Virus record (IMG/VR): IMGVR_UViG_3300038441_000307
Location: 1-40,095 of that record
DNA: 40,095 bases
Strand: one strand, 5' to 3'
DNA from: a virus
Shown in pieces: positions 1 to 40,095 of the stretch; within the stretch, counting starts at the first letter, position 1; every line of letters starts with the position of its first letter. A program made the position numbers and the translations under genes. The notes below the pieces were generated by a model, which was not told the origin of the DNA, did not search any database, and saw only the letters and a list, made by a program, of their open reading frames with translations.

Positions 1-470
1 CGGATGTGCGGCGCACCGACGCCCGCAGCCGGGAACGGGACACACCCGAAGGCGTAGCCCACGCTTTCCAAGTCAGCGTGTACAAGGTCGACCCAAGGCT
101 CTGCGTCCTTGCTCGCAACCTGCTCTCCAAGGATGACTGCAGGTCTGCACTCGCGGATGAGATGGAACCAGGCCGGCCAGAGATGCCGCTGATCGTCAAA
201 CCCAGCCCCTTTACCTGCCGCGGAGAAAGGCTGACAAGGGCAGCTGCCAGTCCACACGGGTCGATCAGCCGGCCATCCGGCAAGGGCCAGGGCGTGGGAC
301 CACCCGGCAATGCCGGCGAAAAAATGACACTGGGTAAATCCTCGTAGTTCATCGGGTTTGATGTCCTCAATGCTTCGTTCGTCTACGACGCCCGGCGGGA
401 TGTGCCCGGCATCGATGAGGTTCCGGATCCACTGCGCGGCGAAGGGATCGATCTCGTTGTAGAAGTTCAC
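1..470 (-). CDS. DNA cytosine-5 methyltransferase, N-terminal part (runs off window)
   Basis: Methylates cytosine C5 in DNA, presumably to protect phage DNA from host restriction. The visible 157 residues begin MNFYNEIDPFAAQW. They carry the AdoMet-binding motif FAGIAGW at about 51-57, motif IV GSCPCQPFS with the catalytic Cys at about 79, EQV in place of the usual ENV at about 116, and GAPHIR at about 152-157, where the window ends. The GTG start at 468-470 overlaps the TGA of the upstream 56-residue gene, with GGAGGGG as ribosome site. The target-recognition domain is not in the window. If the molecule is circular the frame runs on into 39969-40095 and the protein would end after 198 residues without that domain. 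Identification as a C5-MTase is secure; completeness is not. Confidence 0.85.
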   Translation of the reverse strand, partial: MNFYNEIDPFAAQWIRNLIDAGHIPPGVVDERSIEDIKPDELRGFTQCHFFAGIAGWSHALALAGWPADRPVWTGSCPCQPFSAAGKGAGFDDQRHLWPAWFHLIRECRPAVILGEQVASKDAEPWVDLVHADLESVGYAFGCVPFPAAGVGAPHI

Positions 471-637
471 CCCTTCCCCTCCAGCCTGTCGGCTTGCTCT
501 AGATACCACGCGCGGCGCTCCTGGCGCTCTTCGTCCTGAAAGTGTGGGTCGTACAGCACGAAGTCGGCCGCGACCCTGTATGCGCCAGCTAGGCGCTGCT
601 GGTCGATGAAATCGATTTGCTGGCCTTCGGATTTCAT
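467..637 (-). CDS. Small conserved phage protein, copy 1 (56 aa)
   Basis: Unknown function. It begins MKSEGQQIDFIDQQRLAGAY and is rich in Glu, Arg and Gln (ERQERRAWY near the C-terminus), so it is probably a small helical protein. A paralogue of exactly the same length lies at 38671-38841, sharing MKSEGQQ, the AYR-AAD core and ERQER. It overlaps the NinB-like gene upstream and the methyltransferase start downstream by a few bases, so the three are translationally coupled. The internal ATG at 635-637 was preferred over a longer frame because the paralogue starts at the same residue. Confidence 0.7.
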   Translation of the reverse strand: MKSEGQQIDFIDQQRLAGAYRVAADFVLYDPHFQDEERQERRAWYLEQADRLEGKG

Positions 638-1029
638 TGAAAGTCTCCAGGATTGAAGCCCATGCCCAGCAACACCGTGTCCGACCACTGAACCTTGGGC
701 GCCTTGATGCCCTGCGATTCCGGGTCATCGCCCAACTGGATCGCCATGGTGATCGCGTCAGATGCCTGCGAACGGGTCAGTGACAGCGACGACTTCCCAA
801 GCATGATGAATCCTGGCGGCCTGCCATCGTCGTACTGCCACCCCGGCATCATTCGCTGGCCAGCGGCGACGGCGCTAAACAGGTGCCTCCAGTCGTCGTT
901 GTTCAGCTTGTTTCCGTGCCAGTGGATTTGCTGCAAGTCCTGACAGATCGCGTTGAACATCCGCCTCTGTTTCTCAGAAAGCCGCCCATTGCCGGTTTGC
1001 TGCCAGTCTTTCGGCTTGATGTTGTCCAT
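634..1029 (-). CDS. NinB-like recombination protein, copy 1 (131 aa)
   Basis: Resembles lambda NinB (Orf), a recombination mediator that helps load single-strand annealing functions in place of host RecFOR. Visible family features are the QTGNGRLSEKQRRMFNAICQ segment, IHWHG, DDWRHLFSAV and a C-terminal LTRSQASDAITMAIQLGDD segment. The ATG at 1027-1029 (MDNIKPKDWQQ) matches the paralogue at 39578-39976. The two are about 80 percent identical at DNA level by eye. Its partner is probably the Bet protein at 8752-9582. Assignment is from remembered motif similarity. Confidence 0.72.
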   Translation of the reverse strand: MDNIKPKDWQQTGNGRLSEKQRRMFNAICQDLQQIHWHGNKLNNDDWRHLFSAVAAGQRMMPGWQYDDGRPPGFIMLGKSSLSLTRSQASDAITMAIQLGDDPESQGIKAPKVQWSDTVLLGMGFNPGDFQ

Positions 1030-1030
1030 G

Positions 1031-1249
1031 CTACCCAACACGCGAATCCGCAGAATTTCCGGCCAACTGCCCCGCCTGCTGCCCCAAGTGCATGATCCTG
1101 CGCGGGTTCCGCTGGTCGATGCCGCCGGACATGACAGCCTTGACCATCTTCGCCTTGGCAACCGTTTCGTCGCACCGGCAAGCGGCCATGATCTCAGCCC
1201 GGTTGCAGCCGCCCTCCATCAGCGCCAGAACTTCGGAGTCAGTCAGCAT
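1031..1249 (-). CDS. Small putative HTH protein (72 aa)
   Basis: Begins MLTDSEVLALMEGGCNRAEI. The N-terminal half (MEGGCNRAEIMAACRCDETVAKAKM) resembles a helix-turn-helix as in DeoR/Crp-like phage adaptors, so DNA binding is possible. The C-terminal part is Arg/Gly-rich. The start at 1249 is chosen for GGAGGGG four bases upstream. Product not recognised. Confidence 0.55.
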   Translation of the reverse strand: MLTDSEVLALMEGGCNRAEIMAACRCDETVAKAKMVKAVMSGGIDQRNPRRIMHLGQQAGQLAGNSADSRVG

Positions 1250-1400
1250 AAAACCCCTCCAAATCCGACGACACCTCGTCGCGCTGGGTTGCTGCTCCCC
1301 ACACATGAGCCGCACAGGCGTCGCATAAGCACGCCACCCGACGACACGTCAGAACCTCGTTGAACGCCTCGCTCCCGCAGTCTTTGGTTTCGCAGATCAT
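1239..1400 (-). CDS. Cys-rich small protein (53 aa)
   Basis: Begins MICETKDCGSEAFNEV. Seven residues could bind metal: Cys3, Cys8, Cys19, Cys24, Cys26, Cys29 and His32. This looks like a small zinc-binding fold. The start overlaps the TGA of the gene above (ATGA) and the end overlaps the start of the next gene, typical of this tightly packed operon. Function unknown. Confidence 0.55.
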   Translation of the reverse strand: MICETKDCGSEAFNEVLTCRRVACLCDACAAHVWGAATQRDEVSSDLEGFYAD

Positions 1401-1531
1401 GGCTCGTCCTCGTCGTCATACAAGTCCTCGTTGAACTCGCAGACTAGGCAAAGCTGATCCACGTTGACCTGAGAACTGTACTTCTCGCCGCACTGGACGC
1501 ACTTGCATGTGAATAGCTGAACGTCAGACAT
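1397..1531 (-). CDS. Zinc-ribbon-like small protein (44 aa)
   Basis: Begins MSDVQLFTCKCVQCGEKY. Contains CxCxxC at 9-14 and CLVC at 28-31, a four-cysteine zinc-ribbon arrangement, followed by an acidic tail (EDLYDDEDEP). Ribosome site GGGAGAAGG before the ATG. May contact nucleic acid or polymerase, but this is only inference from the fold. Confidence 0.6.
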   Translation of the reverse strand: MSDVQLFTCKCVQCGEKYSSQVNVDQLCLVCEFNEDLYDDEDEP

Positions 1532-1570
1532 AGTCCTTCTCCCCTACCCGCCGAGCGGCGGCGTTGGTTG

Positions 1571-2008
1571 TTAGCCTGCCAACTTGCGCCAGTGAGCCTC
1601 GACGGCGGGATGCGCGCCCTCGACCTCGGCCAGGTTCTTCTCTGCCCGCTCTTTCAGCCACGGCGCGATGTCAGCAAGGAACTCGGTCAGCTTTCCGTGC
1701 ATGTCGTACTGCGGGTACAGCGCATCTCCACCACACAGGAGCATGAACGGGCCATCCATGTGCCGCGTGCGCCGGATGACGTCCATATCCGCACAGGATG
1801 CTTGGAAGCCGGTAATGCCCATCTTGCGCGCCATGTAGTTGAAAGCAGCGACGGCGGCAAGACTGCACGCATAGGCGCTTGTCCCGTAGTCGTGTTCTCT
1901 GTCCGTAAGTGCGGCCAGATACTCAACCAACTGATCCGTGGTGTCGAAACGCGGAACCTCATGGTCACGCATTCCCTTCTCGTCAAGCACCTTGATATCG
2001 TCAGCCAT
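1571..2008 (-). CDS. Conserved hypothetical phage protein (145 aa)
   Basis: Begins MADDIKVLDEKGMRDHEVPR. Soluble and mixed-charge, with a central segment YGTSAYACSLAAVAAFNYMA and a hydrophobic MLLCGGDALYPQYD stretch. It resembles uncharacterised proteins of many proteobacterial phages. Function not known. Ribosome site AGGAGAGGATT precedes ATG. Same strand and operon as its neighbours. Confidence 0.65.
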   Translation of the reverse strand: MADDIKVLDEKGMRDHEVPRFDTTDQLVEYLAALTDREHDYGTSAYACSLAAVAAFNYMARKMGITGFQASCADMDVIRRTRHMDGPFMLLCGGDALYPQYDMHGKLTEFLADIAPWLKERAEKNLAEVEGAHPAVEAHWRKLAG

Positions 2009-2050
2009 AATCCTCTCCTGGTGTTGTGGGTCAGTTGGTAGGGGGTTGGG

Positions 2051-2284
2051 TTAGCGGACAGAGCAGTACGCACACCACGCCATGTGTACGTCGGTTGGCA
2101 CTTCGTATTCGTATATCGGTGGGTTTCCTCGCGCGTGCTCAATCAGAAGATTCCGGCGCATAAGCCCCTCAACCGTGTTGACGTTCGGACGCGGGCGAAA
2201 CCCCTTGTCAGACTGCCACCAACCCTGATATGTCAGAAGCGTCATCTGCGCGCGGGTCAAACCCTCGAAGTCGTACTCACTCAT
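2051..2284 (-). CDS. Hypothetical protein (77 aa)
   Basis: Begins MSEYDFEGLTRAQMTLLTYQ. The middle (NVNTVEGLMRRNLLIEH) reads like a winged-helix segment that decides on a domain type, and the end has WCAYC, a possible half zinc knuckle. GGAGGGTGGG precedes the ATG. No function recognised. Confidence 0.55.
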   Translation of the reverse strand: MSEYDFEGLTRAQMTLLTYQGWWQSDKGFRPRPNVNTVEGLMRRNLLIEHARGNPPIYEYEVPTDVHMAWCAYCSVR

Positions 2285-2321
2285 CCCACCCTCCTGTCTC
2301 TACCTGATGCGCGGGGTTGCG

Positions 2322-2537
2322 TTAATTTCCGTCAAGAGCCAGATAGGCTCTTTCTTGCGCCTTGTTCTCGGGGCTCATCGTCGGATGAGAACGCATAACC
2401 CATCCATCCTTCGGGACGCCGCTGATAACGCGCCACTCGTCGGGCTGGATGATTTGCCAGTCAGAGCATCGCCCGTTTACGATCTCCATGTCATCCGGGT
2501 ACTGCGACAGTAATTCTTTCAACTCTCGAACGTTCAT
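2322..2537 (-). CDS. Conserved hypothetical phage protein (71 aa)
   Basis: Begins MNVRELKELLSQYPDDMEIV, a widespread N-terminal pattern in small phage proteins of unknown role. A GTG immediately upstream could also serve as start. The ATG at 2535-2537 is preferred because its spacing from GGGAG is better. Confidence 0.65.
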   Translation of the reverse strand: MNVRELKELLSQYPDDMEIVNGRCSDWQIIQPDEWRVISGVPKDGWVMRSHPTMSPENKAQERAYLALDGN

Positions 2538-2619
2538 CACTTCCTCTCCCGTTTACCTAAAGAACGCAGGACGGCGCAGGGGCCGGCCAAAGGGGCGTCG
2601 TGGTGACCGCCCCGGCCAA

Positions 2620-3474
2620 TCACTTGATGTTGATGAAAGGTAGCGCGCCGCCTGCATTGGTCGTCGGCAAGTGACCGTCCCACTTCTCCACGGCCGTCAT
2701 CTGCACGATTTCCGGGTTCGCGGTGATTGCGTTGGCCTTGACGCGGATGGCGTTTGCTTCGGCCTCAGACTGGATGCGTAGGGCTTCAGCGGCTCCGGTA
2801 GCCTGTGCCACCTGAATGTCTGCTTCTGCCTTTGCCTTCGCGACCTGATTCTGTGCCTGCTGCGCCTGCTGGGTCATCTGAATCTTGGCGTTGATCGAAT
2901 CCACCACGGCCTTCGGCAGTCGCAATTCCCCGACCCAGTAGATTTTCTCCACGTTGATGCCGATGGCTTCCACCTGCTTTGCCACGTCGGCCTGTACCTG
3001 CGCAATCAGCTTCGTCTTGCCTGCGCCGTACACCGTCTCTACAGGCATGCTGGATGCGTTCTTGACCAGCGAGTCACGGACCATGTTGCGCAGGTAGATA
3101 TCCGTGATTTCGTCCACGCCCTTGCGATACTTCTGGAAGATAAGCGGGGCCTTGTCAGGAACGATGTGGTAGCTGATACCCACGTCAGCGGTGACCGCCA
3201 AGCCTTCGACGGTCTGGAAACCCAGCTCTTCGTTGGTGCAGTCACCCTCCTGGCAGTCCTTGGCCCATGTGTAGTTCTGCGTGAAGGTCGGGAACAGGTA
3301 CATTTCTTCGTTGATTCCGACCCAGTGACGGCCCGGGCCTTTTTCTTCGATGTCTACGCCCTTGCTTCCGCCCAGCAGGTAAACCTTGATGCCGACGTTA
3401 CCGGCCGGAACCTTCGTGCACGCTGCCAGCGTCGCCACCAGCAGAAGTGCCACGATCAGTCGAATCTTGCGCAT
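2620..3474 (-). CDS. SPFH/Band-7 (prohibitin-like) lipoprotein (284 aa)
   Basis: Membrane-anchored scaffold protein of the stomatin/prohibitin/flotillin/HflK superfamily. The N-terminus MRKIRLIVALLLVATLAAC is a lipoprotein signal with lipobox LAAC and lipidated Cys19, so it is exported to the cell envelope. An SPFH domain covers about 20-190 (VPAGNVGIKVYLLGG, LAVTADVGISYHI, YLRNMVRDSL). An Ala/Gln/Glu-rich coiled coil follows at about 195-250 (QQAQQAQNQVAKAKAEADI). AGAGGAC precedes the ATG. It is an accessory gene in the early leftward operon. Phage SPFH proteins have been proposed to alter host membrane proteolysis or exclude other phages, but nothing here fixes the role. Confidence 0.88.
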   Translation of the reverse strand: MRKIRLIVALLLVATLAACTKVPAGNVGIKVYLLGGSKGVDIEEKGPGRHWVGINEEMYLFPTFTQNYTWAKDCQEGDCTNEELGFQTVEGLAVTADVGISYHIVPDKAPLIFQKYRKGVDEITDIYLRNMVRDSLVKNASSMPVETVYGAGKTKLIAQVQADVAKQVEAIGINVEKIYWVGELRLPKAVVDSINAKIQMTQQAQQAQNQVAKAKAEADIQVAQATGAAEALRIQSEAEANAIRVKANAITANPEIVQMTAVEKWDGHLPTTNAGGALPFINIK

Positions 3475-3658
3475 TGTCAGTCCTCTTTGTGAAGTTACGG
3501 CGGATCAGTCGATAGGTGGTGTACGCGCTTACGCCGATCAGTGCGAACCCCAGCAGAACCGCGATTGTGCTTTCTGCTGAAATGAGAAACGGACCAACGA
3601 AGCCAAACAGGACAACCCACCACAAAATAATTCCAATCCAGAACAGTTCTTTCTTCAC
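3398..3658 (-). CDS. Small membrane protein, two TM segments (86 aa)
   Basis: Begins with a GTG (M)KKELFWIGIILWWVVLFG behind a strong GAGGAGG site. Two hydrophobic segments lie at about 5-25 and 30-52, followed by a basic then hydrophilic tail. The last 77 bases overlap the start of the SPFH gene in another frame, so the C-terminus is the least certain part. It may act with the SPFH lipoprotein in the envelope, which is inferred only from adjacency. Confidence 0.5.
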   Translation of the reverse strand: MKKELFWIGIILWWVVLFGFVGPFLISAESTIAVLLGFALIGVSAYTTYRLIRRNFTKRTDNAQDSTDRGTSAGGDAGSVHEGSGR

Positions 3659-3713
3659 GATTCGCCTCCTCAGGCAATAGGGGTCACTTGATGGCCTTTG
3701 GGCCGGCATAGTT

Positions 3714-4271
3714 CTATATGGAACGAAAGTGATCCCGAAAATCGGCCATCGACCAAGCTCCCTTCCCAACATTGCAGTCTTCACACATGACCTGGAGATT
3801 GGAAATTGACAGGGAGAGGTGAGGTGCCTTGTAACGCGGGATAACGTGGTCAACATGAAGCTGAACCTGCGGAGGACGAGCGCCGCACGCTTGACAGTAC
3901 CGGCACAGGTCAAGCACCTGAATCCGTAGCTCTCGCCATTCGCGGGACTTATAGAATCCGTCATCCCGCTTGTAATCTGGATGCGCCTGTCCGATTGGCT
4001 GAAACCTGCGCTTAGGCGGTTTCGTGTACGGGCGATAATCCCACCTTTGGGACGATCTGGCTTCGCTGTTCCGCTTCTTGCGAGTCTTCAGGTAGAAAGC
4101 TCGGATGGTGTCGCCGACGTTCTGCGACCATGAGCCTGTCTGCTCCTTGATGGCTGCATGGATCTCCAATGCCGTTGCAATCTTGCGAAGCAGTAATTCA
4201 GAAACACAGAGCTTCCTCATTCTGTTGAACTGCTTCTTGCTCATACCTAAGAGCTGGTAATCCTCTTGCAT
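3714..4271 (-). CDS. HNH endonuclease (185 aa)
   Basis: DNA-cleaving HNH nuclease. The C-terminal domain shows FYKSREWRELR (107-117), zinc cysteines CRYCQAC (123-129) and CEDC (163-166), the catalytic HVDHVIP (139-145) with His142, Asn158 and GKG. This is the McrA-type HNH layout seen in free-standing homing nucleases and in some restriction enzymes. The N-terminal 100 residues are basic and not recognised. It lies directly downstream of a ~440-nt noncoding, hairpin-rich stretch, which suggests an intron- or RNA-associated mobile nuclease, but no split host gene is evident. ATG follows GGAAGG. Confidence 0.85.
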   Translation of the reverse strand: MQEDYQLLGMSKKQFNRMRKLCVSELLLRKIATALEIHAAIKEQTGSWSQNVGDTIRAFYLKTRKKRNSEARSSQRWDYRPYTKPPKRRFQPIGQAHPDYKRDDGFYKSREWRELRIQVLDLCRYCQACGARPPQVQLHVDHVIPRYKAPHLSLSISNLQVMCEDCNVGKGAWSMADFRDHFRSI

Positions 4272-4496
4272 CTCTAACCTTCCGGTAGGGTTTGGGTAGC
4301 CGAAAGCATCCCAACGCTTAGGTTGAGATACGTCCGGCAGGGAGCTTCCGTATAGGGCCCGTCTAACCGATCACTACCTTATCCGGCCATGCCTCGCAGT
4401 GACTCCAAGGCACCTCGCTGTCTCAGACCTATCCCACGGTAGCGAGCTTGCTGACCCCTGCGCCGTTGGTAACTGTGCACAGAGAACGGCAACCGG
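4272..4496 (-). other. Noncoding leader upstream of the HNH gene
   Basis: No coding frame is supported. On the minus strand several short helices can form: GCCGTT with AACGGC around 4464-4490, CTCGCT with AGCGAG around 4418-4448, and TTGGG with CCCAA around a TTTCG loop at about 4288-4312. ATCTC at about 4325 can pair with GAGAT spanning the HNH start codon, so the start may be sequestered. It could be a 5' leader or part of a larger RNA together with 4497-4660. Confidence 0.4.
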
Positions 4497-4660
4497 CCAA
4501 AGAAAAACCCCAAGAGGCTTAGAGGGGCGGGCCTTGGCGAGGCAGCTAACGCGGACGGGCTCTAGTCGTCTTTGCTTGCTACACCGCCCCTCTAAACTTC
4601 CTGGGGTTGTGCTTGCATTCTAGAGCCCAACAGCGTCCGGTGCCAACCGGTTGCGCGGAT
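4497..4660 (-). ncRNA. Candidate structured small RNA with interleaved stems
   Basis: A noncoding segment with two long inverted repeats. Arms 4506-4530 and 4584-4608 match over 25 nt except for an internal 6-nt block, and on the minus strand the 3' arm runs into a T-tract (4499-4507), as in an intrinsic terminator. A second perfect 9-bp repeat, CTAGAGCCC at 4620-4628 with GGGCTCTAG at 4557-4565, interleaves with the first, so the two can form a pseudoknot or mutually exclusive folds. A promoter-like element sits just upstream. The transcript would be about 160 nt. Function unknown; an attenuator or decoy RNA are options. Confidence 0.5.
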
Positions 4661-4661
4661 A

Positions 4662-4690
4662 GAAATACACCCGGGCTAGCCGGGTGTCAA
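4662..4690 (-). promoter_or_regulatory. Putative sigma70 promoter with palindromic spacer
   Basis: On the minus strand TTGACA (4685-4690) is followed after 17 bp by TATTTC (4662-4667). The spacer is a palindrome of 21 bp (4667-4687, half-site ACACCCGG around GCTAG), a plausible operator. The same hairpin followed by TATTTCTAT could instead be a weak terminator for the genes upstream. Confidence 0.45.
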
Positions 4691-4715
4691 GGGTCTCTCA
4701 GGGGGATGCAAGGGG

Positions 4716-4925
4716 TTAGGGCTTGGGTTTTCGGTTATGGCGTCTGTAGATAACGCGGTCCTCACGAAGCTTAGGCATGGCTTTCTTCTTCGACTTCCGC
4801 ATGTAGCTACCCAAGCTCGCATCCTTCCACAGCCAGTCGCCAAGGGTCACGCGGAAGTCATGCCACGGACCGCGCCGGTTCTTTCCTCGCCAGCAGCTCA
4901 TCTCCATTCTTGTTCGCTTGGTCAT
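4716..4925 (-). CDS. Small basic protein (69 aa)
   Basis: Begins MTKRTRMEMSCWRGKNRRGP. It is very rich in Lys and Arg, with Trp residues and a C-terminal RHNRKPKP, so nucleic-acid binding is plausible. It follows the upstream gene by three bases. No family recognised. Confidence 0.5.
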   Translation of the reverse strand: MTKRTRMEMSCWRGKNRRGPWHDFRVTLGDWLWKDASLGSYMRKSKKKAMPKLREDRVIYRRHNRKPKP

Positions 4926-4928
4926 TGG

Positions 4929-5084
4929 TTAGTTCGGCCAGAAGCACACTAGACAGGCGACGTTAGCAGCGAAGCAGACAAGGCACAACCATCCTCCCTT
5001 GCGGTTCCCAATGGCAAACGACTCGCCGGCCACGTACAGAGCTAGGCAGGCGATAAGGGCATTCGCTAGACGTGCAGTGTTCAC
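4929..5084 (-). CDS. Small membrane protein (51 aa)
   Basis: The GTG start at 5082-5084 gives (M)NTARLANALIACLALYVAG with GGAG eight bases upstream. Two hydrophobic segments (about 8-20 and 32-48) flank a short basic loop NRKGG, giving a hairpin membrane topology. The frame continues upstream but the longer N-terminus looks non-coding. Function unknown. Confidence 0.5.
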   Translation of the reverse strand: MNTARLANALIACLALYVAGESFAIGNRKGGWLCLVCFAANVACLVCFWPN

Positions 5085-5112
5085 GGAGACATCTCCATCG
5101 GTGTGCGGGTCG

Positions 5113-5343
5113 TCATGGGCTGCGCTTCCCGTCTCGTAGCCCCTGTGCGTAGGCGTCGCGGGGGTCAACAGGAACTGAGATGCCACCCATCTTTACCAAA
5201 TGATAGATTCGCCTCATAAGCGCACATAACACGTTTAGCCCGATAGGAAGACATACCATCCTATCCATCTCCCATTCGCGCCACGCACATCCGTACCACG
5301 CTGGTAGCATTTCGCCTTGTCGGACTTTCTTTACGATGTTCAT
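5113..5343 (-). CDS. Hypothetical protein (76 aa)
   Basis: Begins MNIVKKVRQGEMLPAWYGCA, preceded by AAGGAGAGGT. A mid hydrophobic patch (MVCLPIGLNVLCALM) is followed by a C-terminal DPRDAYAQGLRDGKRSP, a motif like the repeat-type tails of small phage proteins. Starts inside the stop of the 50-residue gene above. Confidence 0.55.
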   Translation of the reverse strand: MNIVKKVRQGEMLPAWYGCAWREWEMDRMVCLPIGLNVLCALMRRIYHLVKMGGISVPVDPRDAYAQGLRDGKRSP

Positions 5344-5492
5344 ACCTCTCCTTTGCAGGGGCGGGTTAGGGGGTCTTGCTTTCCGTGGGCCGTCATAAAG
5401 ATGGCGTGCGCCTCACGGAGCAGGGCATAGCCACGGGCGCGGAGGGCTTCGTACTCCTTACGCTCGGCTTCGGTCATTTTGCGCTCGCTCAT
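5340..5492 (-). CDS. Hypothetical small helical protein (50 aa)
   Basis: Begins MSERKMTEAERKEYEALRAR and is predicted to be helical and highly charged. Its ATG overlaps the upstream TGA (TGATG) and its TGA overlaps the next ATG (ATGA), so it is embedded in a translationally coupled chain. No family recognised. Confidence 0.55.
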   Translation of the reverse strand: MSERKMTEAERKEYEALRARGYALLREAHAIFMTAHGKQDPLTRPCKGEV

Positions 5493-5854
5493 CACTCGCC
5501 CTCCTGGTCTAGCGGGACGAGGGCGACCTTCCTATAGATGATTGGGCCTCCACGGCGCAACTCGTCTGGCTTGGATTCGATAAGGACGCCAACAAACTGA
5601 TTCCCATCAATGTCCTGCTGCCCCTGAAGTTCGCCGACCTCGACACACTCCCCGGTAGTAGCATCCCTCAGCCGGCGCTGGTCGGATAGGGCGATTAGGA
5701 GTTCATTTGCATGGGCTGACATAAACTCGGAGCAGGCCGTCTCATAGACATGCCACGCACGCGCATTCCTATCAATATCCTCCATCCGTTGGGGAAGACT
5801 CCGGCATGCCTCACGAGCTTCCAGCACGCGGACTAGGTCTTGTTCGATGGTCAT
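5492..5854 (-). CDS. Hypothetical protein (120 aa)
   Basis: Begins MTIEQDLVRVLEAREACRSL. A helical N-terminal half is followed by a beta-rich end (QFVGVLIESKPDELRRGGPIIY). The start at 5854 overlaps the upstream stop as ATGA, which decides against the longer in-frame version. Function unknown. Confidence 0.6.
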   Translation of the reverse strand: MTIEQDLVRVLEAREACRSLPQRMEDIDRNARAWHVYETACSEFMSAHANELLIALSDQRRLRDATTGECVEVGELQGQQDIDGNQFVGVLIESKPDELRRGGPIIYRKVALVPLDQEGE

Positions 5855-6186
5855 ACGCACCTCACGAAATTGCGCTTCGGACTGTAGTTGCTGCTGCGTG
5901 ACGGGGTAAAGTGCTGCGTCTTCCGAATCAGTTTTTCCTTCTGCGCCCGCTGAGTCAGCGCACCGAATGCCCTCAGTTCGTCCGGCATCTTCGCGCCCTT
6001 GGATGCAGCCCACAGGCGGAAGTCCTCGATTATGAACTCGTGATCCCATCCCCACTTTCGGCGAAGGTGACGCAGGTACAGGCGCAGCCAGTGCATCATT
6101 TCCTCTTGCCATTCGGGGCCCGCGTGATCGGCGGACGACTGGATGCCCCGCTCTGTCTTTGCGCGGGCTTGGGTCTTAGCGGTCAT
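5851..6186 (-). CDS. Conserved phage protein, possible winged-helix (111 aa)
   Basis: Begins MTAKTQARAKTERGIQSSAD. The core FIIEDFRLWAASKGAKMPDE followed by RAFGALTQRAQKEKLI is a pattern shared by many small phage proteins encoded near recombination or NinX-type genes, and looks like a winged helix. The Ser/Arg-rich tail is not conserved. Role unknown. Confidence 0.6.
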   Translation of the reverse strand: MTAKTQARAKTERGIQSSADHAGPEWQEEMMHWLRLYLRHLRRKWGWDHEFIIEDFRLWAASKGAKMPDELRAFGALTQRAQKEKLIRKTQHFTPSRSSNYSPKRNFVRCV

Positions 6187-6373
6187 CTATGACAGTCTCC
6201 ATATAAGCGATGGCACATACGATGAGCCCAGGAAGCCAAACAAAAATAAGTGTTACAAACTTGGCCGCAGGGTCCCATTCCGACGTATTCCAGTCGCCAG
6301 AAACAAATACGCCGCCCAAGTAATAAATTGCCGACCACACCAAAAGAAGAAGGAAGGCCCTAAATAGCTTCAT
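6176..6373 (-). CDS. Two-TM membrane protein (65 aa)
   Basis: Begins MKLFRAFLLLLVWSAIYYLG. Hydrophobic segments at about 4-24 and 38-58 are separated by an acidic loop (SGDWNTSEWDP). One of three small predicted membrane proteins in this operon. Function unknown. Confidence 0.55.
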   Translation of the reverse strand: MKLFRAFLLLLVWSAIYYLGGVFVSGDWNTSEWDPAAKFVTLIFVWLPGLIVCAIAYMETVIDDR

Positions 6374-6551
6374 TTCGATTCTCCCAGCTTGCTAAATTTC
6401 GTTCCTCCTGGCTGGCCGACATGCGGTCCTGCCTAGGGGCGTCGGTCACAATCTCCGGAATCCCTCCGGCTGCTCGCCACTCTTCTAGCTGGCGGGCAAG
6501 TGCTTCGCGCTCTGGATCACGGGCGCGGATGTCGTGGATGTTCGATGTCAT
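6360..6551 (-). CDS. Hypothetical protein (63 aa)
   Basis: Begins MTSNIHDIRARDPEREALAR. Hydrophilic, with a helical N-terminal half and a Gly-Ile-Pro-Glu-Ile hinge (AAGGIPEIVTDAPRQDRMSA). No recognised domain. Overlaps the following membrane-protein gene by 14 bases. Confidence 0.5.
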   Translation of the reverse strand: MTSNIHDIRARDPEREALARQLEEWRAAGGIPEIVTDAPRQDRMSASQEERNLASWENRNEAI

Positions 6552-6552
6552 G

Positions 6553-6759
6553 TTAGTCGTCCGTCATGAAAACGCTAGATAACACGCAGACAAGGCCGAT
6601 CATCACGCATGCGACTGACCATAAGAGAAACGCTACGAGGCCTTTGCCGAAGCTATGGCTGTCAACAGCAATCCATACCCCGTACAGCAACGCAATGAAC
6701 GGCCCTACCCGAAGAAGGACCGCGCCGACAACCACCGTCAACCACCCAATAGCATTCAT
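6553..6759 (-). CDS. Two-TM membrane protein (68 aa)
   Basis: Begins MNAIGWLTVVVGAVLLRVGP. Two long hydrophobic segments (about 5-30 and 41-63) join through HSFGKG. It starts inside the stop codon region of the HTH regulator gene, so it is co-translated with it. Function unknown. Confidence 0.55.
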   Translation of the reverse strand: MNAIGWLTVVVGAVLLRVGPFIALLYGVWIAVDSHSFGKGLVAFLLWSVACVMIGLVCVLSSVFMTDD

Positions 6760-6923
6760 TTCACTCTCCCTTTTTCCTGCTTAAGTATCTCGCTAACCCG
6801 CTGACGCGAAATCCCCAATACGTTTGCGATCTCTGTGGCACTCATTGGTTTCTTGTGAAGTCGCACAATTTCCTTTCGACGCTTGGCCGCTGCCTGTAGC
6901 GTCTTGATGTACTGGTCTGACAT
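6756..6923 (-). CDS. Small HTH DNA-binding protein (55 aa)
   Basis: Begins MSDQYIKTLQAAAKRRKEIV. The C-terminal half PMSATEIANVLGISRQRVSE is a clear helix-turn-helix with a GISRQRV recognition helix. It is the first gene of the leftward operon next to the divergent control region, so it may regulate that region. GGAGAAACGC before ATG decides the start. No repressor-type dimerisation or cleavage domain is present, so it is not CI-like. Confidence 0.7.
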   Translation of the reverse strand: MSDQYIKTLQAAAKRRKEIVRLHKKPMSATEIANVLGISRQRVSEILKQEKGRVK

Positions 6924-7055
6924 GCGTTTCTCCGATGTGTGACGCAGAGCAACCCTAGCAGATAAAATAGTTGACCGCAAGGGGTTGACAGCGAATCGGA
7001 AAGGAGTAATCTAGCCCCAGCAGCCGGACACCACCGGCCCCACGGGGAAACGATC
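6924..7055. promoter_or_regulatory. Divergent control region between the two arms
   Basis: The only intergenic stretch between divergent genes in the window. It contains two direct copies of GTTGAC (6970-6975 and 6984-6989) and a rightward promoter candidate. A leftward promoter must also lie here; TTGCGG (minus, 6975-6980) with TAGGGT (6952-6957) at 17 bp is a weak candidate. The repeats overlap both -35 regions and could bind a regulator. Confidence 0.6.
6985..7012 (+). promoter_or_regulatory. Rightward early promoter candidate
   Basis: TTGACA (6985-6990), a 16-bp spacer and TAATCT (7007-7012) upstream of the first rightward gene. The -35 matches consensus; the -10 matches at three of six positions. 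Confidence 0.5.
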
Positions 7056-7310
7056 ATGAACGAACAAATCAGGCCCATCGACGTGCTGGCGGTGCTCGGT
7101 CGGCATGTCTCGCTCGCAGAGCAAGTGGCATGCCTTGAGCAGGTGGCCGAGGCTCACGCTGTCTTCGATGCCATCACCGAGTTGATCGAGGCGGCGCGAG
7201 TCATAAATGACTACGAATCGGATAAGCATAACGACACATCCCTTCTGGAACAGGATGCGATGTGGAATAGGCTAAACGCAGCCCTCGCCAACGTCGGGAG
7301 TGCAAAGTGA
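7056..7310 (+). CDS. Early hypothetical protein (84 aa)
   Basis: First gene of the rightward arm, begins MNEQIRPIDVLAVLGRHVSL. Contains AITELIEAARVINDYES and ends MWNRLNAALANVGSAK. The LIEAAR motif with a C-terminal RL-AAL helix also occurs in the gene at 9901-10281, as in many phage early proteins. Function unknown. Confidence 0.65.
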   Translation: MNEQIRPIDVLAVLGRHVSLAEQVACLEQVAEAHAVFDAITELIEAARVINDYESDKHNDTSLLEQDAMWNRLNAALANVGSAK

Positions 7311-7456
7311 CCCGCGCCCTCCGCATAGCCGAACTCTGGACGCGCCGTAACTTCGGTAAGATCCTGATCGCCGCACTGGTCGTCGGCTCAGCGCTGGCCT
7401 ACAACGCGCACAGTGTCGATACCACTTCCATGCACACTTCCGCAGCACGAGGATGA
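7307..7456 (+). CDS. Small single-TM protein (49 aa)
   Basis: GTG start overlapping the upstream TGA; begins (M)TRALRIAELWTRRNFGK. A basic N-terminus precedes one hydrophobic segment (ILIAALVVGSALAYN, about 19-33), giving a probable N-in membrane peptide. Function unknown. Confidence 0.5.
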   Translation: MTRALRIAELWTRRNFGKILIAALVVGSALAYNAHSVDTTSMHTSAARG

Positions 7457-7548
7457 TCATGTTGGGCCTACTTTTTGGCGCTTCGCTTGGGTTGGCGATA
7501 ATTCAACTCGTGCTTCTCATATTCATAGCACTGGAGGATCGCAAATGA
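7453..7548 (+). CDS. Tiny membrane peptide (31 aa)
   Basis: Begins MIMLGLLFGASLGLAIIQLV and ends LEDRK, almost entirely one transmembrane helix. Both ends are coupled by ATGA overlaps to the neighbouring genes, which is the main support for it being real. Confidence 0.45.
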   Translation: MIMLGLLFGASLGLAIIQLVLLIFIALEDRK

Positions 7549-7838
7549 ACTACTCACACATGAAGGGTCCTGGCGATCTTCCGGGCGACAACACGAACCC
7601 GAACTCGCCGGACTACTCAGAGCCCGCATTCGACCGTCACGATGCCGCTGCCGTGGTCGCTGCTGACCTCTGGCGCGATGGTGACGTGCCGGAACTGGTC
7701 GAGGACTTGGCCGATCAGTTGGTGCTGCTGCGTAAGCTGTTCGCAGATCACCCGGAACTTTCTCCGCTTCTGTCCCATGCAAGACGTTTTTCGCGTCTTA
7801 TCGACAAGAAGCTGCAACAACTCAACGAGGGCGAGTGA
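7545..7838 (+). CDS. Hypothetical protein (97 aa)
   Basis: Begins MNYSHMKGPGDLPGDNTNPN. An acidic, Asn/Pro-rich N-terminus is followed by a helical region (AAAVVAADLWRDGDVPELVE, then LADQLVLLRKLF). ATGA overlap fixes the start. No family recognised. Confidence 0.55.
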   Translation: MNYSHMKGPGDLPGDNTNPNSPDYSEPAFDRHDAAAVVAADLWRDGDVPELVEDLADQLVLLRKLFADHPELSPLLSHARRFSRLIDKKLQQLNEGE

Positions 7839-8245
7839 TGAGCACGAAGCATACGCCGGGGCCGTGGCGCTGGGAGTTCAACGAAAGCTATAAGGGCATA
7901 TCCCTTGTGGGCGGTCGGCCCACGTTCGACAAGACAGTCATGGACTTCAGGCGCTGGGGAATGGGTGGCGCACAACCACGATTCATGGGTGATGACGACG
8001 GGTTTCGCATCCTTCACAAGCTATCTGACCGCAAGGACTGGATTAAGCCATTCCCAGGCCGAGCCCATCATGTGGATTGGTGTGCCTCTGTTGACCATCC
8101 AGACGCGAATCTGATCGCTGCCGCACCCGATCTTCTTGATGCGCTGATCGGATTCCTTCATGAATTTGGCGACAAGTCTGATAACAACGCCAATGTGAGG
8201 AATGCCCGCGCCGCAATCGCCAAAGCAACCGGAGAGCCCGCATGA
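7838..8245 (+). CDS. Conserved phage HTPGPW-type protein (135 aa)
   Basis: Begins MSTKHTPGPWRWEFNESYKG. The HTPGPW N-terminus and the later NLIAAAPDLLDALIGFLHE motif define a very common phage early protein family of unknown function. Start codon overlaps the upstream TGA. Confidence 0.7.
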   Translation: MSTKHTPGPWRWEFNESYKGISLVGGRPTFDKTVMDFRRWGMGGAQPRFMGDDDGFRILHKLSDRKDWIKPFPGRAHHVDWCASVDHPDANLIAAAPDLLDALIGFLHEFGDKSDNNANVRNARAAIAKATGEPA

Positions 8246-8361
8246 ACGAATCCACGATGCCCCTGCGCCAGTGGCTTTACCGCGAGTCCGTCGGGGCGTT
8301 CCTGATCGGGGCTGGGGCTGGCCTGATTCTGGCGATTCCTGCGTTCTTCCTGTTGAGCTGA
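8242..8361 (+). CDS. Small single-TM protein (39 aa)
   Basis: Begins MNESTMPLRQWLYRESVGAF, followed by a glycine-rich hydrophobic segment ending FFLLS. ATGA overlap with the gene above. Function unknown. Confidence 0.45.
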   Translation: MNESTMPLRQWLYRESVGAFLIGAGAGLILAIPAFFLLS

Positions 8362-8375
8362 TTGGAGGATGTGGG

Positions 8376-8579
8376 ATGAGCGATAAGGATTGTTCTACAT
8401 GCTGGCACTGCAACGGGCTTGCGCATTTCTTGGCCCCTTGGGGGACGTATTGCAGTCATCCAAGAGCCAAGAATGACCGGGGCCCTGCCGATTACGAGTT
8501 TATATTCAACTGCCAAGGCGAGCGCTGGGAGTCGAAATACGCCGATGAACGTCGGGCCGAAAAGGAGCGCCAATCGTGA
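8376..8579 (+). CDS. Cys/His-rich small protein (67 aa)
   Basis: Begins MSDKDCSTCWHCNGLAHFLA. Potential zinc ligands are Cys6, Cys9, Cys12 and later Cys26, His28 and Cys48. The C-terminus is charged and helical. GGAGG seven bases before the ATG decides the start. Confidence 0.6.
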   Translation: MSDKDCSTCWHCNGLAHFLAPWGTYCSHPRAKNDRGPADYEFIFNCQGERWESKYADERRAEKERQS

Positions 8580-8770
8580 ATCATGCCGACCGCCGCACCG
8601 TCATAGCAGAGGTCCCGCCATGCTTCAGGGGTCGGCTTGACCTGAGGGACGAAGAGTTGAGGCAGGCACAGTTCGCCTACTCGCAAACCGTCGTGGCCGG
8701 CCAGCGCTGCGATTTCCGTCTTACCAATCAGACCCACACCGAGAAGCAGCAATGTCCAACATCGCGGTAA
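8576..8770 (+). CDS. Hypothetical protein (64 aa)
   Basis: GTG start overlapping the upstream TGA; begins (M)NHADRRTVIAEVPPCFRGR. Contains LDLRDEELRQAQFAYS. Its end overlaps the start of the Bet gene by 19 bases. No family recognised; moderate support from spacing only. Confidence 0.45.
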   Translation: MNHADRRTVIAEVPPCFRGRLDLRDEELRQAQFAYSQTVVAGQRCDFRLTNQTHTEKQQCPTSR

Positions 8771-9582
8771 TCGAAAACCCCGGCGTCATTGCCGGCCTTG
8801 CCACCCATTACGGGATGAACAAGGAGGCGTTTGTTCAGACAATGCGCGCCACCATCATGCCGAACGGAGGTGGCAACGTCTCCAATGAGCAGATTGCCGC
8901 CTTCTGCCTCGTCGCCAAAGAACACAAACTCAACCCGTTCACCAAGGAAATCTTCGCGTTCCCAGGTCGTAACGGCGGCATTCAGCCGGTGGTGTCGGTA
9001 GATGGCTGGATGAAGCTCATCAACTCCCATCCGCAGTTTGACGGCATGGCATTCGTGGATCAGGTAAGCCCCGATGGGCAGCTCGTCTCGGTAACCTGCA
9101 AAATGTACCGCAAGGACAGGCAGCACCCGGTAGAGGTCACCGAGTACATGACCGAGTGCCGCCGCAACACGGATACGTGGAAGCAGTGGCCCGCGCGAAT
9201 GCTACGCCACAAGGCTGCCATTCAGGCGTCCCGCTATGCGTTCGGATTCGCTGGGATCATGGAGCCGGACGAGGCCGAACGGATGATGGCGACGCCCGAA
9301 GCCGTGACGGCAGAGATTGTTCCTGAGGCCCGGATTCTGGACGAGCGCAAGCAGCGATGCGATGCGGCATACGAACAGTACGGCCCGAGCATCGACCTTA
9401 TCAAGGAACTGATCGGCGAATGGGATAGCACTGCCAATCCTGACCTTCTCTACACCGTAGCTGAGACGTGGGCCGGCATCCCGCAGGCTGCGCAGATGGA
9501 TTTGTGGCTTGCTCCGTCAAAGGGCGGATGCCTGACAACCCACGAGCGTGATGTCCTGAAAACGAGGCTGCCCCGCGAATGA
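8752..9582 (+). CDS. bet: RecT/Bet-family single-strand annealing protein (276 aa)
   Basis: Anneals complementary single-stranded DNA during phage recombination. The family core is visible: NEQIAAFCLVAKEHKLNPFT, KEIFAFPG, GGIQPVVSVDGWMKLINSHP, TCKMYRKD, and MLRHKAAIQASRYAFGFAGI. Length is typical of phage recombination protein Bet. In most phages a 5'-3' exonuclease is encoded next door; none is recognisable here, the following gene being small and unrelated. Likely partners are the NinB-like proteins at 634 and 39578. Confidence 0.93.
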   Translation: MSNIAVIENPGVIAGLATHYGMNKEAFVQTMRATIMPNGGGNVSNEQIAAFCLVAKEHKLNPFTKEIFAFPGRNGGIQPVVSVDGWMKLINSHPQFDGMAFVDQVSPDGQLVSVTCKMYRKDRQHPVEVTEYMTECRRNTDTWKQWPARMLRHKAAIQASRYAFGFAGIMEPDEAERMMATPEAVTAEIVPEARILDERKQRCDAAYEQYGPSIDLIKELIGEWDSTANPDLLYTVAETWAGIPQAAQMDLWLAPSKGGCLTTHERDVLKTRLPRE

Positions 9583-9887
9583 CGGGCCGCCGCCCCTACC
9601 GCCGGAACCTGCTGCGCCTTGGCTGTGAGAGGGCGGCTAAGGCGGTCTACGCAGCAATCCGGTTCACGCCGAACGGGGGCAGGAAGGCAGTTTTCGTGGA
9701 TGATGCCGGGGGCATTTCGGTGTACCCGGCAAACCATCCTGTCACCAATGGAAAGCCGCCGTGGCACCTAGTCGGGGTCTACGGGGCCAGCGTCACCCAT
9801 GCAGACCTAGAGCGCGCCCTGACACGCCGGTTAAGTCGGCTGTCCGGTTCTGACTGGAATGTGCGTTCTCTAGGACATACCACCTAA
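9579..9887 (+). CDS. Hypothetical protein (102 aa)
   Basis: Begins MTGRRPYRRNLLRLGCERAA. An Arg-rich N-terminus is followed by a beta-like middle (RKAVFVDDAGGISVYPA) and a basic C-terminus. ATGA overlap with the Bet gene places it where an exonuclease would be expected, but it is too short and lacks nuclease motifs. Confidence 0.6.
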   Translation: MTGRRPYRRNLLRLGCERAAKAVYAAIRFTPNGGRKAVFVDDAGGISVYPANHPVTNGKPPWHLVGVYGASVTHADLERALTRRLSRLSGSDWNVRSLGHTT

Positions 9888-9900
9888 CAGGAGCAGGAAG

Positions 9901-10281
9901 ATGGATGCGAAGGCTTTTGACGTGATGAAGGTGATGCACGCTCTCGGCATGCCCAATCCGGCGACCATGACCGCCAAGAGTGAGGCGGAGTACAACAAGG
10001 TTAGCGCCCAGCTTGTCGAGTTGATCGAGGCTGCGCGCGATGCCAGTGCCACGCTCGGCCACATCTACCACACGACGCCGCTTCGCTCCGACTTGGATCA
10101 GTACGCCCATGACGGATACCAGCGGCTTGACGCCGCGCTGAAAGCGTTCACCCCGCCCAAAGCTACTCGCCACTGCGACCACTCTTGGGCCACCAAGCGC
10201 GTCACTGGTGGCTTGGTCAAGGTCTGCCAGCAGTGCGGATTCGTTCCGCCCGACGGGGCCGTTACGGGAGCCGCGGCATGA
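9901..10281 (+). CDS. Early protein with C-terminal zinc knuckle (126 aa)
   Basis: Begins MDAKAFDVMKVMHALGMPNP after AGGAGCAGGAAG. The middle LVELIEAARDASATLGH and RLDAALKAF segment matches a motif in the gene at 7056-7310. The C-terminus has CDHSW and CQQCG, possibly a zinc finger. Function unknown. Confidence 0.6.
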   Translation: MDAKAFDVMKVMHALGMPNPATMTAKSEAEYNKVSAQLVELIEAARDASATLGHIYHTTPLRSDLDQYAHDGYQRLDAALKAFTPPKATRHCDHSWATKRVTGGLVKVCQQCGFVPPDGAVTGAAA

Positions 10282-10772
10282 CCACCCCCAAGCGGAACGA
10301 GGCGGTTGCTTATGGTGTGCGCAGTCTGAAGGATGCGGGCGCTCCACATTACGGGCTGTGGATGACGACGTTTGGCCTTGCCAACATTGATCGCAAGGAG
10401 GCCGAGGGATTCGTGGCGTGGGCTAATGAGCATCGCGCAGAGGACGGCCCATTTGAGGTTGTTGACCTGCACCCCGTCAGCACCATCGCCGCCTTGCAGG
10501 GGGAGGTTAGCCGGCTGCGTGAGGCGTTGAATCGGTGCCGTCCCGCAGTGGTCGCGTGGCAAGCAATGGCTGGCGTTGGTGAGATTGCCGAGAGCGTGCG
10601 AGTCCCGTTCCGCGCTGCTCCGGAGGAATACGCCGAGCGTCAACGCGAAGCCGCCGAACTGCTGACGGTCATTGACGGCGATCCGATCTTCCACCTGCGC
10701 AGCTACGGCGATGTGACGGCATCCGAACTGCACAAGCTCACCAACCTGGAGCCCCCGACCGATGGCCGCTGA
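10278..10772 (+). CDS. Hypothetical protein (164 aa)
   Basis: Begins MTTPKRNEAVAYGVRSLKDA; the start overlaps the upstream TGA. A central helix IAALQGEVSRLREALNRCRP looks like a short coiled coil of the kind found in Ead/Ea22-like early phage proteins. No enzymatic motif seen. Confidence 0.6.
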   Translation: MTTPKRNEAVAYGVRSLKDAGAPHYGLWMTTFGLANIDRKEAEGFVAWANEHRAEDGPFEVVDLHPVSTIAALQGEVSRLREALNRCRPAVVAWQAMAGVGEIAESVRVPFRAAPEEYAERQREAAELLTVIDGDPIFHLRSYGDVTASELHKLTNLEPPTDGR

Positions 10773-11022
10773 GATGAAGGTGACGAAGGAAGCGTTGCGC
10801 GCCGCGATGAACGCCGAGTTCTGCGGCGTCCGGACGAGTGACGCGCTGATGTTCGGCACCGACTATGACACCGAAGTTTTGGAGGCCGCGCTACAGGCAG
10901 CACTGGCCGCGATGCTGGAGCCGGTCATGTGGAAGCACGAAGGTTGCTCATGGGTCCCGGTGAATGAATGCCTGATCGCAACTCGCGGTCGTATCGAATA
11001 CCTCTACAGGATCAAACCATGA
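10762..11022 (+). CDS. Hypothetical protein (86 aa)
   Basis: Begins MAAEMKVTKEALRAAMNAEF. An N-terminal helix and an Ala-rich segment (VLEAALQAALAAMLEP) are the only features. Its stop overlaps the next start (ATGA). Typical of mosaic early phage proteins; function unknown. Confidence 0.6.
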   Translation: MAAEMKVTKEALRAAMNAEFCGVRTSDALMFGTDYDTEVLEAALQAALAAMLEPVMWKHEGCSWVPVNECLIATRGRIEYLYRIKP

Positions 11023-12413
11023 ACGCCCCCACCAAGAATGAGAGCCTGCCGGAGTTGCTGACACGCGCCCTGCCTTTCCTGCGCGATGAGGCAGCGAAGT
11101 ACACGGACGACGGCAATAATGAGCCGCTGGAGCTTGCGCGCACTATCGAAGCGGAACTGGCTGGTCGCCGCAACAGGGATGCACGCGAACCCGGCGGCAT
11201 GCAGTGCGAGAAGTGCGGAAGCGTCTTCATCGGCGCAGAATGGCATGTGCTTTGCGGCATGTGCATAGATCATGGTGTAGCGCAGCCGGACGGGTCCGGC
11301 CTCCGTGACGGGGACAACATGCCCGCTAGCATGCCCGAAACGTCGCCACTGCCGCAGGTAACCAATCCTGCCTACACCGCCCTCACCCGCGAAGCGCCCA
11401 CGGAGGGGGTGGGGGAACCCGTCAGGTGCCCTTGGGACCATGGCTCACCATGCCTAGAGCCGCGCCCCGTCGGTATGGTGTATCGCGGCGTTCCCGCGCC
11501 TCGCGCTTTCGGGTATCTGGACAAGACTGGCGTGGAATGGGCGGCGTTCGATACGGGGCAGATGGAAGCTTATGCGCGCGTCTCGTACAGCGATGGTTGG
11601 GAAGCTGGCTATGCCGCAGCTTCTGCGCTGGATCCTAAAATACTGTCTCAGTGGGAAGACGTACAGCGCGACATGCGCGCGTATGGGTTTTCCATCGCCA
11701 GAAACGGTGAGCGCGTCGATCCGTCAGAAGTAATCGCCACCCCGCCCGCCCCGCAGCGCCAACCAGACAGTGACCCGCTGTGTGTACTGGGATTGGAGAC
11801 GTGCAGATTCCCCAAGTGCGAATGCAAGGACGATCCGCAGCGACTGGCGCAGGGAGATGCAGCATCGCGTATCCGTGGCCTAATCGCCGAGATTGACCCG
11901 AAGGCCAAGCCTGCGACCGGAACGATGAAGCTGGTGGCCGATGAACTGCGGGCTATCAGTGCACTCACCACCCAGCCGCCCCACCATGACCGGGGGGAGG
12001 ATGGACTCCCTGATTTGCCGAAGCCGACGTTCATCACCGATGACGACGACCTTTTCACGAAACGGCAGATGCGCGAGTACGCCATCGCCGCCCTGACCGA
12101 AGCCAAGCAGCAGGGGCCGGGGGAGGCCTGGGCGGCAGACGAGAGGCCTGGCGACAACCACAACTGGGGCGATTTCTCGCGCACCGAGTTGATCGAACTG
12201 GTAGAGGCTCTTTCCAGCGACGCCAAGGTGAAGGCCGTCCGCAAGTGGCCGTTCGTGGAGACGCCGGGCGCGCTCGCAAACCGCGTGGACATGGCGACAC
12301 GTCAATTCCCTCTGGTCGGCGCACTGCGCAACGTCTTCATCGAGAACCCGCCGACGTTCCTTGTGCCTGACGCACCCCAAGTCGAAGCCAAGCGGCAGAC
12401 GGGAGAGGGGTGA
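11019..12413 (+). CDS. Large mosaic early protein (464 aa)
   Basis: Begins MNAPTKNESLPELLTRALPF. Appears built from short modules: an N-terminal helix, a zinc-ribbon-like CEKCGSVFIG...CGMC at about 62-80, a DTGQMEAYARVSYSDGWEAG segment near 200, a Cys cluster CVLGLETCRFPKCECKD near 265, helical AASRIRGLIAEIDP, and a C-terminal half with DDDLFTKRQMREYAIAALTE. These modules recur in Ead/Ea22-type variable early proteins. No catalytic motif was found. Start fixed by the ATGA overlap. Largest protein of the rightward arm. Confidence 0.65.
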   Translation: MNAPTKNESLPELLTRALPFLRDEAAKYTDDGNNEPLELARTIEAELAGRRNRDAREPGGMQCEKCGSVFIGAEWHVLCGMCIDHGVAQPDGSGLRDGDNMPASMPETSPLPQVTNPAYTALTREAPTEGVGEPVRCPWDHGSPCLEPRPVGMVYRGVPAPRAFGYLDKTGVEWAAFDTGQMEAYARVSYSDGWEAGYAAASALDPKILSQWEDVQRDMRAYGFSIARNGERVDPSEVIATPPAPQRQPDSDPLCVLGLETCRFPKCECKDDPQRLAQGDAASRIRGLIAEIDPKAKPATGTMKLVADELRAISALTTQPPHHDRGEDGLPDLPKPTFITDDDDLFTKRQMREYAIAALTEAKQQGPGEAWAADERPGDNHNWGDFSRTELIELVEALSSDAKVKAVRKWPFVETPGALANRVDMATRQFPLVGALRNVFIENPPTFLVPDAPQVEAKRQTGEG

Positions 12414-12595
12414 TGGGCATTCGCGCAGGCCAAGGCTGCGGGCACCAAAAACCGAAACGCGCACGGTGCCCTGAGTGCGGGAAGAAGGGCGTCACCAGCG
12501 GCAAACCGATTCCCGGCGACATAGTGCGTCACTGCCAGTATTGCCAAGCATCGTGGGGCAGCGCTGGCTGGCAAGCAGTGAGGGTGAAGACATGA
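12413..12595 (+). CDS. Zinc-ribbon protein (60 aa)
   Basis: Begins MGIRAGQGCGHQKPKRARCP. CPECG and CQYCQ supply four cysteines spaced as in a zinc ribbon, embedded in a basic sequence. The preceding GTG could also initiate. Possibly nucleic-acid binding. Confidence 0.6.
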   Translation: MGIRAGQGCGHQKPKRARCPECGKKGVTSGKPIPGDIVRHCQYCQASWGSAGWQAVRVKT

Positions 12596-12978
12596 AGTTT
12601 CCGGCCTACATAGGCGGCTCGGCATTCGACGTTGCGCGGCGGCTTTCGACCTCGCAGGCGTCCGTGCTACTGGCCGCGTGGAACGACGCCATATCGGCTT
12701 CGGCCCGCGTGGGGCGCCCAACCTATACCCACTACTACAGGCGCCCCTTCGGCTTCGGCATCAAGCCGGCCACGGCAAAATCGCTGGCCCGCCTTGGCTG
12801 TGTTCGGGAGTGGGTCGAGGTGAAGTTCTACGACATGCGAACGCAGTGCATCGAATTGACGGACTACGGCTTTCAGGTGGCAGCGGCGAGAGCAGAGATT
12901 GACGGCATTCGCCCGATCTACAGATTGCCTCCCGAGTTCTTCGCAGCCGCCGCCAAGCCTTCCGGGGACGAGTCATGA
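12592..12978 (+). CDS. Hypothetical protein, possible winged helix (128 aa)
   Basis: Begins MKFPAYIGGSAFDVARRLST. The segment IKPATAKSLARLGCVREWVE followed by IELTDYGFQVAAARAEI resembles a MarR-like or winged-helix layout (helix, turn, beta wing ending in LTDYG). ATGA overlap at the start. DNA binding is inference. Confidence 0.6.
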   Translation: MKFPAYIGGSAFDVARRLSTSQASVLLAAWNDAISASARVGRPTYTHYYRRPFGFGIKPATAKSLARLGCVREWVEVKFYDMRTQCIELTDYGFQVAAARAEIDGIRPIYRLPPEFFAAAAKPSGDES

Positions 12979-13148
12979 GCCAGATTTTCAGAAAGACCCG
13001 AATCCTCTTCTACTTCCTGGTCAATGCTGTAAGGGACTGGAGAAGGGAGGTTCTGCCACGCGATCTTGACGAACAGTATTGCTGCGACGGACGTGAATGC
13101 GGGTGCGGCGGCGATACGGTGGAGCAGGTTTTCGGAGGTCGCCCGTGA
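12975..13148 (+). CDS. Small Cys-rich protein (57 aa)
   Basis: Begins MSQIFRKTRILFYFLVNAVR. A short hydrophobic patch is followed by a Cys cluster (QYCCDGRECGCGGD). Both ends overlap neighbours by four bases, supporting it as a real coupled gene. Function unknown. Confidence 0.5.
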   Translation: MSQIFRKTRILFYFLVNAVRDWRREVLPRDLDEQYCCDGRECGCGGDTVEQVFGGRP

Positions 13149-13759
13149 CCACACAGCCGAGCGACTGGGCGGTTGCCAGGGCTTTCCGCTACTACGTGGA
13201 CAGCCCAGCCAACTGGAATCTGCACACGGCAGAGGACTTCATCACAACTGTTGTCCGGTTCGCTAATGAGCTAGAAGCGAACGCTCATGCGCCATCTTGG
13301 CCCGGCGACATCGAGGTCGCGACTCTGATCCAAGACAACACGGGTTGCGGCGATAGCGATTCGGTTCGCGTCGCATGGATGATCCGCGAAGCCATGGACC
13401 GCGCCCGCGAACTGGACGCCAGCGGGGGTGGCTCATCCATCGAGTCTGCGGCGCTTGAAGTCATCCGTGCGCACCTGGCCGGAGAACTGGACGACGGCAT
13501 GATCCTAAGACTTTCCAGCGCACTAGCCACCCCACGGGCTGCGGAGGCGGGGGACGATACCTACGACCTAGCCGACCTGCACGACAGCCTGCGCATTGTT
13601 TACGAGGCTGTCCCAACTCTGCCGATCACCGCCGAGACCATGGACGCAGCCACCGACGCTCTCCACGAGTTCTGCTTGCTGATCGGCATTCACAAGATCG
13701 AGACCGGGCCTTACGACAAGGCCATGGGCGCGGCGGGTGCGGGTCATCCAACAACCTGA
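13145..13759 (+). CDS. Hypothetical protein, last gene of the rightward arm (204 aa)
   Basis: GTG start overlapping the upstream TGA; begins (M)TTQPSDWAVARAFRYYVD. The first 100 residues (TAEDFITTVVRFANELEANA) look like a helical domain, followed by DLADLHDSLRIVYEAVP. Its 3' end overlaps the 3' end of the tail-fibre gene on the other strand by 16 bases, so the two transcription units converge with no gap. Confidence 0.6.
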   Translation: MTTQPSDWAVARAFRYYVDSPANWNLHTAEDFITTVVRFANELEANAHAPSWPGDIEVATLIQDNTGCGDSDSVRVAWMIREAMDRARELDASGGGSSIESAALEVIRAHLAGELDDGMILRLSSALATPRAAEAGDDTYDLADLHDSLRIVYEAVPTLPITAETMDAATDALHEFCLLIGIHKIETGPYDKAMGAAGAGHPTT

Positions 13760-15252
13760 GCGCAGGAGTAGACGTCAACTACCCACTTCAGGCTATGGGC
13801 TGCCTCACCTGTTGCTGTAAACCGAACCGCTCCGTTTGTGGTGTCAGCGGTGACGGCGATTGTCCACGTAGCTGCGCCAGCATCTGCGCCGATGCTGGTA
13901 ACCGTCGGAGTTCCAAGCAGCGCAGTGGATGCAGCATTCGCCCCTCGCTTGACTGCTCCCGTCACATCCCATGCCGCAGAGTCTCCAGTCGCCGCTTCAC
14001 GCACTGTCACAATGGCCTTGAAGGCGTAGAGGCTGTTGTTCGGGAGAACAAGCTGGTTTGTCGCCCCTGCGGCTGCGCCATCGTTGGTGACCGCTGCCGG
14101 GGTTGCATTGGTGGTGGCAACGCGCGCAACTGCACACATGCTCTGAGCGTCGCCCGTACTTGCGAACCTGCCGGATGCACGAATACCTACGCCATAAATG
14201 GAGCGGGCGATTGCATAATAGCCGCCAGCCGACCACGAATAGATGCCGTTAGCGAAGTTGAACTGACCTCCACCGACATGGGCATGTGTCGCTGTAGCCT
14301 CATTACCCTGCCCACCTCCAACGCTCGCATGTGCCGCGCTTGACGTATTGGACTGTCCGCCTGATACCGACGTGTGCGTGGCCGATGCCGTATTGCTCTG
14401 GCCGCCACTGATGCAACCTTGTGCGCCCGTAATTGAGTTGGAGGTTCCGCCTCCAACCGCCGCGCCGGTACTATTTGCGCTGTTGGTTGATCCGCCAGCC
14501 ACCGTTCCGCTCTGCCCGGTTGCAATATTGTCGTTGCCACCACTTATCGTTGAGTATTGCCCGGAGGCAACCCGAGAGGCCAAGCTGCGGACACGCTGCC
14601 AATCCGTAGCATCAGAGCCACGCTTGTTGCCGCCAGCAGAAGTGTTGTCGGCAATATCAGCCGTCAATGCGCCTATGCCCTTTGGCAAAATTGCCGCATC
14701 CACATCGGTAGCGGCATTGGTTGCAGTGAACGAAACTACCGGAACTGTTCCATTGGGGGCAGACGTATTAACCGCCTCTGTCCAATTTGTCAGCCCTCCG
14801 CCACCGCCCGCTTGCCAAGCCGGCGCGCCAGAGACAAGCGTCAACACCCATCCATCAGTAGCGGCAGCAAGTCGCGTTGGTGCGCCAGCGACGCCGCCAT
14901 AGATCATGTCCCCGGCTGTAGTCATGGGGTTGGTCATTCCGCCGCCAGAGCCATTGGCGGCCGCTGTAATTCTGCCCTGAGCGTCAACGGTAATGTCGGC
15001 GTTCGTGTAACTTCCAGGGGTTACTGCCGTGTCTTCGATGGAGACAACAGGGTTTGCAGGATCGGTGCTATCAACATCAATCCCGGTTCCGGCTACGATG
15101 GTTTCGACAACGCCAGTTCCGGAGGCAAGATCCGCAATGTCCTGCGTGGTGGCGTCAACCATCGTGCCGTCCTGAACGATGGACAGGGTTTCCGTCCCAT
15201 CTAGCGGAGTAGTGGCTGGGTCGAAATCTACGCCGTATTGTTTTGTAGGCAT
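13744..15252 (-). CDS. Tail fibre with YadA-like repeats (502 aa)
   Basis: Receptor-binding or distal tail-fibre protein. The N-terminal region (to about 110) has the phage-fibre pattern TPGSYTNADITVDAQGRITA. Residues about 231-350 form at least seven 15-residue repeats of the form [V/I]xGGxxNxxS, as in left-handed beta-roll head domains of YadA-like trimeric adhesins. The C-terminal ~130 residues form a separate domain (VTNDGAAAGATNQLVLPNNS) that may be the receptor-binding tip. It is the last gene of the leftward late operon. Trimeric fibre architecture is inferred. Confidence 0.8.
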   Translation of the reverse strand: MPTKQYGVDFDPATTPLDGTETLSIVQDGTMVDATTQDIADLASGTGVVETIVAGTGIDVDSTDPANPVVSIEDTAVTPGSYTNADITVDAQGRITAAANGSGGGMTNPMTTAGDMIYGGVAGAPTRLAAATDGWVLTLVSGAPAWQAGGGGGLTNWTEAVNTSAPNGTVPVVSFTATNAATDVDAAILPKGIGALTADIADNTSAGGNKRGSDATDWQRVRSLASRVASGQYSTISGGNDNIATGQSGTVAGGSTNSANSTGAAVGGGTSNSITGAQGCISGGQSNTASATHTSVSGGQSNTSSAAHASVGGGQGNEATATHAHVGGGQFNFANGIYSWSAGGYYAIARSIYGVGIRASGRFASTGDAQSMCAVARVATTNATPAAVTNDGAAAGATNQLVLPNNSLYAFKAIVTVREAATGDSAAWDVTGAVKRGANAASTALLGTPTVTSIGADAGAATWTIAVTADTTNGAVRFTATGEAAHSLKWVVDVYSCAQVVG

Positions 15253-15256
15253 GAGC

Positions 15257-16030
15257 TTAGGCCGTTGTACTGTCGGTTATAAATCCAAGGGACGCGATGG
15301 CAGTAAGCAGTGACGCGAGCGCTGCATTGCCTCCACGGGAGCCGGTCACGTTTACGGGCGACCCGCTGGCGGCAGCGGAAAGGAGCGCATGCTCGGCAGC
15401 CGTCAGGTGGTAATACTCGTCTGTCGTTCCGCCTTGAATGCCATTAACGTCATTGTGGTCAGGAACGTCATCGCCAACAAGGACACGGAAAACGGGCACT
15501 CCGGCCATTGCATCAGGGCTTGCCCACACAAGGTTAGCCGCTACCGATGAGTTGTCCGCGCCCGTCCCTCCGTACTCCAAGGGGATAGGGAATCCGTCCT
15601 GTCCGGTAAGAAAGTTCCCGTTCTCATCGACTAGATAGTCCCCGTTTTCGTCAACGAGGTAATCGGCATAGGGATTCGGAACCCAGTTCGGATAGAGCAG
15701 GCTCCATCCCTTTTCTCCGTCATCGTCTGTCGAGTAGAGGGAAACGGGGAGCGGCGACACTTCATCGCCAACCAGTCGTAGCTGCACTAGGCCATCTGAT
15801 AACTGGCCAGCGACTTCCACCGACTCAGGCCCAAGGATAACGGCATCCTCGCCTTGGTCAGCCTCTAAAGCCTCAACTCGGGCAGCCAATGCCTCTATCT
15901 GAGCAATCAGAATCTCTAGGTCCGCCGCAGGGACTTGTGTGCTTAGGTAGTTTCTCCATGCGCGCGTAACGTGCCCATTCCCATCGACAATAGGTTCACT
16001 AGGCTGCGGAATGGCGTAGCGAATCGCCAT
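15257..16030 (-). CDS. Tail fibre or fibre-connector protein (257 aa)
   Basis: Begins MAIRYAIPQPSEPIVDGNGH, a common start of phage fibre proteins (followed by TRAWRNYLST). A short coiled coil (LEILIAQIEALAARVEALEA) at about 40-60 suggests trimerisation. YLVDENG occurs twice in tandem near 123-138, then an LEYGGTGADN motif typical of fibre shafts. TGATG overlap with the gene above fixes the start. Probably assembles with the fibre gene downstream. Confidence 0.75.
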   Translation of the reverse strand: MAIRYAIPQPSEPIVDGNGHVTRAWRNYLSTQVPAADLEILIAQIEALAARVEALEADQGEDAVILGPESVEVAGQLSDGLVQLRLVGDEVSPLPVSLYSTDDDGEKGWSLLYPNWVPNPYADYLVDENGDYLVDENGNFLTGQDGFPIPLEYGGTGADNSSVAANLVWASPDAMAGVPVFRVLVGDDVPDHNDVNGIQGGTTDEYYHLTAAEHALLSAAASGSPVNVTGSRGGNAALASLLTAIASLGFITDSTTA

Positions 16031-16854
16031 CAGGCAACCGTGACCGTTCCAATGGCCCACCACGTAAACGGAACCGTATTCACGAACGTGAAACCTGAAC
16101 CGCCGCCGTCATCTGCTGAATTGAAGGTCACTGTCACTGACGTGGCCGCAGAGCCCGCCGTGTAGCCTGTTACCGCTTGGGTCGCTCCGATACCAAACGC
16201 TCCCACAGAGGCTACATTCTGCGTAACCCCGAAATGCCAGATGGCCGCATAGGGCGTCGGGAGATCAACCGCAATGGAGGTTGTGCGTGCGCCCGAGGTC
16301 GGCGCAGTCGCGGTCCCAGTCTGGATTAGTACCTTGGTCGTACTGTCGCTGTTGCCGATCCGGATCGTACGGTTAGGCGAGGTAGTGATGACAATATCCG
16401 GCTCAGGAATCTCAATCTCAGGTTGGGGAATCCAAAGCGGATTAGCGCCGTCGTTGGACAGGATGTAGTCCGTATACCCCGACGGATCCGGAACCTGGAG
16501 GATAGCCTGCCAGAGCAGATTAGTGAGGTCGTTGGTCAGAAACCCTTCCGCCAAGGCGGGAATTGACTGGGTTGCCCCTGTGTCCGGCTGAATGTCGTTT
16601 GCTGTCAGGTATACAACGTCGTCAGCATCGGCTATCTCCATGCCGAAGATTCCATCACCCCATACATCGCTTGCCGGCCTTCCGGCCGCGTCCAGCAGAA
16701 TCGGGTTACTATTGGGAACAGTCAGCCCTTCATCAGAGTAGGTCAGCTTTGGCGTCGTGAGGTCGTTTTCGTAGGTGTATACGAATCCGCCCGCATTAAG
16801 CTGACCAGAGTCAAGGAAATATTGGGGAAATTGCCCAAGCGGCCGATAGCTCAT
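16030..16854 (-). CDS. Tail protein with head-binding-like N-terminus (274 aa)
   Basis: Begins MSYRPLGQFPQYFLDSGQLN. The first ~80 residues (GGFVYTYENDLTTPKLTYSD, then NPILLDAAGRPASDVW) match the N-terminal virion-attachment segment common in podoviral tailspikes and fibres. The C-terminal half is beta-rich and short, with no endoglycanase-like beta-helix, so it is probably an adaptor rather than a full tailspike. Confidence 0.75.
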   Translation of the reverse strand: MSYRPLGQFPQYFLDSGQLNAGGFVYTYENDLTTPKLTYSDEGLTVPNSNPILLDAAGRPASDVWGDGIFGMEIADADDVVYLTANDIQPDTGATQSIPALAEGFLTNDLTNLLWQAILQVPDPSGYTDYILSNDGANPLWIPQPEIEIPEPDIVITTSPNRTIRIGNSDSTTKVLIQTGTATAPTSGARTTSIAVDLPTPYAAIWHFGVTQNVASVGAFGIGATQAVTGYTAGSAATSVTVTFNSADDGGGSGFTFVNTVPFTWWAIGTVTVA

Positions 16855-18641
16855 TGCTGTTGCTCCGTTACGATGGCCGCAGGCACAGCCGAGCGGCGGA
16901 TAATGTCCTCGGCGGTCTTCAATGACAGACCAGGGTTCTCGGCCACCATCAGGCGAGCCAAGGACTTGCTGTCGAGGCCGCGAGACAGCAGGTTCCCCGC
17001 CGCTGTAGTGAGCAGCCCGGTAACCGGATCGATGTACGTCGCGCCGCCTAGCGCGCCGCCAGCAAAGATACGTTCAGCCGTTCCGGACGATTGTGGCTCT
17101 TTCATGACCTGTCCCACTCGGGCCAAAGCGCCTAGATTGCCACGCTGTCCGGATGCCATCGCCTCCTTTCCTGCGCGCGTACTGGTCGCAGCGCCCATCA
17201 CCTGTGCCGGCTTGATCTCCCCCCCCTCTGCCTTGGCGACCAGCGGCGTAATGGCCTTGCGCGTTCCGTATTCGCGTCGAAGCTCGCGCCATGCCATCGC
17301 ATCTTCAGGGGAAATGGATTTGTCCATCGCCCGCCGAACGGCTGACTGAACATTGCCAAGAAAGTGAGCCGGAGCCCCGCCGTTTTTGATGATGTTGCCT
17401 AGTTGGGAATCAAAGGCCTGATACGCTTCGCCAGGGATCACCACGCCGCCCGGTCCCGTAGTAGCTTGCGCATACAGGGCATCAATCGCTGCCTCTACAT
17501 CTTCCGAAACCGATCTGTTCACCTTGGCCGAGTCGGCAATATTTGACAGGCTGCGCACTAGCTGGTCATCAACCTTTAGTGCATTGCGCGCTGTAAGTTC
17601 GTCAAACTTCGCCGACTGCCTAGCCTTGGCTGATCCGTACACCTCTGGCGTAATGGCGTCAGCGTCTTCTCCGATTTCACGGGCCAGCGCCCGATTGAAT
17701 TGACCGACTTGCTGCTGATATCGGCCCTGAGCCCCAGTAAAAGGCACCGAGCGGAGCATTGACTGCGTCCACTTCAGGAATCGCGAATCGCTTAACTGTC
17801 CCGGCGTAAGTTCAATGCCAAGGGCCTGAGCCTCACGGGCCAGTTGCTTTCTTTGCTCGGGGACTGAGCGAGCCAAAGCCCCGCTAACAGTCCCGCGCGC
17901 AACTGAAGGAACCGCCGCCGGGCTGACAGCGCCCAAAAGGCCTGCGGCAACCTGAGCGCCAGTCCCGCCACCCATTTCACGCGTAGTGGAGGATGCGCCC
18001 GCGCCAAGCGCTGCCGAAGTTGCCTGCGCAATAGGCTGAGCCGAAAGCACGCGTCCAACGCCCTGCGTGACGGGGGAGGCCCCCTGCATAAGCTGACGAC
18101 CAACGCCAACAGGAACAGCAGCACCCGTAATGCCGCCCACCATGTCGCTATAGACGCGCTCGCCGCCGGTCTGCGGGGTGACGCCACCCACTTTGTTTAC
18201 AAAGTAGTCCACCAGCCCCGCCGCGTTCGTTTGCTCGGGGAAATAGCGCTCATTCTCTCCCGTAATCAAGGAACTGAGGCTGGCGTCCTTTTCACCTAGG
18301 CGGTTTACGGCTCCCACAAGGGGGTCGATCACTAGATCCGGGATGGCCGCAAGCCCGCGCAACATGGCGCGGCCAGTCAAGCCGGCAGCACGGCCGAACT
18401 GCTGGGTACGATCAAAGGATGCCTGTCGGGCCGCCTGCTCGGCATCCACTTCGGCGATTTGCGCCTGACGCTGGGCACGCGTCACCCCTGACAATTCGCT
18501 GTACTCGGCCGGCCGAACACTCATTGTCGGCATGTCCTGAATCGGAGGGCCTTCCAACTCAAAGCCGGGGGGCAACTCAGGCAGCCCCGTGTCGGCGGAG
18601 CCCTCCAGTACGAATCCCGGCGGAAGCGGAGGCGTTGCCAT
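16851..18641 (-). CDS. DNA ejection protein, P22 gp16-like by position (596 aa)
   Basis: Internal virion protein likely released into the host envelope at infection. Length (596 aa) and position, last of three ejection genes, match P22 gp16 (609 aa). The N-terminus has two Pro-rich repeats (LPPGFVLEG, LPPGFELEG) and an Ala/Gly-rich amphipathic region at about 165-250 (DMVGGITGAAVPVGVGRQ) that could insert in a membrane. The C-terminal half is helical. The start overlaps the upstream stop (TAATG). Sequence similarity to gp16 is not obvious; the call rests on context and composition. Confidence 0.7.
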   Translation of the reverse strand: MATPPLPPGFVLEGSADTGLPELPPGFELEGPPIQDMPTMSVRPAEYSELSGVTRAQRQAQIAEVDAEQAARQASFDRTQQFGRAAGLTGRAMLRGLAAIPDLVIDPLVGAVNRLGEKDASLSSLITGENERYFPEQTNAAGLVDYFVNKVGGVTPQTGGERVYSDMVGGITGAAVPVGVGRQLMQGASPVTQGVGRVLSAQPIAQATSAALGAGASSTTREMGGGTGAQVAAGLLGAVSPAAVPSVARGTVSGALARSVPEQRKQLAREAQALGIELTPGQLSDSRFLKWTQSMLRSVPFTGAQGRYQQQVGQFNRALAREIGEDADAITPEVYGSAKARQSAKFDELTARNALKVDDQLVRSLSNIADSAKVNRSVSEDVEAAIDALYAQATTGPGGVVIPGEAYQAFDSQLGNIIKNGGAPAHFLGNVQSAVRRAMDKSISPEDAMAWRELRREYGTRKAITPLVAKAEGGEIKPAQVMGAATSTRAGKEAMASGQRGNLGALARVGQVMKEPQSSGTAERIFAGGALGGATYIDPVTGLLTTAAGNLLSRGLDSKSLARLMVAENPGLSLKTAEDIIRRSAVPAAIVTEQQQ

Positions 18642-20143
18642 TATTCGGGCACCCATTGGCCGTTGCGGAGGACGAGAACTTCGCCCGTGGCCGGATTGAC
18701 CGCGCGCTGCGGCCGAGAACCACTTGCCGGAGGCTTTACGCCCTTGTACTTCTCAGCAAGGCGGCGCATCGACTGAAGTGCGGCCATTCTTGTTTCCCGT
18801 GGAACCTGCGGGTTCGCGAAGTCACCCGCCGCCTTCTGGTACAGCAAACGGTCGGCGTCAGACTGCGGACCTTCCATGCGAGGAACCGCCAGCGTCAGAC
18901 GAGCGGCCACCGGGTTAAGCTCAGCAATCGCCTGCGCTCCCTCAGTAGAGACGCCGAAGGTTGCTGCCACGTCATCACGAAGGGCTCCTGCACGGCTGCC
19001 CGTGGAGCGCTTGATTAGGCTCTCGGCCTCGTCAAGCAGGGCAAGCGTGGTATTCGCGTCTACCGCTTTCTTTTGGTCTGCGTCAGCCAGCGATTCCCGG
19101 CGCTTAATGGCCGCTTCCTGCTCAGCCTTACGGGCGGCTTCACGGATCTCAATGTCCGACCTGGCCTGCGCCTCTTGGATCGCATAGGGAGCCTTGGCGG
19201 CCTCCTGTGCGCCAGTGGTAAGCGCTGCCTGCTCCTCGGGGGCTCGGCCAACGGCAAGACCGGCTGGAACAGCAGAAACAGAAGGTCCGCCCGGACGACT
19301 GACAGTCTGGTCAGTTGATAGCTCTTGGGAAACCCAAGCCGCGATTCGATCTTCAGGCACGCTAGCCGCTCGCATGGTAGAAGCAACGTTTGCAATCTGC
19401 TGCTGCCTTTCTGGCGAAATACCCTCAATGTTGACTCGGGTTTCCGTTGGCCCTGCCCCAGCAGAGACGCCGCCCATGCCGGCAGCCCCGCCAAGCGGAA
19501 CGAATTGGCCGGTCGTTTCGTCGTAAAGCTCACGCTGACCAGTCCGGGGGTTGTTCCGGCCCATGCGCTTCCGGCCGTCGGCACCCTCAAACTCAAAGAA
19601 GCCGAATCCGCCAGACGCCGCGCGGCCCTCTTGACCTAAGGCAATACGGGCTGCCTGCTGGTATTCGGGGGAACCCGGCTGAAGGCCGGCGGCCTGAGCA
19701 GTAAGCTGGAACTGCTGGAAGCCAGAGGGGATTTCCTTCGGAATCGCCTGAGCCATGGAAATGCGGTTCTCAAACTGCTCAAACCCCGGCAACAGTGAAT
19801 CATCCCACTGCTCGGGCACGGGACGCCCGCCCGTCATCTGCTGGAGAAACGGCCGGATCGTCTGGAAAGCCCGCTGTTTCGCCGTCGGGTTGTTCGTATT
19901 GATGGCGTCTCGCATCATCTTGGCGACGTTGGTCACCCGACGGTACTGCTGATCCCCGGCCGACTGGAATTGACCCGCCGCCTCGGGGTTGATCGCGGCG
20001 GCTTGCGTGTAGGCGTTCGGGTCGCCCTGCATGATTTGCGGGGCAAGGTTGCGCAGTTGGGTGCGCTCAGTCTCAACGCGCTTGCGCTCTTTCTGCTCCT
20101 GACCAAAGGCAAGACCGCGCTGGAAATTACCCACAATGTCCAT
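18641..20143 (-). CDS. DNA ejection protein, P22 gp20-like by position (500 aa)
   Basis: Second ejection protein; P22 gp20 is 471 aa and sits in the same place. Begins MDIVGNFQRGLAFGQEQKER. Gln/Ala-rich and mostly helical, with a long charged helix around 330-385 (QEAAKAPYAIQEAQARSDIE, then KAEQEAAIKRRESLA). The start at 20143 uses TGATG overlap with the upstream ejection gene. Call based on synteny and composition. Confidence 0.7.
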   Translation of the reverse strand: MDIVGNFQRGLAFGQEQKERKRVETERTQLRNLAPQIMQGDPNAYTQAAAINPEAAGQFQSAGDQQYRRVTNVAKMMRDAINTNNPTAKQRAFQTIRPFLQQMTGGRPVPEQWDDSLLPGFEQFENRISMAQAIPKEIPSGFQQFQLTAQAAGLQPGSPEYQQAARIALGQEGRAASGGFGFFEFEGADGRKRMGRNNPRTGQRELYDETTGQFVPLGGAAGMGGVSAGAGPTETRVNIEGISPERQQQIANVASTMRAASVPEDRIAAWVSQELSTDQTVSRPGGPSVSAVPAGLAVGRAPEEQAALTTGAQEAAKAPYAIQEAQARSDIEIREAARKAEQEAAIKRRESLADADQKKAVDANTTLALLDEAESLIKRSTGSRAGALRDDVAATFGVSTEGAQAIAELNPVAARLTLAVPRMEGPQSDADRLLYQKAAGDFANPQVPRETRMAALQSMRRLAEKYKGVKPPASGSRPQRAVNPATGEVLVLRNGQWVPE

Positions 20144-20739
20144 CACCCACGGCCTCCCTGATACTGACCCCACAGACCGGCAAGCTGGCCGATGGTCTGA
20201 TTAGCGATCTGGCCCTGCTGCTGGTAGCTGGATGCTCGCGCATTACCCGACCCTATGGCGTTATTTCCTGCCTGTTGACCATAAGCCTGACCGAAGTTGC
20301 CGAGAGAGTTGGCGGTGTTCTGTCCTGTCTGCGATACGCCGGCCAACCGATTCCACCAGTTGTTCAGTTCCTGCGAGGCCATTCCCTGTCCGTAGCGGGT
20401 TAGCTCTGCCTGCGTTCCGCCACCGAACAGGTTTCCTCTGGCAGAAGCGCTGCCCTCCACTCCCTGCCTGCCTTGATCGAATACCCATTGGTAATCGGGA
20501 GACTGGGTAAAGGCGGTCTGATCCCCACCAAGGAATCGCTGCTGAGTAGTCAGCGCATCGCGGCCCGCAGCCAACCATGGCTGTAGGTTCTGCTGGGTGA
20601 TGTCGAATTGGCGGCGCTGCTCTCGCGTGGCCGCGTCGTAACCCTGTGCCTGAGCGTCCGCCGCGTCACCGGCTGCGTCAGCACTGAGTGCGCCACCGAT
20701 AACGGTCGCGGCTGCTACTGCAACGTATCCCCACGAAAT
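20143..20739 (-). CDS. DNA transfer protein, P22 gp7-like, with ATT start (198 aa)
   Basis: First of the ejection genes (P22 gp7 is 229 aa). No ATG, GTG or TTG exists in frame between the upstream stop and the conserved N-terminus. ATT at 20737-20739 lies eight bases after a GGAGG site and gives (M)SWGYVAVAAATVIGGALSA, matching the expected N-terminal hydrophobic segment of this family. The next in-frame ATG is about 55 residues in and would remove that segment. Then ADAQAQGYDAATREQRRQFD and a Gln/Asn/Gly-rich C-terminus. An ATG five bases upstream is out of frame and hits a stop quickly. Confidence 0.75.
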   Translation of the reverse strand: MSWGYVAVAAATVIGGALSADAAGDAADAQAQGYDAATREQRRQFDITQQNLQPWLAAGRDALTTQQRFLGGDQTAFTQSPDYQWVFDQGRQGVEGSASARGNLFGGGTQAELTRYGQGMASQELNNWWNRLAGVSQTGQNTANSLGNFGQAYGQQAGNNAIGSGNARASSYQQQGQIANQTIGQLAGLWGQYQGGRG

Positions 20740-20757
20740 GGCATTACCCTCCGGGCC

Positions 20758-21195
20758 TTAGTGATGCGCCCAATGACGACCAGACTTGATGTAGTGAATC
20801 GAAGATGGATTCACCTCGTAAATCTTTGCAATTGCGGTTTGACTCATGCCAGCCTCAAGCATTTTCCTAATCTCAGGAATTTGCTCTTTGTATAGCTTCT
20901 TCCTAGCCCGACCCTTCTTCGCCTTATCCAGAATGTTGTCCGCATTCGTCCCTAGCTGAAGGTGCGAGATTTCGCAACAGCGGCGATTATCGCACTTATG
21001 CATCACCGACACGCCTTCCGGAATTTCTCCTTTGAAGTGCTGCCATACGATCCGCATGGTGACCTGATAACGGCCATTGCAGCGGATAAACCCGTAGCCC
21101 TTTGTCTGAGTGTGACCCAGCCACGTCAGGCAGCCGTTATCGTCCCGCAGGCCGTTTTCCTGAATCACACCCCAGCATTCAGCGGGTCCGTTCAT
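20758..21195 (-). CDS. HNH homing-type endonuclease (145 aa)
   Basis: Free-standing HNH nuclease inserted in the virion operon. The HNH core shows VMHKCDNRRCCEISHL (64-79) and LGTNADNILDKAKKGR (81-96), with zinc Cys68, Cys73 and Cys74. A C-terminal helix-turn-helix (MLEAGMSQTAIAKIYEVNPS) probably contacts DNA. This is the architecture of homing endonucleases that spread within phage genomes. It lies between the cupin-like gene and the ATT-started ejection gene; its TAA is 18 bases before that ATT. Lower GC than neighbours by eye fits recent arrival. Confidence 0.88.
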   Translation of the reverse strand: MNGPAECWGVIQENGLRDDNGCLTWLGHTQTKGYGFIRCNGRYQVTMRIVWQHFKGEIPEGVSVMHKCDNRRCCEISHLQLGTNADNILDKAKKGRARKKLYKEQIPEIRKMLEAGMSQTAIAKIYEVNPSSIHYIKSGRHWAHH

Positions 21196-21683
21196 ACAAT
21201 TCTTGGTAGTGCGGCCAATTGACTTAACTGCATGGCCTCGGATTCGGGAACGATGAGTTCCGCCTCCAAGGCGTCCAAATCTGTCTCATCTGAGGCATGG
21301 GCCGTGGCAAAGATGCAATCCTCCAGTGTCAGCAGAACCCGCTTTGCCCCAGCCATGGAAACCCAAATCTTCGGGGCCTCCATGTCCTCGGGGTCGGTCC
21401 CGGCCCCTACGTCCCACATCCGGCACTTCCCTTGCATGAAAAAAACCGGGTGGCTGTGCTTATGGGTTTTCCCGATAACGAAGGTGTGCTTTGGGATGAA
21501 TAGCTCCCGGGTGTAGATGCCAGGGGAAAACCGATGGGTCAGGTGTTCTCCCTCATTCCCACAAATGCCCGGAACCTGAGGCAGCTCCTTCATCCGTTCC
21601 TGAATCTCATGGACGGCAGAAAGCCTAGCCAATGCGTGCTGGCTTTCTTCGTACCTTGCCAAGCATTCAGGATCTTTAAGCAT
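21192..21683 (-). CDS. Cupin-like virion-operon protein (163 aa)
   Basis: Begins MLKDPECLARYEESQHALAR. The middle contains a cupin-like beta segment (ELFIPKHTFVIGKTHKHSHP, then VFFMQGKCRMWDVG) with His residues that could bind metal. The C-terminus is acidic and Leu-rich. Start overlaps the upstream stop (TGATG). Proteins like this occur in other podoviral tail regions; function unknown. Confidence 0.65.
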   Translation of the reverse strand: MLKDPECLARYEESQHALARLSAVHEIQERMKELPQVPGICGNEGEHLTHRFSPGIYTRELFIPKHTFVIGKTHKHSHPVFFMQGKCRMWDVGAGTDPEDMEAPKIWVSMAGAKRVLLTLEDCIFATAHASDETDLDALEAELIVPESEAMQLSQLAALPRIV

Positions 21684-21904
21684 CACCCAATCGTCCCTTT
21701 CATGGAGATTGCGGCTCCTAGAATATCGCGTTTCCGGGGGCTGGAGGAGGCCCAGCGATATACGCGCTGGTAGGAAGACCCTAGCCGGGTCCACACTGCC
21801 TTTTTGGCGTACTGCCCGACCTCGCCGATAGCCGCCTCTTCCCAGTCGGACCAGTTGTGCCCCCCGTCGTCGGAATACTGCATTCGCACATATTGGTCGC
21901 TCAT
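21683..21904 (-). CDS. C-terminal fragment of gp10-like stabilization protein (73 aa)
   Basis: MSDQYVRMQYSDDGGHNWSD, followed by GEVGQYAKKAVWTRLGSSY, reproduces the C-terminal segment that in related gp10-like proteins follows the main domain (WSDDGGHTWS, then IGEY and RLG motifs). Here it is a separate coupled ORF (ATGA overlap) after the large middle part. It may act in trans in the tail machine or be a leftover of gene splitting. Confidence 0.7.
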   Translation of the reverse strand: MSDQYVRMQYSDDGGHNWSDWEEAAIGEVGQYAKKAVWTRLGSSYQRVYRWASSSPRKRDILGAAISMKGTIG

Positions 21905-24282
21905 GGAGCCTCTCCCGCTGCGATGCTGACTGCGTTATTGATGGGGAGTGTGTACGTGTCCACGATTTCATTCGTTGTCGTATCGAACTGCACGCACTTG
22001 TTGGCATCCGCCCCCGTTCCTATGACGAACACATAACGGCCAGCGCAGGTCATCTTGCGCGGCGGGGAGATCTCGGCGATAGACCCGCCCCCTACCGAAA
22101 CGCCGCCAATTCCCAGCGGATGGAGCGTGGCGAAGTCATCAACGCTTGTCCGGATGGATGCTTCTGCCCCCATGCAATAAGCAACAAGGGTATTGGTATC
22201 CGTCACGCCAAGCTGAAGCGGCGCGCCACCTTCGGAAGCCTGATCCCACACGATGGTGCCGTCCTGCCAATCGGTCCCGAAACCGGGCGAGGACCGAATC
22301 TGATAACGGGCAGAGACAACGTTAAACCCCCACCGGACAGCGGCATACATTTCCTCATCCCACTCTACGGCGTCGTAGAAATACTGGATGCTCAGGCCGT
22401 TAGGGTCCCACCCGGCAGCCGTCGTGGCGTACTGGTCCCACACCCCTATCCACGTCCCAGTAGGGTCTTCCGTCCTCAGGAGGTTGTATTGCACCGTGAC
22501 GAAACTGTACTGCCCCACGCTAAACCCGCGAACTCCAAGCGCGACACTTAGCGTGTTGATACCGTTGGTCATCAGCGCTGTGGGAGCTGAATTGGCAAAT
22601 GCCGTAGGCGGCTGATCCGCGAGAGGAAGATCCGAGAATGCGGGGGATGCCTTGATTACCCAGCCTCCGGCACTCCCGAAAATAGCCGACACCGAACTCC
22701 CATCAAGATCAATCGCGCCTCCTTGTGACGTAGCAAGGTCATCATCCGAATATCTGAACTCCGTATCGTTAGCCGCACACCACACCCCGTCCGCATACTG
22801 AGCCGTGGCCCCGGAGATATCAGCCCCGGTTGACTGTGCTATGCCCGTGAAACTTGGGATAGGCAACGCAGAGGCTGTGGCCCACATCGGATCACCAGGG
22901 TTTATTGCCGCGCCCGTCACCAGTAAGGTGTACTGATTGGAGATCAGAATGTCATCTTCGTGGTCATCATAAAGCCCGTTTGTGTCATACACACGGGGCA
23001 AAAGGTGAACCATCGTTCCGGTGATCGGAGTTGTTGCCGATATAGTGGCCGTGGCCTGATTCCATGCCCACCCTTCAGAGGGGATTGGCGTCTGTACTCC
23101 GCCAATCTCAACGTATGAGCCGGGAAGAAGGACGGTCCTGGCAATAGGCGAGTCCCCCGGGGTGAGGGTGTAGGAGAAGGAATACGGTGATCCAGCAAAT
23201 GAATCCGGGCCGTCTCCTGAGATAGCTGGCCCTTCCGGCTGATCAATGAACGTAGTGGGGACTGTCTCCACCATGCCAGTATTGACGATCAGCTCTAGGC
23301 GCTCGTGGATCACTCGATTCTGAGAATCGGAAATTACCCCGGCCGAGCGATATGAAACGAACTCCTGATCTCCCTCAAGAATGTAATCCCAGTCAAGCTC
23401 ATAGAGCTTGCCGGCTTGGAAATCACCGCCATACCACTTGTTCTGCCAGTAGGTCAGGGAGTTGATTCGCCAGCGGTTGAACCCGTAGGACTCGCGTCGG
23501 TGCCATTTCCCCGTCGAAACATCAAAGCCCCACGTCAGGCCGTCAGGGAACGTCCAGTAGCAGACTTTATAGCCTGAGTCCTGCCAGACCGTCGTAAAGC
23601 AGTTCCACCAGTTCTTTCCACGGATCGACTGCTCGATGGGCTTGGTTGAGATGCGAACAGGGTGATACCCCTCCAGCCGGTAGAAACTCCCATCGTCTCC
23701 AAGGAAGAAAATGGTGTTGTCCATCGTCGCGCTGGCGTAAGGTCCGCCCATACCGCGCTGCATCACGATCTGCTTGGATCGGATCGGCTCGGGATTTGCC
23801 CCAGTGTCTTCGTAGAACTCCCCAGTCGAGGTACTGAAAAGAACCAGTTCGTTGTTGCTGACCTCTTGACCGACCAGAAGATCCGGCGAGACTTCGGAGG
23901 TAAAACGGTCCAGTGCGCTGTAATTCAGCCCATCAGCCAATGCGGACGGGAAGGCATATCGACGCTTAGGCTCGATCTGGATGAACCGGTTATTGAGGAA
24001 CGCCGCCCGAAGACCGCCCGGATAGGATGTGTCAGTGATCCGCTGGAAAACCTGAGTCACCGTGTTGAAAATGTAGCCGGCATTCCCGTTGTTGACGAGA
24101 ATTTCGTTTCCGTTGGTGATCTGGTTGTGCGAGAACGAGACACGCCCTGTGCCAGGGACCGTTCCGAGGGGAACAGAGACTCCGGCCGGGGTGATCTGGT
24201 AAAGCGTCTGCCCGGCCACGACAAACATCCGCCCTTCAGCGCTGTAGGCGTTACGGACTGCGCCGGCAACCTCCATCGCCAT
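21901..24282 (-). CDS. gp10-like tail stabilization protein, main part with insertion (793 aa)
   Basis: Residues 1-340 resemble the P22 gp10 / phage_stabilise family, which closes the portal after DNA packaging: GAVRNAYSAEGRMFVVAGQT, RVSFSHNQI, NNRFIQIE, then a series of beta-propeller-like strands ending NRVIHERLELIVNTGM. Residues 341-793 are unrelated: an Ig-like segment at about 345-455 (ending NQYTLLVTG) and a second beta-propeller-like region. The family's N-terminal ~60 residues lie in the ORF at 24282-24485 and its C-terminal ~70 in 21683-21904. The start is TAATG with the upstream ORF. Confidence 0.8.
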   Translation of the reverse strand: MAMEVAGAVRNAYSAEGRMFVVAGQTLYQITPAGVSVPLGTVPGTGRVSFSHNQITNGNEILVNNGNAGYIFNTVTQVFQRITDTSYPGGLRAAFLNNRFIQIEPKRRYAFPSALADGLNYSALDRFTSEVSPDLLVGQEVSNNELVLFSTSTGEFYEDTGANPEPIRSKQIVMQRGMGGPYASATMDNTIFFLGDDGSFYRLEGYHPVRISTKPIEQSIRGKNWWNCFTTVWQDSGYKVCYWTFPDGLTWGFDVSTGKWHRRESYGFNRWRINSLTYWQNKWYGGDFQAGKLYELDWDYILEGDQEFVSYRSAGVISDSQNRVIHERLELIVNTGMVETVPTTFIDQPEGPAISGDGPDSFAGSPYSFSYTLTPGDSPIARTVLLPGSYVEIGGVQTPIPSEGWAWNQATATISATTPITGTMVHLLPRVYDTNGLYDDHEDDILISNQYTLLVTGAAINPGDPMWATASALPIPSFTGIAQSTGADISGATAQYADGVWCAANDTEFRYSDDDLATSQGGAIDLDGSSVSAIFGSAGGWVIKASPAFSDLPLADQPPTAFANSAPTALMTNGINTLSVALGVRGFSVGQYSFVTVQYNLLRTEDPTGTWIGVWDQYATTAAGWDPNGLSIQYFYDAVEWDEEMYAAVRWGFNVVSARYQIRSSPGFGTDWQDGTIVWDQASEGGAPLQLGVTDTNTLVAYCMGAEASIRTSVDDFATLHPLGIGGVSVGGGSIAEISPPRKMTCAGRYVFVIGTGADANKCVQFDTTTNEIVDTYTLPINNAVSIAAGEAP

Positions 24283-24485
24283 TAGGCTTCGGGCTCCTCA
24301 TCGGGGACAAATACCCCTATCAATACCGCAGGCTTTAACCCCGGCGGCGTGCGCAACATGGTCGCTGTGCGTGTGCCTGACTGCTCAGCAGAGGTTGGCA
24401 GGTAGTTGCACGTATCCTGCGCCGAGAACGAAAGGTCCTCGTCTTTGTAGGTGCCGTCTACGATGTCCAGCGGCTGCATTTTCAT
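24282..24485 (-). CDS. N-terminal fragment of gp10-like stabilization protein (67 aa)
   Basis: Begins MKMQPLDIVDGTYKDEDLSF. NYLP and TMLRTPPGLKP align with the start of gp10-like proteins (YLPVN, LRSFPGI). It then diverges and stops after EEPEA, with the stop overlapping the ATG of the main part. Reading across would need a -1 frameshift. It may be translated as its own coupled chain. Confidence 0.7.
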   Translation of the reverse strand: MKMQPLDIVDGTYKDEDLSFSAQDTCNYLPTSAEQSGTRTATMLRTPPGLKPAVLIGVFVPDEEPEA

Positions 24486-24488
24486 GCG

Positions 24489-24905
24489 TCACCCGACATA
24501 GAAGGTCGAGCCGTTGATGGTCCTATTGCTCCATCCGTCCGGAGCCGGAAGGTCAAGAATCGGCTGGATCGGCGTGGCGACCATCTGGTCACGCATCACG
24601 TCGTTCATGAAGGTCTGCGCGCCGGCAGCTACCGCAGGCATCACGTCAACGCCGTACTGAGGCGCGAGCATGATGCCCAGCGAGTACATGATGCCAAGCT
24701 CAACCTCGGCAGGCATCGGGAGCTCGTCATCCGGGCTGGTGACGTTCTGCCAGCCCATCGAGATTCCAGAGGCTTCCAGCCGGGTCATGAGCCGATTCAG
24801 GAACCGGATACCGGTCTGCATGTCCTTGTCGGAGACAGACTGCGTGGTGTTGATGACCTGGATGGTCCCCAACGTATCCTTGATGAAATCGGCGACCGTA
24901 GTCAT
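24489..24905 (-). CDS. P22 gp4-like tail accessory factor (138 aa)
   Basis: Head-completion protein that binds the portal vertex. P22 gp4 (166 aa) has the same order between coat and gp10. Begins MTTVADFIKDTLGTIQVINT. The RFLNRLMTRLEASGISMGWQ helix and LPMPAEVELGIMYSLGIMLA match the gp4 helical layout. The C-terminus is short and less similar. Synteny is strong. Confidence 0.82.
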   Translation of the reverse strand: MTTVADFIKDTLGTIQVINTTQSVSDKDMQTGIRFLNRLMTRLEASGISMGWQNVTSPDDELPMPAEVELGIMYSLGIMLAPQYGVDVMPAVAAGAQTFMNDVMRDQMVATPIQPILDLPAPDGWSNRTINGSTFYVG

Positions 24906-24908
24906 GGC

Positions 24909-25160
24909 TTAGGCCGCCGCAATGACGCCAGAAGCCCTCAGCTCTGCCAGCAGCAGATTCAATTGCGTGCCCGCAGAGGTTCCGTCAGCGGCAACGGTGC
25001 AGTTTGCCACCGCATCGCCGAGCAGCACGCCGCCCCGCACGGAGGCCGTTGGGGCCTGAATCGACCCATTGGCGAGCGCGGCCACTTCAGACGCGGAAAC
25101 CGTAGCCTTACCGCCCCCATTCTGCGACACATACAGCTTTTCATTGCCGGTTGCGGCCAT
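24909..25160 (-). CDS. Head-fibre/decoration-like protein (83 aa)
   Basis: Begins MAATGNEKLYVSQNGGGKAT. ASVRGGVLLGDAVANC resembles the repeat-like motif (xxGGVxLxxAV) in phage head-fibre and small tail proteins. Thr/Ser/Ala-rich and small, downstream of the coat gene, so probably a minor capsid decoration. Not certain. Confidence 0.6.
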   Translation of the reverse strand: MAATGNEKLYVSQNGGGKATVSASEVAALANGSIQAPTASVRGGVLLGDAVANCTVAADGTSAGTQLNLLLAELRASGVIAAA

Positions 25161-25176
25161 GATCTTCTCCTAGAGA

Positions 25177-25200
25177 AAGGGGAGGGTAAAGCCTCCCCTT
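25177..25200 (-). terminator. Hairpin between coat-region genes (partial terminator)
   Basis: Perfect 9-bp stem (AAGGGGAGG with CCTCCCCTT) around a 6-nt loop, followed on the minus strand by TCTCTAGG. The tail is short of thymines, so it likely attenuates rather than ends transcription after the highly expressed coat gene. Confidence 0.5.
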
Positions 25201-25205
25201 GTGGG

Positions 25206-25394
25206 TTAGCCTGCCGAGACGGTCAGCACGCCGGAATCCGACCAAATCTGCCCTGCAACAGCCGGGTCAGCGGTAGGAAGCGTGCTGGTGTCGATGTACA
25301 GCACGCCGGTCAACTGGGTGCCATTGGCAAGCGGTCCGGTGAAAAACGTGGTGTTGGAGCGATCATCCACGTTCGGATTGGCGGGAGTGGACAT
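25206..25394 (-). CDS. Small virion-operon protein (62 aa)
   Basis: Begins MSTPANPNVDDRSNTTFFTG. Beta-rich, Thr/Ser/Asn-rich, with LYIDTSTLPTADPAVAGQIW and VLTVSAG, similar in style to short capsid-decoration or fibre proteins. It sits directly after the coat gene. Function unknown. Confidence 0.6.
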   Translation of the reverse strand: MSTPANPNVDDRSNTTFFTGPLANGTQLTGVLYIDTSTLPTADPAVAGQIWSDSGVLTVSAG

Positions 25395-25405
25395 GGATTA
25401 TCTCC

Positions 25406-26605
25406 TTAGGCCGGGGTCAGAAGGGCGGGGTCATTGGCGATACGGCATGCCCACTCCGGACGCAGCGCGCCGAAGCCCCACATGATGTCGAAGCGGGTCA
25501 GGTTCATGTCGTTGATCGCGTCCGACGCCTCCACAACGCGCATGGAAATGCCCTCGAACTGGCGACGGCTGTTCTTCCAGCCGGTCAGTTCGGGCAGGTC
25601 CACCGTCACGAAGGAGAAGGCTTCCGGACGGTAGGCCATCGAGATGCCGTAGGTATCCGATGCCGTGCCCTGAATCACCACGTCGCCGCCATCAGTCGGG
25701 GAGGCTGTGACGTTCTGCTCACTGCCCGTGACCGTGATCGCCGGATAGATTTGCAGGTTGCCGGGGCCCGTTAGCGGCGCAGTCACCGTGAACTGACGCA
25801 GGTAACCCAACGTCTGCTTGGTCTGCGGGTGAACCGCAATGCTGCCCGCGAAGGTCACGATGTCACCAACGTTGAAGGTGCCGGAACCGGTGTCAATGGC
25901 GATGGACGAGCCCGTCTGGTTCGCGCCGTTCACGTCGTAGCTGGCGTTAGCCGAGCCGCGAGTGTGAACCGGGGCAACCGTCGAGGACACCCAATCAAAG
26001 CCCGACGCGCGACCCATGACGCCCTCTTCGTACTGCACGTCAATCTGACGCTGGGCGTTGAACAGGCCAGCCAGCGCGGGGATGATGGTCGTATCCGCCG
26101 CGTTGTTGGTCAACATCTTCTTGGTGCCCTTGCCGCCGCCGTTGTCCTCGATGTACTTCCGAGCGATGTTGGCGTAAGCAAGCTGCGTCCACTGGGCGTC
26201 CGGGGTGCCGGTCTGGTTCGGGATCGACTGATAGGCCAGGTTCTGCACCGCAGCCTCAACGTTGACCGCCAAGTCGGCGACCTGCTGGGACAGATAACGG
26301 CGGTCGAACTCTTCGATATCCAGCGCCAGTTCTGCACTGGTGTACTGGATCGAGAAGTTGACCTGATCCTGAATGGTCACCGGGCGAACGATGGTCTTCA
26401 TCGGGGCCGGGGTGGCGACGCGGCCGTGGTTGATCACGGCATGCTGCGGGATCGGGACGCGCAGGGTGTCGCCGATAGCCGGAGCGCCGGTCGTGAACGA
26501 AGAATCGTAGGTGCGCGGGATGGTCTTGGTGAACGACAGTGCCTCGCTGAACCGCATCAGGGCGCGGTCAGCGATCATGTCGGTGGTAAGTAGCTGGTTA
26601 GCCAT
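25406..26605 (-). CDS. Major capsid (coat) protein, P22 gp5-like (399 aa)
   Basis: HK97-fold coat protein of the P22 gp5 family (P22 is 430 aa). Begins MANQLLTTDMIADRALMRFS. Shows family features: ALSFTKTIPRTYDSSF, IGDTLRVPIPQHAV, an inserted beta domain around 215-310 (DTGSGTFNVGDIVTFAG, where P22 has its I-domain), and C-terminal GFGALRPEWACRIAND. Preceded by GGAGTTTGAA. It lies between scaffold and gp4 as in P22. Confidence 0.92.
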   Translation of the reverse strand: MANQLLTTDMIADRALMRFSEALSFTKTIPRTYDSSFTTGAPAIGDTLRVPIPQHAVINHGRVATPAPMKTIVRPVTIQDQVNFSIQYTSAELALDIEEFDRRYLSQQVADLAVNVEAAVQNLAYQSIPNQTGTPDAQWTQLAYANIARKYIEDNGGGKGTKKMLTNNAADTTIIPALAGLFNAQRQIDVQYEEGVMGRASGFDWVSSTVAPVHTRGSANASYDVNGANQTGSSIAIDTGSGTFNVGDIVTFAGSIAVHPQTKQTLGYLRQFTVTAPLTGPGNLQIYPAITVTGSEQNVTASPTDGGDVVIQGTASDTYGISMAYRPEAFSFVTVDLPELTGWKNSRRQFEGISMRVVEASDAINDMNLTRFDIMWGFGALRPEWACRIANDPALLTPA

Positions 26606-26631
26606 TTCAAACTCCGAGAAGGGTTAGGGAC

Positions 26632-27537
26632 TTAGCCCCTTTTCCTCCACATGGCGATCCGCTGCTCTGGCGTAAGATCCGGCGAGTTCACGTCTACCGA
26701 AGGCTTGCCAGAGCCCGTGACCGTCTTGGGAGGCGGGGGGGCATTGGTGGTCTTCTTCGGAAGCACGGGCGCAGGCTTCTCGGACTGCTTTCCGCCTAGC
26801 TGTTCGGCGATCTTCGCCACTTCCAGCGCCATCTTCAGCGGGGAGAGCTTGATGATCTCCTCGGCCTTGTCCGGGTTGGAAGCGAGGTGATGGGCAATGT
26901 CTAAGGCAAGGTCGTCGCCCTCGATCATCGCCGCCAGTGGCTTGAACTCGGGATCAAGGTTGATCGGAGATTCGAGAACCTCCTGCCACGCCCCCTCCCC
27001 CACACGCTGCTCAAACTCGCTGACCTTCGCCTCGAACTGCTTGGCGGTCTCGGCTTGACGCTTCTGTTCCTCGGCCTCGCGCTGCTTTGCCTCTCGCTGC
27101 TCTAGCTTGCGCTCTAGCTTGTACTCAAGGTAAGCGTCCTGATCGTAGTCGAAGTCCTCCAGCGACTTCTCAGCCTTCGTCTCCACCACAGCTTCCTGCG
27201 GCGGCTTCGGCGGCTTGATGACGCCTTGGTCGATCAACTCTTTCAGGACATTAGCGCGGGTTTCGGCTTCTGCTGTCTGCCGGACCCTTTCCAGCCTTTT
27301 CTTCCAAGAGTTCTTGCCAGGTTTGGCAGCCTCGGAACCCGCATCTGGTGCGTCAGCCTCGTCCCCTTCAGGGACTTGTACGGCCGTCTCCTCAACCTTG
27401 GCCTCAACTGCCGGCTCGGCCTTGACAGGCTCTGCCTTGGCAGCTTCAGCGGTGATCTTGTTGACGACGCTAGTGTCAGCTGATTTCAGCTCGGGTTGAG
27501 CTACCGTGGTTGACGCCACGTCGGTTACGTCGGTCAT
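26632..27537 (-). CDS. Scaffolding protein (301 aa)
   Basis: Directs procapsid assembly and is removed during maturation. P22 gp8 is 303 aa and holds the same position. Begins MTDVTDVASTTVAQPELKSA. Acidic N-terminus, a long charged coiled coil at about 120-180 (ERKLEQREAKQREAEEQKRQ), and a basic C-terminus (PDLTPEQRIAMWRKRG) that would contact coat. Composition and context support the call. Confidence 0.82.
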   Translation of the reverse strand: MTDVTDVASTTVAQPELKSADTSVVNKITAEAAKAEPVKAEPAVEAKVEETAVQVPEGDEADAPDAGSEAAKPGKNSWKKRLERVRQTAEAETRANVLKELIDQGVIKPPKPPQEAVVETKAEKSLEDFDYDQDAYLEYKLERKLEQREAKQREAEEQKRQAETAKQFEAKVSEFEQRVGEGAWQEVLESPINLDPEFKPLAAMIEGDDLALDIAHHLASNPDKAEEIIKLSPLKMALEVAKIAEQLGGKQSEKPAPVLPKKTTNAPPPPKTVTGSGKPSVDVNSPDLTPEQRIAMWRKRG

Positions 27538-27617
27538 GCTACACCTTTTGGTTGGGTGGTCAATAGGTTGGCCGGTTCTGGCCTAGGACTGCGTTGGTGC
27601 TGTAAACGGGAGGAGCT

Positions 27618-27956
27618 ATGTACAAAGTTGACTCGCTACTGAAAATCCCTTCAGGCTGCTATCACGACGATGAAGCCGCCGAAGCCGCCAAATCCTATGG
27701 GGATGCCTTGGCGATAGCTGGAGGATTCGTTGTGTCTGAACGCGGCTGCCGCTGCCTTAATCCGCTGGATGGAAAATGGATGGCCAGAGCCGATGTCTTA
27801 GTGGTTGATAGCGAAGGGACTATGCACCAACTCCACTCCATGCTTTTTGATGGCCGCTTTGCGTCTCCTGCCCAAATGGTTGCCTCCTATCTTGCGATTG
27901 AGCCCGGCTCAGGGCAGCCCGTAAAAATTGTCTACGTTAACGATGGCCGGCCCTAG
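27618..27956 (+). CDS. Unknown protein on opposite strand in virion block (112 aa)
   Basis: Begins MYKVDSLLKIPSGCYHDDEA after a strong GGGAGGAG site. Plus strand, between scaffold and portal genes on minus. Lower GC than neighbours by eye. Segments YGDALAIAGGFVVSERGCRC and MLFDGRFASPAQMVASYLAI show no known domain. A moron-type accessory gene, possibly affecting other phages or defence, but this is only inferred from placement. Confidence 0.65.
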   Translation: MYKVDSLLKIPSGCYHDDEAAEAAKSYGDALAIAGGFVVSERGCRCLNPLDGKWMARADVLVVDSEGTMHQLHSMLFDGRFASPAQMVASYLAIEPGSGQPVKIVYVNDGRP

Positions 27957-27992
27957 CCGGTTACTGCGTACTACAGGGAAACAGGAGGATTT

Positions 27993-28397
27993 ATGTCCGA
28001 ACAAATCACCCCATCATCATTCTTTGCTGACTTGACCCCAATCATGCGTTCGATGGCGATGGGCCACAGAGTCCAGCCAACTCCTTACTTTGAGCGCCTA
28101 GAACAAGCCATTCGCGACCAGTTCCCCGGCGTTGAATGTGGGACTTTCAAGACGTTCAACCTCATGTCGTCATTCCCGGTGTCTGAAGTTAAAACCTCAT
28201 GGTGGAAAGCTGGGACCGACTACGAAGAACTCAGTAGTTACAAAGCTCGGCAAGTAAAAGCGTTCTGCGCTGGCTGGGTAAAAGGCCATCGGGACTGCGA
28301 GGACGGACTCACTGCGCCCCACCCTGATAAGGCCCAGCAAACCCCGACGGAAGCTCAAACTGACCAACCGAGTTCCCCGCCTGAGCCGCAGCCCTGA
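27993..28397 (+). CDS. Unknown protein on opposite strand in virion block (134 aa)
   Basis: Begins MSEQITPSSFFADLTPIMRS after AGGAGGA. Follows the 112-residue gene by 36 bases. A mid part (MSSFPVSEVKTSWWKAGTDY, then AGWVKGHRDCEDGL) is not recognised. The last ~30 residues are Pro/Gln-rich (PSSPPEPQP) and are encoded antisense to the portal 3' end over 89 bases, so the terminus may be a by-product of insertion. Confidence 0.6.
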   Translation: MSEQITPSSFFADLTPIMRSMAMGHRVQPTPYFERLEQAIRDQFPGVECGTFKTFNLMSSFPVSEVKTSWWKAGTDYEELSSYKARQVKAFCAGWVKGHRDCEDGLTAPHPDKAQQTPTEAQTDQPSSPPEPQP

Positions 28398-30414
28398 GCG
28401 CGTCAGCCTGCGCACGATTCGTGTCCGCCTGCGTCTTCTCGATGTTGGATGGCGTCTCGGCCATGATCTGCGCCGTCTCGGCCTTGGCCTTGTCGGCTTG
28501 GGCCTTCTGCAACTCGGCCTTGGTCATCATCAGTGGGTCTGGCGGAGGCGGTTGCGGCGGCTGGTCGCCATCGCTGGGTTCCAGCAGGCCCTGAGACACT
28601 AGGACCTTGCGGGCAGCCTTTACGTACTCGTCCATGCCGGGAAGGTCGAGGGACTTCAGGAGCATGAACTGGCCCAGTGCCCCGAACGGTCCCGGCTGTC
28701 CTGCCAATGCCTGCGCAGCCTCTGCCAACTCCATCCTGGCGGTGTCGAAGTTCTTGCCTACCGTGACCGTCACGTCGTACTTGCCTCGCGTCAGGTCGTG
28801 CTGGATCACCACTTGGCCTGTCTGCTGATTAAGCATCGGTTTGTTGATCTCCACGTACTTCTCGGCGTTGTCCTCGCCTAGAATCCGCATGGCCCGCTCG
28901 CCGTCGTAGATATGCGGGATGGCGTCAACCAGGATCTCGCCAAGTCGCTTCAGGGCCTTGATCTGGTTATCGATGTAGTTGAAGTTCGCAATCTCGCCCT
29001 CGTTCTGACGGGCAAGGATCGCGCGGCCAGAGGACTCGTTGCCCTGTGCGCCAATGGAGGCGTCGTACACGCTCAGGTTGGCCTTCAACTCGTCCGTTGC
29101 GATAGCCGACAGGCTTGCCAAGGCAGCAGGCAGCATCGGGGGAGGCTCACGGGTCGGGCGAGCCTGGGGAGAGTTCGGGTCCACGTTGAACAGCAGGACC
29201 GGGGCGTCGTCAAACCCCATGCGCTCGTAATAGCTCTCCAGACCTTTGATCATGGCTGGAGTAGCGGTCAGCGGGCTGTTTGGCAGCTTGGCGACCACCT
29301 CAACCATGGTGGAGAATTCAAAGTTGTGCACCGTCTGCGCGTCGCGGCCGAACCGGGTCATGCCCGAGTAAATCTGCTCGCCGTTGATGCTGATCAGGTC
29401 GCCCCACTGCGGGACAATCGGGATCATGGTTCCGGCCCACTTGGTGGGCCTCTCCAACTGGCCACGGCCAGACACCAGGCACGAATAGACCACTGACTTT
29501 GTGGACTCGCGCTCCTGCTTGACCGTGATTGGCTGGTATGCGGGCTGGCCGGTAGCCGGGTCAACGGGCGGATTCTCCCATTCGTCACGAACCGGGTCCC
29601 ATTCCTCCTTTTCTACTGTCGCACCATCGGACAGCAGGTAGAGCGTCACCGGCTCCTTCTCGATGTACCAATACTCGGCGATTCGCACCATGTCCTTGTA
29701 GAACCACTCCTTATCGAAGGAGTCCAAGGACGATGGGATGTCGAAATCCACCATTTCCGCGTCAGGCCACCGCTCTTTGAACTGCTCCTTGGTGATCAGT
29801 TCAGTAACGAAGACGAAACGGGCGTCCGAACGGTCGAACTTCCGAGCCGCAGGGTCAAACCAGACCGTAAGCGGGTCCATGACGTTGACGATCTTCAAGC
29901 ACTGATCGAATGAGTTGTCAGACTCGTACTCAGCCGTGACCCTCAGAACACCGTACCCGCCACCACAAGCCCATTGGAATGCCGTGTCATAGGCATTCTC
30001 AGCCGATGACTGTACCTCGATGTTCTTTATCAGGCCGTTATAAATTTCAGCCGTATCAACGTCGTTTTCCTCGACGGCGCGGACCTTGATCTGAGGCTTG
30101 TTCTTCAACTGCTGGCCCGTGACCCGGCGGATCAACTGGCGGATACGGTTGAACTCGTAGTTGGGCTTGTTCCGGCGCTTGCCGGCCAAGTGACGGTCCC
30201 ACTGGTGCCCAGCCACAAAGGCGAACTTCATGTCCTCCAGGCATCGACGGCGCTGCTCCGTGTCAAAGGTGAACGTGTCCTGAGACCGCTGGAGCATGGA
30301 CAGCATCCACGGGCTACGCGAGTCCGACTTTGATGCCGACGATGGGACAACCTCAGACGTATAGGTCTGCAAGCTGCCCTGCTCGGTCTTCTTGGTGCGT
30401 TTCCGGGTCGCCAT
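28309..30414 (-). CDS. Portal protein, P22 gp1-like (701 aa)
   Basis: Dodecameric DNA entry/exit channel (P22 gp1 is 725 aa). Begins MATRKRTKKTEQGSLQTYTS. Family features include GHQWDRHLAGKRRNKPNYEF, RQLIRRVTGQQLKNKPQI, CGGGYGVLRVT, DPAARKFDRSDARF and GNESSGRAILARQNEGEIAN. The C-terminal ~100 residues are Pro then Ala/Gln-rich coiled coil (ELQKAQADKAKAETAQIMAE), as in the P22 barrel. Confidence 0.92.
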   Translation of the reverse strand: MATRKRTKKTEQGSLQTYTSEVVPSSASKSDSRSPWMLSMLQRSQDTFTFDTEQRRRCLEDMKFAFVAGHQWDRHLAGKRRNKPNYEFNRIRQLIRRVTGQQLKNKPQIKVRAVEENDVDTAEIYNGLIKNIEVQSSAENAYDTAFQWACGGGYGVLRVTAEYESDNSFDQCLKIVNVMDPLTVWFDPAARKFDRSDARFVFVTELITKEQFKERWPDAEMVDFDIPSSLDSFDKEWFYKDMVRIAEYWYIEKEPVTLYLLSDGATVEKEEWDPVRDEWENPPVDPATGQPAYQPITVKQERESTKSVVYSCLVSGRGQLERPTKWAGTMIPIVPQWGDLISINGEQIYSGMTRFGRDAQTVHNFEFSTMVEVVAKLPNSPLTATPAMIKGLESYYERMGFDDAPVLLFNVDPNSPQARPTREPPPMLPAALASLSAIATDELKANLSVYDASIGAQGNESSGRAILARQNEGEIANFNYIDNQIKALKRLGEILVDAIPHIYDGERAMRILGEDNAEKYVEINKPMLNQQTGQVVIQHDLTRGKYDVTVTVGKNFDTARMELAEAAQALAGQPGPFGALGQFMLLKSLDLPGMDEYVKAARKVLVSQGLLEPSDGDQPPQPPPPDPLMMTKAELQKAQADKAKAETAQIMAETPSNIEKTQADTNRAQADALRAAAQAGNSVGQFELPSGFAGPYQGGAQ

Positions 30415-30569
30415 CAGGATTCGTCCTTATACCCGCTACGGGGGTCTTCGTAGTGCTTAGCGCACGGCTTAACTGACCATTGACCGATATCGGTCTTCGC
30501 CCCGCAACGGATGCACGTCAGCGAGTGGTTGCCTCGCCAGTCGTGTGCATAGCTTGTGATGGGTTCCAT
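30414..30569 (-). CDS. Small zinc-knuckle protein (51 aa)
   Basis: Begins MEPITSYAHDWRGNHSLTCI. CIRCG plus a later CAKH give a possible C-x2-C and C-x2-H zinc site. Coupled between terminase and portal genes: its stop overlaps the portal start (TGATG). Function unknown. Confidence 0.55.
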   Translation of the reverse strand: MEPITSYAHDWRGNHSLTCIRCGAKTDIGQWSVKPCAKHYEDPRSGYKDES

Positions 30570-30570
30570 T

Positions 30571-32151
30571 TCAGCCCTCTAGGACCGATGCGCGACGGCC
30601 GAAACCGTCATTGGAGAATTGGGTGGTAATGTTCAGCTTTGGCGCTTCCCACACGACAGCGACAGGCTCAGCAAAGGTCAATGCTACAGAATCCCAGCCG
30701 TCAGGACTACGGACGCCACGTTTGCGCATGTCTTCCTTTTTCTCCAACTGCACGCGGGAATTGGAGTCGTACTTGTAGGCAGGCCCGCAGGCGTCAGCCT
30801 GCAAGCCATCCTCGTCAGGGATCTGGACGCCAGCAACGTCTTGCAGCCAGTCACGCGAGGCCATCCACATTTCGGCGCGGCGGTTCAGTGGGCCGCCCCC
30901 AAGTTCTCGGCCATGCTCGTCCAGCTTCGGGGGCTCTAGCGGGGCCGACCCAAAGTTGACAGCCACGACGATATGCCCGTAACCCATTTCTACAAGGCGG
31001 TCGTAGACACCGGCACCCAACCCGCCCACGTCAATGAAGACCTTGGCCGGCTTCTCTGTGTCAATTACCTGCTTTATCCAGCCAGCAGACTCCATCGTAT
31101 CCTGCTTGTATCGGCGCTCAACCTTAATAAGCCGGCGGCCCCTACGGCGAGCCATGGCCGATCCGTCATCGCCAAAGCGTGCAGGGTCAAAGCCGATCAC
31201 CAGCGGACCTGATTCGGCCGCCTCTCCCTTCCTGGCCTTGGCGACTAGTTCGGGCTTGATGAAAGAGTCATGCCCGGTCATCTGGAACGCTTCGGCTGCC
31301 GTGGCCGGATATTCCTGCTTGAACAGCAGTGGGTCTTTCAGTTCGGCAATCTTGTAACGTCGCCAGACAATTTGCTCGTCATCCAGATCGTAGAGCCGAC
31401 GATATTCCGCCTCCTCGTCGGTCATCACAAAGTCTTCCGGCACCGGCTTTCGGTATTCGTCCTGCCAATGCCAGGGGACAAAGATGGCGATGTATTCGCT
31501 TTGCCCAGCCTCAGCATCACCCCACATTTGATGGAACAGGTTGCCGATCCCGTTTGCGGTCGTCTCAAGAATAACCTCTGTCCCTTCCTCATCCGGCACA
31601 GCCTGCAAGATGCCGGCCGCATGGGTCTCGGCATGAGGCCAGAAAGCCACCTCTGACCCATGGAATAACTGGACCGTGCTGGACCGGCCTACACCCTTGG
31701 TGCCGGCAGTACCGACCTTGTAGCCGCTGTCCAGCTTGTCAAAAAAAAGTTCCTTGGCATTCGCTGCCCCGGTAGATGGGCGGACATAGATCGGTACATG
31801 CTCGTGGTACCGGTTGACCATCTCAAACAGGTTTTGAGTGGCCGCATCCTCGTGAGTCAGGATGAAGGTGCGCAGGCCCGTAGACCAGGACGTGCGATGG
31901 TAGAACCGGCCACCGACGTAGGTTGAACACCCCTGCTGACGACCCTTCAGGAGAAGGGCACGAACGCGCCCAGTTCGGGCACGCTGTTCTTCAAGCTTTG
32001 AGTGGATGTATTCCTGCGCCTTGTTGAGACTGAACGCCTCTACCTTGCCGGACTTAGTCCGTATCTTCAGGCAGTTACGGGCGAAGAAAGGGAGTTCGTC
32101 CCTTAGCCGCAATCGCTGGTCATCAACGGAGACGGGCAAGCCACTGCTCAT
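30571..32151 (-). CDS. terL: Terminase large subunit (526 aa)
   Basis: ATPase-nuclease motor that packages DNA into the procapsid. The N-terminal ATPase has a Walker A-like KGRQQGCST at 69-77 and Walker B EVILETT at 192-198 with catalytic Glu196. The C-terminal RNase-H-like nuclease has Asp322 in GFDPARFGDDG, Asp374 in FIDVGGLGAGVYDRL, and DGWDSVALTF near 484-493. Length fits (P22 gp2 is 499 aa). Starts inside the small-subunit gene by 29 bases. Confidence 0.94.
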   Translation of the reverse strand: MSSGLPVSVDDQRLRLRDELPFFARNCLKIRTKSGKVEAFSLNKAQEYIHSKLEEQRARTGRVRALLLKGRQQGCSTYVGGRFYHRTSWSTGLRTFILTHEDAATQNLFEMVNRYHEHVPIYVRPSTGAANAKELFFDKLDSGYKVGTAGTKGVGRSSTVQLFHGSEVAFWPHAETHAAGILQAVPDEEGTEVILETTANGIGNLFHQMWGDAEAGQSEYIAIFVPWHWQDEYRKPVPEDFVMTDEEAEYRRLYDLDDEQIVWRRYKIAELKDPLLFKQEYPATAAEAFQMTGHDSFIKPELVAKARKGEAAESGPLVIGFDPARFGDDGSAMARRRGRRLIKVERRYKQDTMESAGWIKQVIDTEKPAKVFIDVGGLGAGVYDRLVEMGYGHIVVAVNFGSAPLEPPKLDEHGRELGGGPLNRRAEMWMASRDWLQDVAGVQIPDEDGLQADACGPAYKYDSNSRVQLEKKEDMRKRGVRSPDGWDSVALTFAEPVAVVWEAPKLNITTQFSNDGFGRRASVLEG

Positions 32152-32434
32152 GCGTCTCTTCCGTCACCGAATGGTGGCTCTCAGTGCGAGCAAGCTTGGG
32201 GATGTGGTATTCGATAGCCTTCAGGTACAAATCTGCCGCCCCCTTAGGATCAGTCACGGCGGTCTTCTGAACCCATTCCCTGAAATCGTCAGCCATATCC
32301 TCGGCAATCATCGCGATAGCCTTGCGCGTGCGCTCAGTCGCCCTGTTGGTCGAACCTTTAGGCCGGCCAGGACCAGGCGTGCCGTCGCCGACCTTCCATT
32401 GTTTCGGCTCAGTTTGATTAACGGAATCCGTCAT
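32123..32434 (-). CDS. Probable terminase small subunit (103 aa)
   Basis: Begins MTDSVNQTEPKQWKVGDGTP. PGPGRPKGSTNRATERTRKA is an N-terminal pattern of small-terminase-like phage proteins, followed by helices (FREWVQKTAVTDPKGAADLY). It overlaps terL and precedes it, as small subunits do. No clear DNA-binding HTH is visible, so the role in pac recognition is inferred from position. Confidence 0.75.
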   Translation of the reverse strand: MTDSVNQTEPKQWKVGDGTPGPGRPKGSTNRATERTRKAIAMIAEDMADDFREWVQKTAVTDPKGAADLYLKAIEYHIPKLARTESHHSVTEETHEQWLARLR

Positions 32435-32455
32435 GTTCCACGAGTTGTTCCACGA
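32434..32455. repeat. 10-bp direct repeat at the small terminase start
   Basis: TGTTCCACGA occurs at 32434-32443 and again at 32446-32455, spaced 12 bp and overlapping the start codon. It may be incidental, or a binding site for the packaging protein. Confidence 0.4.
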
Positions 32456-32632
32456 TCAATGAATACTGTTCTGCGAAGCCTGCGCCTGAAGGACGTACTG
32501 CCTCACGTAAGCGGCGATCAGGGCGTCAGACAGGGTTGTCGTTCCTTCCATACCACACGGTATGTAAAGGACGCTTGTGCCGTCGAAGTCGTTCTCAACT
32601 AGCTTTGCCTCTAGGTAGGCGATCAGATCCAT
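32456..32632 (-). CDS. Hypothetical protein (58 aa)
   Basis: Begins MDLIAYLEAKLVENDFDGTS. It is acidic and helical, ending VRQYVLQAQASQNSIH. GAGG lies a few bases upstream and the start overlaps the preceding gene. It fills the gap before the terminase genes. No family recognised. Confidence 0.55.
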   Translation of the reverse strand: MDLIAYLEAKLVENDFDGTSVLYIPCGMEGTTTLSDALIAAYVRQYVLQAQASQNSIH

Positions 32633-32958
32633 CCCCTAGCCTCCCGATCCATCTGGATGTTCAGGTCAACACCTGCGCAGAAATAGATACTCTTGCGCAT
32701 CTGGCTGTCTGGCAAAACCGGGGGAGCTGGCAGATCGTCATCCGATAACCAGCAGTCGAATCCCTTCCCTGTACAATGGATCCCATGAAGGTAGCCTGGG
32801 GCTCCTAGGTGCTGATCGGTGTAATCAATTGCCATGACGCTAGGGCCATCCCCTTCGTAAGTCCAGTTGCCGCCGCCACCGAAGAACGATATCCGAGCAT
32901 CTGGAACTTCTGCCCGGATGAGGCCGACAGCCGCTAGTTGGCGCTTATCCCAACTCAT
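32623..32958 (-). CDS. Hypothetical protein (111 aa)
   Basis: Begins MSWDKRQLAAVGLIRAEVPD. It has a Gly-rich turn (FFGGGGNWTY) and segments HLGAPGYLHGIHCTGKGFDC and IDYTDQ, with scattered His and Cys. No recognised motif. Overlaps the upstream gene by four bases. Confidence 0.6.
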   Translation of the reverse strand: MSWDKRQLAAVGLIRAEVPDARISFFGGGGNWTYEGDGPSVMAIDYTDQHLGAPGYLHGIHCTGKGFDCWLSDDDLPAPPVLPDSQMRKSIYFCAGVDLNIQMDREARGWI

Positions 32959-33347
32959 GCGGACACGACCACAAAATAAGGCCCGTTTGCCAAATTGTAG
33001 GTAGCCTGCGGGTACAGGGGCGCGTCCTTGACTGTAATGAAGAATTCGTAATTCAAGATGGTTCCTTCATCCGTCGTTGCCGTGGCCTTGATGCCGCCCC
33101 AGCCAGCAAAGTTGAAGTCCACCTTCAAGGTTGAGGACTTCTGGTCCGCACTGACAGCCGCATCATAGATGTAGGTCGCCCATGGACTGGTGCAATCCCA
33201 GCGGACCGACTCGATAACCTCGTCTTTCGGGATGGCCCCGTTGAAGTCCACGGTCAGGGTTCGGGTCTGATACCTGCGCACTCGGACCTGCTGAACCTGG
33301 GAGGCGCTCAGGTATTCGGTGCAGTAGCCTTTGAATAAGCGGCTCAT
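32955..33347 (-). CDS. Beta-rich hypothetical protein (130 aa)
   Basis: Begins MSRLFKGYCTEYLSASQVQQ. The rest is an Ig-like or jelly-roll series of strands (RTLTVDFNGAIPKDEVIESV, then KVDFNFAGWGGIKATATTDE). Could be a virion decoration or host-surface protein encoded near terminase, as small Ig-like proteins often are. Function not established. Confidence 0.6.
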   Translation of the reverse strand: MSRLFKGYCTEYLSASQVQQVRVRRYQTRTLTVDFNGAIPKDEVIESVRWDCTSPWATYIYDAAVSADQKSSTLKVDFNFAGWGGIKATATTDEGTILNYEFFITVKDAPLYPQATYNLANGPYFVVVSA

Positions 33348-33354
33348 AGCGGTC

Positions 33355-33453
33355 CTAATGGACGGTTTCCGTCAGTTCGGGATCTGGCGTGAAGTCAACA
33401 TCGTACTCCTCGCCGTCGTCGTCCTCAAACGTGAATACGATCTCGTCTTCCAT
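33355..33453 (-). CDS. Small acidic protein (32 aa)
   Basis: Begins MEDEIVFTFEDDDGEEYDVD and ends with TETVH. It is strongly acidic. The start overlaps the stop of the Rz gene (TGATG). Too short to assign a function; coupling is the main support. Confidence 0.4.
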   Translation of the reverse strand: MEDEIVFTFEDDDGEEYDVDFTPDPELTETVH

Positions 33454-33938
33454 CACTTAGCCCTCAGGGCGTTATAGCTAGCGATGCACTGGTTGCGTTC
33501 GTCGGCGATTGCGTCGGCTTCGTCGGCGAAACGAACAAGAAATTCCGCATCCTCGATCCGAAGTCCGGATTCTTCGGGGACAGGTTTGGCGGCAGCTCCG
33601 GAGGCCTTGGCGGCGGGACAGGTGAACCGGTCGCGCAGGCGGACAGTGCCGCTACGCAAATCAGCAATAGTGCGCTCAGTCTCTTGTTCACGCTCAGCCC
33701 TCTTTAGTTCTGCGGCGTAGGCTAGATCCCATACAGCCTTGTTCCATGCTTGCTCTGTCGCTAGACGGACCTTCTCGGCTTCGGCTACCGACTCATCCCA
33801 CTTGGCCTGCACGTCGGCCTGTCCGGCATTGTAGCGAGTATGGCCGTAGTACAGACCAGCCGCCACAAGGATAAAAAGGACGTAGGCCCATCCCGGGATA
33901 CGCCTTAAAGCCGCGCCTATGGCTGCGAGCGAAAGCAT
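33453..33938 (-). CDS. Rz: i-spanin Rz-like (161 aa)
   Basis: Inner-membrane spanin that bridges the envelope and fuses the membranes during lysis. One N-terminal transmembrane segment (about 17-32, WAYVLFILVAAGLYYG) is followed by a periplasmic coiled coil (VAEAEKVRLATEQAWNKAVW, then LKRAEREQETERTIADLRSG). The C-terminus would bind the embedded Rz1. It follows the amidase and membrane genes of the lysis cassette. Confidence 0.85.
   Translation of the reverse strand: MLSLAAIGAALRRIPGWAYVLFILVAAGLYYGHTRYNAGQADVQAKWDESVAEAEKVRLATEQAWNKAVWDLAYAAELKRAEREQETERTIADLRSGTVRLRDRFTCPAAKASGAAAKPVPEESGLRIEDAEFLVRFADEADAIADERNQCIASYNALRAK
33464..33691 (-). CDS. Rz1: o-spanin Rz1-like lipoprotein, embedded in Rz (75 aa)
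   Basis: Outer-membrane spanin partner. It lies wholly inside the Rz gene in another frame, the classic nested arrangement. Begins MNKRLSALLLICVAALSAC, with lipobox LSAC and lipidated Cys19, followed by a Pro-rich stretch SPVPPPRPPELPPNLSP typical of Rz1. The C-terminal third is unusually long. Confidence 0.85.
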   Translation of the reverse strand: MNKRLSALLLICVAALSACATGSPVPPPRPPELPPNLSPKNPDFGSRMRNFLFVSPTKPTQSPTNATSASLAITP

Positions 33939-34366
33939 CAGGTATCCGGCTGAGCGTAGAGCTTACGGACAGCCGCCGAGCCAATAGCCGCCAGAACCCG
34001 GTAGATCATGGAAATGGACAGGCCGGCCGTCAGTCCAAGGATCATGCCTAGCAAGGTCCTCGTCTGAAGCCAGCACGCAAGGAAGGCTGCCGCAGCGGAG
34101 GATATCTCAATGAAGAACATCCGCCAGTGCATGTAGTCCCGCCGCGATGGCTCAGGGATCCAGCGCCTCAAGAACCCCATGAGACATGCTCCGAGCAGCC
34201 AAGCCAGTAGGAACGACCCAAGTCCCAAGGGCATCTTGGAGGTGATTTCGGTGACGAACACCCAGCCCGCACGCAGGCTATCGAAGAACGCCACCCCATT
34301 TGCCGCCACCAGTACAACCAGGGCGGTCACCGTTCCCCAAGCTGCACTCTTGGCGGCGGCGCTCAT
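33938..34366 (-). CDS. Multi-TM membrane protein, possible holin-type (142 aa)
   Basis: Begins MSAAAKSAAWGTVTALVVLV. Three or four hydrophobic segments (about 7-25, 40-62, 84-105 and 110-130) occur. It lies in the lysis cassette next to Rz. The start at 34366 follows GAAGGA and overlaps the upstream stop. A holin role is possible from position only; Mg-transport- or CbiM-like proteins are alternatives. Confidence 0.55.
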   Translation of the reverse strand: MSAAAKSAAWGTVTALVVLVAANGVAFFDSLRAGWVFVTEITSKMPLGLGSFLLAWLLGACLMGFLRRWIPEPSRRDYMHWRMFFIEISSAAAAFLACWLQTRTLLGMILGLTAGLSISMIYRVLAAIGSAAVRKLYAQPDT

Positions 34367-34494
34367 TCCTTCGGGCTCCGGCGCTTGATGGCCTCCCAAG
34401 CCCTACGCAGCAGGCCGGCAGGGATCACCGCAAGGTCCGGGAAGAACACGAAGACCACCGAAGCAGTCACGAAGCCTAGCGCGAACTCAATCAT
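34363..34494 (-). CDS. Small membrane protein (43 aa)
   Basis: Begins MIEFALGFVTASVVFVFFPD. A single hydrophobic helix is followed by a basic tail (RRAWEAIKRRSPKE), giving an N-out, C-in topology. ATGA overlap with the gene below. Part of the lysis cassette. Confidence 0.5.
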   Translation of the reverse strand: MIEFALGFVTASVVFVFFPDLAVIPAGLLRRAWEAIKRRSPKE

Positions 34495-34535
34495 GGGCTA
34501 TCCCCAGCTTTAGGCATATCCAGTGGATCAGGGCG

Positions 34536-34709
34536 TCAAGCACTTCCGTCCAGCGTGTCAGCCGCGCGGCGCAGGGCCTGACTGGGCGTCTCGCCATCCT
34601 CCAGCGTAAGCCGGATCTTCAGGTTCCCGCCCTCCTGTTCCATGGTCTCAGCGGTCCGATTCTGCTGGGTTCCGCCACCAATGATGATTACAACCGCGCC
34701 ACCGCTCAT
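34536..34709 (-). CDS. Small hypothetical protein (57 aa)
   Basis: Begins MSGGAVVIIIGGGTQQNRTA with AGGA upstream. It then reads NLKIRLTLEDGETPSQALRR, a beta-beta-helix pattern. The in-frame ATG further upstream is disfavoured because the downstream site has better spacing and the ATG overlaps the preceding stop. Function unknown. Confidence 0.5.
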   Translation of the reverse strand: MSGGAVVIIIGGGTQQNRTAETMEQEGGNLKIRLTLEDGETPSQALRRAADTLDGSA

Positions 34710-35014
34710 CGTTTCTTGTCCTGTTTGTTGTTGTTCAAGGTCTGGATCCACGCGTCATGGACTGAATCCTTGTCACGAAGCTCCTGCATCTGAACGTCTT
34801 GCCGAGTGAACTCACGGGTAATGTACACCGATCCCACGATGACGACAGCCATCACGACAATGCAGCAGGTGGCAGCCAGCCATACGCCGATCCCGCCTGC
34901 ATTTACTTCGATCTTCGCGGTGTTGCTGTTGGTAGCCTGGAGCAACTTTTCAGCCGTACTGTTGAACCTCTCAAGCGCCCTTGCGAGCGCCTGCCGATCC
35001 CCCTGTTCTTCCAT
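34706..35014 (-). CDS. Membrane protein with coiled coil (102 aa)
   Basis: Begins MEEQGDRQALARALERFNST. A charged N-terminal helix precedes one transmembrane segment (about 47-68, VWLAATCCIVVMAVVIVGSV) and a charged C-terminal helix. It lies in the lysis cassette and may be a holin or an antiholin partner, but this is not shown by sequence. Confidence 0.5.
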   Translation of the reverse strand: MEEQGDRQALARALERFNSTAEKLLQATNSNTAKIEVNAGGIGVWLAATCCIVVMAVVIVGSVYITREFTRQDVQMQELRDKDSVHDAWIQTLNNNKQDKKR

Positions 35015-35017
35015 GCC

Positions 35018-35260
35018 TCAATCCCTCCGAATCACCGGAACCTCTAGGCGCATGGCGATACGATACACCACATCACGCAACTGGCGAATCTCCTCCTTGA
35101 ACTCATTCAAGGCGGTGTTCTTGGGGTATTCCTCGGCGATCTTGACCCGTAAGGCGTGGTGGTCGCGCCAGAGCGCCCATATCCAGCCAACAAGCCCGGA
35201 GGCCAGCGCGAGAGCAACTGACCCGATCAGGGTTGGAACCCAACTAGGCACGATAAGCAT
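35018..35260 (-). CDS. Single-TM protein, candidate holin (80 aa)
   Basis: Begins MLIVPSWVPTLIGSVALALA. An N-terminal hydrophobic segment (about 8-30) with small residues is followed by a charged helix (FKEEIRQLRDVVYRIAMRLE). It overlaps the amidase gene by 17 bases and follows it directly. Position suggests a holin; sequence does not prove it. Confidence 0.55.
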   Translation of the reverse strand: MLIVPSWVPTLIGSVALALASGLVGWIWALWRDHHALRVKIAEEYPKNTALNEFKEEIRQLRDVVYRIAMRLEVPVIRRD

Positions 35261-35762
35261 CCTCGATCACCTTTCCCACGGCCCGCCCTAGGGGCCACTT
35301 ACGGCCATCGTAAGCCGCTAGGTCGTTAGGATTCGTGATGAAAAACAGCTCTAGGATGATCCCGCCAGCCTGCACGAAGGCCAATCTGTGATGCTGGCCC
35401 GCATTTTCAGGCTTGGCGCCCCGGTTCTTGATGTTCAGGGCTTGGGATACTGCGGCGCACAATTTTGCGCCTAGCTGCATGTCATCGGGGCCCGACAGGG
35501 TTTCGACGCCGGATGCCGTAGGGTTGGCGGCGGCGTTGAGATGGATTTCGATAGCGATATCTTTGCCCTTCGCCAGCTTCACCGCCTCACGCAGCGGGAG
35601 ATTATCCTTGTCCTTCCCGTCTGTCTCAGCCTGAATCCCTAAGTCAGCCAGACAGGTGACGAGGATGTTCCGGAAGTCCGTGGCGATCTCGGCCTCGCGG
35701 CGGCCATTAGCGACCGCTCCCGGATCCTGGTTACTGTGTCCTGCCGAGATTAGGACTGCCAT
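35244..35762 (-). CDS. N-acetylmuramoyl-L-alanine amidase, endolysin (172 aa)
   Basis: Cuts the amide bond between muramic acid and the stem peptide. Amidase_3 fold: His9 in ISAGHSNQDPGA, a Glu at about 23 in RREAEIA, His74 in IEIHLNAA and Glu138 in GIILELFFITN give the usual zinc and catalytic residues. The protein consists of the catalytic domain alone. It has no signal peptide, so it needs a holin to reach the wall. It is the first gene of the lysis cassette, 41 bases after the tRNA-Gln. Confidence 0.9.
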   Translation of the reverse strand: MAVLISAGHSNQDPGAVANGRREAEIATDFRNILVTCLADLGIQAETDGKDKDNLPLREAVKLAKGKDIAIEIHLNAAANPTASGVETLSGPDDMQLGAKLCAAVSQALNIKNRGAKPENAGQHHRLAFVQAGGIILELFFITNPNDLAAYDGRKWPLGRAVGKVIEDAYRA

Positions 35763-35803
35763 AGCGCGGGCCTTTGGGCGTATGGGCGGACTTTACCACG
35801 AGT

Positions 35804-35877
35804 TGGCAGCCCCGTCAGGAATCGAACCTGCGTCATCCGGGTCAAAGCCGGATGCTCTGCCACTGAGCTACGGGGCA
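35804..35877 (-). tRNA. tRNA-Gln (anticodon TTG), CCA encoded
   Basis: Minus-strand cloverleaf: acceptor TGCCCCG with CGGGGCT (the first pair is a U-U mismatch), D arm GCTC with GAGC, anticodon stem TCCGG with CCGGA around CTTTGAC (anticodon TTG), T arm GCAGG with CCTGA (outermost pair G-A), discriminator G and encoded CCA. G73 and the weak 1-72 pair match glutaminyl-tRNA identity. It lies at the 3' end of a structured noncoding region. Confidence 0.92.
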
Positions 35878-35884
35878 TCAAAAG

Positions 35885-36308
35885 GCGGGATGGTCAGGGA
35901 TTAACCCTGTATCTTGGTTTTCTGCCGTCCGTCCACCGCTTCACGTCGCGGAGGTCGGCTTATAGGCGAGGCATAGCCGTAGCCCCAAGCATCTCCTCGT
36001 TAGCGCATAGCCTGCGCATTCCATCCCAAAGACTAACGGCTGCGGCCTGTCCTCGCGAGATCGGGGCCGAATTATTCCAGCCCGACAAGCCGCATGCGTT
36101 AGTCCAAAGACCTAAAGTGGTAACACTGGCTGCCTGACGGGGCTGCTGGACTGGGCGGCCGTCACCGAAAGATACCGATCCAACACCAATGCCACCACTT
36201 TAAGTCGCCGGTTACGTCTCCGGCGCGGCCCCTACACTAGGCAGTTCCGCCGCCTGGGTAGTCGCCCCGATGCGCTCGGGGCTGGCGGGATTCGGAGCGG
36301 GGAAACTC
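35885..36308 (-). ncRNA. Candidate large structured noncoding RNA
   Basis: About 420 nt with no supported gene. Helices seen by eye: GCCCCGA with TCGGGGC (36264-36282), CCGCC with GGCGG enclosing it, CGCCGG with CCGGCG (36206-36225), TAAAGTGGT with ACCACTTTA (36113-36121 and 36194-36202), GACTAACG with CGTTAGTC extended by TGCGG with CCGCA (36031-36104), TCGGG with CCCGA (36061-36085), GCGCA with TGCGC (36003-36017), and CAGGG with CCCTG (35895-35909). The tRNA follows directly. GOLLD and ROOL are known large phage RNAs found next to tRNAs, but no match to them is claimed. Confidence 0.55.
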
Positions 36309-36590
36309 CTAGCCCTGCGGCTGCGGGGGACGGCCGCTAATCGCCATAGATTCAGAAGATCCTAGCCACTTATCCTCAGCAGCTTTCATTGCCTCGGCGA
36401 TCTCAAAGGCCCGTTGCTCGCTGGGGACTTCTGCCAGAACCTCACTCCCCCCAGGCACATAGGTCCCCGGATTGTTGTCGGGTATTGTGATCGAATGGTC
36501 GATGTAGGGATGGCAGAACCGGGTCACCACGTAACGGACAACCGGGCGGACCCGGAACTCAGGACCGGGAACATTCGTCTCGTCGTACAT
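36309..36590 (-). CDS. Hypothetical protein (93 aa)
   Basis: Begins MYDETNVPGPEFRVRPVVRY after GGGGCAGGAGATAGC. A beta-rich middle (VVTRFCHPYIDHSITIPDNN) and a helix EQRAFEIAEAMKAAEDKWLG are visible. No recognised family. Its stop is at the edge of the structured noncoding stretch. Confidence 0.6.
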   Translation of the reverse strand: MYDETNVPGPEFRVRPVVRYVVTRFCHPYIDHSITIPDNNPGTYVPGGSEVLAEVPSEQRAFEIAEAMKAAEDKWLGSSESMAISGRPPQPQG

Positions 36591-36650
36591 GCTATCTCCT
36601 GCCCCTCAGGGCATAGTCACCGCCAAGCCGGCGGCAATCCAAATCTAGCA

Positions 36651-36998
36651 CTAGTCAGGCTTGATCTCTACCACCGTCAGCCCTTCCGCCCCACTCGGCG
36701 GCTCCGGGGCTTCCCAGTCTAGGCCGTTCTCGTACATGCCCTGATTGGCCCAGCGCTCCCGAAGTTCGCGCCGCCTTGTGCCGTAAGGGTCTGTGTCGCC
36801 CGCTTCAATGCTGGACTTCAGCCAGTCTAAATCTGTTGGGCGGCCAATCGCTGAATACTGAGAACCCTCGGTAACGATTGCATCAAGAGATTTCACTTCA
36901 GGTATGCCCGCAAAGTGATGCGACGCCAGCCGTACAGCCGTCCACACCGGAGGCATGAGAGGGTGGTTTAGCAGGTTGTCGAGGTCGTCTCTGGTCAT
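36651..36998 (-). CDS. Hypothetical protein (115 aa)
   Basis: Begins MTRDDLDNLLNHPLMPPVWT behind GGGAGG and overlapping the upstream TGA (ATGA). It is mostly helical and acidic, with VEIKPD at the C-terminus. Function unknown. Confidence 0.6.
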   Translation of the reverse strand: MTRDDLDNLLNHPLMPPVWTAVRLASHHFAGIPEVKSLDAIVTEGSQYSAIGRPTDLDWLKSSIEAGDTDPYGTRRRELRERWANQGMYENGLDWEAPEPPSGAEGLTVVEIKPD

Positions 36999-37180
36999 GC
37001 GGCCTCCCATCTACCATCATCCTGGTAGTAGTCGAATAGACGACCATCCGGCCATACGATGCGGACAGGATCTCTAGGCCCGCTCTGGACGTATCTGAGG
37101 AATCCATCAATTCCCTCAACCAGCCAGCCAATCACCCGCCGCCGATCACCCTTGCCGTAATAGCACTCAACCACGTCCAT
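36995..37180 (-). CDS. Hypothetical protein (61 aa)
   Basis: Begins MDVVECYYGKGDRRRVIGWL after GGAGGGAGT. It has the look of a small SH3-like or beta-barrel domain (VIGWLVEG, then VRIVWPDGRLFDYYQ). It overlaps the upstream gene by 49 bases. Function unknown. Confidence 0.5.
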   Translation of the reverse strand: MDVVECYYGKGDRRRVIGWLVEGIDGFLRYVQSGPRDPVRIVWPDGRLFDYYQDDGRWEAA

Positions 37181-37344
37181 ACTCCCTCCGCATTGGCGAT
37201 CAGTACCAGCCCCGCCGTGAATGCACCTAGCACCTTCAGAACCTCGCCCAGCGGAATCACCGTGGGCACGTAGTCCCGGTTGATCCTGCGGCGAGGCGTA
37301 TCTGCCAACAAGCGGTTGGCTTCGTACTCTGACTTCCTGCCCAT
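37132..37344 (-). CDS. Small single-TM protein (70 aa)
   Basis: Begins MGRKSEYEANRLLADTPRRR. A charged N-terminus precedes one hydrophobic segment (about 36-56, VLKVLGAFTAGLVLIANA) and a Gly-rich end. GAGGG lies upstream. Function unknown. Confidence 0.5.
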   Translation of the reverse strand: MGRKSEYEANRLLADTPRRRINRDYVPTVIPLGEVLKVLGAFTAGLVLIANAEGVWTWLSAITARVIGGG

Positions 37345-37435
37345 CTCGGAACCCTCTTAGGTGGATTCCCCCTGCTTACACTACTTAGACGACAGTCGCG
37401 AATAGAACCGGCCAGCCTGATTGCAGAGCGTAATG

Positions 37436-37639
37436 CTAATTTCCGTTATCTTCGGAAACCGCCCTGAACACCCGCGCAAGCTCGACATTGCCATACTCGT
37501 CCAGCCAGTAGTCCTCAACGCCCGGAGCCGTCACCAGTACCCGCCGGCCCATCGTCGTGCAGACGTTGCCCTCGGGAAGGACGTGATGCCAAAACCCCTT
37601 GCCGCTCGTGTTGTAGCCTGTCAGTTGTGCGAGTCGCAT
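37436..37639 (-). CDS. Hypothetical protein (67 aa)
   Basis: Begins MRLAQLTGYNTSGKGFWHHV with a strong GGAGAGGGTGG site immediately upstream. It has a beta-like middle (RRVLVTAPGVEDYWLDEYGN). It overlaps the RHH-like gene by 125 bases, more than any other pair of independent genes except the Rz/Rz1 nest. Confidence 0.55.
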   Translation of the reverse strand: MRLAQLTGYNTSGKGFWHHVLPEGNVCTTMGRRVLVTAPGVEDYWLDEYGNVELARVFRAVSEDNGN

Positions 37640-37808
37640 CCACCCTCTCCTGTATTCGCTTTCTGACCCATGGGGATAGCTCTTTCTCCAGCCCCCGCAG
37701 GATGATTTCAGTCACCGACAGCCCCGTGTCAGCAGACGCCTCCTGAAGCAGCGCATGACCCGACACGGCCATCTTGAATTTCACTGTGATCTTGCTGCGC
37801 TTACCCAT
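37515..37808 (-). CDS. Putative ribbon-helix-helix-like protein (97 aa)
   Basis: Begins MGKRSKITVKFKMAVSGHAL. Residues 4-45 (ITVKFKM, then LQEASADTGLSVTEIILRGL) fit a beta strand plus two helices of the RHH type, so DNA binding is plausible. The last ~40 residues overlap the next gene and look like an out-of-frame by-product. The start overlaps the upstream stop. Confidence 0.5.
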   Translation of the reverse strand: MGKRSKITVKFKMAVSGHALLQEASADTGLSVTEIILRGLEKELSPWVRKRIQERVDATRTTDRLQHERQGVLASRPSRGQRLHDDGPAGTGDGSGR

Positions 37809-38106
37809 GGGGGCACTTTATTCCCATCACGGCCAACGCTTCAGCCTCATTGTTCACTACGTGGACTGGGCCACGAACACCAGCATGGAACGTCACCTGA
37901 TCCGGGGTCAGCTTCCGCGCGCTGGGAGCCTTGGAGCCGTCCTTGATTTCCACTAGCTTGAAATCCCATGGGTAGACCGGGCCATGTACCAAAAGGTCGG
38001 GACAACCCCTCCCAATCGCCGAAAGGTCTAGAACCCAGCACCCAGCCTCGCGAAGAGCCTTGATGACGCTCCCATGGTTCGCATCGACCTTAGCTGCTCG
38101 CCTCAT
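37801..38106 (-). CDS. VRR-NUC-like nuclease (101 aa)
   Basis: Small phage nuclease resembling VRR-NUC / Holliday-junction-type PD-(D/E)xK enzymes. Begins MRRAAKVDANHGSVIKALRE. Core residues are VLDLSAIGRGCPDLLVHG and LVEIKDG, giving the Asp and the E-x-K of the active site; SARKLTPDQVTFH follows. The start is the ATG that overlaps the preceding TGA; a longer version starts 21 bases upstream. It would act with the Ref-like and NinB-like proteins in recombination. Confidence 0.8.
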   Translation of the reverse strand: MRRAAKVDANHGSVIKALREAGCWVLDLSAIGRGCPDLLVHGPVYPWDFKLVEIKDGSKAPSARKLTPDQVTFHAGVRGPVHVVNNEAEALAVMGIKCPHG

Positions 38107-38456
38107 ACGACAAAGCTCTCCCGCCATACGGCGATTAGTCGGTCCTGCTCGGCAAGTAGGCTTTCATCGTCGCCGAACTCAGCCCTGAAAAGCTTGGGGC
38201 TGTCCGCGTAGCTGGGTCCGAAGTACGCCAGAGCATCCGCGCGCGACATTGTTTCCTGCAAACCGGAGTAGTTGTAACCCCTATGATAATACGGCGTCAG
38301 GCCAATGGTTGCCTGCTCGCCTCGCCGTTTGCCAGTGCCGTGCCTACCAGTCGTCAGGAGGTGGTGCTTCTCGCATGGTGCGTAATATCCAAACTTGCGA
38401 AGGGTAATGATGCAGCCGATTTCGCGGATTACCACGTCTCGCATGTTGGCGGTCAT
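38103..38456 (-). CDS. Ref-like (RecA-dependent) HNH nuclease (117 aa)
   Basis: Resembles phage P1 Ref, which cuts DNA at RecA filaments. The C-EKHHLL segment, TGRHGTGKRRGEQATIGLTP and YYHRG give the His-rich motif of the family (HH and a later HRG). Begins MTANMRDVVIREIGCIITLR; an ATG three codons upstream is also possible. It is coupled to the VRR-NUC-like gene by an ATGA overlap. Confidence 0.78.
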   Translation of the reverse strand: MTANMRDVVIREIGCIITLRKFGYYAPCEKHHLLTTGRHGTGKRRGEQATIGLTPYYHRGYNYSGLQETMSRADALAYFGPSYADSPKLFRAEFGDDESLLAEQDRLIAVWRESFVV

Positions 38457-38674
38457 GGTTGGCATGATTTACACCCGGAATGGCGGCAACAAGAATATGG
38501 ACTTAGGCTTTTCCCAAAGGATGAAAGGTCACCATTCCAGTTCGCCATACTTTCATCCTGCCTGGCTTTCTGTCTCTTCTGCTCAATCGTTAACTCAGTT
38601 TTTGGACCCGGGTCATATACAACCCAAAACCTCCACTCAAAACCGAAAGGAACAGGGATCAATTTCCAACTCAT
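38453..38674 (-). CDS. Hypothetical protein (73 aa)
   Basis: Begins MSWKLIPVPFGFEWRFWVVY, aromatic-rich, with a basic helix (LTIEQKRQKARQDESMAN) and a Cys-rich end (CCRHSGCKSCQP). Start overlaps the preceding stop (ATGA). No function recognised. Confidence 0.5.
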   Translation of the reverse strand: MSWKLIPVPFGFEWRFWVVYDPGPKTELTIEQKRQKARQDESMANWNGDLSSFGKSLSPYSCCRHSGCKSCQP

Positions 38675-38841
38675 AGCGCCGCCTCCAGCCTCTCGGCCTG
38701 ATTCCGATAATAGTCCGCCCGCTCCTGGCGCTCGCGCTCGTCGTGCCAAGGATTGTGCAGGGCCGTGTCTGCTGCGATGCGATATGCTTCGGCCTCTCGT
38801 TGCCTTGCTATCCAGTCGGCTTGTTGTCCTTCGGATTTCAT
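38671..38841 (-). CDS. Small conserved phage protein, copy 2 (56 aa)
   Basis: Begins MKSEGQQADWIARQREAEAY. Same length and layout as the gene at 467-637 (shared MKSEGQQ, AYR-AAD, ERQER, RLE). Unknown function. Starts inside the stop of the methyltransferase gene. Duplication suggests a selected role near methyltransferase genes. Confidence 0.7.
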   Translation of the reverse strand: MKSEGQQADWIARQREAEAYRIAADTALHNPWHDERERQERADYYRNQAERLEAAL

Positions 38842-39446
38842 TTCAGTCTCTCGAAAACGAGAAAATAGCTGTGATAGATGCGGGCATGCTTCTGTTGCCC
38901 CTTCTGTGGACCTGGCATCCGATGCTTTGCGGCAAGGATGAAAAGATCCTTCAACCTGAACCCAGACTCCTGCGCCATTCCGATCACCATGGCGTGCGTG
39001 CAGTGCATCCGGTGGTTGTGGATTATGTCTTGACACTTCACGACCAGCACGCCGGACTTGGCCAGGATCCTGGCAGTCTCCTTGATTGTGCCGCCGTAGT
39101 GGTCCGTTAGCTCCTGATATGTCCAGTAACCGCCAAATCGTGCCGTCATCTGAACCTTGCCTTCCTTGTGGTCGCGGCCCGCTCTGACATAGGTCAGGAA
39201 CGGGGGATCAAACATCACCGAACACAGCGACGCAGACTCCACCGGGACCGTCACGGACGATGCCTGCACGACACCATCGGACAAAGGCTGAATGTCGAAC
39301 TTAAGGCGCGGTTCCGCGCGGCCCTTGTAGAACGCGCCATTGCCGTAGGTCACGTCAGCATCCCATCCATCCCGAACATGCAGGCGCTCGATGGCGTCCA
39401 GTATTTCGGACTGACTGAAGTAGATGCTCTTCACGACCTCAGGCAC
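38838..39446 (-). CDS. DNA N6-adenine or N4-cytosine methyltransferase (202 aa)
   Basis: Begins (M)PEVVKSIYFSQSEILDAIE. VMFDPPFLTYVRAG at about 78-90 has the DPPF catalytic motif IV of amino-methyltransferases. DVTYGNGAFY (31-40) resembles the AdoMet-binding region of phage orphan enzymes, and VLVVKCQDII is a later core strand. Compact, as in small phage orphan MTases. Probably shields phage DNA. GTG start overlaps the gene above. Confidence 0.82.
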   Translation of the reverse strand: MPEVVKSIYFSQSEILDAIERLHVRDGWDADVTYGNGAFYKGRAEPRLKFDIQPLSDGVVQASSVTVPVESASLCSVMFDPPFLTYVRAGRDHKEGKVQMTARFGGYWTYQELTDHYGGTIKETARILAKSGVLVVKCQDIIHNHRMHCTHAMVIGMAQESGFRLKDLFILAAKHRMPGPQKGQQKHARIYHSYFLVFERLK

Positions 39447-39585
39447 GGGATTCGATCTCTTTCAAGCGATCTTCTAATGCCTTGTAGTCCTCATAACGAA
39501 CGTATTCACCATCCTTCTCTTCTTCCATCTTCCCGAACGTATCATCCCACTCGGTGACGGTGATGCAGTCATATCGCTTAACCAT
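39439..39585 (-). CDS. Small charged protein (48 aa)
   Basis: Begins MVKRYDCITVTEWDDTFGKM. It has an acidic middle (EEEKDGEYVRYEDYKALEDR) of a type common in phage genomes. It overlaps both the NinB-like gene and the methyltransferase gene. Unknown role. Confidence 0.55.
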   Translation of the reverse strand: MVKRYDCITVTEWDDTFGKMEEEKDGEYVRYEDYKALEDRLKEIESRA

Positions 39586-39976
39586 TTCCTATCTCCTCAG
39601 GGAAGCCCATACCCATCAATACGGTATTCGACCAGCGAACCGGACAGGCTTTGATCCCCTGCGATTCCGGGTCATCGCCCAACTGAATTGCCATGGTGAT
39701 GGCGTCTGATGCCTCCGAGCGCGTAAGCGACAGGGAAGATTTCCCTAGCATGATAAATCCTGGTGCGCGCCCGTCTCCGTAGTGCCATCCCGGCATCATC
39801 CTCTGCCCAGCCGCTACAGCGCTGAACAGGTGTCGCCAATCGTCTTTGTGCAACTTGTTGCCGTGCCAGTGGATTTGCTCTAGGTCGCCACACACAGCGT
39901 TAAACATCCGAATCTGCTTGGCCGACAGCTTCCCGTTGCCGGTCTGCTGCCAATCTTTCTGGCGAATCTCAGCCAC
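39578..39976 (-). CDS. NinB-like recombination protein, copy 2 (132 aa)
   Basis: Begins MAEIRQKDWQQTGNGKLSAK, with IHWHG, DDWRHLFSAVAAGQRMMPGW and SLSLTRSEASDAITMAIQLG as in copy 1. Start is a GTG at 39974-39976 following GGAGGGTGAAGG, overlapping the stop of the partial gene to its right. Two intact copies of such a gene are unusual. Confidence 0.72.
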   Translation of the reverse strand: MAEIRQKDWQQTGNGKLSAKQIRMFNAVCGDLEQIHWHGNKLHKDDWRHLFSAVAAGQRMMPGWHYGDGRAPGFIMLGKSSLSLTRSEASDAITMAIQLGDDPESQGIKACPVRWSNTVLMGMGFPEEIGNG

Positions 39977-40095
39977 CCTTCACCCTCCCATCCTTATCCA
40001 GCAGGCCCCATCGCTTGTAGTCGGCAAAAAGATCCACAACCTGCGCAGCGTCCACGGAGAACGTCTTGCCGTCCTTGGATACCACTAGCGGGGTG
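39969..40095 (-). CDS. C-terminal 41 residues of an off-window gene
   Basis: The visible end reads TPLVVSKDGKTFSVDAAQVV, then DLFADYKRWGLLDKDGRVKGG and stops. Its N-terminus lies beyond 40095. If the ends are joined it is in frame with the C5-methyltransferase gene at 1-470. The sequence itself is not recognised. Confidence 0.55.
   Translation of the reverse strand, partial: TPLVVSKDGKTFSVDAAQVVDLFADYKRWGLLDKDGRVKGG

Follow-up and report, generated by a model that had tools for sequence, protein, structure and literature searches.

By comparing related sequences, we found that the interleaved inverted repeats in the window (the whole stretch analysed, a virus record of 40,095 bases) mark a phage RNA gene that is real and conserved and folds into a pseudoknot. 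The RNA probably has the sense of the minus strand and is probably about 370 nt long, running from about 4658 to about 4290, with the repeats as its 5′ domain. Our preferred reading, to which we give a probability of roughly 0.6, is a modular noncoding RNA of phages that has several domains, is encoded on the minus strand and transcribed independently, and would act in trans; a trans-acting RNA appears the most likely role. In the window, the minus strand carries portal, scaffold, major head and terminase genes and the plus strand a gene for a Bet-like annealing protein; the repeats are flanked by small open frames on one side and by an HNH endonuclease gene on the other. A tRNA/tmRNA search of the window returned a tRNA-Gln alone, unrelated to the repeats. 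The features are listed here in the order of the minus-sense RNA; helix boundaries are duplex predictions.

4685-4690, minus strand: perfect –35-like TTGACA of the predicted promoter (score 9.4 in the window, 0 of 300 shuffles)
4645-4657, minus strand: 5′ strand of helix P0, CGCGCAACCGGTT, near the predicted transcription start
4641-4644, minus strand: 5′ strand of helix P1, GGCA, which pairs with 4541-4544 and stacks on Pb
4620-4628, minus strand: 5′ strand of the hypervariable helix Pb, RNA GGGCUCUAG (9 of 9 pairs with changes on both sides)
4584-4608, minus strand: 5′ strand of helix Pa, RNA AACCCCAGGAAGUUUAGAGGGGCGG (Pa, –48 kcal/mol)
4557-4565, minus strand: 3′ strand of Pb, RNA CUAGAGCCC, from pairing tests across relatives
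4531-4544, minus strand: 3′ strand of P1 and joining segment, RNA UGCCUCGCCAAGGC, the most strongly conserved part (because a piece of it served as a search key, some of this invariance is built in; BLAST picked up phage Kintu without the key)
4506-4530, minus strand: 3′ strand of Pa, RNA CCGCCCCUCUAAGCCUCUUGGGGUU, from alignment, duplex energy and a self/non-self test
4503-4507, minus strand: U tract immediately after Pa, in every true member found
4486-4498, minus strand: 3′ strand of P0, GGCCGGTTGCCGT, from duplex prediction and a self/non-self test
4402-4487, minus strand: stretch of the 3′ domain that resembles RF02932 (25.0 bits; in this record, E=1.8e-4)
4297-4340, minus strand: 3′ hairpin ...GCCGGACG...GGAUGCUUUCGGC, with conserved GGATGCTTTCGGCT and a paired 5′ arm in 5 of 5 B-type sequences
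3714-4271, minus strand: HNH endonuclease gene (Pfam HNH, E=1.5e-10), 185 aa, with no RuvC part found

The longer arm pair, 4506-4530 (AACCCCAAGAGGCTTAGAGGGGCGG) with 4584-4608 (CCGCCCCTCTAAACTTCCTGGGGTT), has Watson-Crick pairs at 21 of 25 positions; its four mismatches all fall in a single 6-nt block, and several of them become G-U pairs on the minus strand. The shorter pair, 4557-4565 (GGGCTCTAG) with 4620-4628 (CTAGAGCCC), is perfect. The four arms follow one another in the order a, b, a′, b′, are disjoint and have no base in common, and a repeat search lengthens the pairs to 31 nt (84%) and 25 nt (76%). An initial annotation, made without tools from this single sequence, had placed both pairs, with the 6-nt break and the interleaving, and had seen the long pair end in a T tract on the minus strand; both pairs are exactly at the annotated positions, and on the minus strand the T tract comes directly after arm a (4507-4503). 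In the minus-sense RNA the elements run P0, P1, Pb, Pa, Pb′, P1′, Pa′, U tract, P0′, and in the window the two strands of Pa are 53 nt apart. We dropped another candidate pairing, 4554-4564 with 4353-4363, because, by eye, it is not preserved among relatives.

The same annotation had judged such pairing unlikely to arise by chance, and this was borne out. The folding energy of the region is 3.4 SD better than that of dinucleotide shuffles on either strand, with 0 of 200 shuffles as good on the plus strand and 1 of 200 on the minus strand, and arm a, searched against its own 40-kb record, recovers its partner at E=3.6e-4. Since both strands fold about 3.4 SD better than shuffles, the window alone settles neither the strand nor the certainty of the structure; the relatives settled the matter, and a chance or artefactual origin of the repeats is excluded by the shuffles, the own-record E value, and the permutations and alignment described below.

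By blastn we found one relative, Xanthomonas phage Kintu (PP313117.1), in which the matched region carries no annotated feature. DNA patterns built from the shared core then identified 22 IMG/VR contigs carrying the element. The total is 24 copies including the window and Kintu, about 20 of them distinct (23 copies, about 19 distinct, besides the window). We assigned true and chance loci, subfamilies and 3′-domain types by inspection, the types by eye, as follows.

Type A: Kintu, L005, L006, L018
Type B: the window, L008
Type C: L014, L015
Type D: L035-L037, L039, L042, L045, L047, L049, L053, L055
Type E: L034, L038, L044, L048, L050, L056

Other loci were judged by inspection to be pattern coincidences (L007, L009-L013, L016, L017, L019-L033, L040, L041, L043, L046, L051, L052, L054, L057 and L104-L109). 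Because the pattern that yielded the D and E members included CTCGCCAAGGC and the U tract, the invariance of both in these types is in part built in; a pattern search without the U-tract requirement returned the D and A members once more, and each of them has a U tract. A strict core pattern occurs once per record in 10 phage records and gave a single match, resembling coding sequence, in 399 genomes of the order of bacterial genome G346, so the pseudoknot domain looks phage-borne. A pattern scan of genomes gave four matches, none of them similar to this RNA by inspection, and a plasmid search found no copy. One further locus, L103 (MW202484.1), has a similar topology without the CGCCAAGG core; it is not counted as a member because its Pb duplex is not significant (77 of 1000 shuffles).

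Across the family, the pairing of both stems is maintained by compensatory change. A Pb helix of its own, with 6-15 contiguous pairs, is present in every one of the 20 homologs tested. When we scored all 5′ against all 3′ Pb segments, self pairs had a mean of 23.0 and non-self pairs a mean of 13.5, and 0 of 20,000 permutations reached the self mean. For Pa, the self energy was –43.1 kcal/mol as compared to –25.8 kcal/mol for non-self (15 relatives; 0 of 20,000 permutations). In a six-sequence alignment (A4), 14 of 37 pairs have changes on both sides, as compared to 5.9 in shuffles, and this includes all 9 Pb pairs; because some of the sequences are kin (Kintu and L018 have the same Pb), the cells of this alignment are not independent events. 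Covariation in this alignment was 0.299, as compared to 0.146 after shuffling and 0.02-0.14 with slid partners; sliding the partners by 1-3 columns abolishes the signal. The D and E types add further Pb alleles. The closing helix P0 (4657-4645 with 4498-4486, –18.7 kcal/mol) gave a weaker signal than Pa in the self/non-self test (7 of 20,000 permutations); the signal comes from the window, L008 and the C and D types, and P0 is convincing in these only.

P1 and Pb together make up an almost unbroken helix, predicted at 17-32 pairs and containing small loops; in the majority of A and D relatives, P1 has 7 bp (GGCAGUC/GACUGCC). Pa has 23-29 predicted pairs. The comparisons indicate that Pa and Pb, extended by P1, are one fold, an unusually large extended H-type pseudoknot, in which the arms come in the order a, b, a′, b′ and both stems are compensated. 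The initial annotation had proposed either a pseudoknot or a switch, as in attenuators. The first of these stands and the second does not: each stem is preserved by compensatory change in the same molecules, which argues for one fold over a two-state attenuator, and because the four arms have no common bases the stems are not alternatives, so the mutually exclusive stems with common bases expected of a switch are absent. The annotation had also named conservation of paired bases in related phages as a check, and one arm changing alone as a refutation; we found both stems compensated, and a lone change of one arm was looked for and not seen, with 20 of 20 homologs having their own Pb pair. Reading one sequence without tools was enough to pick out a real pseudoknot.

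To assign the strand, we compared stem stability in the two senses. Summed over 19 homologs, Pa has –820.7 kcal/mol in the minus sense and –640.9 kcal/mol in the complement, and P1-Pb has –637.1 and –578.6 kcal/mol, respectively; in the window alone, P1-Pb is slightly opposite (–35.3 minus sense vs –38.5 kcal/mol on the other strand). The family-wide difference arises from G-U pairs. Upstream lies a sigma70-like predicted promoter, which in the window has a perfect –35 and a weak –10 (TGTATT at 4669-4664 or TTTCTA at 4665-4660). The distance from the end of the best –10 to a conserved TGGC is 11-15 nt in 17 of 20 homologs; in the window it is 18 nt, and P0 is longer in the window. The near-fixed upstream promoter and the greater family-wide stability of the minus-sense stems together favor the minus strand. 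They also bear on whether the repeats could act as DNA, as a replication origin or a packaging or protein-binding site. Such sites typically contain long inverted repeats, and the two strands of the window taken alone fold about equally well; however, stems that are markedly better on one strand through G-U pairs, near-fixed promoter spacing and an interleaving that is unexpected for DNA cruciforms make a DNA-level element very improbable.

The RNA probably continues past the U tract, because P0 pairs beyond the tract and a conserved region comes next. The tract could be a terminator, with the RNA ending at the 5′ domain. The initial annotation had proposed a transcript of about 160 nt; this holds as the size of the 5′ domain, but the whole RNA is predicted to be probably about 370 nt. 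Helix P0, which extends outside the annotated span, and conserved RNA reaching about 4290 were both absent from that annotation.

Downstream of the pseudoknot, we found two main types of 3′ domain across the family, one of them RF02932-like; the second kind, identified by inspection, is in the C and E types. The gathering cut-off of RF02932 (Betaproteobacteria-1) is 49.4 bits and is passed by L035, L036, L037, L045 and L049, and in the D types RF02932 is found at 82-99 bits immediately 3′ of the pseudoknot domain. The window falls below the cut-off at 25.0 bits, and its 3′ domain is, from this score, at most a divergent relative. RF02932 has a three-hairpin layout with conserved CUGUGGGA...CUGA where the window has CCGUGGGAUAGGUCUGAGACAG, and the B-type alignment has several compensated pairs; aligned with L008, L060, L061 and L062, the window shows common sequence and compensated pairs up to the 3′ hairpin near 4297. 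The 5′ domain matched no Rfam family at gathering or loose thresholds, and other sub-cut-off Rfam matches (CRISPR-repeat, miRNA, Trp-leader, PTE) were weak and taken as chance. The 5′ domain is thus new and partly attached to the known orphan family RF02932, whose model covers 120 nt only and lacks the 5′ pseudoknot domain. RF02932 thereby gains a larger context and a phage home, and phages whose gene content differs considerably are seen to carry a common, well-supported structured RNA domain that Rfam 15 does not list. In four bacterial genomes, RF02932 occurs without the pseudoknot domain. These copies (L086-L091, in G346, G318, G663 and G279) number up to three per genome, and several are, by reading, near large genes resembling ATPases or nucleases of defence or mobile islands. 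On the reverse strand of L039, in its last ~250 nt, a zinc-finger, endonuclease-like open frame comes right after the U tract, replacing the 3′ domain. In MW202484.1, an annotated hypothetical CDS at 33533-33892 (2887-3246 of L103) covers a stretch with 81% identity to the E-type 3′ RNA domain and is, by this match, probably a mis-annotated RNA. We found no literature on the pseudoknot RNA or on the function of RF02932.

The element behaves as a module. E-type copies have Pa 93-100% and core 86-100% identical with strongly different flanks; between L034 and L044, for example, Pa is 96% and the core 94% identical, as compared to 57% in the upstream and 19% in the downstream flank. In L060 and L092, the 5′ RNA domain differs from the window pseudoknot, a natural domain swap; L092 (IMGVR_UViG_3300028592_000099, 5660-6060) is a relative of the window phage in which the upstream flank and the RF02932-like domain are kept. 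The RNA is found once per phage, in differing gene neighbourhoods that include HNH, capsid-region, NinB/RusA-like and DnaD-like genes (labels besides HNH are from sequence reading). Trans action is inferred because the gene neighbours vary while the structure is constant, although varying neighbours would equally be expected of a cis-acting element of general use, for instance an antiterminator. In the preferred reading, the RNA would be transcribed from the promoter just upstream, would fold co-transcriptionally and would act in trans, either bare or in an RNP.

Conditional terminators and antiterminators such as the put sites of phage HK022 and the EAR element of Bacillus are compact structured RNAs that come soon after a promoter, and EAR has a pseudoknot. 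The element resembles them in these respects and could be a cis-acting leader of the downstream transcript, with Pa and the U tract as a conditional terminator/antiterminator for the following gene. The promoter lies directly upstream, a GC-rich stem is followed by a U tract in all members, and a same-strand HNH gene follows the RNA in the window and in Kintu. In contrast to what a leader predicts, the genes downstream vary, the Pa loop is 53 nt in the window where terminator loops are normally short, P0 pairs sequence past the U tract, a structured 3′ domain comes next, and stems without common bases provide no built-in alternative; the element also has no Rfam match to EAR, much longer stems and a second structured domain 3′. 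We consider a cis-acting leader rather unlikely, and a trans-acting RNA remains the preferred reading.

Downstream of the RNA, similar HNH genes are found in the window, Kintu, L018, L005 and also L060, and the window and Kintu proteins at the equivalent position are 62% identical over 130 aa. In having structured RNA ahead of an HNH-domain gene, the element recalls HEARO, the omega RNA of IsrB and IscB. A mobile element like these, or like a self-splicing intron, with the RNA either guiding the HNH protein or being moved by it, would account for finding the same HNH family behind this RNA (window, Kintu, L018 and L005) and, in L060 and L092, behind RF02932-type RNA without the pseudoknot. However, many copies have no adjoining HNH gene, the RNA is intergenic with its own predicted promoter, and the HNH protein is small and stand-alone (185 aa, no RuvC part found), not an IsrB or IscB. 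Group I and group II intron models of Rfam did not match the element in the window, Kintu or the relatives, and no Rfam HEARO match was found for it; a plastid group II match in L044 was weak, sub-threshold and elsewhere in the contig. In L035, an HNH-like gene lies in a 519-bp insertion (2944-3462) that replaces 19 bp of L036; it lies downstream of RNAs that are nearly identical in the two contigs, about 500 nt away and within a neighbouring gene, an apparent homing event with L036 as the empty site. A mobile RNA-HNH element thus seems distinctly unlikely. The HNH gene is a frequent neighbour and no obligatory partner, and we infer that these are free-standing homing-type genes favouring the neighbourhood of the RNA. 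A direct search of viral contigs for HNH relatives found none. The gene next after HNH in the window (2620-3474, minus strand) encodes a Band_7/SPFH protein (Pfam E=7.2e-26); L018 apparently has the same order, and the DNA match of L092 lies just past the Band_7/SPFH gene. Elsewhere in the window, two open frames of ~480-500 aa (10968-12413, plus strand, and 13744-15252, minus strand) are without a PHROG match.

Among known large RNAs, GOLLD and ROOL are also phage- or prophage-borne structured RNAs with pseudoknots and of unknown function (PMC12286853). These are 600-800+ nt as compared to about 370 nt, are unrelated in sequence and layout, and their family models did not match the element.

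The least expected feature of the element is the replacement of Pb. Between the D types L035 and L049, the upstream region, P1 and the core are 100% identical, and the two Pb segments are 29% and 39% identical; between L034 and L048, Pa and the core are identical and the Pb 5′ segments are 45% identical. Pairing is retained in every Pb variant. It is unusual for nearly a whole helix to be replaced between copies that are almost the same elsewhere while its pairing is kept. Because the Pb sequence is free and its pairing fixed, the helix may be read for shape, or its sequence may be under diversifying pressure; the variability would then reflect either selection for diversity or rapid drift in a helix of which only the shape is read. 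Diversification might, for example, serve to avoid cross-recognition between related phages. When Pb arms were compared with their own phage genome as candidate guides, there was no systematic longer-than-chance match. We tentatively suggest, as a possibility held with well under even confidence, an undescribed phage RNA class in which the diversifying, self-complementary Pb would be an identity or evasion tag and the 3′ domains would be interchangeable, RF02932 being one of them. L014 and L037, which belong to different subfamilies, have a common nine-base Pb allele, CATTGAGAG, which may reflect allele exchange or chance.
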